In this document: piece after piece, positions 1 through 41,456 of the stretch
How positions within the stretch are numbered: the stretch's first letter is position 1
Layout: each line of letters starts with the position of its first letter
Assembly (NCBI GenBank): GCA_018896215.1
Contig: JAHINB010000011.1
Span: forward strand, 1-41,456
Length of the DNA stretch: 41,456 bases
Reading direction: 5' to 3'
From: Patescibacteria group bacterium
GTDB lineage: Bacteria; Patescibacteriota; WWE3; 0-14-0-20-40-13
Notes under the pieces: generated by a model
Told to the model about the DNA's origin: nothing
Database searches by the model: none
The model's input: the letters and a program-made list of their open reading frames with translations, nothing else
Position numbers and translations under genes: made by a program

Positions 1-316
1 AGGCTCCTCCCCAACCAGTAACTAAGACTACCGCATCTCCTACGATGCGGGGTGATCCCATAACTTGTTTTGTCTGATTGGGTACAATGTATTGCCACTC
101 TTTTACTCCGTCTTTAGAAACCTTAACCAATCCCCCCTCTTCGGTAATATACAAGGGAATATATAGACTGCCATCTTCGTCCAATTCCATGGAGTAGATT
201 TGTGAGCTAGGGTTCCTTCCAATATTTACCTGCCAAACGGGATCTTGGGCAAAAGAGAGAGAAATAAAAAGAGTAAGGAGAAAGCAAGCAACTGTGGAAG
301 AAACCAGCAAGTTCAT
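1..316 (-). CDS. Secreted beta-propeller-like protein, N-terminal part (runs off left edge)
   Basis: An open frame starts at the ATG at 316-314 and runs 105 codons to the window edge without a stop. It is too close to the edge to be complete. The first 23 residues form a signal peptide: a short polar start, a hydrophobic core rich in Leu, Phe and Ser, then a likely cleavage after SLSFA. The mature part has spaced patterns such as MELDEDGSLYIP and GGLVKVSKDGVKEWQY. These resemble PQQ-type or ligand-sensor beta-propeller blades, so the protein is probably exported. A 13-bp stem (323-371) sits immediately upstream of the start. I see no Shine-Dalgarno or good -10. The gene at the right edge also has propeller-like repeats. 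Function is unknown. Confidence 0.7.
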   Translation of the reverse strand, partial: MNLLVSSTVACFLLTLFISLSFAQDPVWQVNIGRNPSSQIYSMELDEDGSLYIPLYITEEGGLVKVSKDGVKEWQYIVPNQTKQVMGSPRIVGDAVVLVTGWGGA

Positions 317-322
317 GTTTTT

Positions 323-371
323 AGGGAGACACCCCAAAACAGGGATCAAATGCCTTTAGGGGTGTCTCCCT
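323..371. repeat. 13-bp inverted repeat in intergenic gap
   Basis: The arms AGGGAGACACCCC (323-335) and GGGGTGTCTCCCT (359-371) are perfect complements with a 23-nt loop. The hairpin lies between the YtxH-like gene and the start of the left-edge gene, both read leftward. No T-run follows it, so it is not a classic intrinsic terminator. Similar GGGAG and GGGTG hairpins occur at 39683-39726. Confidence 0.7.
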
Positions 372-386
372 TAAAGCAAACGCATT

Positions 387-773
387 TCATTTCCCTTTTT
401 TGGTTTTAAAAAATCTCTTTTTAAGTGGCTTTAAAAGATTACGGGATGGCGGTACTTCGTCAGCAATAGTATTTACCGAAGCCGCAACCTTTTTTTTAGT
501 TTCAGATGAGGTTTTTTCTAAATCCTTTTTTACCTCGGCAATGATTGGTCTTGCGGTTTCTTGAGCTTTTTTTATCATGGGGGCCAAATTATCTAAGGCT
601 GGCTCTACAGCATTCTTTATCTGTTCTCGGGTTTTTTCTCCTTTTTGCGGGGCGTATGCCAGTCCAAACAAAGCTCCCACGATGCCTCCGAGCATTGCTC
701 CTAGTACAAAGCCTCCCGAATCAGAGGAATTATTTTTTGTCGGATTTTGAGTTGGGCGTATTGTCATCTCCAC
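387..773 (-). CDS. YtxH-like glycine-zipper membrane protein
   Basis: This 128-residue protein has a polar N-terminus, one short hydrophobic segment rich in Gly and Ala (about residues 20-41, containing GAMLGGIVGALFG), then the APQKGEKTR-type junction typical of YtxH/gas-vesicle-like proteins. A charged, Lys/Glu-rich helical tail follows and probably forms a coiled coil. YtxH proteins are small stress-linked envelope proteins of unclear role. The frame opens with GTG at 773; an ATG two codons later (767) is equally possible. Both lie inside the 3' end of the preceding gene (44-nt overlap), so translation is probably coupled. It appears to be the last gene of the ftsK operon. Confidence 0.75.
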   Translation of the reverse strand: MEMTIRPTQNPTKNNSSDSGGFVLGAMLGGIVGALFGLAYAPQKGEKTREQIKNAVEPALDNLAPMIKKAQETARPIIAEVKKDLEKTSSETKKKVAASVNTIADEVPPSRNLLKPLKKRFFKTKKGK

Positions 774-1008
774 TTTTAAACAAATTAATCAGCTTAAATC
801 CTTGAGAAAAACCAGCGATAATTGCTGTGATAGACGCTATGGGGTTAGAGACGGCCTCGGCGGCGCTGGAGATTGTGTCCAGCACGCGATTGACTTTGTA
901 AATAGTTTGTCGGGCTTCCTTTAAAATTAAAATTACATAGACAATTAGAAGCACCAGATTTATCGAGAGGAGGATAATAATGATAATTAAAATAGTTTGT
1001 ATATCCAT
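730..1008 (-). CDS. Small single-pass membrane protein (DUF948-like)
   Basis: This 92-residue protein has a very hydrophobic N-terminal helix (residues about 4-28, Ile/Leu/Val only), then an amphipathic helix with KEARQTIYKVNRVLDTISSAAEAV and a basic tail. The arrangement resembles DUF948 proteins, which often sit beside YtxH genes as here. The ATG at 1008 is preceded by a strong Shine-Dalgarno (GGAGGAA, about 7 nt upstream), which fixes the start. It lies 29 nt after the rodZ-like stop and overlaps the YtxH-like gene, so it belongs to the ftsK operon. Function is unknown, perhaps envelope organisation. Confidence 0.75.
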   Translation of the reverse strand: MDIQTILIIIIILLSINLVLLIVYVILILKEARQTIYKVNRVLDTISSAAEAVSNPIASITAIIAGFSQGFKLINLFKSGDDNTPNSKSDKK

Positions 1009-1037
1009 GGCAGTGTTCCTCCAACATACACCAAAAA

Positions 1038-1982
1038 CTAGGGTTCTGGCAAGTGGGAATCTACCGTGTAGGTAGTCTCTACTACCTCGCCTGCCTTTCC
1101 CAACACCCCTAAGTCCTCACCGTTTTTTGTTACTCTAACAACACCAGCATTTCCAGCTTTAATTTGCAATTCCGCCTGTGGTGAAAAGGTTAACTTAACT
1201 CCAGAAAGAACCACCCCGTCGAATACTTTAACCGCGTCTTCTAAAACCAATAGATACGAGGCGTCTTGTGTAACCTCTAGCGTAATTTCCGTACTACTGC
1301 TTGCTGGTTCCTCTGGTGTCACATCCGCGCTGGGACTTAAAACTGCCGCAGTATTTACTAAAACTTTTCTTTCTACCTTAGAAACCTTTCCCAGTTTGTT
1401 AGTGGCTGTAATATTTATAATATTTAAACCCAAAGAAAGCGAAACCGGCGTGGCAAAGGATCCCTCCTCTCCTAAAAGAACCTGCTGTCCATTAATTGCA
1501 ATTGTCGCGTCTTTATCGGTCTTGCCAAAAATGTTTATGACCTGCTGATCTTGAGAAACATCGCTGGCGGGACTTTCTACTTTTAAATATGGCGCTTGAG
1601 AAAACGAGCGGTATTGAATATAGACATAGGAAAAAAATCCCAAAAGCAAAAGCGTTACCAAAACCGTCATAACTGTACCCGAAGTAATAACAAACTGCTT
1701 AAAAAAATTCTGTCCTGCCAACCTTCTTCCTTTTTGATTAAGAGCTTTTTCGTCTACCTCGCGTCTTAAAAAAGCTAGGGTATCTTCCTTATTTAAGCCT
1801 AAAAACTCGGCATAATTTCGCAAAAACCCCTTTAGTTGAATGCTACTGGCAAAAATAGCGTAATTGGCTTCTTCTAGCGCTCTAAGATAGCGCTGGTGGA
1901 TTTTAAGTTGTCTCGAAGCGTCTTCAATTAAAAAACCTTGTTCGAGGCGTTTTTGTTTTAAAATTTCGCTAACCGATTTCAT
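1038..1982 (-). CDS. RodZ-like helix-turn-helix membrane protein
   Basis: The 314-residue protein has an N-terminal HTH_25 domain (residues 1-75, with EILKQKRLEQGFLIEDAS and the LKGFLRNYAEFLGL motif), a linker, one transmembrane helix (about 97-123) and an extracytoplasmic region. That region contains a glucodextranase-like/DUF4115 beta domain (about 135-210) and a second beta domain near the C-terminus. This is the RodZ architecture: the cytoplasmic HTH binds MreB and helps shape rod cells. MreB is not in this window, so the shape role is family inference. The ATG overlaps the ftsK stop by 4 nt (ATGA), giving translational coupling. Confidence 0.85.
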   Translation of the reverse strand: MKSVSEILKQKRLEQGFLIEDASRQLKIHQRYLRALEEANYAIFASSIQLKGFLRNYAEFLGLNKEDTLAFLRREVDEKALNQKGRRLAGQNFFKQFVITSGTVMTVLVTLLLLGFFSYVYIQYRSFSQAPYLKVESPASDVSQDQQVINIFGKTDKDATIAINGQQVLLGEEGSFATPVSLSLGLNIINITATNKLGKVSKVERKVLVNTAAVLSPSADVTPEEPASSSTEITLEVTQDASYLLVLEDAVKVFDGVVLSGVKLTFSPQAELQIKAGNAGVVRVTKNGEDLGVLGKAGEVVETTYTVDSHLPEP

Positions 1983-4114
1983 GAGGTTTTGCCCGAAGAG
2001 GCCAGGTATTCTTCGGCATCAGCAATTAAAACTTCGCGGGGCTTGCTTCCTGTAGCGCTAGATACAATCCCTTGCGCTTCTAGCTCATCCAACAATCTTG
2101 CGGCTCTAGCATATCCAATACTTAGCTTGCGTTGCAGTAAGGACGACGAGGCTTTATTGTGCAAACAAACCAATCTTATCGCTTCTTTAAAATAAGCGTC
2201 CGACGATTCCGAAATACTATCCACTTTATTGGTCTGATGAAACTCCACAACATCTTCGGCGTAGTCAGGTGATACTTGTGACTGTCTCAAAAATTCCACT
2301 AGGGCGGTTCTTTCCTTGTCCGACACAAAAACGCCTTGAATTCTGGAGGGTTTAGACGCGTCTGGCGGAACAAAAAGCATATCTCCCCGACCCAAAAGTT
2401 TATCCGCTCCCGGCTGATCGATAATAACCCGCGAATCAATCTGCGAGGTCACATTAAAAGCAACACGGCAAGGAACATTGGCTTTAATCAGCCCAGTTAA
2501 AACATCAACCGAAGGTCTCTGGGTAGCCAAAATTAAATGAATTCCCACGGCTCGGGCAAGTTGGGCAATTCGACAAACCGCTTTTTCGGTGTCGGCTGCC
2601 GCGGTCATCATTAAATCCGCTAATTCGTCAACGATAATAATAATGTAAGGCAATGCCTGAAACCCCGAAAGCTCGTTGTATAAATCAATATCGCGAACCT
2701 TGGCGTTTTCGAAGAGCTTATACCTTCTTTCCATTTCGGAAATTGCCCATTTAAAGGCGGGAAGCGCTTTGTGCGCATCTACAATAACCGGGGTTAGCAA
2801 ATGCGGAATATCTTTGTAGCCCACTAATTCTACTCGTTTAGGATCTACCATAATAAACTTGCATTCCGCGGGAGAGCATCTAAAAAGCAGTGTGGCAATC
2901 ATGGAGTGCAACATCACCGATTTTCCAGAACCAGTTGCTCCGGCAACCAATACATGAGGCATTTTGGAAATATCGTATATTATCGGAGTCCCCGAAACAT
3001 CTTTTCCAAGCGCAATAGTTAATTTAGATTTAGCTTTTGCCATTTTATCCGAAAGCATAATTTCTTTTAGGGTTACTAGTTCCGAGGAGTTGTTGGGAAC
3101 TTCTATTCCAATCAGCGATCGCCCTGGGATGGGAGCTTCTATTCTTACCGATCCTGTGGGTGAGGCAAGAGCTAGTGCCAGGTCGTTTGAGAGCGAGGTA
3201 ATTTTAGTAATTTTGGTTCCCTGGACTGTTTCCATGGCATACTGGGTAACTGCAGGACCCTTGTTTACTTCTACAACCCGAGACTTAATGCCAAAAGAAT
3301 CCAAGGTCTTTTCTATGACACTTGCTCTCTGCTTAACATCTCCTCTCTCGGCTTTAATTTGGGGAGGTTCCGATAGTAAGCTAATAGGTGGATACTCCCA
3401 AACAAGATCGTTGTAAGGAAGGTTCGAAACTGTCTTTGCTGGTGGAACGGTAGTTTGTTGACTGGCGACACTGGGGATCTTCTCTTTGGTTAGTGTTTCT
3501 TTTGGTTCTCCAATTGTTGGAACAACCTCAAAACCTAGCTCCTTATCAGCTTCTCCTTGTTGCTGTTCCGCACCTTCCCGTTTTATTCTTACCTTATTAA
3601 GACACCCCTTGATTTGCTCCCAAAAGGCTTTAAAAGAAGCCGTTGCGCCTACTAGTATTCTTTCTAGGCTCATTTCGAACATCAGAACAAAAGAAAATAC
3701 AATAAGTAAGATAAATAGCAGATAAGCACCGAAAGAAGAAATATACAGACTAACTTTCAAAAAAACCGTTTCTCCTAATAGCCCTCCCCGCATTTCGAGT
3801 ATACCAAGAAGTGCCACAAAAAATATCAGTAGCCCAAACAGCGTTCGTGTTTCCAAAATTCTCCATTTTAAGTTTCTCAAGAAAAAAAGCCCTAAATAAA
3901 GCAAGATTACAGGAACAACGAACGCCCCAAAACCAAAAAGCTCTATTAAAGTATCTTGAACAACTTTGTTAAAAAGGGCATTGGAGTAAGCGAGAGACAC
4001 CGCGCAAAGCGCGCCAACCCCCCACAAGACTAGCGCTACAATCGAAAATAGCGCCTCGGAATTTAGCGATATTCCCAATGGTCTTCTTTTTGGTTTTCTT
4101 CCCCGTTTTGCCAT
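1979..4114 (-). CDS. ftsK: DNA translocase FtsK/SpoIIIE
   Basis: FtsK pumps chromosomal DNA through the closing septum and promotes dimer resolution. At 711 residues it is compact. Four or so transmembrane helices lie in residues 20-150, followed by a short linker (150-235), then the alpha/beta motor. The Walker A motif GATGSGKS is at about 392-399, and Walker B VDELAD is at about 495-500. A C-terminal winged-helix gamma domain (about 640-705, with LLQRKLSIGYARAARLLDELE) is the part that reads KOPS-like DNA signals in other bacteria. The start is supported by a -10 CATAAT exactly 12 nt upstream and a -35 TTGAAT, implying a leaderless transcript. It leads the operon with rodZ-like, small membrane and YtxH-like genes, and diverges from aspS. 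Confidence 0.95.
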   Translation of the reverse strand: MAKRGRKPKRRPLGISLNSEALFSIVALVLWGVGALCAVSLAYSNALFNKVVQDTLIELFGFGAFVVPVILLYLGLFFLRNLKWRILETRTLFGLLIFFVALLGILEMRGGLLGETVFLKVSLYISSFGAYLLFILLIVFSFVLMFEMSLERILVGATASFKAFWEQIKGCLNKVRIKREGAEQQQGEADKELGFEVVPTIGEPKETLTKEKIPSVASQQTTVPPAKTVSNLPYNDLVWEYPPISLLSEPPQIKAERGDVKQRASVIEKTLDSFGIKSRVVEVNKGPAVTQYAMETVQGTKITKITSLSNDLALALASPTGSVRIEAPIPGRSLIGIEVPNNSSELVTLKEIMLSDKMAKAKSKLTIALGKDVSGTPIIYDISKMPHVLVAGATGSGKSVMLHSMIATLLFRCSPAECKFIMVDPKRVELVGYKDIPHLLTPVIVDAHKALPAFKWAISEMERRYKLFENAKVRDIDLYNELSGFQALPYIIIIVDELADLMMTAAADTEKAVCRIAQLARAVGIHLILATQRPSVDVLTGLIKANVPCRVAFNVTSQIDSRVIIDQPGADKLLGRGDMLFVPPDASKPSRIQGVFVSDKERTALVEFLRQSQVSPDYAEDVVEFHQTNKVDSISESSDAYFKEAIRLVCLHNKASSSLLQRKLSIGYARAARLLDELEAQGIVSSATGSKPREVLIADAEEYLASSGKTS

Positions 4115-4120
4115 AAGACA

Positions 4121-4180
4121 ATTATGGCATTAGAGACGCATCTATTCAATCTTGTATTTAGCCTTTAAATAGGATATAAG
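4121..4180. promoter_or_regulatory. Divergent promoters for ftsK (left) and aspS (right)
   Basis: Leftward: TTGAAT (4149-4144), 17-nt spacer, CATAAT (4126-4121), then ATG 12 nt after the -10 begins. Rightward: TTGTAT (4152-4157), 17-nt spacer, TATAAG (4175-4180), then ATG 13 nt after the -10 begins. The two -35 elements are 2 nt apart, so polymerase binding is likely mutually exclusive. Both geometries predict initiation at or next to the start codon. Confidence 0.6.
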
Positions 4181-4187
4181 AAAACAT

Positions 4188-5525
4188 ATGCTCCAAAGAG
4201 AAAAAACCGCAGATTTAATTGCCAAAGTGGGCGAAAAAGTTAGAGTTTCGGGGTGGGTGCAGTCTATAAGAAACCACGGTAAGGTGGTGTTTTTGGATTT
4301 GCGAGATTCCTCGGGGGTTTTACAGTGCGTGGGGACAGTGTTAGAGCAAAAAATTGGTCTGGAAGATGTAATTACCATTGAGGGACTGGTTAAGCCAAGA
4401 CCAAAAAATATGATCAATCCCGAAATTTTAACCGGGACGATAGAATTGCAAATAGAAAAGATCACCATTCTCGAAAAATCCGCTCCTCTCCCGTTTGACA
4501 TGGGCGCAAATGAATTAGCAGTTTCGCTTCCAGTGCTTTTAGACTACCGCTCGCTTACCTTAAGACACCCCAAGATTAAAGCTATTTTTAAAGTGGAAAA
4601 TCAGATTATTAACACATTTAGGCGAGTTATGAGTGGGTTGGGTTTTGAGGAGTTTTATGCTCCAACTTTTGTGGCATCGGCAACCGAAGGCGGATCTAAT
4701 GTTTTTCCGGTAAAATATTTTGAACACAACGCCTACATGGCGCAAAGCCCTCAACTCTATAAGCAAATTATGCTAGGTGTTTTTGAAAGGGTTTTTTCTG
4801 TTGCCCGAGCCTATCGGGCAGAACCCAGCGTTACTACAAGGCATCTTTGCGAATACATTAGCCTAGACGCCGAAATGGGATTTATTGATAGTTGGAAAGA
4901 TATTTTGGTTGTTTTGGAAAAATTATTTTTTGAAATATTTTTAGATTTAAACAAATTCTGCTCTCCAGAGCTTGCTTTGTACAATCAAGCCACACCACAA
5001 GTGGCAAAAACAATTCCTTATCTTAAAATGCGCGAGGCCCAGCAAATTATTTTTGAGAGCACCGGCGTAGATCATCGAAAAGAACCCGATTTAGATCCCG
5101 AGGACGAAAGAGAAATTTGTAGGTGGGCGCGAGAAACTCACAAGAGCGATCTTGTTTTTATCACGCACTATCCAACCAAAAAGAGAGCTTTTTATACCAT
5201 GCCAGATCCCGAAAATCCTGAATTTTCTTTAAGTTTTGATTTGCTGGGACGGGGTTTAGAATGGGTTTCGGGAAGCCAGAGAATTAACAACTACAACCAG
5301 TTGCTCCAGGCAATCAAAGATCGCGGAAATAAAGAGAAAGATTTTGAGCTTTACTTAATGGCTTTTAAATACGGCATCCCGCCAGAGGGCGGATTTGCTC
5401 TAGGGGCGGAACGAATTGCCATGCAAGTTTTGGGTTTAAATAATATTCGCGAAGCCTCGCTTTTTCCCCGAGACATGGAAAGAATTGATGTCGGTCTTAG
5501 CAAATTAAATCCCCAAACTAAATGA
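4188..5525 (+). CDS. aspS: Aspartate--tRNA ligase, archaeal-type (possibly non-discriminating)
   Basis: This 445-residue class IIb synthetase charges tRNA-Asp, and perhaps tRNA-Asn, with aspartate. An N-terminal OB-fold (residues 1-100, VRVSGWVQSIRNHGKVVFLDLRD) binds the anticodon. The catalytic core carries GGSNVFPVKYF, AQSPQLYKQ, motif 2 (FSVARAYRAEPSVTTRHLCEY) and motif 3 (GGFALGAERIAMQVLGL). The QSPQLYKQ signature and the short length without a GAD insertion mark the archaeal/eukaryotic AspRS type rather than the bacterial about-590-residue form. In many bacteria this type is non-discriminating and works with GatCAB. No gat genes are here, so specificity is open, and AsnRS is a less likely alternative. 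The stop overlaps the next ATG (ATGA). Confidence 0.85.
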   Translation: MLQREKTADLIAKVGEKVRVSGWVQSIRNHGKVVFLDLRDSSGVLQCVGTVLEQKIGLEDVITIEGLVKPRPKNMINPEILTGTIELQIEKITILEKSAPLPFDMGANELAVSLPVLLDYRSLTLRHPKIKAIFKVENQIINTFRRVMSGLGFEEFYAPTFVASATEGGSNVFPVKYFEHNAYMAQSPQLYKQIMLGVFERVFSVARAYRAEPSVTTRHLCEYISLDAEMGFIDSWKDILVVLEKLFFEIFLDLNKFCSPELALYNQATPQVAKTIPYLKMREAQQIIFESTGVDHRKEPDLDPEDEREICRWARETHKSDLVFITHYPTKKRAFYTMPDPENPEFSLSFDLLGRGLEWVSGSQRINNYNQLLQAIKDRGNKEKDFELYLMAFKYGIPPEGGFALGAERIAMQVLGLNNIREASLFPRDMERIDVGLSKLNPQTK

Positions 5526-6454
5526 AAAAAAAATCTCCAGCAAGACCATTTGCTAAAATTTTTGTTTTTTCTCTATTTCTTTTGGGACTGCTGTTTGTTG
5601 CGCCCTCTCCCACATTTCTGTCTTCTAGTAATCTTTTGACCGAAGAAGATTTTATCTTAAAAAAAGGCGCGGTTGCCGGAGCTTCCGCAACAACTGTATC
5701 TACACTTAACAATAACCAGACGCCCGCTCCCTTGATAACAGCTACAAGCGCCATTGCTGTTAATGCAAAAACTGGAAAACCTCTTTACGAAAAAAACCCC
5801 GATGCTCCTCTTCCCCCAGCTTCGACTACCAAAATAGTAACCGCTTTGGTAATTTTGGAAAATTATGACTTGGCGCAAGTAGTTGCTATTCCTCCAACTT
5901 GCGTAGGACTTGATGAACCAACGGTGGGATTTTTCGCAAATGACCAGGTTACTATCGAAAGTCTGCTTTACGGAATGTTAGTTAAAAGCGCCTCGGATGC
6001 CGCGTGTTCCTTGGCTCATGTAAGCGCAAGCTATGGAGAGTTTATCAACAAGATGAATACTAAAGCCCAAGATTTAGGTTTAACCAGCACAGTTTTTAGT
6101 AACGAAATTGGGTTTGATAGCGAAGATCAAAACCAATTGACAACCGCAAGAGATTTATCAGTACTGGCGCAGGAGGCCATGAAAAACGATATTTTTAGAA
6201 TTATAGTTGGAACACGCGAAATAAAAGTCACCACAAATCTTTTTAAGAAAACCTATACTATTACAACTACCAACGAATTGCTCAAGGAAATTCCCGGAAC
6301 TACGGGAATTAAAACCGGTAATACCGAAAAAGCCAAAGGGTGTCTGGTTTACTCCTACGATAATCTGGGAAAGAAGATTCTAATTGTGATTTTGGGGAGT
6401 GATGATAGGTTTGGTGATGCTAAGAATATTTTGGATTGGATACTATTGCTTTAG
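5522..6454 (+). CDS. D-alanyl-D-alanine carboxypeptidase (peptidase S11)
   Basis: This 310-residue serine peptidase should trim the terminal D-Ala from peptidoglycan stem peptides outside the membrane. An N-terminal signal or anchor helix (about 9-26) and a linker precede the catalytic domain. The acylation motif SxxK is in PASTTKIVTAL. The third motif KTG is in GTTGIKTGNTEKAKGCLV. The second motif, normally SxN (SGNDA or SANDA), reads SASDAA here, so the usual Asn is Ser. Length is at the short end and the C-terminal beta domain of PBP5 is missing. The start overlaps the aspS stop by 4 nt. The 3' end overlaps the convergent gene by 12 nt. Confidence 0.88.
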   Translation: MKKKSPARPFAKIFVFSLFLLGLLFVAPSPTFLSSSNLLTEEDFILKKGAVAGASATTVSTLNNNQTPAPLITATSAIAVNAKTGKPLYEKNPDAPLPPASTTKIVTALVILENYDLAQVVAIPPTCVGLDEPTVGFFANDQVTIESLLYGMLVKSASDAACSLAHVSASYGEFINKMNTKAQDLGLTSTVFSNEIGFDSEDQNQLTTARDLSVLAQEAMKNDIFRIIVGTREIKVTTNLFKKTYTITTTNELLKEIPGTTGIKTGNTEKAKGCLVYSYDNLGKKILIVILGSDDRFGDAKNILDWILLL

Positions 6455-7588
6455 TTTTTCGGGGGAGAGAGCGTTGTAATAAAGCACAAAGGCTCCTTCT
6501 TTTCCATCGGCAAATTTGGCTTTGCCGGAAAGACTAAAATAAGGCTCCAGCAGATCTTGAAAATTATTGCTTTCTAAATAGACTATGCTTGCCTCGTTAA
6601 TTTCCAGCTTAGTAACTGGATCTCCTGCGTAGTTCTCGTATTTGCCAGCGTCATTTGTATAAAGACTAACAAGCAATCCTTGATTGTTTTGAATTTTGTC
6701 CCAAGCGTTTGAGATGTTATTGGTGGGATATTCGGAACCTTGCGCAAAGTCAAAATTATGCCAAAAGTATTTAAACTCTACAACCTTGACTGCCATAGTG
6801 GGATCTTGCCCTAGAATGATGTAAACCACGGGGGATGTGGGCGACTCCGAAGCGACATTGTACAGCTCGCTACCATCTTTAATCTGCCGAGTAATACTAA
6901 CTTTGGTAAATTGGGATTCTTCCGATGTTGCAACTGATACATAATTTCCCGCAATTAAATTTAAGTATTCAATCTCAATTTTAGAATTCTGAATTTCTTC
7001 GCTTGCTAAATTAGCCTGCTTTAGTAGCTCCAATAGAGTACTTTTGGCAACCTCTCCTGTTGGCGCCCTATATGTTGCGTAATATGCCGGAGGATTATTT
7101 CTGTCGTATCTGAGGCTAAAAAAATTATTGTAAGCCTGCCCCCAAAAAATTCTCGAGGAGTAAACAAGTTTGTTTCTGTCGAAATAAAGGTCGCTCCACT
7201 TAAACTCCGTGAAGCTTATTTTTTCGGGATCTCTTACGAATCCAAAAACAGTTGCCACAACCTTGACCTTTTTTTCGGCAAGAATAGAGAGTGTTGGGGT
7301 AACTGCGGGGTAAATTTTAAGCCTTTGGGGGAGGATTGGTAATTTTCCAGTCTTGGTATCTAGAATGTAAATTGGGCCAGTTTCTTGATTGAGTTTTATA
7401 GAATCTATCTTTGTTGGGGTAATAAGACCAAATCTTGCCTCTGGGGCAACAACAATGGGAGGTCTAGTTTTTTTATAGTAGTCGATGCCATAGCCTAAAC
7501 CCGCCTTGGCTACAAAGTAAAGTGCAGTAGCAAGAATAGAAAGCCGAGCAAACTTTTTAAAGTCAATTACAAATTCGGTTAAGGACAT
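6443..7588 (-). CDS. Membrane-anchored protein of unknown function
   Basis: I do not recognise this 381-residue protein. A short cytoplasmic start is followed by one hydrophobic helix (about 16-34). The rest is a soluble, mostly beta-rich extracytoplasmic region with many Tyr, Asn and Ser residues, no Cys, and no catalytic motif I can name. The ATG at 7588 follows a TATCAT -10 candidate that begins 14 nt upstream, and a second possible promoter lies in the composite element at 7620-7647. It converges on the carboxypeptidase gene with a 12-nt overlap, so the two probably share termination. It may be an envelope protein, but that is inferred only from the anchor. Confidence 0.75.
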   Translation of the reverse strand: MSLTEFVIDFKKFARLSILATALYFVAKAGLGYGIDYYKKTRPPIVVAPEARFGLITPTKIDSIKLNQETGPIYILDTKTGKLPILPQRLKIYPAVTPTLSILAEKKVKVVATVFGFVRDPEKISFTEFKWSDLYFDRNKLVYSSRIFWGQAYNNFFSLRYDRNNPPAYYATYRAPTGEVAKSTLLELLKQANLASEEIQNSKIEIEYLNLIAGNYVSVATSEESQFTKVSITRQIKDGSELYNVASESPTSPVVYIILGQDPTMAVKVVEFKYFWHNFDFAQGSEYPTNNISNAWDKIQNNQGLLVSLYTNDAGKYENYAGDPVTKLEINEASIVYLESNNFQDLLEPYFSLSGKAKFADGKEGAFVLYYNALSPEKLKQ

Positions 7589-7619
7589 ACCATTTGATGA
7601 TACACTAATCTGGCATTTG

Positions 7620-7684
7620 ATGGTACACCATCTAAGCTACTTTACAACCCCACAGGTTGCAAACTAGCCTAAGATGGGTATAGT
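7620..7684. promoter_or_regulatory. Back-to-back promoter element between anchored protein gene and rnhA
   Basis: Rightward: TTGCAA (7657-7662), 16-nt spacer ending in TAAGATGGG, then TATAGT (7679-7684), with the rnhA ATG 14 nt after the -10 begins. Leftward: TTGTAA (7647-7642), 16-nt spacer, TACCAT (7625-7620). The two halves are imperfect inverted copies (CCATCTAAGCTA versus TAGCCTAAGATGG). The same element recurs at 30439-30504, and one half recurs at the tRNA gene (20198-20225). Confidence 0.6.
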
Positions 7685-7692
7685 ATTTCTCT

Positions 7693-8103
7693 ATGGAAAA
7701 TTTAAAGGCGCAACTTTTTACCGACGGTGGATCGCGGGGCAACCCTGGACCCGCGGGCATTGGCTGGGCAATTTGGATTGAAGATAGAAGGAAAATAGGA
7801 GGACAACACATAGGAATAGCGACAAATAATGTAGCTGAATATCAAGCCTTAATCCGTGGTCTTGAGGAATGCTCTAAACTTGGGATCCAGATTGTTGATT
7901 GTTTTTTGGATAGCAATTTAGTGGTAAATCAAATGAAAGGATTATTTAAAATTAAACAAGCCCGTTTGGCAATTCTTGCCCAACAGGCAAAAGATATTGC
8001 CCTAAGGTTTGTCTCTGTTAGCTACACTTACATTCCCCGCGAAAAAAACACTCTGGCAGATAAAATGGCCAATAAGGCATTAGATAAGCATCTTAACAAT
8101 TAA
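7693..8103 (+). CDS. rnhA: Ribonuclease HI family protein
   Basis: This 136-residue RNase H-fold enzyme should cut RNA in RNA-DNA hybrids, such as primers and R-loops, in the cytoplasm. All four acidic catalytic positions are visible: Asp in FTDGGSRGNPGPAG near residue 11, Glu in NNVAEYQALI, Asp in FLDSNLVVNQM, and Asp in NTLADKMANKA. The length fits minimal bacterial and archaeal RNase HI (about 135-155), and the basic handle region is short. The ATG lies 14 nt after the start of a TATAGT -10, leaving a predicted leader of only about 2 nt and no room for a Shine-Dalgarno. It is monocistronic and converges on groEL with an 11-nt gap. Confidence 0.9.
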   Translation: MENLKAQLFTDGGSRGNPGPAGIGWAIWIEDRRKIGGQHIGIATNNVAEYQALIRGLEECSKLGIQIVDCFLDSNLVVNQMKGLFKIKQARLAILAQQAKDIALRFVSVSYTYIPREKNTLADKMANKALDKHLNN

Positions 8104-8114
8104 AAACCCTCAAG

Positions 8115-10050
<1,936 letters not shown>

Positions 10051-10074
10051 AATACTGCTAACCTTTCTTAATAC

Positions 10075-10097
10075 TTTAAGAATTTAGAATTCTTAAA
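10075..10097. promoter_or_regulatory. Perfect inverted repeat upstream of groES
   Basis: TTTAAGAATT (10075-10084) and AATTCTTAAA (10088-10097) are perfect complements with a 3-nt centre, 25 nt before the groES ATG. The position fits an operator or an mRNA leader hairpin for chaperone control. It does not match CIRCE. A second imperfect dyad, TTAACACT (10143-10150) and AGTGTCAA (10168-10175), lies further upstream. Confidence 0.4.
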
Positions 10098-10265
10098 ATG
10101 TTAAAAATGGTGGTAAACTAACTTAAATATTTAATAGTGACTTTAACACTAGCAGACTAACCCCGAGAGTGTCAAGAGCTATTGTAAAACTATAGGAGGA
10201 AAGGATCTAAAATATTTCGGATTGTTGTTATTTTTAACAACTATCCCGAACAAACCATTTACCCA

Positions 10266-10300
10266 TTGACAGATAATATACAATATTGTATATTATCTGT
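10266..10300 (+). promoter_or_regulatory. abiE promoter fused to a 32-bp perfect palindrome
   Basis: TTGACA (10266-10271), 17-nt spacer and TATATT (10289-10294) form a near-consensus promoter. Positions 10269-10300 are a perfect 32-bp palindrome centred between 10284 and 10285. It covers the end of the -35, all of the spacer, and the -10. The ATG at 10303 is 14 nt after the -10 begins, so the mRNA should be essentially leaderless. AbiEi antitoxins are known to repress their own promoters through inverted repeats, so this is the expected operator. Confidence 0.75.
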
Positions 10301-10302
10301 GT

Positions 10303-10872
10303 ATGACATTTGAGAAATTTAGACAAGCAATAACCTCCTCTGTTTTTACTACAACAAGTGTGAGTGTAGCTTTTCCTTTAGAGTCTCCTCATTCTATAAA
10401 CATATCTCTCTATAGATTTGCGAGATCAAAAAAGATCGTGAGCATAAAAAGGGGTCTATATAAGTTCTTAGACTCAAAAATTGACGAATTTGCTTTGGCT
10501 GGAATTTTATACACTCCATCCTATGTAAGCATGGAAAGCGTTTTGAACTCTTGTGGAGTAATACCAGACATTCCTCTTTCCGTTACTTCCGTTACAACAA
10601 CCACCTCAAAAAAAATTGTCACTTCTATGGGAAATTATTTTTACTCTAAAATTCCATTAGAACTTTATTTTGGATTCGAAAAGATGGCAGATCCAATATC
10701 TGGGGTTTACTATAATATAGCTAACCCCGAAAAGGCTCTTTTGGACTATCTTTATGTCAGAAGGATTAAGAATCTAGCAAATTATCGAATTGACCTAACC
10801 CACCTTAATAGGATTAAACTTACAGAGTTTATTAAGCATTATCCATTGTGGTTGCAAAGAATATTACCATGA
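10303..10872 (+). CDS. AbiEi-like type IV antitoxin / transcriptional repressor
   Basis: This 189-residue protein has an N-terminal winged-helix region (residues 1-60, with YRFARSKKIVSIKRGLYKF, the usual AbiEi-type start) and a C-terminal domain with YVSMESVLNSCGVIP and NPEKALLDYLYVRR. Those motifs are typical of AbiEi antitoxins, which bind the promoter and counter the AbiEii nucleotidyltransferase. The gene overlaps the toxin start by 4 nt (ATGA). It is preceded by a 32-bp palindromic operator and no Shine-Dalgarno. Base composition is more AT-rich than the neighbouring groE genes, which would fit acquired DNA. Family assignment is by motif and context only. Confidence 0.8.
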   Translation: MTFEKFRQAITSSVFTTTSVSVAFPLESPHSINISLYRFARSKKIVSIKRGLYKFLDSKIDEFALAGILYTPSYVSMESVLNSCGVIPDIPLSVTSVTTTTSKKIVTSMGNYFYSKIPLELYFGFEKMADPISGVYYNIANPEKALLDYLYVRRIKNLANYRIDLTHLNRIKLTEFIKHYPLWLQRILP

Positions 10873-11654
10873 ATAATATAATTTCTAATTGGGAAAATAT
10901 CCAAAAATCGGCGGTGTTGCAGGGGCTTCCGGCAGACAAGAAAAGAGGATTAATTAGAGAATACCTACAATCAAAGTTTATTTACGAATTTTATGGCTTA
11001 AAAGAGGCTCAAAAATTGTCTTTTATTGGCGGAACGGCACTACGGCTTTTAAGAAATATTCCAAGATTCTCGGAGGATTTAGACTTCGACAATTTAGATA
11101 TTTCCGAAAAGAAAATAGGAGATTTGGTAAGCGAGGTTTGTGTAGTATTCCGAAAGGAAAATATTGAATGTGAGCTAGCAGTTAAAAAGAATGAAGGAAA
11201 GTTCTATTTTGAAATTAAGTTTCCCAATCTTCTTGAACCACTTAAAATAAGCAGCAACCTAAAGGAAAAACTGATGATAAAAATTGATTATTCTAGATCG
11301 TGGAAAAACCAAAGTTTGGAAACACAACCACTTTTAAGGTTCGGCTACGCTAGAGAAGTGTTAACAAACTCTCTTGATAATCTGACGGTACAAAAACTTT
11401 CTGCCTATGTTTTTAGAAAAGAAACCCAACCAAGAGATATTTATGATATTGTTTGGCTTTATGCGACGGGCGCAAGATTTGATCATAAATTTGCCAAAGA
11501 TAATGATATGAAAGATTTACTTAAACTGGCAACAGAAAAGTACAAGAACGAAGGGATAAAAAATGCCTTCTCCCAAAAGCTAGCTCCTTTTTTAATTAAT
11601 CCAAAGGAAACAAGTCTTCTAAGTACTTTTGGAGATGTTTTAAAGCGACTTTAA
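10869..11654 (+). CDS. AbiEii/AbiGii-family nucleotidyltransferase toxin
   Basis: This 261-residue protein belongs to the AbiEii family (DNA polymerase beta-like nucleotidyltransferase fold). It carries the signature FIGGTALRLL (about residues 52-61) followed by RFSEDLDFDNLD (about 66-77), which holds the paired Asp residues that bind metal. Relatives transfer nucleotides to tRNA and block growth, often limiting phage. An in-frame GTG exists 7 codons upstream, but the ATG at 10869 overlapping the antitoxin stop (ATGA) is the natural coupled start. The active motifs are intact, so the toxin appears functional. Confidence 0.85.
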   Translation: MNNIISNWENIQKSAVLQGLPADKKRGLIREYLQSKFIYEFYGLKEAQKLSFIGGTALRLLRNIPRFSEDLDFDNLDISEKKIGDLVSEVCVVFRKENIECELAVKKNEGKFYFEIKFPNLLEPLKISSNLKEKLMIKIDYSRSWKNQSLETQPLLRFGYAREVLTNSLDNLTVQKLSAYVFRKETQPRDIYDIVWLYATGARFDHKFAKDNDMKDLLKLATEKYKNEGIKNAFSQKLAPFLINPKETSLLSTFGDVLKRL

Positions 11655-11672
11655 TTGTGGTATATTTAGAGT

Positions 11673-12800
11673 ATGACTAAAAAAACTCTTATCCCAGCAA
11701 TTGTTTTAATTTTGGTTCTGTTTTTTGCGCTTTTGTTTTTTGGCTGGTCAAAAAGAAACTTAAAAGGACCAATTTCCTTCTCTATTAGTGCTATTTATGA
11801 TACGGCAACAGTTTTTATTGACGATAAATTAGTTGGCAATACCCCCTACAAAGGTCAAGAAACCAAACAGGGTGAATTTAAAATTGCTCTTGAAGGCGAA
11901 AATAACAATTACGAAACTAGGCTTAGCGCTGTCGTGGGAACGGAGGTGGCCATAAAAAGAGATTTGGGAGTGTCGTCCAATTTTTCCTCGGGGCAAATGG
12001 TCTGGATGGAAAAAGCCTCTAAAGGGGGGTCTGTGATTGCTATAATCTCCAACCCGCCCGATGTGGAAGTAACCGTAGATGGCGTTTCTTTGGGAACAAC
12101 TCCCCTAAGTTCCTCCGACCTTAAAGTTTTTGCTTATGATACCAATCACAAAATAGAGGCGATCAAGGAGGGCTACGAGGGGCAAACCTTGGATGTTACA
12201 ACTAAAAAGGGTTTTAAAGTAAATGTGTCTTTAGATATGTTTTTGCTCCCAATAGAATCTAATATTACCCTGTCAGATCAAAGTAGCAAAACAGTTAAAA
12301 TTTACAACCTCTCCAACCTTAACGCCTTTTCCAAGGTGGGTTTAGAGGAGTGGATTAAAGGTATTGCCTATTATAATAAAACCCGCGGAAAGGGTTTGCC
12401 CGAGTTCAACTATTACATTGATTACACTGGAAAAATTTATAATTTAAACGCTCAAAAAATTTTGCTGGCTGATGTTACAAATACAAACCCTAGCTTAATT
12501 CTGGGATATTTGGGAAACGATCTGGCCGATCTCTCTCAAGAAGCTTTAGACACAATTGATCAAATTTCTGGCGGACCAGCAGGAGTTCCAGTCAAAAAGG
12601 CTACCGTTGCCGAAACTGGAACCGATTTTGGGCTAAATGTTAGGGCTTCCGCATCTACTACCGCAGAAAAATTAGGCACAATTGCTGTGGGAACACAAGT
12701 TACAATTCTCGAAGAACAGACAGGTTGGGCTAAAATTAGGTACGAAAACACCAAAGAGGGCTGGGTCAGCGCTTCGTACTTAAAAATAGAAACAAATTAA
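11673..12800 (+). CDS. Membrane-anchored PEGA- and SH3-domain protein
   Basis: The 375-residue protein begins with a hydrophobic anchor (residues about 6-24). Two PEGA-type beta modules follow: one near 35-75 (TATVFIDDKLVGNTPYKG) and a clearer one near 120-175 (DVEVTVDGVSLGTTPLS ... HKIEAIKEGYEG). A middle region of unknown fold comes next, then a C-terminal bacterial SH3 domain (about 317-373, LNVRASASTTAEKLGTIAVG ... GWVSASYLK). PEGA and SH3b modules usually bind cell-wall or surface polymers, so an external wall-binding role is likely. A TATATT -10 begins 12 nt before the ATG. The 3' end overlaps the convergent prenyltransferase gene by 4 nt. Confidence 0.85.
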   Translation: MTKKTLIPAIVLILVLFFALLFFGWSKRNLKGPISFSISAIYDTATVFIDDKLVGNTPYKGQETKQGEFKIALEGENNNYETRLSAVVGTEVAIKRDLGVSSNFSSGQMVWMEKASKGGSVIAIISNPPDVEVTVDGVSLGTTPLSSSDLKVFAYDTNHKIEAIKEGYEGQTLDVTTKKGFKVNVSLDMFLLPIESNITLSDQSSKTVKIYNLSNLNAFSKVGLEEWIKGIAYYNKTRGKGLPEFNYYIDYTGKIYNLNAQKILLADVTNTNPSLILGYLGNDLADLSQEALDTIDQISGGPAGVPVKKATVAETGTDFGLNVRASASTTAEKLGTIAVGTQVTILEEQTGWAKIRYENTKEGWVSASYLKIETN

Positions 12801-13744
12801 ATCGTTGTTCCTAAAGGGTAAATTATTGCCAGCGCCACCAGCGCCCAAACCATCACAGAAGCCAAAAGCGGAAGATCCGAAGTTAGAACTCTCTCTGGAG
12901 ATTCGGCATCTTTTTTTTCGTAAATTACATACAAATATCTTGCCACCCCATAAATAACAATTGGTATTGTAAGCATCATCCATTTAGGCGAAGACAGGGT
13001 AGTCGGTAAAAAACGAGCGATTGCTAGCTCGGGTCGGCTTTTAGCCTGAAACGAAAAAAACGAATACGAGATTATAGTAAAGCTTGCCGACATCGAAATC
13101 ATAGAATCTAAAAGCGAATCGGGGTAATGTTTTAAAGTCTCGCGGGTTTTAAAAGAAATGTCCAAATTTGTCAGGATGGTTCTTTCGGACCTTCGTTTTC
13201 CAAAAGCCAAAAGTAGCGATAAGCCGATTGTAGCCAAAATTATCCAAGACGAAACCGGAATGGAAGTTGCAAACCCGCCGGCAAAAACGCGCAAAATAAA
13301 CCCCATAGCAACAGTTAGAGCGTCAATAATAATAACATGGCGAAGCCACAACGAATATGTCCCTTGCATTAAAAGATAACCCACGCAAATTAGAAAAAAA
13401 TGAAAATTTACCGCTACAAGAGATGTGGGAATAAAAAAGAAAATTAAAATAAAGGCAGTTAAAATAGCCACTTCGCGCGAAAGCTTGCCCGAAGGAATCG
13501 GGCGATTCTTTTTAATCGGGTGAAGGGCGTCTTTTTTGGCATCGATTGCATCGTTAATGAGATAAGTAGCCGAAGAAAGCGCTGAAAAGATAATTGCCGC
13601 CACAACGGTTCTAAAAAAAATATCACTTTCAAAGAGTCTTCCACTAAACATTGCCGCCGCAAAGAGACTGGCATTTTTAACCCACTGTCTAGGGCGTAAA
13701 GCACGCAGAAGGTGGTATATTGTATTGTCAGTTTGTAGAATCAC
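12797..13744 (-). CDS. UbiA-family prenyltransferase, decaprenyl-phosphate phosphoribosyltransferase-like
   Basis: This 315-residue integral membrane protein has about eight hydrophobic helices and the two Asp-rich UbiA motifs: NDAIDAKKD near residue 65, and a reduced second motif around the GKRRSE loop. The N-terminal LRPRQWVKN and the HPIKKNRPIPSG stretch are typical of the branch that makes decaprenylphosphoryl-5-phosphoribose (Rv3806c-like), a lipid-linked pentose donor for cell-surface glycans. The next enzymes (DprE1/DprE2) are not in this window, so the substrate is inferred. The start is GTG, placed 12 nt after a TAAGAT -10 begins, with a -35 TTAGAC. It diverges from uvrD. Confidence 0.85.
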   Translation of the reverse strand: MILQTDNTIYHLLRALRPRQWVKNASLFAAAMFSGRLFESDIFFRTVVAAIIFSALSSATYLINDAIDAKKDALHPIKKNRPIPSGKLSREVAILTAFILIFFFIPTSLVAVNFHFFLICVGYLLMQGTYSLWLRHVIIIDALTVAMGFILRVFAGGFATSIPVSSWIILATIGLSLLLAFGKRRSERTILTNLDISFKTRETLKHYPDSLLDSMISMSASFTIISYSFFSFQAKSRPELAIARFLPTTLSSPKWMMLTIPIVIYGVARYLYVIYEKKDAESPERVLTSDLPLLASVMVWALVALAIIYPLGTTI

Positions 13745-13750
13745 ATCTCT

Positions 13751-13782
13751 ATCTTACCAAATTAGTCAAATTAGTCTAATAT
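13751..13782. promoter_or_regulatory. Interleaved divergent promoters for the prenyltransferase and uvrD
   Basis: Leftward: TTAGAC (13779-13774), 17-nt spacer, TAAGAT (13756-13751), GTG start at 13744. Rightward: TTACCA (13754-13759), 17-nt spacer, TAATAT (13777-13782), ATG at 13789. Each -10 begins 12 nt before its start codon. Each -35 overlaps the other unit's -10, so the two promoters cannot be occupied together. Confidence 0.55.
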
Positions 13783-13788
13783 CTAGCA

Positions 13789-15729
13789 ATGCCGAAAGAT
13801 ATTTTAAATAATCTAAACGATGAGCAACGACAGGCGGTTGTTTACTGTGATGAACCAGAGCTAGTGGTCGCAGGTCCGGGGTCGGGCAAGACCAGAGTCT
13901 TAACCTACAAAATTGCCTACTTAATAAAGGAAGTGGGGATTTCTCCAGAAAACATTCTTGCTGTAACTTTTACCAACAAAGCAGCAGGTGAGATAAAAAC
14001 CAGAGTTGCCAATCTATTGGGAGAAAAAGATTTAACCGGAATTTGGATGGGAACTTTTCATGGAATTTGCGCTCGAATCTTAAGAGTTCATGGAAAAGCC
14101 ATTGGAATTGCTCCAGGGTTTACAATTTTTGACGACGGCGATTCTAAATCTTTAATTAAATCCATTTTGAAAAGTTTTAATTACGATTCCACCAAATTAA
14201 ATCCCAACGGGGTTTTAGCTAATATCTCCAGCGCCAAAAGCGAGCTTGTTAATCCCAAAACATTTGCTAAGTTTGCTTATGGTCCCTATTTGGAAAAAGT
14301 ATCCAAGATTTATCCTGAATACCAAAAAGCGCTTAAGGAGCAAAACGCGCTGGATTTTGACGATTTAATTTCCGAAATTGTGAGGCTTTTTAGAGAAGCG
14401 CCAGATGTTTTAAGTTACTATCAAGACAAGTTTTTGTTTGTTTTGGTTGATGAATATCAAGACACCAACCGCGCGCAGTATGTTCTTATAAAGACTCTAA
14501 CTTCTCGTTCTCAAAAACTCTGCGTGGTAGGAGATGTTTCGCAAAGCATTTATTCTTTTAGAGGCGCGGACTTTAGAAATGTTTTGTCTTTTGAAAAAGA
14601 TTATCCCACCTCTAAAATTTTCTATCTGCCTAAAAATTACCGCTCGACAAAAACTATTGTCGAGGCGTCTCGTAGCGTTATAGAACATAATCAAACTCAT
14701 TTAAAAATAAATTTAGCCACAGATAATTCCGAGGGAGAAAAAATTTTTCTTTACGAAGCTACAACCGAAGAAGACGAGGCAAACTTTGTTACCGAAAGAG
14801 TTAAAAACTCTAAGGGGGGTTTTTCCGACTTTGCGGTTTTGTACCGCACCAACGCCCAATCTCGAAGTATTGAGGAAGCGTTTATTAAAGAAAGTATTCC
14901 CTATAAACTTGTTGGGGGGACTCGCTTTTATGACAGAAAAGAAATTAAAGACGCCATCTCGTATTTGCGAATTTTGCATAATCCCAAAGATTTTGTTTCC
15001 TGGAAAAGAATCATAAATGTTCCACCCCGCAAAGTTGGAGAAAAAATGCTAGAGCAACTAAAATCAACAGCGTTTGCTATTGAAGAAGTCGCTTTAAAAA
15101 CCACATTTCCCATTCGCGAAATGCTAACAGCGCAAAAAAATCTTACTGTACTAGAATTATTAGATTTTGTTTTGGATAAATCGGGGTATCTAGCACATCT
15201 TGATGACGGAACAGCTGAATCAGAAGCTCGAGTGGAAAACTTAAAGGAGTTGCGCTCGGTGGCATTAAGATTTGCCACCCTAGAAGAATTTTTGGAAAAT
15301 ATTGCGCTGGTTAACCCGCAAGATACGGCAACAGACGAAACCAAAAAAATGGTAAGCGACACCAAAGACGCGGTGAGTTTAATGACTTTGCACCAAGCTA
15401 AGGGATTAGAATTTTTCGGTGTTTTTATTGTGGGGTTAGAAGAAGGTCTTTTTCCCCATTCCAGATCGCTGGAATCAAAAGCAGAAGTAGAAGAGGAACG
15501 CCGGTTGTTTTATGTAGGAATGACCAGAGCCAAAGACAGACTTTATCTAACTTACGCTAAAAGACGACTCTATTTTGGAACAACCAGCATGGGAACTGTT
15601 TCGCGTTTTGTTTCCGAAATTCCCGAGCACTTGATGGAATCACCTCGCAGATTATCCTCCAAGTTTGAAAAAAGTGTAGATGATTTTTTGGACTTTTTAG
15701 AAGAGCAACGCAAATCTGTGACAGAATAA
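13789..15729 (+). CDS. uvrD: ATP-dependent DNA helicase UvrD/PcrA
   Basis: This 646-residue SF1A 3'-5' helicase serves excision repair and clears stalled replication. The helicase motifs appear in order: Q-motif LNDEQRQAV, motif I GPGSGKT (about 29-35), Ia VTFTNKAAGEIKTRV, II VDEYQDTN, III GDVSQSIYSFRGAD, IV LPKNYRST, V VSLMTLHQAKGLEF, VI LFYVGMTRAKDRLYL. It is about 80 residues shorter than E. coli UvrD, mainly at the C-terminus, where the partner-binding tail is missing. A -10 TAATAT begins exactly 12 nt before the ATG. It is probably monocistronic. Confidence 0.95.
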   Translation: MPKDILNNLNDEQRQAVVYCDEPELVVAGPGSGKTRVLTYKIAYLIKEVGISPENILAVTFTNKAAGEIKTRVANLLGEKDLTGIWMGTFHGICARILRVHGKAIGIAPGFTIFDDGDSKSLIKSILKSFNYDSTKLNPNGVLANISSAKSELVNPKTFAKFAYGPYLEKVSKIYPEYQKALKEQNALDFDDLISEIVRLFREAPDVLSYYQDKFLFVLVDEYQDTNRAQYVLIKTLTSRSQKLCVVGDVSQSIYSFRGADFRNVLSFEKDYPTSKIFYLPKNYRSTKTIVEASRSVIEHNQTHLKINLATDNSEGEKIFLYEATTEEDEANFVTERVKNSKGGFSDFAVLYRTNAQSRSIEEAFIKESIPYKLVGGTRFYDRKEIKDAISYLRILHNPKDFVSWKRIINVPPRKVGEKMLEQLKSTAFAIEEVALKTTFPIREMLTAQKNLTVLELLDFVLDKSGYLAHLDDGTAESEARVENLKELRSVALRFATLEEFLENIALVNPQDTATDETKKMVSDTKDAVSLMTLHQAKGLEFFGVFIVGLEEGLFPHSRSLESKAEVEEERRLFYVGMTRAKDRLYLTYAKRRLYFGTTSMGTVSRFVSEIPEHLMESPRRLSSKFEKSVDDFLDFLEEQRKSVTE

Positions 15730-15738
15730 TTCCAATTC

Positions 15739-15777
15739 TTGACATATTTAAATATGTATTGTAGTATGAAAATACTA
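15739..15777 (+). promoter_or_regulatory. Promoter of the Phd/RelE pair with two palindromes
   Basis: TTGACA (15739-15744), 17-nt spacer and TAGTAT (15762-15767). A perfect 16-bp palindrome, ACATATTTAAATATGT (15742-15757), fills the spacer. A second hairpin, TAGTAT-GAAA-ATACTA (15762-15777), covers the -10 and reaches the ATG at 15777. The pattern suits autorepression by a Phd/YefM-type antitoxin. The predicted leader is about 3 nt. Confidence 0.65.
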
Positions 15778-16058
15778 TGAATACTTTAACTCTCACACAA
15801 CTTGTCTCCATCTCGGAATTACAAAGAGATTATCCCTCTTTGGTAGAAAAAGTTAAAAAACTAGCTGTTCCTTTTTTTCTCTTAAAGAGGAACGAGCCCG
15901 AGGCGGTATTACTTTCATTACCCGTTTATGAAGCTATGGTAGAAAACAACAGGTTATACGAGGAAAAAATGGCGATGGAGGCAATAGAAGATTTTGATAA
16001 GGAAAAGAAAAAAGGCAAGTTACTGGTTGCTAAAAACGCCGAAGATCTTTTTAAGTAA
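15777..16058 (+). CDS. Phd/YefM-like antitoxin
   Basis: This 93-residue protein has an N-terminal Phd/YefM-type DNA-binding fold (VSISELQRDYPSLVEKVKK ... PFFLLKRNEPEAVLLSLPVYEAMVE, residues 10-57). A charged, likely unstructured C-terminal tail (about 65-93, with EDFDKEKKKGKLL) would wrap the toxin. It should both repress the operon and neutralise the downstream RelE-type toxin. The stop is immediately followed by the toxin ATG. The promoter carries two palindromes. It sits between uvrD and an accessory methyltransferase, as expected of a mobile TA cassette. Confidence 0.85.
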   Translation: MNTLTLTQLVSISELQRDYPSLVEKVKKLAVPFFLLKRNEPEAVLLSLPVYEAMVENNRLYEEKMAMEAIEDFDKEKKKGKLLVAKNAEDLFK

Positions 16059-16325
16059 ATGAGAATTACTTCTGTTTTTTACACAGCAAAATTCAATAAA
16101 AAACTAAAAAATTTCCCCACCAAAGATAAGGTAACTTTCTTAAAAAAATTCCAGATATTTTTAGACAACCCATTTGAACCTCCATTAAAAACCCACAAAC
16201 TAACTGGAAAATTAGAAGATTATTGGTCGTTTTCTCTTAACTACAGTACACGAGTACTTTTTAGATTTGTTACTGAAAGTGCGGTTGAGTTTATCGATTT
16301 GGGTGGGCACGATATCTACAGATAG
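16059..16325 (+). CDS. RelE/ParE-family toxin
   Basis: This 88-residue basic protein has the RelE/StbE fold pattern: YTAKFNKKLKNFP at the start, a long helix with KDKVTFLKKFQIFLDNPFEP, the central HKLTGKLEDYWSFSLNYSTRVLFRF strands, and the C-terminal FIDLGGHDIYR. The conserved LxGxLxxxWSFSLxYxxRVLF pattern and the terminal GGHDxYR match mRNA interferases of the YoeB/RelE type, which cut mRNA at the ribosome. It starts directly after the antitoxin stop with no gap, so it is translationally coupled. No key position looks damaged. Confidence 0.87.
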   Translation: MRITSVFYTAKFNKKLKNFPTKDKVTFLKKFQIFLDNPFEPPLKTHKLTGKLEDYWSFSLNYSTRVLFRFVTESAVEFIDLGGHDIYR

Positions 16326-16375
16326 AATCTGCGGTAGAATAGGAATTAAGTTACAATTAGTCGAGGATAAATATT

Positions 16376-17200
16376 ATGAATAAAGAAATCAAACTCACCA
16401 AAAAATTATATTCGATATATGCAAAAGATGAGTGGGGAAGGTTGGTAAAAGACCCTTATCACTACTTAGAATTTAATACCTCTTTAAGATTTTTAAGGAA
16501 ATATTTACCATTAAAGGGTTTGGTTCTAGATGCTGGTGGCGGTCCTGGACGGTATACCATAGAACTCGCTCAATTGGGTTACGATATAATTCTACTCGAC
16601 TTAGTTCCAGAAAATTTAACGGTTGCTAGAGAGCAAATAAAGAAGGCAAAAATTGGTGAAAGGGTAAAGGGGGTTGTTGAAGGTTCGATAACGGACTTAT
16701 CGGAATTTAAGGATAATTCGTTTGATGCAGTTTTGTGTTTAGGAGGTCCTCTCTCTCATGTTAGCCCTGAGTCGGAAAGACAGAAATCTATCTTAGAATT
16801 AGTGAGGGTTGCAAAACCAGGTGCTCCAATTTTTTCTTCTGTGATGAGTAAATATGGTGTTATGCTTTCAACACCAGGTGGTTGGCCTCAAGAAGTCATT
16901 TACAAGAAACATTACGAGGACTTGGTTTTTAAAGGGGAGGATTATAAATTTAGAGGCAATGCCTACTGTCATTTCTTCTCTTCTGACGAGCTAAGAACGA
17001 TTTTTTCCGATAAAGGCGTAAACATTTTAGAAATAATTGGTTTAGAGGGATTGAATATTGATAAAAAAATTACAAATAACTTCGCAAGAAAATTTCCAGA
17101 TGCTTGAAAAAACTGGATAGAGTTGCACAATAAAATATGTACCGACCCATTTGTTGTCAATTCAAGTGGACACATGATGATCGTTGCAAAAAAATACTAA
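16376..17200 (+). pseudogene. SAM-dependent methyltransferase interrupted by an in-frame TGA
   Basis: The frame opens at 16376 (GAGG 9 nt upstream) and encodes a class I methyltransferase with motif I VLDAGGGPGRYTIELA (about residues 51-66), acidic motif II ILLDLVPENL and motif IV FDAVLCLGGPLSH. It stops at TGA 17105-17107 after 243 residues. The same frame then continues 30 more codons to TAA 17198-17200. Those codons read like a normal family C-terminus (KNWIELHNKICTDPFVV ... GHMMIVAKKY). The TGA takes a place where Trp (TGG) is plausible. Either the gene has a recent nonsense mutation that trims the last beta strands, or UGA is read through. TGA is a true stop elsewhere (aspS, metG). The substrate is unknown. 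Confidence 0.75.
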
Positions 17201-17238
17201 GGAGTTTAATTACCATCAAAAACTTATTGGGAAGTAAG

Positions 17239-17281
17239 ACGAGTGAAGCTCCTGCAACAAGTCGCGGGGCATCTTCCTCGT
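17239..17281. repeat. REP-like long hairpin
   Basis: ACGAG (17239-17243) pairs with CTCGT (17277-17281). Inside this, GAAG pairs with CTTC, and CTCC-TGC pairs with GCG-GGG around an AACAAGTC loop. The result is a long, slightly bulged hairpin in the 95-bp gap before the NYN gene. It resembles dispersed REP-type elements. Another hairpin lies just after the NYN gene at 17840-17886. Confidence 0.5.
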
Positions 17282-17295
17282 AAGGAAATTAGCTT

Positions 17296-17835
17296 ATGAA
17301 AATTGCAAAGTCCAAAAACAAACATCCTCCGATTTATGCCTTTATTGATAGTCAAAACCTAAATCTTGGAACAAGCAAAGATATTTACCGTAATGGCAAA
17401 TTAATCTACAAAGGTTGGAAACTAGATTTTAAAAAGTTTAGAAGATATCTACTGGACAAATTTCGTGTCTCAAAAGCCCTTTTGTTTATCGGGTACATTC
17501 CACAAAACAAATCTTTATATAATAAATTAAAAAGTTATGGATACGAGTTAGTTTTTAAACCAACAGTAAAAGATAATGAGGGTAAACCAAAAGGAAATGT
17601 TGATGCCGAGTTGGTTTTGCATTCTGCTGCTATAGAATTTGCAAATTATGATAAGGCGGTAATTGTTGCGGGAGACGGGGATTATCGTTGTTTACACGAA
17701 TATTTAATAAGGAATAAAAAGCTCTCACAAATTATTATTCCTAATCGTTATAGTGAATCTAGTTTGCTAAAGGATTTTCAAAAATACAAAATATTTCTTT
17801 ATAGAGAGAAGGAGAACTTACAGCTTAGAAAATGA
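17296..17835 (+). CDS. NYN-domain (PIN-like) nuclease, LabA/DUF88-type
   Basis: This 179-residue protein has the NYN fold, a PIN-like metal-dependent RNase domain. Acidic positions are visible in YAFIDSQNLNLG (about residue 18), KGNVDAELVLH (about 101) and VIVAGDGDYRCLHEYL (about 120-122). These match the three-Asp active site of the LabA/DUF88 group. The substrate is not predictable; relatives process RNA. An AAGGA about 9 nt before the ATG serves as ribosome site, so this gene is not leaderless. Structured hairpins lie on both sides (17239-17281 and 17840-17886). With the neighbouring TA pair and broken methyltransferase, this stretch looks like accessory DNA. Confidence 0.85.
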   Translation: MKIAKSKNKHPPIYAFIDSQNLNLGTSKDIYRNGKLIYKGWKLDFKKFRRYLLDKFRVSKALLFIGYIPQNKSLYNKLKSYGYELVFKPTVKDNEGKPKGNVDAELVLHSAAIEFANYDKAVIVAGDGDYRCLHEYLIRNKKLSQIIIPNRYSESSLLKDFQKYKIFLYREKENLQLRK

Positions 17836-17839
17836 AAGC

Positions 17840-17886
17840 GGGAGGCGTCGCACATAAACGCTTAGTTTATGGGTCGTATTCTCCCT
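17840..17886. repeat. Imperfect hairpin downstream of the NYN gene
   Basis: GGGAG near 17840 pairs with CTCCC near 17886, and CATAAAC pairs with GTTTATG around a short GCTTA loop, with mismatched bases between the two helices. No T-run follows. It could be a transcription end signal or another REP-like element. Exact limits are approximate. Confidence 0.4.
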
Positions 17887-17968
17887 AATGATTAGAGGCA
17901 TTTAAACACTTTTTGGATGAAAAATCAACCGCAAAATTGGAAAGGAAGAAATGCGGTAGAATGAGGGG

Positions 17969-18679
17969 ATGACACCTGCAGAAATTATTGGATCGGCAGT
18001 TATTACATTTTATTCTTTAGCATTTTTGCCAAACGAACAAACTCCCCAAGTACTTGGTGATTTTGTACAAGCTCCACCAGAAGTAAAAACTGTTTCCTCA
18101 TTTAGGCAAAAAGAAGAAACAGAAGAAGAGCCGATACCTTATCCCACAAAAGAAAAGGAGGATGCTGACTTGGAAATTGGTCAAATGGAAGTATTAGAAG
18201 AAGGGATAAATGGAAAGCTGATTAAAAACTATCTTGTTACCTACTGGCAAAAAGGAGAGTCCGACAAAACTTTAATTGAAACTACAAGAGAAGAACCGAC
18301 CGCAAAAGTTATTGCTGTCGGAACAAAGGTTGTCTGGAGAAAAATTAACACGCCAGATGGCGAAAGAAAATATTGGATGAAAATTCCCAATGTCTGGGCA
18401 ACTTCGTATGATAAAAGCTGTGCTGGATGCAATGAATGGACAGCTCTAGGCACCAAACTTGATATTGGAACTTGCGCGGTGGATCCTAAAAAAATTAAGC
18501 TCTGGACCGAAATCTTTGTACCGGAATACGGAATTTGTCGGGCGCTGGATGTTGGAGGTAGTATAAAAGGTAATAAAATAGATGTGGGATTTTACGATTT
18601 ACACGCTCAAGCCGCCGAAGTTGGCTGGACGGGATCCCATTGGACCGATATTTATCTCTTGGATCAAGCGCCAGAATAG
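17969..18679 (+). CDS. Exported G5- and 3D-domain protein (cell-wall binding/lytic type)
   Basis: This 236-residue protein has a hydrophobic N-terminal segment (about 4-23), an acidic, Glu/Pro-rich linker (50-75), a G5 domain (about 70-120, EGINGKLIKNYLVTYWQKG ... AKVIAVGTK) and a C-terminal 3D domain (about 140-232). The 3D domain has WATSYDKSCAGCNEWTALGTKL and ALDVGGSIKGNKIDVGFYD, including the three Asp residues that name it. This is the YabE/Rpf-like arrangement. 3D domains resemble the MltA catalytic core, so peptidoglycan cleavage outside the membrane is likely but unproven. A TAGAAT -10 begins 12 nt before the ATG. metG follows 14 nt later from its own promoter. Confidence 0.87.
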   Translation: MTPAEIIGSAVITFYSLAFLPNEQTPQVLGDFVQAPPEVKTVSSFRQKEETEEEPIPYPTKEKEDADLEIGQMEVLEEGINGKLIKNYLVTYWQKGESDKTLIETTREEPTAKVIAVGTKVVWRKINTPDGERKYWMKIPNVWATSYDKSCAGCNEWTALGTKLDIGTCAVDPKKIKLWTEIFVPEYGICRALDVGGSIKGNKIDVGFYDLHAQAAEVGWTGSHWTDIYLLDQAPE

Positions 18680-18687
18680 CTTAGAAT
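18659..18687 (+). promoter_or_regulatory. metG promoter inside the end of the preceding gene
   Basis: TTGGAT (18659-18664), 17-nt spacer, TAGAAT (18682-18687). The metG ATG (18694) is 12 nt after the -10 begins, so transcription should start at the A of ATG. The -35 lies within the last codons of the G5-3D gene. Confidence 0.6.
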
Positions 18688-18693
18688 GTCAAT

Positions 18694-20103
18694 ATGTTTT
18701 ACATCACAACCCCAATTTATTATTCCAACGACATTCCCCATTTAGGACATCTTTCGACCACCATTTCTGCCGATATTATTGCTCGTTATCACAGATTAAT
18801 TGGGGATAAAACCCTATTTTTAACCGGTGTCGATGAGCATGGAGAAAAAGTAGAACAGACTGCCAAAAAGGCAGGTCGCGATCCCCAAGAATTTGTAGAT
18901 CAAATGGCAACTTGTTGGCAAGAGTACTGGAAATCGATGGGTGTCCAAAACGATATTTTTATGCGCACCAGCAATCCCAAGCACAAAGAAATTGCCCAAG
19001 GCCTTTTGGAAAAAATTAAAGCCAAGGGAGATATTTATTTAGGAACATATAAAGGCATGTATTGTTTGGGGTGTGAAGAATTTAAAGCCGGCCGAGAATT
19101 GGTCAATGGTATTTGTCCAGAACACCGACCTGACCAAATGCAATACAAAGAAGAAAATAACTACTTTTTTAAACTCTCTAAATATGCTCAAAAGGTCAAA
19201 AAATTACTCGAAGATGGCACAATTAAATTAATTCCCGAGAATAAAAAAAAGGAAATGTTAGCTAGGCTTGAAAATGAGGTGACTGATCTTTCGGTTTCGC
19301 GTCAAAAGGTTGCATGGGGAATAGAACTACCATGGGATACCACACAAACAATTTATGTCTGGGTAGAAGCTTTAATGAATTATTATTCGGCAACTAAAAT
19401 TTTTGGCAAAGAGGAATTTTGGCCGGCCTCGGTGCACTTTTTGGGCAAAGGCAATAATTGGTTTCATTCCGTGATCTGGCCAGCACTGCTTCTTTCTTGT
19501 GATCTTCCATTGCCCAAAGAGATTTTTGTCCACGGCTATTACAATGTAGAAGGCGTCAAAATGAGCAAGTCTTTGGGAAATGTTATTTCTCCCACAGATT
19601 TGACTGACAAATATGAGGTTGATGGCACGAGGTATCTATTGTGCGCAAGCCAGCCTTACTTTGAAGATTTTAGCGTCAGCTTTAAATGGTTTGACACCGT
19701 TTATAACAACGATTTGGCTAACGGTTTGGGAAATTTGGTCTCGCGAGTTGCCAAAATGTGCGCCGACGAAAAATTATCCTATTCAAATTTTGCGGATGAC
19801 TTTGTGACTGTTTTAACCCAAAATCCCAGTCTTAAAAATGCGCTTGAGGAATACAAGTTATTTGAGGTTGTAGAAATTGTAAAAAGCAAAGTGAAAAAAA
19901 TCAATGAGTACATTAATCAAAACGAACCCTGGAAAAAAGAAAGCGTGCCTAAAAAAGAAGTGTTATTTAATGCTGTAAAAAATATTCTGGAAATTGCCCT
20001 TATTCTAAAACCAGTAACCCCAGAGACCTCCGCCAAAATTATTAAAGTTTTTACCGCCTCCCCAATTCTTCCCTCTCCCACTCTTTTTGCAAGAGTCTCT
20101 TGA
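18694..20103 (+). CDS. metG: Methionine--tRNA ligase
   Basis: This 469-residue class Ia synthetase charges elongator and initiator tRNA-Met. The HIGH motif appears as HLGH in IYYSNDIPHLGHLST. The zinc knuckle uses CLGCEE ... CPEH. The catalytic region has TGVDEHGEKV, and the KMSKS loop is intact in EGVKMSKSLGNVISP. The anticodon-binding helical domain follows with NDLANGLGNLVSRV. The family's C-terminal dimerisation (EMAP-like) domain is absent, which is common in short forms. A tRNA-Met-like gene lies 5 bp beyond the stop on the opposite strand, so the synthetase and a tRNA it may charge are adjacent. Confidence 0.96.
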   Translation: MFYITTPIYYSNDIPHLGHLSTTISADIIARYHRLIGDKTLFLTGVDEHGEKVEQTAKKAGRDPQEFVDQMATCWQEYWKSMGVQNDIFMRTSNPKHKEIAQGLLEKIKAKGDIYLGTYKGMYCLGCEEFKAGRELVNGICPEHRPDQMQYKEENNYFFKLSKYAQKVKKLLEDGTIKLIPENKKKEMLARLENEVTDLSVSRQKVAWGIELPWDTTQTIYVWVEALMNYYSATKIFGKEEFWPASVHFLGKGNNWFHSVIWPALLLSCDLPLPKEIFVHGYYNVEGVKMSKSLGNVISPTDLTDKYEVDGTRYLLCASQPYFEDFSVSFKWFDTVYNNDLANGLGNLVSRVAKMCADEKLSYSNFADDFVTVLTQNPSLKNALEEYKLFEVVEIVKSKVKKINEYINQNEPWKKESVPKKEVLFNAVKNILEIALILKPVTPETSAKIIKVFTASPILPSPTLFARVS

Positions 20104-20108
20104 AAATT

Positions 20109-20185
20109 TGGTTGCGGGTCCTCGGGCTCGCACCGAGGTTAAGCGGGATTATGAGCCCCGCGAGATACTGCACCTCCCACCCGCA
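20109..20185 (-). tRNA. Initiator-like tRNA-Met (CAU), unusual arms
   Basis: A cloverleaf reads leftward: acceptor TGCGGGT pairs fully with ACCCGCA, then A73 and an encoded CCA. The anticodon loop is CTCATAA, giving anticodon CAU, on a CGGGG/TCCCG stem rich in G-C as in initiator tRNAs. The 3' end CGCAACCA matches bacterial fMet tRNAs. Oddities: base 1 pairs with 72 (T-A) instead of the usual mismatch, position 8 is G, the D-loop TGCAGTA lacks the G18G19 pair, the T-stem has 6 bp, and the T-loop is TGCGAGC with G instead of T55. It may be a diverged but active tRNA or a decaying copy. A strong promoter precedes it. Confidence 0.75.
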
Positions 20186-20197
20186 ATGTGGGGCTAT

Positions 20198-20225
20198 TCT
20201 ATACCCATCTTATACTAATTTGCAA
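20198..20225 (-). promoter_or_regulatory. Promoter of the tRNA-Met gene (shared spacer motif)
   Basis: TTGCAA (20225-20220), 16-nt spacer ending in TATAAGATGGG, TATAGA (20203-20198). The -10 begins 18 nt before the mature tRNA, leaving a predicted 5-6 nt leader for RNase P. The spacer closely matches the rnhA and valS promoters (12 of 16 positions by eye). Confidence 0.65.
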
Positions 20226-20250
20226 CCTTGTTATGATGTATAATGAAATT

Positions 20251-21189
20251 ATGGTCTGCCAAAAATGCCAAAAAGAAGTTAAAAACCCTGTTGCAGTATT
20301 TTGCTACTGGTGTGGTGCCGTTTTAGAACACCCTACTAATACCACTTCTACTGTGGAGAATCCAAAAACCGAAAGCAAAACACCCAAAGTAAAAATAAAT
20401 AAACGATTAATGCTGGGGACTTTACCCTTTGTTGCCACAGCTTTAATAATAACCACACTTTTTACTTTTAAGGTAAAACCGTTTAATAAGCAGAGCACTA
20501 GCGCGCCAGTCATAGCCGAGATATCCCCAGAGTCGCAAGAGAACAAAATTAAAACGCAAGTTGTAGAGCTTGAAGATACTAATCTTGGTGATTCTTTTTC
20601 GTTTGGTGTTAGTAAATTTGAATCCTTAATCCCACAGGACATTATTTACTACATCGAAGGAACAAATATCAACGACCAACTAACGGCAGAAAGTCAAAAA
20701 AAATTCGAGGTCCTTTTGACTGACATTTTTGACCTGTCGCAGGAAGAAGCTTTAACTTATTTTTCCTCTGATTTTGGATATTTCTGCAACGGCGAAGGAT
20801 GCGCAATTTTGCTTTTAGCTAAAGATGCCAAAAGCTTAAAAGCAAAAGCTGAAGATACCACATTTAAACCTGATGGTTTTAGTCTGGAACTGCTAGATAA
20901 TACCGCTTTAATTTATCAGGATGAGGATGTCAAAAACGCCGTAGTGGAGGTTTACCAGCACCTTTCCAAAAGCCTTGATATGGACTCTAAATATCTAACA
21001 ACACTTAAAGAAATTCCAACAAAAGGCTTGTTTATGGCATATGTTGGCAAGAGCGACAATCTAGGGGAAGAGCTTTTAGCCAGCGATTTGGAACTATTTA
21101 AATCCATCCCCGAATCCACTATAGAAAAAATCACAACTTACATGTATTGTTTAGATGAAAATAATCAAATAAATTTTTACTACAAATAA
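20251..21189 (+). CDS. Zinc-ribbon single-pass membrane protein (DUF3352-like)
   Basis: From the ATG at 20251 the protein is 312 residues. An N-terminal zinc ribbon with two Cys pairs (CQKC ... CYWC) lies in the first 22 residues. A polar linker and one transmembrane helix (about 52-72) follow, then a large extracytoplasmic domain with PQDIIYYIEGTNINDQL and YFCNGEGCAILLLAKD, resembling DUF3352 proteins of unknown function. An upstream in-frame ATG at 20188 would put the promoter and tRNA upstream region inside the gene. The better start is 20251 because a consensus TATAAT begins exactly 12 nt before it. It is followed 1 nt later by the Lon-like gene, probably co-transcribed. Confidence 0.8.
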   Translation: MVCQKCQKEVKNPVAVFCYWCGAVLEHPTNTTSTVENPKTESKTPKVKINKRLMLGTLPFVATALIITTLFTFKVKPFNKQSTSAPVIAEISPESQENKIKTQVVELEDTNLGDSFSFGVSKFESLIPQDIIYYIEGTNINDQLTAESQKKFEVLLTDIFDLSQEEALTYFSSDFGYFCNGEGCAILLLAKDAKSLKAKAEDTTFKPDGFSLELLDNTALIYQDEDVKNAVVEVYQHLSKSLDMDSKYLTTLKEIPTKGLFMAYVGKSDNLGEELLASDLELFKSIPESTIEKITTYMYCLDENNQINFYYK

Positions 21190-21190
21190 A

Positions 21191-22252
21191 ATGCCCGAAG
21201 AATACCTATTTAAGGAACTTACTACTCTAAAAAATCGTGTGGAAAAATCCAAAATGCCCAGCGATTTAAAATCCCGAATCTGGGAAATGCTGGAACGGTT
21301 AAATCGTATGGCAAAGCTGGGGTCTTACAGCGCAGAGTACGAAATATTAAGCCGTTATGTGGACTGGGCAACTTTAATCCCCTGGCAAGAGACAACGCAA
21401 GATAATTTGGATCTAAAAAATGCCAAAAAAACTCTCGATACCAATCACTTTGGTCTTGATTCTGTTAAAGAAAGGGTCTTGGAGTATTTAGCGGTACGAA
21501 ACCTGCTTACAAAGAAAGGTCTTGTAAAAACGGAGCATTCGCCAATTTTGTGCCTTGTAGGTTTGCAGGGGACTGGAAAAACCACTATGGCGGAGTCCAT
21601 TGCAACCGCCTTAGGTCGCAAATTTATAAGAATTTCGCTAGGAGCGCTGGGATCAACTTTGGAGCTTAGAGGTCGCTCCAGCACCGACCCCGGCGCCGAA
21701 CCCGGACAAATTATTAAAGCCTTGGTTCGTACTGGGTCTTTTAACCCTCTAATTTTGCTGGATGAGATGGACAAAGTAAGCGGAGAAAAGGGTTTGAGAT
21801 CGGACTTTATGGCAGTGCTTTTAGAAATATTAGACCCTGAACAAAATAATAAATTCCGAGATCACTATCTAGACTACCCAACAAATCTTTCGCAAATTCT
21901 TTTTGTGGTTAGCGCTAACAACACGGGGTCGTTTTCAGCGGCTTTAATGGATAGATTGGAAATTATTACAATGCCCTCTTACACAGATACCGAAAAGGAA
22001 CGCATTGCCCGCGATTTTTTACTTCCAAAATCCATTAAACAAGCTGGTTTGGATGAGAATCAAATTAAAATAGATGATATACTTTGGCCTCTGATTATTA
22101 AACCTTTAGGTTATGATAGTGGAATAAGAAGTCTTAAAAGGCTCTTGGACGGCATGACCAGAAAGATAGCAAAAATGGTGGTGGAAGAAAAAATTGTCAA
22201 GGTCAATATTACCAAAGAGAATTTAAAAACCTATATTTCTGGATTCTATTAG
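21191..22252 (+). CDS. Lon-like AAA+ ATPase lacking the protease domain
   Basis: The 353 residues align by motif with the ATPase core of Lon. They contain a helical lead-in (SRYVDWATLIPWQ), Walker A GLQGTGKTT (about 123-131), a pore-loop-like segment SLGALGSTLELRG, Walker B LILLDEMDKV, the Lon-specific LEILDPEQNNKFRDHYLDYP, sensor 1 VVSANN and the sensor-2 arginine in GIRSLKRLLDGM. The frame ends at the point where the Ser-Lys protease domain would begin, and the usual N-terminal LON substrate domain (about 200-300 residues) is also missing. It could act as an unfoldase or adaptor, or be a natural truncation. The stop is followed 2 nt later by the UDG gene, so no remnant protease domain exists here. 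Confidence 0.85.
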   Translation: MPEEYLFKELTTLKNRVEKSKMPSDLKSRIWEMLERLNRMAKLGSYSAEYEILSRYVDWATLIPWQETTQDNLDLKNAKKTLDTNHFGLDSVKERVLEYLAVRNLLTKKGLVKTEHSPILCLVGLQGTGKTTMAESIATALGRKFIRISLGALGSTLELRGRSSTDPGAEPGQIIKALVRTGSFNPLILLDEMDKVSGEKGLRSDFMAVLLEILDPEQNNKFRDHYLDYPTNLSQILFVVSANNTGSFSAALMDRLEIITMPSYTDTEKERIARDFLLPKSIKQAGLDENQIKIDDILWPLIIKPLGYDSGIRSLKRLLDGMTRKIAKMVVEEKIVKVNITKENLKTYISGFY

Positions 22253-22254
22253 AG

Positions 22255-22878
22255 TTGAATAAAGAAGAGCTAGATCAGCAAATTTCCAAAGCGGTGATTT
22301 CGTGCAAAAAATGCCGTCTTTGCAAAACAAGAAAAAAAGCAGTCCCGGGAGAAGGGTCTTTAATAACCTCCGTAATTTTCGTTGGAGAAGCTCCGGGTCA
22401 GAACGAAGATGAGATGGGAAAACCCTTTGTGGGAAGGGCGGGAATTCTTCTAACGGAACTTTTTAAAAAAATTGGATACGAAAGAAGTCAGATCTGGATT
22501 GGCAATGTAATAAAATGTCGCCCTCCAGAAAACAGGGCGCCAATGGTAGACGAGTTGCGCAATTGCGCGCCCTATTTAGAAAACCAGATTAAGCTGATTA
22601 ACCCAAAGGTGATTGTAACTTTGGGGAGATTTGCTCTAGAACATTTTATTAAAGAGGGAAAAATTTCCCGAGACCATGGAATTCCCCAAATCTGGAAGGG
22701 TCGGGTGGTTTTTCCTGTTTATCACCCGGCGGCGGCATTGAGAAACCCGCAGGTGGGTATCGTTTTGGAAAAGGATTTTAAAAAAATCCCCCAAGTTATA
22801 AATGACGCCGAGGAGATGATAGGAAAAGTTAAGGAAAAAACCACAGATCAAAATAGAGGTCAGATGGGTTTTTTGTGA
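22255..22878 (+). CDS. Type-4 uracil-DNA glycosylase (4Fe-4S)
   Basis: This 207-residue enzyme removes uracil from DNA as the first step of base excision repair. Family-4 signatures are present: four Fe-S ligands at about C17, C20, C88 and C104 (16-residue spacing between the last two, as in the family), active-site GEAPGQNEDEMGKPFVGRAG, NVIKCRPPENR and the C-terminal HPAAALRNP. The start is TTG at 22255, two bases after the Lon-like stop, and no ATG fits better. The stop overlaps the RNase J start (GTGA), so the three genes are coupled. Confidence 0.93.
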   Translation: MNKEELDQQISKAVISCKKCRLCKTRKKAVPGEGSLITSVIFVGEAPGQNEDEMGKPFVGRAGILLTELFKKIGYERSQIWIGNVIKCRPPENRAPMVDELRNCAPYLENQIKLINPKVIVTLGRFALEHFIKEGKISRDHGIPQIWKGRVVFPVYHPAAALRNPQVGIVLEKDFKKIPQVINDAEEMIGKVKEKTTDQNRGQMGFL

Positions 22879-24569
22879 AAAATATGAACTTAAATAGCTT
22901 TACCCAAAATAAAAAGAAAGATGTCAAGCTAATTGTCATTGGCGGTACCGCCGATGTGCAAAAGAACATGTTCGTTTATGAATACGGAAACGACATTGTC
23001 ATATTTGATTGTGGCATTGGCTTCCCAGGAAGAGACGCCTTCGGAGTAGATTTAATTATCCCCGATTTTTCTTATATTCTCCAAAACATTAACAAGGTTC
23101 GTGGCCTTGTGGTAACTCATGGACACGAGGATCATTTTGGGGCAATCCCACACCTGTTAAAAGAGGTTCGGATTCCAATTTATTGTGCCAAAATTGTGGC
23201 AGAGCTTTTAAAAAACAAACTTAAGGAGGGGAATTTGCTTATTGGAACAAGCTTAAATATTATCAACCCCGATGGACCTTCTTTTAATCTTGGGGTTTTT
23301 AAAATTGACCCTTTTAGGGTAAATCATTCGGTTCCTGAAAGTTTGGGGTTTGCTATAGAAACACCACAGGGGACAATTTTTCATGTTTCCGACTACAAAT
23401 TTGACTGGACTCCTACAATGGACAAACAGTTCGATATTCCAAAAGCGGTAAAACTAGCACAAAATGGCGTTATTGCTTTGTGTTCCGACTGTTTGGGAGC
23501 AACTTCGGAAGGGTTTACCCATTCTGAACGCGAAATTCAAAAAACCTTTGACGAGTATATTGGAAATGCCAAAGAACAAGTTTTTGTAACTACTATGTCC
23601 TCCAACATTTCCCGAATTAAAATGGTGGTTGACGCATCAAGCAAGGTTGGTAGAAAAGTTGTCATAGGGGGAAGAAGCATGGACCAAACCGTAGAAATTG
23701 CCAGAAGACTGGGATATATTCCTTACCCCAAAGAAACTTTTGTTCCCATTAGAGGTTGTCAGAGCTACGCGCAAGACAAACTTACCTACATAGTTGCAGG
23801 ATGCTACGGACAGCAGGGCTCGGCACTTAGCAGAATTGCCAAAGACGAGCACAAGCACATTAAACTTAAAAAAGGAGCCACTGTAATCTTTTCGGCCGAT
23901 CCCATTCCTGGAACTGTGGATTTAGTAAACGAGCTTATTGACAAACTAACGCTCGCTGGAGCAGAGGTAATTTACAGCGCTGTCCAAGAAAACCTGCATG
24001 TTTCGGGTCACGGATCGCAGGGAGATCACATACTCTTGGCATCGCTTGTCCGCCCCAAATACTTTATTCCTATTGGGGGGACAATTTCGCTGATGCGCGC
24101 TTATTCCAACAACATGGTCAAAATTGGCGCCCCACAGGAAAATGTTTTAGAGCTTTTGGAGGGAGACAGTATTTCGTTTTCTCGCGGTATGGCGTACAAA
24201 CACCACGAACTGGATACTCACGATGTTTTTATTGGAAGCCAAGTAGATGTTGTAAGTCCTGTTGTCCTAAAAGATCGAAAAACACTTTCTACCGATGGAA
24301 TTTTTGTAGCTATTCTTAAATTTGATCGCGAAAAAAGGGAGTTTCTAAATTCGGCCGAAATAGTTTCTCGAGGGTTTGTTTATATGAAAGAGTCTAAAGA
24401 GCTAATTCGCGGAGCCGAGGAAGCTATTGTAAAGACACTTCAAGGGAACAAAAGAAAAAGCCGTGATTGGGTGGCAGTTAAAGACGAGGTGGAAAAAACC
24501 TTATATAAATACTTCCAAAAGACCACCGGTCGCACTCCCCTAATTCTCCCAGTAATCGTGGAGGCTTAA
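22875..24569 (+). CDS. rnj: Ribonuclease J
   Basis: This 564-residue metallo-beta-lactamase/beta-CASP enzyme has endonuclease and 5'-3' exonuclease activity and drives mRNA turnover and rRNA maturation. The metal site HGHEDH is at about residues 82-87. The beta-CASP region has TTMSSNISRIKMVVDASSKVGRKVVIGGRSM. The later motifs SGHGSQGDH and PIGGT are intact, followed by a C-terminal domain to LPVIVEA. The start is GTG overlapping the UDG stop, and an ATG four codons in is possible. Leaderless mRNAs lacking 5' UTRs would be natural 5'-end substrates. The 3' end overlaps brnA (opposite strand) by 4 nt. Confidence 0.95.
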   Translation: MKNMNLNSFTQNKKKDVKLIVIGGTADVQKNMFVYEYGNDIVIFDCGIGFPGRDAFGVDLIIPDFSYILQNINKVRGLVVTHGHEDHFGAIPHLLKEVRIPIYCAKIVAELLKNKLKEGNLLIGTSLNIINPDGPSFNLGVFKIDPFRVNHSVPESLGFAIETPQGTIFHVSDYKFDWTPTMDKQFDIPKAVKLAQNGVIALCSDCLGATSEGFTHSEREIQKTFDEYIGNAKEQVFVTTMSSNISRIKMVVDASSKVGRKVVIGGRSMDQTVEIARRLGYIPYPKETFVPIRGCQSYAQDKLTYIVAGCYGQQGSALSRIAKDEHKHIKLKKGATVIFSADPIPGTVDLVNELIDKLTLAGAEVIYSAVQENLHVSGHGSQGDHILLASLVRPKYFIPIGGTISLMRAYSNNMVKIGAPQENVLELLEGDSISFSRGMAYKHHELDTHDVFIGSQVDVVSPVVLKDRKTLSTDGIFVAILKFDREKREFLNSAEIVSRGFVYMKESKELIRGAEEAIVKTLQGNKRKSRDWVAVKDEVEKTLYKYFQKTTGRTPLILPVIVEA

Positions 24570-24823
24570 TTGGCGTATTTGTGGAGGACAGAAGAAACAA
24601 GTGTTTGGTAGGGTAATCCTTCTTCTACCGCTTTCGATTTAAGTTTTAATAAATCTTTCTGCGATAGTCTAATATTAATGTTTCTAGTTTTGTTAAAGGT
24701 ACTTCTAGCATAGCTTACATAGTTTTTGATAGCGCTAGAAGCATTGGGTACACTTTTTAATTTACCCTCATCAAAACTCTTGGCTATTTTTTGTTCTTCT
24801 TTATCCAGTTCGTAATATTTCAT
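24566..24823 (-). CDS. brnA: BrnA/CopG-type antitoxin
   Basis: This 85-residue protein has a polar N-terminal region (YELDKEEQKIAKSFDEGK) and a C-terminal ribbon-helix-helix-like segment (RNINIRLSQKDLLKLKSKAVEEGLPYQTLVSSVLHKY). Both are typical of BrnA and related CopG antitoxins. The RHH part would bind the palindromic operator upstream of brnT, and the N-terminal part would cover the toxin. It follows brnT with a 4-nt overlap (toxin first, as usual for brnTA), so they are co-translated. Confidence 0.85.
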   Translation of the reverse strand: MKYYELDKEEQKIAKSFDEGKLKSVPNASSAIKNYVSYARSTFNKTRNINIRLSQKDLLKLKSKAVEEGLPYQTLVSSVLHKYAN

Positions 24824-25086
24824 AATAAATACTTCTTTGTAGCCTTTCTGCTTGGAATGATGGTTTTTAAAAAAACCTTTTCTTCGTCCTCAACAAAAGG
24901 TACAAGATATACATAACTATTAAGCATAACAACCATTACTTGTTGATTCTTTCTAATTGGGTGGGCAACTATATCTAGTAAGTTACCCTCTTCAATAGAA
25001 ACCAACACATCCTCAAACGAAATATCTCTTTCCAATTTTAATTTTTGATTTTTTTCCTCGTCCCAATCAAAATGCTTCACACTCAT
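24820..25086 (-). CDS. brnT: BrnT-family ribonuclease toxin
   Basis: This 88-residue protein matches BrnT: FDWDEEKNQKLKLERDISFEDVLVSIEEG at the start, DIVAHPIRKNQQVMVVMLNSYVYLVPFVE in the middle and the terminal FLKTIIPSRKATKKYL, a variant of the IISARKATKKE motif. BrnT cleaves RNA until BrnA binds it. The ATG at 25086 is only 6 nt after the -10 begins. By the spacing rule seen at other promoters here, initiation would fall on the GTG at 25080 (third codon), giving a start MKHFDWDEEKN that also fits BrnT better. I list the ATG but consider 25080 equally likely. Confidence 0.87.
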   Translation of the reverse strand: MSVKHFDWDEEKNQKLKLERDISFEDVLVSIEEGNLLDIVAHPIRKNQQVMVVMLNSYVYLVPFVEDEEKVFLKTIIPSRKATKKYLL

Positions 25087-25115
25087 AATATATTACATTA
25101 AGTATGTAATGTCAA
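25087..25115 (-). promoter_or_regulatory. brnT promoter whose spacer is an exact palindrome
   Basis: TTGACA (25115-25110), a 17-nt spacer, TATATT (25092-25087). The whole spacer (25093-25109) is the inverted repeat TTACAT-ACTTA-ATGTAA. BrnA is known to autorepress, and this is the obvious operator, between the two polymerase contact sites. Confidence 0.7.
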
Positions 25116-25135
25116 TTTCTAATATATTTCAATAA

Positions 25136-25375
25136 AAATTCTTTACCTCTTTCAAACACCGGAGGGTCAACCCAACTTCGGAAGTTGGGTGTGTACTGGC
25201 TACAATTCAAGGAGGCTTTTCGGCGGGTTACAACATTGTTATCTTAAAAGATCTTATAGAAACTACTGACGACCCCATCCGACAAAAGATACAGGAATTA
25301 CTAACAAAGTATACTTGGCCAGTTATGTTTGGAGCGACTATCTCATCAGACGAGTTTATTAACCAAATAAAATAG
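25136..25375 (+). pseudogene. Isochorismatase-family (cysteine hydrolase) C-terminal remnant
   Basis: A frame open from 25136 to TAG 25373-25375 encodes, from about 25178 on, the C-terminal third of an isochorismatase-like hydrolase: GCVLATIQGGFSAGYN, holding the family's catalytic-Cys motif, then IVILKDLIETTDDPI and FGATISSDEFINQI. There is no usable start codon and the N-terminal two-thirds is absent. At the point where homology begins sits a 19-bp palindrome, CCCAACTTC-G-GAAGTTGGG (25171-25189), which may mark the break. The remnant fills the gap between brnT and the cupin gene. Confidence 0.6.
25171..25189. repeat. 19-bp palindrome at the pseudogene break
   Basis: CCCAACTTC and GAAGTTGGG flank a single G. 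The core ACTTC-N-GAAGT also forms the centre of the hairpin at 39447-39471. No T-run follows. Confidence 0.6.
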
Positions 25376-25457
25376 ATTCTCCTGCTAGCTAACAAAAACC
25401 CCTTTAATAGCTAATCAAGACAGTAATTTGTCTAATTTTTTTGGTGTTAAACTACTT

Positions 25458-25838
25458 TTAGTGGTGATCTTCTTCTGCCATGGCTTGCTCTCTTGTCAAT
25501 TGCACACGGTCAGCAGGGTGGTTGGGAGGGCTGTAAATTGTATAAAGCTTTAAATCTTCCGTCTCGGATGTGTTAATTAGATTGTGCTCGGTTCCCGCGG
25601 GAACCACAACAGCGCTTCCGTCTTTAAGTTCGGTTTCTTCCCCATTCATCACAATTTTCCCTTGACCTTTTTCGATTCTAAAAAACTGGTCAATTGTTTC
25701 GTGTATTTCTAGCCCAAGATCCTCTAAAGGCTTTAAACTCATTAAAACCAGCTGCATATGGGATGGTGTATAAAGCACCTGGCGAAAATTAGCATTTTGT
25801 AATGTTAGCTCCTCAATATTTCCTGTATACCCTGTCAT
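25458..25838 (-). CDS. Cupin-domain protein
   Basis: This 126-residue single-domain cupin has the two conserved barrel motifs. Motif 1 is around [19 protein letters not shown], with fewer His than usual. Motif 2 is [15 protein letters not shown]. One His in motif 1, one in motif 2 and a Glu could bind a metal. Small cupins act as sugar or amino-acid isomerases, dioxygenases or ligand binders, and no specific activity can be named. The ATG overlaps the recA stop by 4 nt (ATGA), so it is the second gene of the recA operon, an uncommon partner for recA. Confidence 0.87.
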
Positions 25839-26887
25839 GCTACCTCCTCCTTTTCTTCTGGAGAATCGCCAATCTCCAAGGGAACTTCCTGATCTTTTTT
25901 AAGGGCGTTTCGAATCCCTTTTTCTATATCTTCGGCAACACCTTTATTTTCTTTAAGATAAATTCTTGCCCCTTCTTTTCCTTGCGACATTTTTTGCCCT
26001 TTAAAGGAATACCAAGATCCTGATTTTTCCACAACTCCAAGCTCCACCCCAACATCAATTAAATTGCCTTCTTTGGAAATTCCCTCGTTAAACAAAATAT
26101 CAAATTCGGCAACTCTAAACGGCGGAGCGACTTTGTTTTTTACAACTTTAACTTTAGTTCTATTTCCAATCGCTTTATCTCCTTCCATAATGGATGTTAC
26201 CCTTCTAATCTCAAGTCTCACAGAAGCATAAAATTTTAAGGCGCGACCCCCCGGAGTAGTCTCGGGATTGCCAAACATAATTCCAATCTTTTCTCTGATT
26301 TGGTTGGTAAATACTACAGTGCAATTTGATCTGGATACCGCGGCAGTAATTTTTCGCAAAGCTTGCGACATTAGTCTCGCCTGCAAACCCATGTGGGAAT
26401 CCCCCATATCCCCTTCTATCTCGGCCCGTGGAGTTAAAGCCGCAACCGAATCTATAGCAATTAAATCCACCGCGCCACTTCTAATTAAAGTTTCGGCAAT
26501 CTCCAAAGCCTGCTCGCCAGTATCGGGTTGAGAGATTAGAAGGTTATCTAAATTTACTCCGCATTTTGTGGCATAAAGCGGATCCATTGCGTGTTCCGCA
26601 TCAATAAAGGCCGCTGTTCCTCCCTTTTTTTGCGCTTCGGCAATAATATGTTGTACCAGGGTAGTTTTACCCGAAGACTCCGGTCCGTAGATTTCGACAA
26701 TTCTACCTCTGGGAATTCCCCCAACCCCAAGCGCCAAATCCAAAGCGATAGATCCTGTAGAGATAACCTCGATATTTCGCAATTTCGCGGATTCCCCTAA
26801 ACGCATAATGGCTCCTTTACCAAAGTTCTTCTCAATTTGATCTAAAGCATTTTTTAGCGCTAGTACTTTTCCATCTTTTTCTACCAT
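25835..26887 (-). CDS. recA: Recombinase RecA
   Basis: RecA forms filaments on single-stranded DNA, drives strand exchange and triggers LexA-type cleavage where present. At 350 residues it has the normal length. Visible motifs are Walker A GPESSGKT (about 68-75), Walker [11 protein letters not shown], the MAW segment and L2 loop ([24 protein letters not shown]), and an acidic C-terminal tail. The promoter is TTGACT, 17-nt spacer and TAAATT, with the ATG 12 nt after the -10 begins. I see no LexA-like box. The cupin gene is coupled downstream. Confidence 0.98.
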
Positions 26888-26893
26888 GATATT

Positions 26894-26922
26894 AATTTAT
26901 ACATTATAGATTAGCAAGTCAA
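26894..26922 (-). promoter_or_regulatory. recA promoter
   Basis: TTGACT (26922-26917), 17-nt spacer, TAAATT (26899-26894), then the ATG at 26887. Predicted transcription starts at the ATG. A closer TATAAT (26908-26903) lies only 8 nt after the -35, so it could serve only with another -35. Confidence 0.55.
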
Positions 26923-27298
26923 GACCCCCATAGACAAGTTTTTAACAAACGGGAAAAACTTATAGCGTAATCAATACCGGCAAATTTTAATTAAAATGCG
27001 TGCTGTAAAAAGGAAATATCCCGTGTGGAAAAACGGAAAAGAGAAATCCTTTGCAGGATACAGGATATCTAAACTTGTTAACATATCAACAAGATCTATG
27101 ACTACTATTGTATTAATACTACCTTTAAACTAAATCTAAAGAGGATAAGTAGATTAGCTGTAAACTTCCCTTACAAAAACTTCTTGTTTTTTGTCCTAAG
27201 TCGCTAGTATGAGAGAACTGTAGAGCTACCCTAAAAATAATCCACAAGTTTTTAACATCTGGTAACTAAGGTTAACAACCTCGCAAAAGAAACGGGCT
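26923..27298. other. AT-rich intergenic stretch with a 14-bp direct repeat
   Basis: No convincing gene lies between recA and the methyltransferase. The 14-mer ACAAGTTTTTAACA occurs twice, at 26934-26947 and 27244-27257. A TGTGGAAAA (27024-27032, reverse of a relaxed DnaA box) and TAATCCACA (27238-27246, one mismatch from TTATCCACA) are present. A 45-codon frame (26996-27133, starting MRAVKRKYPVWKNGKEK) has no clear ribosome site or promoter and is not called. The region could be a control region, an RNA gene or a decayed gene. Confidence 0.4.
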
Positions 27299-28042
27299 TT
27301 AGTCTTTGACGCATTTTAGGAATACAGAGGGACCGAAATTTATGCAGCTTAAAGGCTCTTGCAGTCGCGATTCCACTTCTGCCAAAGTTTTATCGGCAAA
27401 GTATTTTTTTAGTAAGGGGGATCTTAGATTAGATACCGAAAGCTTTTTTTCTATTCTAAACCCAGCATTTCCAAGCGCTTCCTCTACGAATTGAGGATGG
27501 AAGTTACAAAAATTAACTTTGGATTTTGTGGCAATACTCACGGGGGAAAGGTCGAAGTGCTTTAGGTTGAATTTAGCAATGTTTCTTACAACAGCCTTAA
27601 AGTTTAATTTGTTGGCGTACTCTAAAATAAACACCCCGTCGTTTTCTAGGACGGTGGCTACCTGTTTAAAGGCGTCTGCCAGATTATCTAAATGGTGCAC
27701 CACACGAATCATAATTACGCAGTCAAATTTACTGCCATTAAGATTTTCTGCAAGATTGTAAACATCCGATTTTACGGTTTTAATGCTCATTCCTTTTGTT
27801 TTGGTAAACTTAACAGCCTGCGCCAAGATTTTGGTGGAGGAGTCTGTTAGGGTAATTTTAGAAAATGTTTTACTATAGAGAGGGGCAAGTCTTCCGAAAC
27901 CGCCGCCCACATCCAAAATGCTGGTTCCTTTTAGAGGGAGGAGTTTTTTTAAGGCGCGTTTTTCGGCCAAATCTTCGTATTCTCTGCCACTCCAATATTT
28001 TGTATAATCGTAATTGGGGTCATTGTAATCGGCGGGTTTCAT
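27299..28042 (-). CDS. Class I SAM-dependent methyltransferase
   Basis: From the ATG at 28042 the protein is 247 residues. Motif I is ILDVGGGFGRLAPLYS, motif II the acidic KITLTDSS, motif IV FDCVIMIRVVHHLDN, and post-motif VFILEYANK. These place it in the Methyltransf_11/25 type with SAM bound by the GGGFGR loop. The N-terminal YNDPNYDYTKYWSGREYEDLAEK resembles methyltransferases that often act on small molecules or lipids. The substrate is unknown. A longer frame with TTG at 28069 exists, but the ATG is preferred because a TTTAAT -10 candidate begins 13 nt upstream. It diverges from the solute-binding protein gene. Confidence 0.85.
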   Translation of the reverse strand: MKPADYNDPNYDYTKYWSGREYEDLAEKRALKKLLPLKGTSILDVGGGFGRLAPLYSKTFSKITLTDSSTKILAQAVKFTKTKGMSIKTVKSDVYNLAENLNGSKFDCVIMIRVVHHLDNLADAFKQVATVLENDGVFILEYANKLNFKAVVRNIAKFNLKHFDLSPVSIATKSKVNFCNFHPQFVEEALGNAGFRIEKKLSVSNLRSPLLKKYFADKTLAEVESRLQEPLSCINFGPSVFLKCVKD

Positions 28043-28093
28043 AGACTCTATTAAATCACAAATTGGCAAATGCTGTGTTAGAATAAAAATACC

Positions 28094-29401
28094 ATGTCTA
28101 AAAAATTGCTCTGGTTGTTGGTGCCATTACTGCTTGCTCCCGCGATCTATTTTGGCGCAACTAAATTTTTCTTGCCCAAAGACCAACCTACTGTAAATGC
28201 CACGGGAACTTTAAAGCTTTGGGGCTTGTGGGAAAACGCTGATATGTCAGCATTTCTTTTTGAACGCTTTAAAAACATTTACCCCAATGTAAAGATTGAA
28301 TACGAGGAGAGAAATTTAGGAGGTCTCGCGGAATATAAAGATTTGGTTTTTACCCGTCTTTTAGAAGGTACCACTCCCGATGTAATTTTGGTACATGCCT
28401 CGTGGATTCCCGAAATGCTATCGTATCTAACACCTGCTCCCGAAAGCGTATTTATGGTCAATTCTTTCAGTCAAGAGGTTTACCCTTCCGTTTCTCGAGT
28501 TTGTGTTCTGGGCGGTCTAGTAGTTTGCGCGGCTCCGTCCTTTGATGATTTGGCTTTGGTCTATAACAAGGAGATGTTTTTGGGGTCAGGCTTAATGGAA
28601 GCTCCCAAAACTTGGGATGATTTTAGATTCTTTGCTAAAAAGCTTACTGTGCATGACGATTCCGGAAAAATTATTCTTGCTGGGGCGGCAATCGGCGCTA
28701 CAAAAAATGTAGCTTACGCCTCTGATATCTTGGGGTTGATGCTCTTGCAGAATAATATCAAAATTCCAGAAGGGCTAGATTCCAAAGAAGCGCAAGATGT
28801 TTTAGCCTATTACAGCGATTTTGTAAAAGTAGATAAAGTTTGGGATGGCACACAGCAGAATTCTCTAGAGGCTCTAGCGCAGGGGAAGGTTGCTATGGTT
28901 TTTGCCCCATCCCGCGCCCTTCTTGGAGTGTTAAATTCCGTCTCCAATGTAGACCTTGCTGTGGCACCAGTTCCGCAAATTCCCAATCCCGATGGAAAAA
29001 CGCTAACCAATAAGAACTGGGCGAGTTTTTGGGTTTTTGTGGTTCCGCTTTCGAGCCAAAATAGCAAGGTAGCTTGGGATTTTATCAAGTATGTAACCTC
29101 CAAAGAGGAGCTGTTACAGCAATACGAGGCGCAGTCGTTATACCGGGTGTTTGGCCAGATCCTTCCTCTCAAGGAGCTTTCCGAAACCATAGGGAAAAAT
29201 GAGTATCTTGCGCCATATATTTTGGGAGCGGAAAATGCGGAAGTGTCCTTGCTTAGCGCTGGTAGCGGAAACGATCCTTATGTTACTGCCATAAACTCCG
29301 CAATTGACGAAGTCTTATTGGGAAAGACTGCGCAAGATGCTTTAACCTCCGCTAAAACTACTCTGACCACTCTTCTGACAACAAAGAGGAAAAAGCGGTA
29401 A
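28094..29401 (+). CDS. Extracellular solute-binding protein (family 1, sugar type)
   Basis: This 435-residue protein has an N-terminal hydrophobic segment (about 5-25) without a lipobox Cys, so it is probably anchored or cleaved rather than a lipoprotein. The mature part follows ABC-type family-1 binding proteins: GTLKLWGLWENADMSAFLFERFKNIYPNVKIEYEE, TPDVILVHASWIPEM, FDDLALVYNKEMF, GKVAMVFAPS and WDFIKYVTSKEELLQQYEAQ. Relatives bind oligosaccharides. No permease or ATPase gene is adjacent, so it is an orphan here. tsaD follows 9 nt downstream, from a promoter within this gene's end. Confidence 0.9.
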   Translation: MSKKLLWLLVPLLLAPAIYFGATKFFLPKDQPTVNATGTLKLWGLWENADMSAFLFERFKNIYPNVKIEYEERNLGGLAEYKDLVFTRLLEGTTPDVILVHASWIPEMLSYLTPAPESVFMVNSFSQEVYPSVSRVCVLGGLVVCAAPSFDDLALVYNKEMFLGSGLMEAPKTWDDFRFFAKKLTVHDDSGKIILAGAAIGATKNVAYASDILGLMLLQNNIKIPEGLDSKEAQDVLAYYSDFVKVDKVWDGTQQNSLEALAQGKVAMVFAPSRALLGVLNSVSNVDLAVAPVPQIPNPDGKTLTNKNWASFWVFVVPLSSQNSKVAWDFIKYVTSKEELLQQYEAQSLYRVFGQILPLKELSETIGKNEYLAPYILGAENAEVSLLSAGSGNDPYVTAINSAIDEVLLGKTAQDALTSAKTTLTTLLTTKRKKR

Positions 29402-29404
29402 AAT
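29375..29404 (+). promoter_or_regulatory. tsaD promoter
   Basis: CTGACA (29375-29380), 18-nt spacer, TAAAAT (29399-29404), then ATG at 29411, 12 nt after the -10 begins. Most of it lies inside the last codons of the solute-binding protein gene. Confidence 0.5.
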
Positions 29405-29410
29405 ACTCTC

Positions 29411-30403
29411 ATGAAAATCCTTGGTATAGAAACAAGCTGCGATGAAACTTCAGTCTCTGTGGTCCAAGATGGCGCCAAAGTGTTAACTTTGGTAACTGCC
29501 ACTTCCTTGGAAATGCACAAAAAGACCCGAGGCATTACTCCCGAAAATGCGGCAAGAAAACAAGTGGAGTATATGATACCTGTTTTGCAGGAGGCTTTGT
29601 CGAATCAAGATGTAGATGCCGTTGCAGTTACTGAAAATCCCGGATTGATCGGGTCTTTGGTTGTGGGGGTAGAAACAGCAAAGGCTCTTAGTTTTGCTTT
29701 AGACAAACCGCTACATTTAATAAGTCACTTAATGGGGCATATCTATTCTTTGTGGTTGGACAAAAATAGAAAGGAGCAACCAAAATTTCCCTTTGTGGTT
29801 CTGCTTGTTAGCGGTGGGCACACTGAATTGTATTTAGTAAAATCGCATCAACAAATCAACTTTCTTGGGGGAACCCGCGACGACGCGGTTGGGGAATGCT
29901 TTGACAAAGTGGCAAGATCGTTAGAGCTTGGGTATCCCGGAGGACCGGCGATTGACGCCGAGGCGTCTAAAATTTTCAACTCTCAATTCTCAATTTATTT
30001 CGCTCTGCGAAACACCCGGAAGGTGTGCAATAAAAACACCTTCAAACTGCCCAAACCGATGATAACTTCCAAGGATTGTGAGTTTTCGTTTTCAGGTTTA
30101 AAGACAGCGGTTCATCGCATCACCCTTTCAAAAAAATTAAACAATGACGAGGTAACGCAACTGGCTTTTGAGTTTAGAGAAACTGCAGTTGAGATTTTAA
30201 TTTCTAAACTACTTTTTGCCTCAAAGATGAACCAGACAAAAAACATTGCTGTGGTTGGTGGGGTTGCGGCAAACGCGTTGCTCCGCCAGCGGTTGGAGGA
30301 GTTACGAAGTACTTATACAGTTTTTCTTCCCCACTTAAAGTACACTGGCGACAATGGAGCAATGATTGCAAGTAACGCCTACTTTAATAATTACTCTAAG
30401 TAG
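29411..30403 (+). CDS. tsaD: tRNA N6-adenosine threonylcarbamoyltransferase TsaD
   Basis: TsaD transfers threonylcarbamoyl to A37 of ANN-decoding tRNAs, with TsaB and TsaE as partners. The 330-residue protein shows the ASKHA fold: GIETSCDETSVSVV, metal ligands in SHLMGHIYSLW (H106 and H110), VSGGHTELYLV, DDAVGECFDKVAR, FSFSGLKTAVHR and VVGGVAANALLR. One oddity is an extra segment of about 15 residues (within 189-210, IFNSQFSIYFALRNTRKVCNK) between DAEASK and FKLPKPM, where relatives have a short loop. Its DNA contains two small hairpins, as if a repeat was inserted in frame. The core residues are intact, so activity is likely. Confidence 0.95.
   Translation: MKILGIETSCDETSVSVVQDGAKVLTLVTATSLEMHKKTRGITPENAARKQVEYMIPVLQEALSNQDVDAVAVTENPGLIGSLVVGVETAKALSFALDKPLHLISHLMGHIYSLWLDKNRKEQPKFPFVVLLVSGGHTELYLVKSHQQINFLGGTRDDAVGECFDKVARSLELGYPGGPAIDAEASKIFNSQFSIYFALRNTRKVCNKNTFKLPKPMITSKDCEFSFSGLKTAVHRITLSKKLNNDEVTQLAFEFRETAVEILISKLLFASKMNQTKNIAVVGGVAANALLRQRLEELRSTYTVFLPHLKYTGDNGAMIASNAYFNNYSK
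29972..30040. repeat. Hairpin-containing in-frame insert within tsaD
   Basis: The segment holds TTTCGC-TCT-GCGAAA and CACC-CGGAA-GGTG hairpins plus the short tandem CTCAATT-CTCAATT. The encoded residues have no counterpart in usual TsaD sequences and the frame is kept. Limits are approximate. Confidence 0.45.
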
Positions 30404-30415
30404 GCTTCACCCTTC

Positions 30416-30432
30416 GCTCGCCTTTGGCGAGC
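30416..30432. terminator. Hairpin after tsaD
   Basis: GCTCGCC-TTT-GGCGAGC is a perfect 7-bp GC-rich stem, 13 nt after the tsaD stop. No T-run follows, so it may be a weak terminator, a 3'-end stabiliser, or the boundary of the adjacent promoter repeat. Confidence 0.45.
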
Positions 30433-30435
30433 TAC

Positions 30436-30504
30436 GGGTATATACCCATCTAAGCTATTCTGACAACCCTTCGGGATTGCAAACTAGCGTAAGATGGGTA
30501 TACA
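30436..30504. promoter_or_regulatory. Back-to-back promoter element upstream of valS
   Basis: Rightward: TTGCAA (30477-30482), 16-nt spacer ending in TAAGATGGG, TATACA (30499-30504), with the valS ATG 14 nt after the -10 begins, the same geometry as rnhA. Leftward: TTGTCA (30466-30461), 16-nt spacer, TATATA (30444-30439) inside the palindrome GGGTATATACCC (30436-30447). The leftward half would transcribe antisense into tsaD. Confidence 0.65.
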
Positions 30505-30512
30505 ATCCTTAC

Positions 30513-32747
30513 ATGTCTTTAGAAAAAACATATCATCCAGAACTTTGTGAGGAATCCCTATACAAAATGTGGGAAGAAGGGGGGTATTTTACGCCCAAAA
30601 TTGACAAGACCAAAAAACCTTACTCTATTCTTCTTCCTTTACCAAATGCTAGCGACCCTATGCATATGGGAAATATGCTCTTTACCATTCAAGATGTTTT
30701 AGCGCGGTGGCATCGTATGATGGGAGACCCCACTTTGTGGCTACCCGGCGGAGACCACGCAGGTATCGAAACACAATATGTTTATGAAAAACATTTAGTT
30801 AAACAAGGTACAAGCCGTTTAAATTATGATCGCTACACATTGTACAAAATGATTGCGGATTTTGTAGAGAAAAATAAAGGTGTAAACAAAAATCAAATGC
30901 GAAGAATGGGGTTTTCATTAGATTGGACAAGATACAAATACAGCTTGGACACAGAGATTGTTAAAAAGGTTCTTGAGACTTTCTCTAAACTTCATAAAGA
31001 TGGTCTAGTCTACAGAGGAGAACGACTTGTTAATTACTGCGCCAAATGCGGAACGGCGCTTTCGGACTTAGAAGTTAATCATATAGCGGAAACCGCTACA
31101 CTTTATTTCCTTGATTATGAGACAATCCAAATCGCCACCACCCGCCCCGAAACTATTTTTGCAGATTCGGCCGTTGCCGTTAATCCAAGGGATAAAAGAT
31201 ACAAAAATCTTGTGGGAAAAGATGCAATTATTCCTTTAATAAACAAAAAAATACCAATCATATCCGATGAAGCGGTAGAAAAGGACTTTGGCACCGGGGC
31301 GTTAAAGATTACCCCCGCGCACGATGCGTTGGATAATGAGATCGGCCAAAAACACAAACTTAATTCCATTAAATGTATTGATATTCGCGGAAAGATGATG
31401 AATGTCCCCGCAAAATATCTTGGAATGAATGTGCCGACTGCCCGTGAGGCGGTTTTGGAAGATTTAAAAAAGGAAGGAAAGTTGATAAAAGAAATTCCCT
31501 TGGAACATACAATAAATACCTGCTATAAATGTAATAAAATCATTGAGCCCACACTTATTCCGCAATGGTATGTAAGAACAAAACCCCTAGCTATACCTGC
31601 AATTAAAGCTATTAAGGAAGGCAAAACAAAAATCGTTCCTAAAAAAAGGTTTGAGAAAATGTATTTTGATTGGCTAGAAAATATCCACGATTGGAACATC
31701 TCGCGGCAAATCGTTTGGGGACCAAGGATTCCCGCGTGGTTTTGTTTAGACTGCAACCCAGATATTGAAATAAATTTTATAGATAAAAGAGGACAGAAAG
31801 TTTTCGGAGAATATAAAAAGTTAAGGAAAAAATATGAATTTTCGGAAATTGAAAAAGGATTGCAATCATTATCCGCGCCGGTAGACGCAAAATATTCTCT
31901 GGACAAAGATATTTGCCATAAATGTAGCGGGAAAAATGTTTTGCAGGAAACCGATACTTTTGATACTTGGTTTTTGTCGGGTCAATGGCCCTTAACAACT
32001 TTAGGGTTTCCGGAAAGCGAGGATTTTAAATATTTTTATCCCACCTCGGTATTGGATACTATGTGGGATATTTTATTTTTCTGGGTTGCTCGGATGATGA
32101 TGTTATGCATTTACAATACGGGGCAGGTTCCTTTCAAAACAATTCATTTGCACGCAAGGGTTGTGGACAAGCATGGTGTAAAGATGAGCAAGAGCAAAGG
32201 AAATACTATCGATCCTATGGAAATGGTAAATAAATATGGTGCTGATGCGGTAAGGATGGCTTTGATTTTTGGCGTTGCCCCCGCAAGCGATGTTGTTGTA
32301 AGTGAGGATAAAATTAGAGCTATGAGAAATTTTGCTAATAAAATCTGGAATATTGGGCGCTTTTTGGAGTACTCGTTCGAGCAGTACGGTAAAGAAGTAT
32401 CGTTCTATTCTGTGGAGATGAAAAACAAGTTAACGCCCTCCGATCTTAAACTGCTTAGGCAACTTAAGTTACTTGTGGCTGGAGTTACCAAGTCGTTGGA
32501 TACTTATCAGTTCTCTAGGGCGGGAGAGAGCTTGTACGAATTCGTTTGGCACACACTGGCGGATGTTTATGTGGAAGAAGTCAAAACCAGAGAGGACAAA
32601 GAAGTTACTTTAATGGTCTTGCGTCATGTCTATTTAACTTGTCTAAAGCTACTGCACCCTTTTATGCCGTTTGTGACCGAGGAACTTTGGAGCAAAATTC
32701 CAAGAAAATCTAACGATCCTTTGATAATTTCCAGCTGGCCGAAATAG
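30513..32747 (+). CDS. valS: Valine--tRNA ligase (short form)
   Basis: From the ATG at 30513 the enzyme is 744 residues, against about 880-950 for most bacteria. The HIGH variant is HMGN in NASDPMHMGN. The ValRS-specific LPGGDHAGIETQ follows. A zinc-type CAKCG and the CP1 editing domain (ATTRPETIFADSAVAV ... PAHDALDNEIG) are present. The KMSKS loop is KMSKSKGNTIDP, and a helical anticodon domain ends in MPFVTEELWSKI. The C-terminal coiled-coil arm that grips tRNA elsewhere is missing. An upstream frame to 30366 would run through tsaD and the promoter, so it is rejected. The ATG is 14 nt after the TATACA -10 begins. Confidence 0.95.
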   Translation: MSLEKTYHPELCEESLYKMWEEGGYFTPKIDKTKKPYSILLPLPNASDPMHMGNMLFTIQDVLARWHRMMGDPTLWLPGGDHAGIETQYVYEKHLVKQGTSRLNYDRYTLYKMIADFVEKNKGVNKNQMRRMGFSLDWTRYKYSLDTEIVKKVLETFSKLHKDGLVYRGERLVNYCAKCGTALSDLEVNHIAETATLYFLDYETIQIATTRPETIFADSAVAVNPRDKRYKNLVGKDAIIPLINKKIPIISDEAVEKDFGTGALKITPAHDALDNEIGQKHKLNSIKCIDIRGKMMNVPAKYLGMNVPTAREAVLEDLKKEGKLIKEIPLEHTINTCYKCNKIIEPTLIPQWYVRTKPLAIPAIKAIKEGKTKIVPKKRFEKMYFDWLENIHDWNISRQIVWGPRIPAWFCLDCNPDIEINFIDKRGQKVFGEYKKLRKKYEFSEIEKGLQSLSAPVDAKYSLDKDICHKCSGKNVLQETDTFDTWFLSGQWPLTTLGFPESEDFKYFYPTSVLDTMWDILFFWVARMMMLCIYNTGQVPFKTIHLHARVVDKHGVKMSKSKGNTIDPMEMVNKYGADAVRMALIFGVAPASDVVVSEDKIRAMRNFANKIWNIGRFLEYSFEQYGKEVSFYSVEMKNKLTPSDLKLLRQLKLLVAGVTKSLDTYQFSRAGESLYEFVWHTLADVYVEEVKTREDKEVTLMVLRHVYLTCLKLLHPFMPFVTEELWSKIPRKSNDPLIISSWPK

Positions 32748-32773
32748 GGATTATCCCTTATCTGGAATTAGTT

Positions 32774-33484
32774 TTACTTTTCTTTGGATTTTTTGTCTGA
32801 CTTTTCTGGTTTCGCGCCCTCTTTTTTCTCTTCTTCTCGTTTGGCTTTTTCTTCTTCGGTTAACTCTTTGGTTGCTTCCACCTGCGAAACTAACTCTTCT
32901 TCGCTTACCGGTGTTTCTTCTTCTTGCTCCGGCTGTTGGGCGTAATCCACCTTAACAATCAATTCTTCTGGTTCTGCTTTAACTTCTACTTTACCGCGGT
33001 CAAGCTTTAAGTCTTTAACGGCAACGGCATCGTCTATCTTTAGTAAACCTGATATGTCTACTTCAATATGTTGTGGTAAATCGGCTGGCAAACATGCTAC
33101 TTCCAGCTCGTCCATAAGAGTAAGAAGGATACCCTCTTTGGCATGAACAGCAGGGGATTCTCCAACAAATACCAATGGAATATTGGCGGTAATCTTTTCG
33201 GTAAGATTGACTTTATAAAAAGAAACCGCAACAACAGCTTTTGTAACTGGGTGTCGTTGTACTTGAGAAATTAGAACTTTAAAAGGTTTTGCTTCCTTCA
33301 CTTTAAGATCAACAAGACTGGTTTCTCCTGCTGTTTTATAGAGGCTGGAAAATTCTTTCTCGTTTATAGCAAGGGAGAGATTTTTGAAATCTTTTCCAAA
33401 GACACTCGCAGGGATAAGACCTTCTCTTCTTAGAAATCTTACTTTTTTTCCGAAAATTGTTCTTTCTTGTGCAATAATTTCCAT
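32774..33484 (-). CDS. rplY: Ribosomal protein bL25 (Ctc form)
   Basis: This 236-residue protein binds 5S rRNA in the large subunit. The N-terminal L25 domain (residues 1-90) has ERTIFGKKVRFLRREGLIPASVFGK. The Ctc-type C-terminal beta domain (about 95-185) has ITANIPLVFVGESPAVHAKEG and ADLPQHIEVDISGL. A long Glu/Lys-rich tail (about 190-236) is low complexity and probably disordered. The ATG at 33484 overlaps the end of a small upstream frame by 46 nt. It converges on valS with a 26-bp gap. Confidence 0.92.
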   Translation of the reverse strand: MEIIAQERTIFGKKVRFLRREGLIPASVFGKDFKNLSLAINEKEFSSLYKTAGETSLVDLKVKEAKPFKVLISQVQRHPVTKAVVAVSFYKVNLTEKITANIPLVFVGESPAVHAKEGILLTLMDELEVACLPADLPQHIEVDISGLLKIDDAVAVKDLKLDRGKVEVKAEPEELIVKVDYAQQPEQEEETPVSEEELVSQVEATKELTEEEKAKREEEKKEGAKPEKSDKKSKEK

Positions 33485-33645
33485 AAATTATACTTTCCAA
33501 GTAATTCCCACGCTTTTACAACACTAGCTTGAGAAATTGGAAACCCTTCTAAACTAGAAGGCGCATCTCGTGCCGAAAAATCTGGGCTGGGCACATTGCT
33601 ACCTTCTTGAGATTTTTGTCTTTTGGGGTTCAGTGTTTTGTGCAT
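33439..33645 (-). CDS. Small ORF (68 aa) leading rplY
   Basis: I do not recognise this protein. It is basic and polar with no membrane segment (starts MHKTLNPKRQKSQEGSN, ends KKEQFSEKK). By itself it would be doubtful, but a near-consensus promoter (TTGACA, 17-nt spacer, TAAAAT) places its ATG 14 nt after the -10 begins. This is the same geometry as rnhA, valS and abiEi. It overlaps rplY by 46 nt in another frame. It may be a real small protein, or a translated leader whose reading controls rplY. Confidence 0.45.
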   Translation of the reverse strand: MHKTLNPKRQKSQEGSNVPSPDFSARDAPSSLEGFPISQASVVKAWELLGKYNLWKLLHKKEQFSEKK

Positions 33646-33653
33646 GCCCTAAG

Positions 33654-33682
33654 ATTTTAAGCTAGAGAGGAGCCTCTGTCAA
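33654..33682 (-). promoter_or_regulatory. Promoter of the small ORF-rplY unit
   Basis: TTGACA (33682-33677), 17-nt spacer, TAAAAT (33659-33654). It overlaps the last codons of the upstream DHH-like gene. The ATG at 33645 is 14 nt after the -10 begins. Confidence 0.65.
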
Positions 33683-34324
33683 AGAGTTGTTTTGAGACAG
33701 CCCCAAAAGAAAAGCCTTTATAGCATTAGCACTTGGAAAATACCCTACAGTTGCCATTTTAGCAAGCACTAAAGAAACTAAGTTTGGCGCGGTATTTTCT
33801 ACAATATTTGTTGTTCCATATCTTTCGTTTGCCGAGTTGTTGTCAAAATTTATTAAAGGCGATTTTTTAAAAGCCTCTTCATTATTGGTGTAAATTTCTC
33901 CAAGATTGGTTAATTTTTGCGCGCCAAGAATTATAAATAAATCGTAAGCCGGTCCTGTAAAATCGTAACCAATTTTAGAAAGATCAAAATCTTTTTCTAT
34001 TGGGGTGACGGTAAGTTTAAAAACTCCGTCTTCGGCTTTATAACTTACCTTTTCTATAGGAGTGTTGTTGTAGTCTAGGCTTACTGTAAGGGAGTATTCG
34101 CCAAAAGATTTTTGAATCTTGGCGTATTGGTTAAATTCTTTAACAATTTCCTCGTTGCCACAGTATAAAACGCTAACCTCTTTGCCTCGGTCGGTAAGCA
34201 AGCTGGCTAATCCAGAAGCTGCGGCAATTGTGTCGGTACTCAATTTTTCTGGCACGCAAAGAGCCACTTTTTGGGATTCAGTGATTAAATTTAGAAGCTG
34301 TTTTTTATCATCATTTATTTCCAT
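33662..34324 (-). CDS. DHH phosphoesterase-like protein with altered catalytic motif
   Basis: This 220-residue protein has the layout of the DHH/NrnA N-terminal domain: an opening helix, ALCVPEKLSTDTIAAASGLASLLTDRGKEVSVLY (in place of the GDGDALGSxLAL motif), and later INFDNNSANERYGTTNIVENTAPNLVSLVLAKM, matching the DHHxxNxxFG region. The DHH triad itself reads DNN, and the first Asp-rich motif is also degraded, so the metal site is probably lost. It may be a binding protein or a regulatory pseudoenzyme. The promoter is TTGACA, 18-nt spacer and TACAAT, and the leader of about 23 nt can form a small CTATC/GATAG hairpin. It differs from the leaderless neighbours. Confidence 0.65.
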   Translation of the reverse strand: MEINDDKKQLLNLITESQKVALCVPEKLSTDTIAAASGLASLLTDRGKEVSVLYCGNEEIVKEFNQYAKIQKSFGEYSLTVSLDYNNTPIEKVSYKAEDGVFKLTVTPIEKDFDLSKIGYDFTGPAYDLFIILGAQKLTNLGEIYTNNEEAFKKSPLINFDNNSANERYGTTNIVENTAPNLVSLVLAKMATVGYFPSANAIKAFLLGLSQNNSLTEAPL

Positions 34325-34353
34325 AAGTTAGCTATCTGTACGATAGGCGGGTT

Positions 34354-34383
34354 ATTGTAGCAAATAGAAAGGGGAGCTGTCAA
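34354..34383 (-). promoter_or_regulatory. Promoter of the DHH-like gene
   Basis: TTGACA (34383-34378), 18-nt spacer, TACAAT (34359-34354). The ATG lies 35 nt after the -10 begins, so this transcript should have a leader of about 23 nt. The leader contains CTATC-N5-GATAG. Confidence 0.6.
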
Positions 34384-34393
34384 TGAGTCTGTC

Positions 34394-34804
34394 CTATAGT
34401 AGGGGGTTCTCCTCTAAATACCTTAATAGCATTAATGCCGCGGCTTGACTGTGGATGCTATTGGAAGCTCCCTTACCTAAGGAGTATTCTTGGGCATCGT
34501 AGGTAGTATACCTTTCGTTAACCAGTTTGATTGGTATATTTAGGCGATTTGTTAAAAAGCGAACAAACTTTTTTACCTCTAGGCTTGTTGTGGTTTCTTG
34601 GTTTTCTTTATTTAAAGGGTTCCCAAATAGGATTGTGTCCACTTTATATTGTTTGGCGGTGATAATTATTTTGGCAGAGGCCCCTTCCCAACTAGAAACG
34701 CTTATTGAGGACAAAGGAATTACCGCTGGATTTTTGTTGTCATCCAGCGTGCCGTAAGCAAGGCCAATGGTCTTTGTTCCGTAATCGCACGCAAGAAGCC
34801 TCAT
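34394..34804 (-). CDS. ruvX: RuvX/YqgF family RNase H-fold nuclease
   Basis: This 136-residue protein has the YqgF fold: MRLLACDYGTKTIGLAYG (catalytic Asp at residue 7), LFGNPLNKENQ, VNERYTTYDAQEY (Glu) and the C-terminal HSQAAALMLLRYLE with the last acidic residue region. YqgF is proposed to process pre-16S rRNA ends or resolve Holliday junctions. It starts 2 nt after the upstream stop and ends the alaS operon. alaS and yqgF are neighbours in many Gram-positive bacteria, so this is conserved context with two genes placed between. Confidence 0.92.
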   Translation of the reverse strand: MRLLACDYGTKTIGLAYGTLDDNKNPAVIPLSSISVSSWEGASAKIIITAKQYKVDTILFGNPLNKENQETTTSLEVKKFVRFLTNRLNIPIKLVNERYTTYDAQEYSLGKGASNSIHSQAAALMLLRYLEENPLL

Positions 34805-34806
34805 AT

Positions 34807-36279
34807 TTATTTATGCCCAACCGTTAACTCTATCCTATTGGTTACATGCGGCATAGTTCTAGCAAAATTAGGTAGTGGTGGCCAAATTTCTATTTGATAA
34901 GAGGCAATTCCCGGTAAATTATCAAGGTAATCTTTTACCGCTGGTATGGGTTGTCCTGTTATCGCGTCCCGTGTTTTTTCGGTATCAAGTTTTGGAATAA
35001 TGAAGCTTTTTACCTTTACTTGCAGGTTCATTTTTTGAGTGCCTGCCGAGGCGCTGTAGTTTAAAAAGATACCATCGCTAATCTCCAATTGATTATCAGT
35101 TTCGTAAAGCGAGAATTTGTCGGGAATAGCTCCTTTTAAAATTGGAGCCACAATTTCTGTAAGATGGGACTTGGAGTAAACAGTCACGGTTGCTTTTACT
35201 GTTTGGTCCAAAACCAAAAGGTCGCTCTGCTCCCCAACTTTTTTGTCAAAGGTTTGTTCAATCGTAGCAATGGCAACCGCTCCGTCGGGAATTACTTGAT
35301 CGCCCACAAGCTTTTCGCGCAGGGCATCTGTGGCGCTACTCTTTATAGAGTTGTCCATTTGAGAAATTACCAAGTCGACATCTTCTTTAGAAACAGCTTT
35401 TGCCTCGTGGCTTTCACCTTTATCTATCCTCTCCTTGTCGTTTTGGACAAGGACGTTTTCTTTACTTTCTTCGTCAATTAAAAATATGCTGCCTTTGTCC
35501 TTGTTGTACTTTTCTCCAACTTCTTCGGCTTCTATGTCGGCTTCTTTTATCCCAAAAGTTTCGGTAATAACGGTGCCGGTTCCATCGGCTTTGGGAGTTT
35601 CGCTAACGGTCTTTTTGGGAACTTCCAGATCTTCGATAAGGGTGTATTTTATATTTTCGTCGCTTTCTAAAACCAAAATTGTTCCAGCGTCAAATGACTT
35701 GTCACCTGCAGTTTTGTTGGTTATGGTAACGGTGCCGCGAGCCTTTTCGCCAACTAAAATCTTTCCCGTTGTTTCTAGGGTTTTTCTTTCTGATTTGACA
35801 ACCGAGAGCTCTACGCCCGGAATGACTTTATTGGTAATATCCACACCGTTGGATGCGGGATCCACTGTAACTTCGATATTTTTTACCAATACTTCGGAAT
35901 TAAGCATAATGTTTACAGTTGCCTTGGGAACAAACCACCACAAAGCAAAAAGCGCCCCCAGACCTAAAGAAATAAAAACCAAGGGTATTAGAATTCTTAA
36001 GGAAAACTTAAGAGACCTTTCTTCTACACCCAAATCGTCTTTTACGGGTGCTGTGCCTTGCTCTGCTGGCGAGTGGGGCGTTTCATTTGTGGGAATGGTA
36101 TTTGATCCCAAGATTACGGTTTTGCGAAATTTTTTGGCAAATTCTACTAAAAACATTTGGTTGGTCTTATTGGTTAGCGCTACATTTGTTCCTACAAGAG
36201 ACACTGTTTCTTCGCGACAGTTGCGGATTTTTTCGGCTAGGGCAAAAAGCGAATCTTCGGGATTAATTGGTATTTCCAT
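34807..36279 (-). CDS. Single-pass membrane protein linked to PilM (baseplate-J-like layout)
   Basis: From the ATG at 36279 the protein is 490 residues. A cytoplasmic N-terminal region (1-95) is followed by one transmembrane helix (about 96-118), then a long extracytoplasmic beta-rich region. That region has GKILVGEKARGTVTITNKTAGDKSFDAGTIL and several Ile/Val/Thr repeats, like the barrel part of baseplate-J-type CPR proteins. The function is unknown. The start is fixed by a clear AGGAG 6-7 nt upstream; an in-frame start 12 codons earlier lacks one. It overlaps the pilM-like end by 17 nt, so the two proteins are probably made together and may interact. Confidence 0.78.
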   Translation of the reverse strand: MEIPINPEDSLFALAEKIRNCREETVSLVGTNVALTNKTNQMFLVEFAKKFRKTVILGSNTIPTNETPHSPAEQGTAPVKDDLGVEERSLKFSLRILIPLVFISLGLGALFALWWFVPKATVNIMLNSEVLVKNIEVTVDPASNGVDITNKVIPGVELSVVKSERKTLETTGKILVGEKARGTVTITNKTAGDKSFDAGTILVLESDENIKYTLIEDLEVPKKTVSETPKADGTGTVITETFGIKEADIEAEEVGEKYNKDKGSIFLIDEESKENVLVQNDKERIDKGESHEAKAVSKEDVDLVISQMDNSIKSSATDALREKLVGDQVIPDGAVAIATIEQTFDKKVGEQSDLLVLDQTVKATVTVYSKSHLTEIVAPILKGAIPDKFSLYETDNQLEISDGIFLNYSASAGTQKMNLQVKVKSFIIPKLDTEKTRDAITGQPIPAVKDYLDNLPGIASYQIEIWPPLPNFARTMPHVTNRIELTVGHK

Positions 36280-37489
36280 AAAGTGCTCCTTCCTTCCATA
36301 ACTCCAGGCCGGCAAGACCTAAGGACAGAGTTCCGGTTTCGCCCTTTAAACTTGGCTCCTCTGTGGCATTGGGAGTAAGATACCACAAGTCGGAGAGCTC
36401 GAGCTTAGTAATCACAGGCGCGCTTTTAAAAGCAATATTTTTCGACCAATCTTGAGTTGTTAAAAGATTTTGATATTCCGCAATATTGCTCCCTCCGCCG
36501 AGCAGATAGATATTTTCAGGAAAAATTTTTACTCCTTCAAATTGCAAAAATAGGGATTCTAAACCAGTTATCCAAACATCTATTGAATTATGCAAAGCGC
36601 CTTTAACTTTGTTGTAAGATTCGGGATCCAGTTTTTGATCTTTGTACATCTCCAGTATCTTCCCCGATTCTGCTGGAGAGATTCCCAAGACTTCACAAAT
36701 TTTTTCTCTACCATCTTCGGTGCCTAAATTTACGGCAAGATTAGCATAAATTCCTCCGCCAAACACTACTGCCACATTGGTTACTTTGGCTCCAATATCA
36801 ACAATGGTACCGTTAAAGTCAAGATTTTTTAAAGTTAGAGACTTAGTTATGGTGTACAAAGAGGAGGTAACAGCAGAAAGGTGGCATCCTAAAATTTGAG
36901 CCAGGCGTTTGGCTTTTTTTATTTCCTCTTCGGGAGCAAAAGCGCAAAACAAGGAGGCTTCTATTTTTTCTCCTTGATATTTTAGCGGGTTTAAAACTTT
37001 GGAGCCGTCAATAGTTGTGGCAACAAAGGAAGTGTTTAAAAGGTCAATTTTGGCTTCGGCATTTTTGTAAAGTTCTCCGTACCTTTTTGCCGATTCAATG
37101 TAAGCGGACTTGGTAATTTTTGCGGTAATTTCGGCTATCTCGGATTCTTTTATTGGAGATTGTGGCTTTGCTCGGGTAATTTTTGCCGTGGTAGTGCACA
37201 AAATAGCTTTTTCCGAGGGAATAGCGTACACCAAATCGGCAATGCGTTCGCCCAGCGCGCTTCGGGCTTTGTTGACAGCGCCAATTGTGGCTTCTTCTAA
37301 TGCCTTTAATCCGTCTCCGACTCTTATTTCTTTGCCAAAACCCTCAACCTTAATTTTGTTGCTAGCGTCTATACTAAAGCAGGCCGACTTAACAACTCTT
37401 GATCCAGTGTCCAAAACCAAAAATCGTTTCTCTTGCGAGTCTTCTTTTTTAAGAAGGGCTAATTGTAAAAGTTTGGGCAGTTTAATCAT
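36263..37489 (-). CDS. PilM/FtsA-like actin-fold ATPase
   Basis: This 408-residue protein has the ASKHA fold of PilM and FtsA. It has phosphate-1 loop FLVLDTGSRVVKSACFS (about 23-39), a SHS2-like insertion, phosphate-2 TIVDIGAKVTNVAVV (about 229-243) and the adenosine motif IYLLGGGSNIAEYQ. PilM couples the cytoplasmic motor of type IV pili to PilN/O in the membrane. The following gene encodes an anchored protein where pilN would be, so a surface-appendage or envelope role is likely. No pilB, pilC or pilin gene is in the window. It begins 5 nt after the alaS stop. Confidence 0.8.
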   Translation of the reverse strand: MIKLPKLLQLALLKKEDSQEKRFLVLDTGSRVVKSACFSIDASNKIKVEGFGKEIRVGDGLKALEEATIGAVNKARSALGERIADLVYAIPSEKAILCTTTAKITRAKPQSPIKESEIAEITAKITKSAYIESAKRYGELYKNAEAKIDLLNTSFVATTIDGSKVLNPLKYQGEKIEASLFCAFAPEEEIKKAKRLAQILGCHLSAVTSSLYTITKSLTLKNLDFNGTIVDIGAKVTNVAVVFGGGIYANLAVNLGTEDGREKICEVLGISPAESGKILEMYKDQKLDPESYNKVKGALHNSIDVWITGLESLFLQFEGVKIFPENIYLLGGGSNIAEYQNLLTTQDWSKNIAFKSAPVITKLELSDLWYLTPNATEEPSLKGETGTLSLGLAGLELWKEGALYGNTN

Positions 37490-37494
37490 TGTGT

Positions 37495-39264
37495 CTATGA
37501 TAACACAGCCTTAATTCTCCTAACACCAGATCCTGCCGACTCCTCTTTGATAATTTCAAACTTTCCCAGCTCCCTGGTGTTTTTAACATGGGGCCCCCCA
37601 CAAACCTCGCAAGAAAAACCATGGATAGTATAAATTTTAACCTGCTCGCCGTATTTTTCGGCAAAAAAGGCCACTGCTCCCATTTGGCGAGCTTCGTCTA
37701 AAGTTTTGGTAATCACGGTTACAGGAAGTTCATCCGCTATGGCTTGGTTGACTAACTTTTCTACTTCGGCAATTTCGTCTGCGGTAAGCTTTCTTGTAAA
37801 AGAAAAATCAAAACGCAATCTTTCGGGTGTGATATTAGAGCCTTTTTGACCCACAGTATCCCCTAAAACTTTTCTTAAAGCGCCGTGCAAAAGATGAGTT
37901 GCCGTATGATAAGCGGTTTCTTTTTGCGAATCACCGGCAAGCCCCCCTTCAAACATACCTTGAGATGCGGTTTGCGAGCTAATTTTGTGGGCATGATAGA
38001 GCTTTAGATATTCATTAAGATTGGCTCTAAGGTTATTTTCTTTGGCCAGCTCTTGCGTTAATTCTGCGGGAAATCCATAACTTTGATAAAGATCAAAAAT
38101 GTCTCGACCTGATAGGATTTGGTCTTTTTGTACTCTGGGAAGTATTTTCGCAAAATATTTAGTTCCAGCTTTTAGCGCGACAGTAAACTTTTTTTGCTCG
38201 ATTTCTAAAAGGTTTTGAATTAAAGCGGTGTTTTCCAATTGGGGGTATTCGGCTTTATACTGATGGCACCACAAATTAACCAGAGGATTAATAACCTTTC
38301 CTTCTACCCCCAAAAGCATTTCCTGTCTCATGGCTCGTCTGATAACTCTTTTCACGATGTAGCCTTGCGCCACATTTGTAGGGATAATTTCTTCCGCAAG
38401 AAAAAAGGCAATCGAGCGGGTATGGTCTAAAAGAATTCTTAAGGGTTTTAGGTTCTTTTCTTGAGCATATTCTTTTTGGGTAAGTTTCTCTAAAAGTTCT
38501 CGCGCCGGAGTCCAGTGTTCGGCTAGGTAGTTGTCGTCTTTTCCCTCTAACATGGTGCTGGTGCGGTCCACCCCAATGCCTACATCAACATTTTTTTGTT
38601 TTAAGGGAATAAGCTTGCCTTCTTTGGTTTGGTTAAATTCCATAAAAACATTGTTCCAGACTTCAAAATATTTGCCACATTTGCAGGAAGGTGAGCAATT
38701 TGGCGAGCAGGCCGGTTTTCCGGTGTCAACAAAAACCTCGCTGTCGGGACCACAGGGACCAGAGTTTCCGGCTAGCCACCAGTTTTCGGTTTCGTCAAAA
38801 GCATAAATTTGCTTTTCGGCAATTCCCATTTTAAGCCAAGCTTGTTTTGAGACCTCATCAAAAGGAGCGTTTTTATTGCCCGCAAAAATTGTAACCGCAA
38901 GTTTTTGGGGATCAAGGTTAATTTCTTTGGTTAAAAAGTTGTAGCAAATCTCAATCGCGGTTTCTTTAAAATAGTCGCCTAGTGACCAGTGACCCAGCAT
39001 TTCAAAAAAAGTGTGGTAAAAGGGGTTGCCGACCGAATCAATATCCTCGGTGCGGACGCATTTTTGAATGTTGCAAAGTCGCTTTCCCGCGGGATGGGGC
39101 TCTCCGAGTAAATAAGGAACTAAAGGAAACATTCCCGAGTTAACAAAAAGCAACGAGGGGTTGTTTTCGGGAACTAATGGGTAGGATGGAATTTGCACAT
39201 GCCCCAGGCTTTTAAGGTATGAAATATATTTTTCTTTAAGTTGCCTGGCGACAGTTTTTTGCAT
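37495..39264 (-). CDS. alaS: Alanine--tRNA ligase (short form)
   Basis: From the ATG at 39264 the enzyme is 589 residues, about 280 fewer than the common bacterial form. The class II core is complete (FVNSGMFPLVPYLLGE, QKCVRTEDIDSVG, THHTFFEMLGHWS-like FYHTFFEMLGHWS, and GVDRTSTMLEG). The editing domain is present with HTATHLLHGAL and CEVCGGPHV, which supply the His/Cys zinc ligands. The C-terminal C-Ala/oligomerisation domain is absent. The longer frame to 39291 is rejected because TATACT begins exactly 12 nt before the 39264 ATG. It leads an operon with pilM-like, the anchored protein and ruvX. Confidence 0.94.
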   Translation of the reverse strand: MQKTVARQLKEKYISYLKSLGHVQIPSYPLVPENNPSLLFVNSGMFPLVPYLLGEPHPAGKRLCNIQKCVRTEDIDSVGNPFYHTFFEMLGHWSLGDYFKETAIEICYNFLTKEINLDPQKLAVTIFAGNKNAPFDEVSKQAWLKMGIAEKQIYAFDETENWWLAGNSGPCGPDSEVFVDTGKPACSPNCSPSCKCGKYFEVWNNVFMEFNQTKEGKLIPLKQKNVDVGIGVDRTSTMLEGKDDNYLAEHWTPARELLEKLTQKEYAQEKNLKPLRILLDHTRSIAFFLAEEIIPTNVAQGYIVKRVIRRAMRQEMLLGVEGKVINPLVNLWCHQYKAEYPQLENTALIQNLLEIEQKKFTVALKAGTKYFAKILPRVQKDQILSGRDIFDLYQSYGFPAELTQELAKENNLRANLNEYLKLYHAHKISSQTASQGMFEGGLAGDSQKETAYHTATHLLHGALRKVLGDTVGQKGSNITPERLRFDFSFTRKLTADEIAEVEKLVNQAIADELPVTVITKTLDEARQMGAVAFFAEKYGEQVKIYTIHGFSCEVCGGPHVKNTRELGKFEIIKEESAGSGVRRIKAVLS

Positions 39265-39270
39265 GGCTAG

Positions 39271-39299
39271 AGTATACAATCCCCAACCCATTTTTGGAA
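39271..39299 (-). promoter_or_regulatory. alaS operon promoter
   Basis: TATACT (39276-39271) begins 12 nt before the alaS ATG. The -35 at 17-nt spacing is a weak TTCCAA (39299-39294). This geometry supports the shorter alaS start. Confidence 0.45.
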
Positions 39300-39446
39300 T
39301 ATTTAGTTTTTAAATCAAGAAGCCTCCTTTAAATCCCACAAAAAGCATTGACACCCGACTAAGAATTTTGCCCAAGCGTAAAAATAGAAAAGGCGTCAAA
39401 GAAAGATATCGAAAAATACGGTCTGCAAATAATTTCATTGGAATAG

Positions 39447-39471
39447 CTCTTCCACTTCCGAAGTGGAAGAG
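39447..39471. repeat. 11-bp perfect hairpin
   Basis: CTCTTCCACTT (39447-39457) pairs with AAGTGGAAGAG (39461-39471) around a CCG loop. The centre ACTTC-N-GAAGT resembles the palindrome at 25171-25189. Confidence 0.65.
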
Positions 39472-39538
39472 TTTGGGGTTGTTAATGCAACAAATTCCCG
39501 CCCAAAAAATATCCTCCAAACAACTTAACTCTTTCATT

Positions 39539-39591
39539 GGGGACTGCCCCCAATACAATAAAACATTAATACTTCATAGGGGTCAGTCCCC
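39539..39591. repeat. GGGGACTGACCCC-type repeat, copy 1
   Basis: An arm GGGGACTGCCCCC (39539-39551) and an arm GGGGTCAGTCCCC (39579-39591) pair with one mismatch across a 27-nt A-rich loop. A second, perfectly paired copy in the same orientation lies at 40217-40268. CAATACAA after the left arm and ACTTCATA before the right arm are shared. Confidence 0.7.
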
Positions 39592-39697
39592 TTTTCTAAA
39601 AATATATTTAAACATCTTTAAACAGTACCGTTGTTTAGACAATGGTACTAATAGTGAGATGCTGGTCTAACGCTCTAATTTAGGGAGTCTCCCTTTT

Positions 39698-39726
39698 AGG
39701 GTGACACCCTAAAAGGGTGTCACCCT
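39698..39726. repeat. 12-bp perfect hairpin GGGTGACACCC
   Basis: AGGGTGACACCC (39698-39709) pairs with GGGTGTCACCCT (39715-39726) around a TAAAA loop. Each arm is itself nearly palindromic. It lies downstream of the leftward membrane-protein gene and could end its transcript, but no T-run follows. Confidence 0.6.
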
Positions 39727-39775
39727 TAAACACCCTTAAACAAACCGTGGACTAGACTACGGTACTAAATGGGGG

Positions 39776-40204
39776 TTAGGTTGGTTTGAGGCTTAAAATA
39801 AGGGTTAAGAGGAGAAAGAAGCAGATGTTAAAAGAGATTAAGGATACCAACGAAATAAATAAAATGGGGTGGGAGCCAAAATGCAAATTGCCCTGCCATT
39901 TTTTCCCCAACTTTGATAGTGTAATAAGGGCGACCAGTTGACCTGTCGGTAAGCCTCCAAAAAGAGCCAACATTCCAGATTGTACTGCAAAAATCGCGAG
40001 ACCATAGCCGTCTGATGGGGGAAATATCCACTTCATTATGAAAAAATAGGCAAATGCGAAAGAGAAAGCTCCAATTATAGAAAAAGCAAAAAAGAGTACC
40101 CAACCCACAGAAAAAAGTTTCGCACTATAATCAAAATCTCTAAAGGTTCGCTCGGCTTGGCGTGTGAATCTTAGTTTTTGGCGTTTTTCATCGGCAATTC
40201 CCAT
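39776..40204 (-). CDS. Small multi-pass membrane protein of unknown function
   Basis: From the ATG at 40204 the protein is 142 residues. A charged N-terminus (GIADEKRQKLRFTRQAERTFRDFD) is followed by about four hydrophobic helices (roughly 30-55, 62-85, 90-100 and 118-140). I recognise no family. The longer frame starts with TTG inside the repeat at 40217-40268, so that start is rejected. No clear promoter or Shine-Dalgarno is visible. The gene is framed by two same-orientation copies of the GGGGACTGACCCC repeat, a layout that would allow loss by recombination or movement as a unit. Confidence 0.6.
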   Translation of the reverse strand: MGIADEKRQKLRFTRQAERTFRDFDYSAKLFSVGWVLFFAFSIIGAFSFAFAYFFIMKWIFPPSDGYGLAIFAVQSGMLALFGGLPTGQLVALITLSKLGKKWQGNLHFGSHPILFISLVSLISFNICFFLLLTLILSLKPT

Positions 40205-40216
40205 AAATGCATCATT

Positions 40217-40268
40217 GGGGACTGACCCCAATACAAAAAATCCAAAAACTTCATAGGGGTCAGTCCCC
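40217..40268. repeat. GGGGACTGACCCC-type repeat, copy 2
   Basis: GGGGACTGACCCC (40217-40229) pairs perfectly with GGGGTCAGTCCCC (40256-40268), 26-nt A-rich loop. It has the same orientation as the copy at 39539-39591. It lies between the membrane-protein gene and the lipase-like gene, both read leftward. Confidence 0.75.
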
Positions 40269-40277
40269 CCCTTGTTC

Positions 40278-41456
40278 CTAAACTCCTTGTAGAATTTCTA
40301 AAACTTTCTGACTTACCTCTGGTTGCTCAATAAACACCTTATGGATAAACCTATCCGCAGTCAAAACATTTGGTTGTGATATTTCTACATCAGCATAAGT
40401 ATCTTTTATTTTTATCTTTGCTTCAACAGTTAGTTGGTCGCCAAATGGTATTTGCTTATTTGGTGTGATTCCAGGGATATTTTTTCCACTGTCTGCTTCA
40501 ACCAAACCATCTCCAACACTTAATTTACCACCGAGGCTAACTCCAAATAAATCCATTTTTTGGGTAACATTAATATCTCCATAGAGTGTATAGTAGTTTA
40601 AATCTGTAGCGTATCTACTTTCTACCCTTTTCATAAAAGAAGAATTTGCTCGTATCTGCTCCATAGCTGTGCTGTTGACAGCAATTGGTTGATTGTTATC
40701 GTTTGTTGCGTAAAGAACAGCATCACCAACAATCGAAATAATAGAATTTGGGATATCTCCGAGACTTTTTTTAATCTCTAAATAAGAACTTCCCTTGTTA
40801 GGAGAGGCGATGATGATAGCGTTGGCAATGTGGTGGGGGCGATCATCCTCCTCCGTCTCCATACTCCTCACCATCTGCGCTAAATATTCTCGAATAATCT
40901 GACCTCCTAGAGAGAATCCAACAATGTCCACTTGCCCATCTCCTCCAGCATCTAAACTTTCTTTTGCTAACCTCGCCACATCTTCCTGCAAACCTTTTGC
41001 TATTTGTCTTATGTCTCCTTGGTAGTTGTAGTTGCCATTATTGTCATAACCGTAATGGTAAGCATAAGCCCAACTATCGGGAAATTCGGGATCGTCTTGG
41101 CGGTATTCCTCCAAAATTAAATCTCGCATTCCAGCTTTGTTACCCTCTAACCAGTCAGTATCTTTACCTCCTAGTCCGTGAACAAAAATAATCGGGTGGT
41201 GTTTAGGAGTACTGTCGCAATAGTAATCGCGGATACAACCCGCCTCTTGGTAATCTGTAGCGAGATTTAATACTGTGCCATCTCTGGTTGTAAAATAGAG
41301 GCTGGTTTGATCCTCTGATAATGTCAAAGATGATCCCACACTTCCACTATTGCCATAGGGTATTAAATCAAAAGCAAACAACACTTCATCCAGACTGTTA
41401 TTGAGTTTGTATAACTTATCAAGTTGGATATAAACACTACCTTGATTGTCCACAAC
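40278..41456 (-). CDS. Lipase-like alpha/beta hydrolase with propeller-type N-terminus (N-terminal part beyond right edge)
   Basis: The frame is open to the right edge, so the first visible GTG (41453) is probably internal. Visible residues 1-65 have propeller-like repeats (DNQGSVYIQLDKLYKLN, QTSLYFTTRDGTVLNL). Then comes an alpha/beta hydrolase: HG motif PIIFVHGLGGKDTDW (about 87-101), a nucleophile elbow VDIVGFSLGG with Ser near residue 181, HHIANAIIIASPNKGSS, GDGLVEADSG for the acid, and a late His in RFIHKVFI. This matches secreted lipases/esterases of the DUF676/PGAP1-like type. Four Cys residues near 73-79 suggest an extracellular disulfide. The natural substrate is unknown. Confidence 0.85.
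   Translation of the reverse strand, partial: VVDNQGSVYIQLDKLYKLNNSLDEVLFAFDLIPYGNSGSVGSSLTLSEDQTSLYFTTRDGTVLNLATDYQEAGCIRDYYCDSTPKHHPIIFVHGLGGKDTDWLEGNKAGMRDLILEEYRQDDPEFPDSWAYAYHYGYDNNGNYNYQGDIRQIAKGLQEDVARLAKESLDAGGDGQVDIVGFSLGGQIIREYLAQMVRSMETEEDDRPHHIANAIIIASPNKGSSYLEIKKSLGDIPNSIISIVGDAVLYATNDNNQPIAVNSTAMEQIRANSSFMKRVESRYATDLNYYTLYGDINVTQKMDLFGVSLGGKLSVGDGLVEADSGKNIPGITPNKQIPFGDQLTVEAKIKIKDTYADVEISQPNVLTADRFIHKVFIEQPEVSQKVLEILQGV

Follow-up and report, generated by a model that had tools for sequence, protein, structure and literature searches.

A putative MITE-like palindrome with a predicted promoter, dispersed through a Patescibacteria genome

An imperfect palindrome recurs, whole or as a single arm, at 11 places in the genome of the Patescibacteria group bacterium studied here (G000; 772,008 bases). 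The element is real, lies well above chance expectation and amounts to more than a shared promoter consensus, and we incline towards the view that it is a MITE-like palindrome which carries a promoter and has been dispersed through the genome. Its copies, its palindromy, its promoter-like geometry, the covariation of its arms and its absence from two syntenic loci of another genome (G001) are direct observations. To our knowledge, the promoters of this lineage are almost unstudied. Three copies lie in the window, which is the whole 41,456-nt stretch of DNA that was analysed, and in which a first-pass annotation had recognized promoters sharing TTGCAA, a near-identical 16-nt spacer and TATA before rnhA (TTGCAA 7657–7662, TATA 7679–7682), valS (TTGCAA 30477–30482, TATA 30499–30502) and, on the minus strand, tRNA-Met (TTGCAA 20225–20220, TATA 20203–20200); all three are located as described.

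The 26-nt pattern TTGCAAANTAGNNTAAGATGGGTATA, allowing up to three mismatches, matched 11 places genome-wide, and the reversed control pattern matched none, the number of exact matches expected from base composition being about 1e-7. The TTGCAA-16-TATA arrangement with its near-invariant spacer is therefore found at eight places beyond the three already annotated (Table 1), and these further copies stand before genes, although the annotation had allowed that the motif might be absent elsewhere or unrelated to gene starts. The shorter 13-mer TAAGATGGGTATA has three exact matches in the window and a one-mismatch inverted partner at 30441–30453, which is the left arm at valS. Two further 13-mer matches with one mismatch each, at 6443 and 47659 of contig C3, were set aside as chance, since they lack the TTGCAA spacer and are not among the 26-nt matches.

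The promoter arm of ten of the 11 copies has a gene no more than about 125 nt away, and the genes so faced include those for 5S rRNA, tRNA-Lys and tRNA-Met (the stable RNAs) as well as rpsA, valS, rnhA and genes for, among others, a sugar transferase and an AAA/DUF4143 ATPase; at C10:26541 the nearest ORF on the promoter side is ~570 nt away. The order on contig C8 is 23S, element, 5S, element, rpsA. Within the 23S rRNA gene, a group I intron match was also observed (L072:2862–3067). None of the copies was observed within a gene, where random insertion would be expected to place some.

Ten copies form an imperfect palindrome of ~62 bp, here called H2, and the tRNA-Met copy is a right arm only, with no hairpin (fold z +0.4). 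The mean identity of the G000 copies is 83%, the most central of them, with the highest identity to the others, being C6:4372, whose arms are perfect (24/24 pairs). The H2 consensus reads TATACCCATCT-AA-GCTA-Y-TTT-NN-CAACCC-loop-GGGTTG-C-AAA-C-TAGC-NTA-AGATGGGTATA, and its mispaired positions (AA/NTA, Y.C and NN.C) are themselves conserved in nearly all copies and genomes. The bulges of the two arms differ, yet the length from TTG to TATA is equal in both, and a core, AAANYAGC..TWAGA, is common to both arms and across families. The element ends in TATACCC...GGGTATA, with boundaries at TA|TACCC..GGGTA|TA and a terminal sequence, given for comparison with transposon ends, of TACCCATCTTA. It has inverted-repeat ends, no ORF and multiple dispersed copies, all of them MITE-type features. 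The inverted half that had been noted at valS and rnhA is present at the former (30441–30453) and degenerate at the latter (left arm at about 7624–7633), and the palindrome, put earlier at about 65 bp, measures 62 bp at valS (30441–30502).

A second hairpin, H1, abuts the left arm of H2 in six of the ten palindromic copies, bringing the combined unit to ~100 bp. It consists of a 4-bp foot, a 3 x 3 internal loop and a variable stem, is minimal at C6:4372 (ACCC-TAC-GGGT) and occurs with another interior and the same layout in two of the three copies of genome G014. A lone H1-type hairpin between TA dinucleotides, TATACCCGTAGCTCC...GAACGAAGGGTATA, at G000:C8:32674 (L067, near 1501), suggests that H1 may exist as a repeat in its own right as well. 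An H1-like palindrome, CTTCGCTCGCC..GGTGAGCTACA, was also observed in frame inside a gene named by eye as RsmA/KsgA-like (L060:1501–1524; G000:C3:20559), to which it adds about PTSLAVGELHRAG, in a manner resembling Rickettsia palindromic elements.

Table 1. Element copies, their parts and the genes that they face; positions are those of the window unless a contig is named.
Feature	Position	Strand	Remarks
H1 at valS	30409..30439	+	foot ACCC/GGGT, 3 x 3 loop TTC/TAC, stem GCTCGCC/GGCGAGC
H2 at valS, TATACCCATCT...AGATGGGTATA	30441..30502	+	DNA fold z -5.6
Left outward-facing arm, valS, TTAGATGGGTATA	30441..30453	-	
-35-like TTGCAA, valS gene-facing arm	30477..30482	+	TTGCAA in 9/10 own palindromic copies
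-10-like TACAAT, valS	30501..30506	+	TA in element, CAAT in flank; 6 nt from ATG 30513 (TACAAT CCTTAC ATG)
valS-like class I tRNA synthetase gene, 744 aa	30513..32747	+	downstream of element
Palindromic element before rnhA	7624..7682	+	left arm degenerate
-10-like TAGTAT, rnhA	7681..7686	+	6 nt from ATG 7693 (TAGTAT TTCTCT ATG)
rnhA-like RNase H gene	7693..8103	+	
Half element before tRNA-Met	20196..20225	-	-35 at 20225-20220, -10 TAGAAT at 20201-20196
tRNA-Met (CAT)	20109..20185	-	
Other genes with TAnnnT 6 nt before the start	starts e.g. 10303, 11673, 13789, 17969, 18694, 29411	+	
-10, 6 nt and start, C6:4372			TATACT CAACCG ATG
-10, 6 nt and start, C16			TATGAT ATATGA ATG
26-nt matches inside window	rnhA, tRNA-Met, valS		
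26-nt matches outside window	C6:4372, C6:42988, C7:14532, C8:22887, C8:23107, C10:18622, C10:26541, C16:5459		

The right, gene-facing arm very probably functions as a promoter, judging from its layout. It follows the sigma70 type, with a -35 and a -10 that are 16–18 nt apart and stand at a constant distance from the start of the gene. The TATA-n-n box previously placed 16 nt after TTGCAA is better read as a TAnnnT box after an 18-nt spacer; the repeat contributes no more than the TA of this box, and NNNT comes from the flank. The last T of the box lies beyond the palindrome; 12 of 15 aligned copies retain it, as does the tRNA-Met copy. At four genes (valS, rnhA, C6:4372 and C16:5430) the -10 box ends exactly 6 nt from the ATG; the TTG start at 30366 given for the valS-like gene in the ORF list is improbable. 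In 10 of the 33 genes of the window, TAnnnT and the start codon are separated by exactly 6 nt, against 2–4% expected (P 1.8e-9 with the genome as background, and about 1e-5 leaving out valS and rnhA). Since this exact spacing is also enriched across the window, the mRNAs of these four genes are probably leaderless, and leaderless mRNAs appear to be common in this genome; the leader of rpsA is longer and includes an AAAGGA-like site. A perfect palindrome, CAGATAATATACAATATTGTATATTATCTG, was also observed at 10270–10299 over the promoter of the gene preceding an AbiEii-type toxin gene (10848–11654); G001 shares the left part of this palindrome, which has the appearance of a toxin–antitoxin operator.

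Homologues were found in three of several hundred relatives (G014, G020 and G072). A covariance model was first built from the G000 copies only, without foreign copies, and searched against 95 relatives, where it matched G014 at C12 (E 2.5e-8), C8 (7.2e-7) and C7 (0.025), G020 at C30 (2.9e-12) and G072, of another class, at C7 (2.5e-11); the last two lie on short contigs of fragmented assemblies and are possibly mis-binned. The C12 copy of G014 precedes an S1-domain, rpsA-like gene and its C7 copy precedes rpmE (L31), so that rpsA carries a copy of the element in two families. Among the rpsA-like loci of 29 other genomes of the class the element was found only in G014, even with filters off; none was found in the same-family genome G001, and the retrained model added nothing notable, whether in the class or among 380 genomes of the phylum. 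Weaker model matches (G020:C103, C5 and C37, G072:C24 and G150:C17) were dropped as unlike the element on reading, and occurrences of the bare 13-mer in 36 relatives were attributed to chance, their counts being similar to those of the reversed control. A search for the exact pattern across GTDB genomes, from which records near the genome itself may have been excluded, returned three matches, about the chance number, in unrelated bacteria, and no element was found in the viral contigs, plasmids and phages searched.

In the alignment of 15 copies, 90.8% of cells are paired and 11 pairs have changed on both sides. All five measures of pairing exceed each of 500 shuffles (0/500), slid controls being 29–42% paired; as the structure was drawn from the same 15 sequences, this score is biased in its favour. 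The G000 copies alone contain four double changes (3/500 shuffles). Mismatches are balanced between G.T (16 cells) and A.C (13 cells) in this small sample, which favours a constraint at the level of DNA rather than of a sense RNA.

At two syntenic loci the element is missing in G001, a presence/absence variation such as MITEs show, seen here between genera rather than strains. At the locus of C6:4372, the glycosyltransferase and sugar-transferase genes of G001 are adjacent as in G000; the former ends in ...LNGFLSF* and is followed by a short spacer. The G000 glycosyltransferase ends in ...LDGYLSVMGGTPYGYIPI*, its final residues (a gain of MGGTPYGYIPI*) being encoded by H1 and the left arm. Likewise, the gene upstream of C6:42988 ends in LLFTLSAR* in G000 and in LLFKF* in G001. 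Before tRNA-Lys(TTT), G001 has TAAAAT 11 nt from the tRNA and G000 has element-TA|AAAT 12 nt from it, an arrangement, seen at one locus, that would be expected if the element had been inserted at the TA of an older -10 box or had replaced the sequence as far as that TA. Transposition, with duplication of a TA target, may be envisaged; neither a clean target-site duplication nor an exact empty site could be aligned. G001 belongs to another genus, and its intergenic DNA is not alignable. Neither a valS orthologue nor the tsaD–valS junction was found in the G001 stretches examined (about 440 kb of ~600 kb), and the insertion comparison therefore rests on loci other than valS.

No transposase with matching ends was identified within the Y1 family, on which this search was centred. 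Four Y1/RAYT-type genes occur in G000 (L162–L165, on C16, C20, C1 and C3), each flanked by its own palindrome pair, and mobilization by these genes was rejected because the palindromes at all four loci differ from the element; neither does the presence of Y1 genes across genomes track that of the element. The AGGGTGACACCCT-type palindrome at the C20 gene was observed to resemble window repeats near 316–378 and 39679–39729.

The first-pass annotation had offered two accounts of the conserved spacer, and that of a mobile promoter unit is the better supported, on the strength of dispersed copies ~83% identical, a patchy spread over distant genomes, TA-bounded ends, lineage-specific presence at two syntenic loci and a promoter arm seated on the gene's -10 box where this is visible. 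Its alternative, a protein-binding site, survives as the main rival, a regulon operator: a dimeric or tetrameric regulator controlling translation and growth genes would bind the palindrome, which would overlap an ordinary promoter and would have been copied through selection or local duplication rather than transposition. This is unlikely, if still to be reckoned with: translation genes make up about half of the targets (5S, tRNA-Lys, tRNA-Met, rpsA and valS, with rpsA and rpmE in G014), rpsA has a copy in two families, every copy except one faces a nearby gene, and the AAANYAGC..TWAGA core is found in both arms across families. On the other hand, 62–100 bp is long for an operator, the compensatory changes are specific to single copies (4 cells, 3/500 shuffles), the adjoining H1, with its constant foot and changing interior, has no place in such a model, and no candidate regulator is known.

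The annotation had also proposed a palindromic bidirectional promoter, in which two mirrored RNA polymerase sites would be kept for divergent transcription. The equal TTG-to-TATA length of arms with different bulges favours this, as do the left arm of C16:5430, which has TACAAT beside a divergent ORF, and an ORF start ~40 nt to the left of C10:26541. However, the left -10 is mostly TATACC, without the final T, which makes outward activity less certain; a divergent gene lies near the left arm in few copies only (C16:5430, C10:26541 and perhaps rnhA), and in most copies the left side adjoins or contains the end of a co-directional gene, so that this explanation is quite improbable. A shade less probable again is a structured RNA, namely a 5' leader regulator or processing site in which H1 and H2 would be transcribed from further upstream. 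The stable two-hairpin fold (z -6.8), the covarying arms and the copy between 23S and 5S rRNA speak for it, whereas G.T mismatches are not in excess of A.C and show no strand bias, no Rfam family reached the cut-off (the best, sucA, fell below it with E 0.16 on the antisense strand), leaderless geometry places the hairpin upstream of +1, and tRNA-Met has the promoter arm without any hairpin. Very improbable, finally, is palindromy kept by mutation alone, through template-switch correction between arms, with selection on the promoter arm only: the half copy at tRNA-Met retains just that arm and symmetric changes occur within copies, but correction would erase the mismatches that persist across copies and genomes.

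How the favoured MITE-like element might operate can be outlined tentatively, as a structure-conserved, two-hairpin plug-in promoter that, in small-genome bacteria, would seek out the TA of -10 boxes already in place and bring in a -35 and spacer of its own. The element would supply TTGCAA, the fixed spacer and the first two bases of the -10 (TA), leaving NNNT to the flank, and would sit at the TA of a TAnnnT box in place of the sequence formerly upstream. With the element seated on an existing TA, transcription of the gene would begin where it had before, often giving a leaderless mRNA, and the element may have spread, harmlessly or usefully, over core translation genes with such mRNAs, including a start between 23S and 5S rRNA. 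If so, this would be a self-spreading promoter that settles on the -10 boxes of essential genes with the transcription start unmoved, and a tiny genome could rewire the expression of 5S rRNA, tRNA and S1 in one step.

Several known systems share parts of this design. Bacterial bidirectional promoters are likewise described as pseudo-symmetric DNA able to fire both ways (PMC12825309, PMC10268837); here, the back-to-back promoter-like arms belong to a long repeat dispersed through the genome, and the -10 of the outward arm is usually incomplete. REP/REPIN sequences, moved by RAYT (Y1) transposases, are also described as dispersed hairpins (PMC8049555) with conserved unpaired positions, and Y1/RAYT-type genes occur in this genome, whereas the hairpin of the element does not flank those genes at the four G000 loci. 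RUP, ERIC and similar bacterial MITEs (PMC2229807) resemble the element in being non-autonomous, shorter than 200 bp and bounded by TA; they are not characterized by a conserved promoter, however, and no insertion sequence with ends matching the element was found within the Y1 family. The Correia elements of Neisseria (CREE/NEMIS) are small inverted-repeat sequences, often at TA, scattered upstream of genes (PMC2649163), and in their Black promoter a -35 and partial -10 lie inside the element and the insertion site completes the -10 (PMC2649163). A corresponding division is seen here, with TTGCAA...TA inside the element and NNNT in the flank, the T being present in 12 of 15 copies. In contrast to the 26-bp repeats around a core of CREE, the present element is a near-continuous palindrome of 62 bp (about 100 bp with H1), its promoter arm looks complete in almost every copy, whereas a minority of CREE have a promoter, and its host is not Neisseria. 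By analogy, the element may work like the CREE Black promoter, a likeness of design and not of membership, and would then add an independent instance of the "completed -10" device that Correia elements use.
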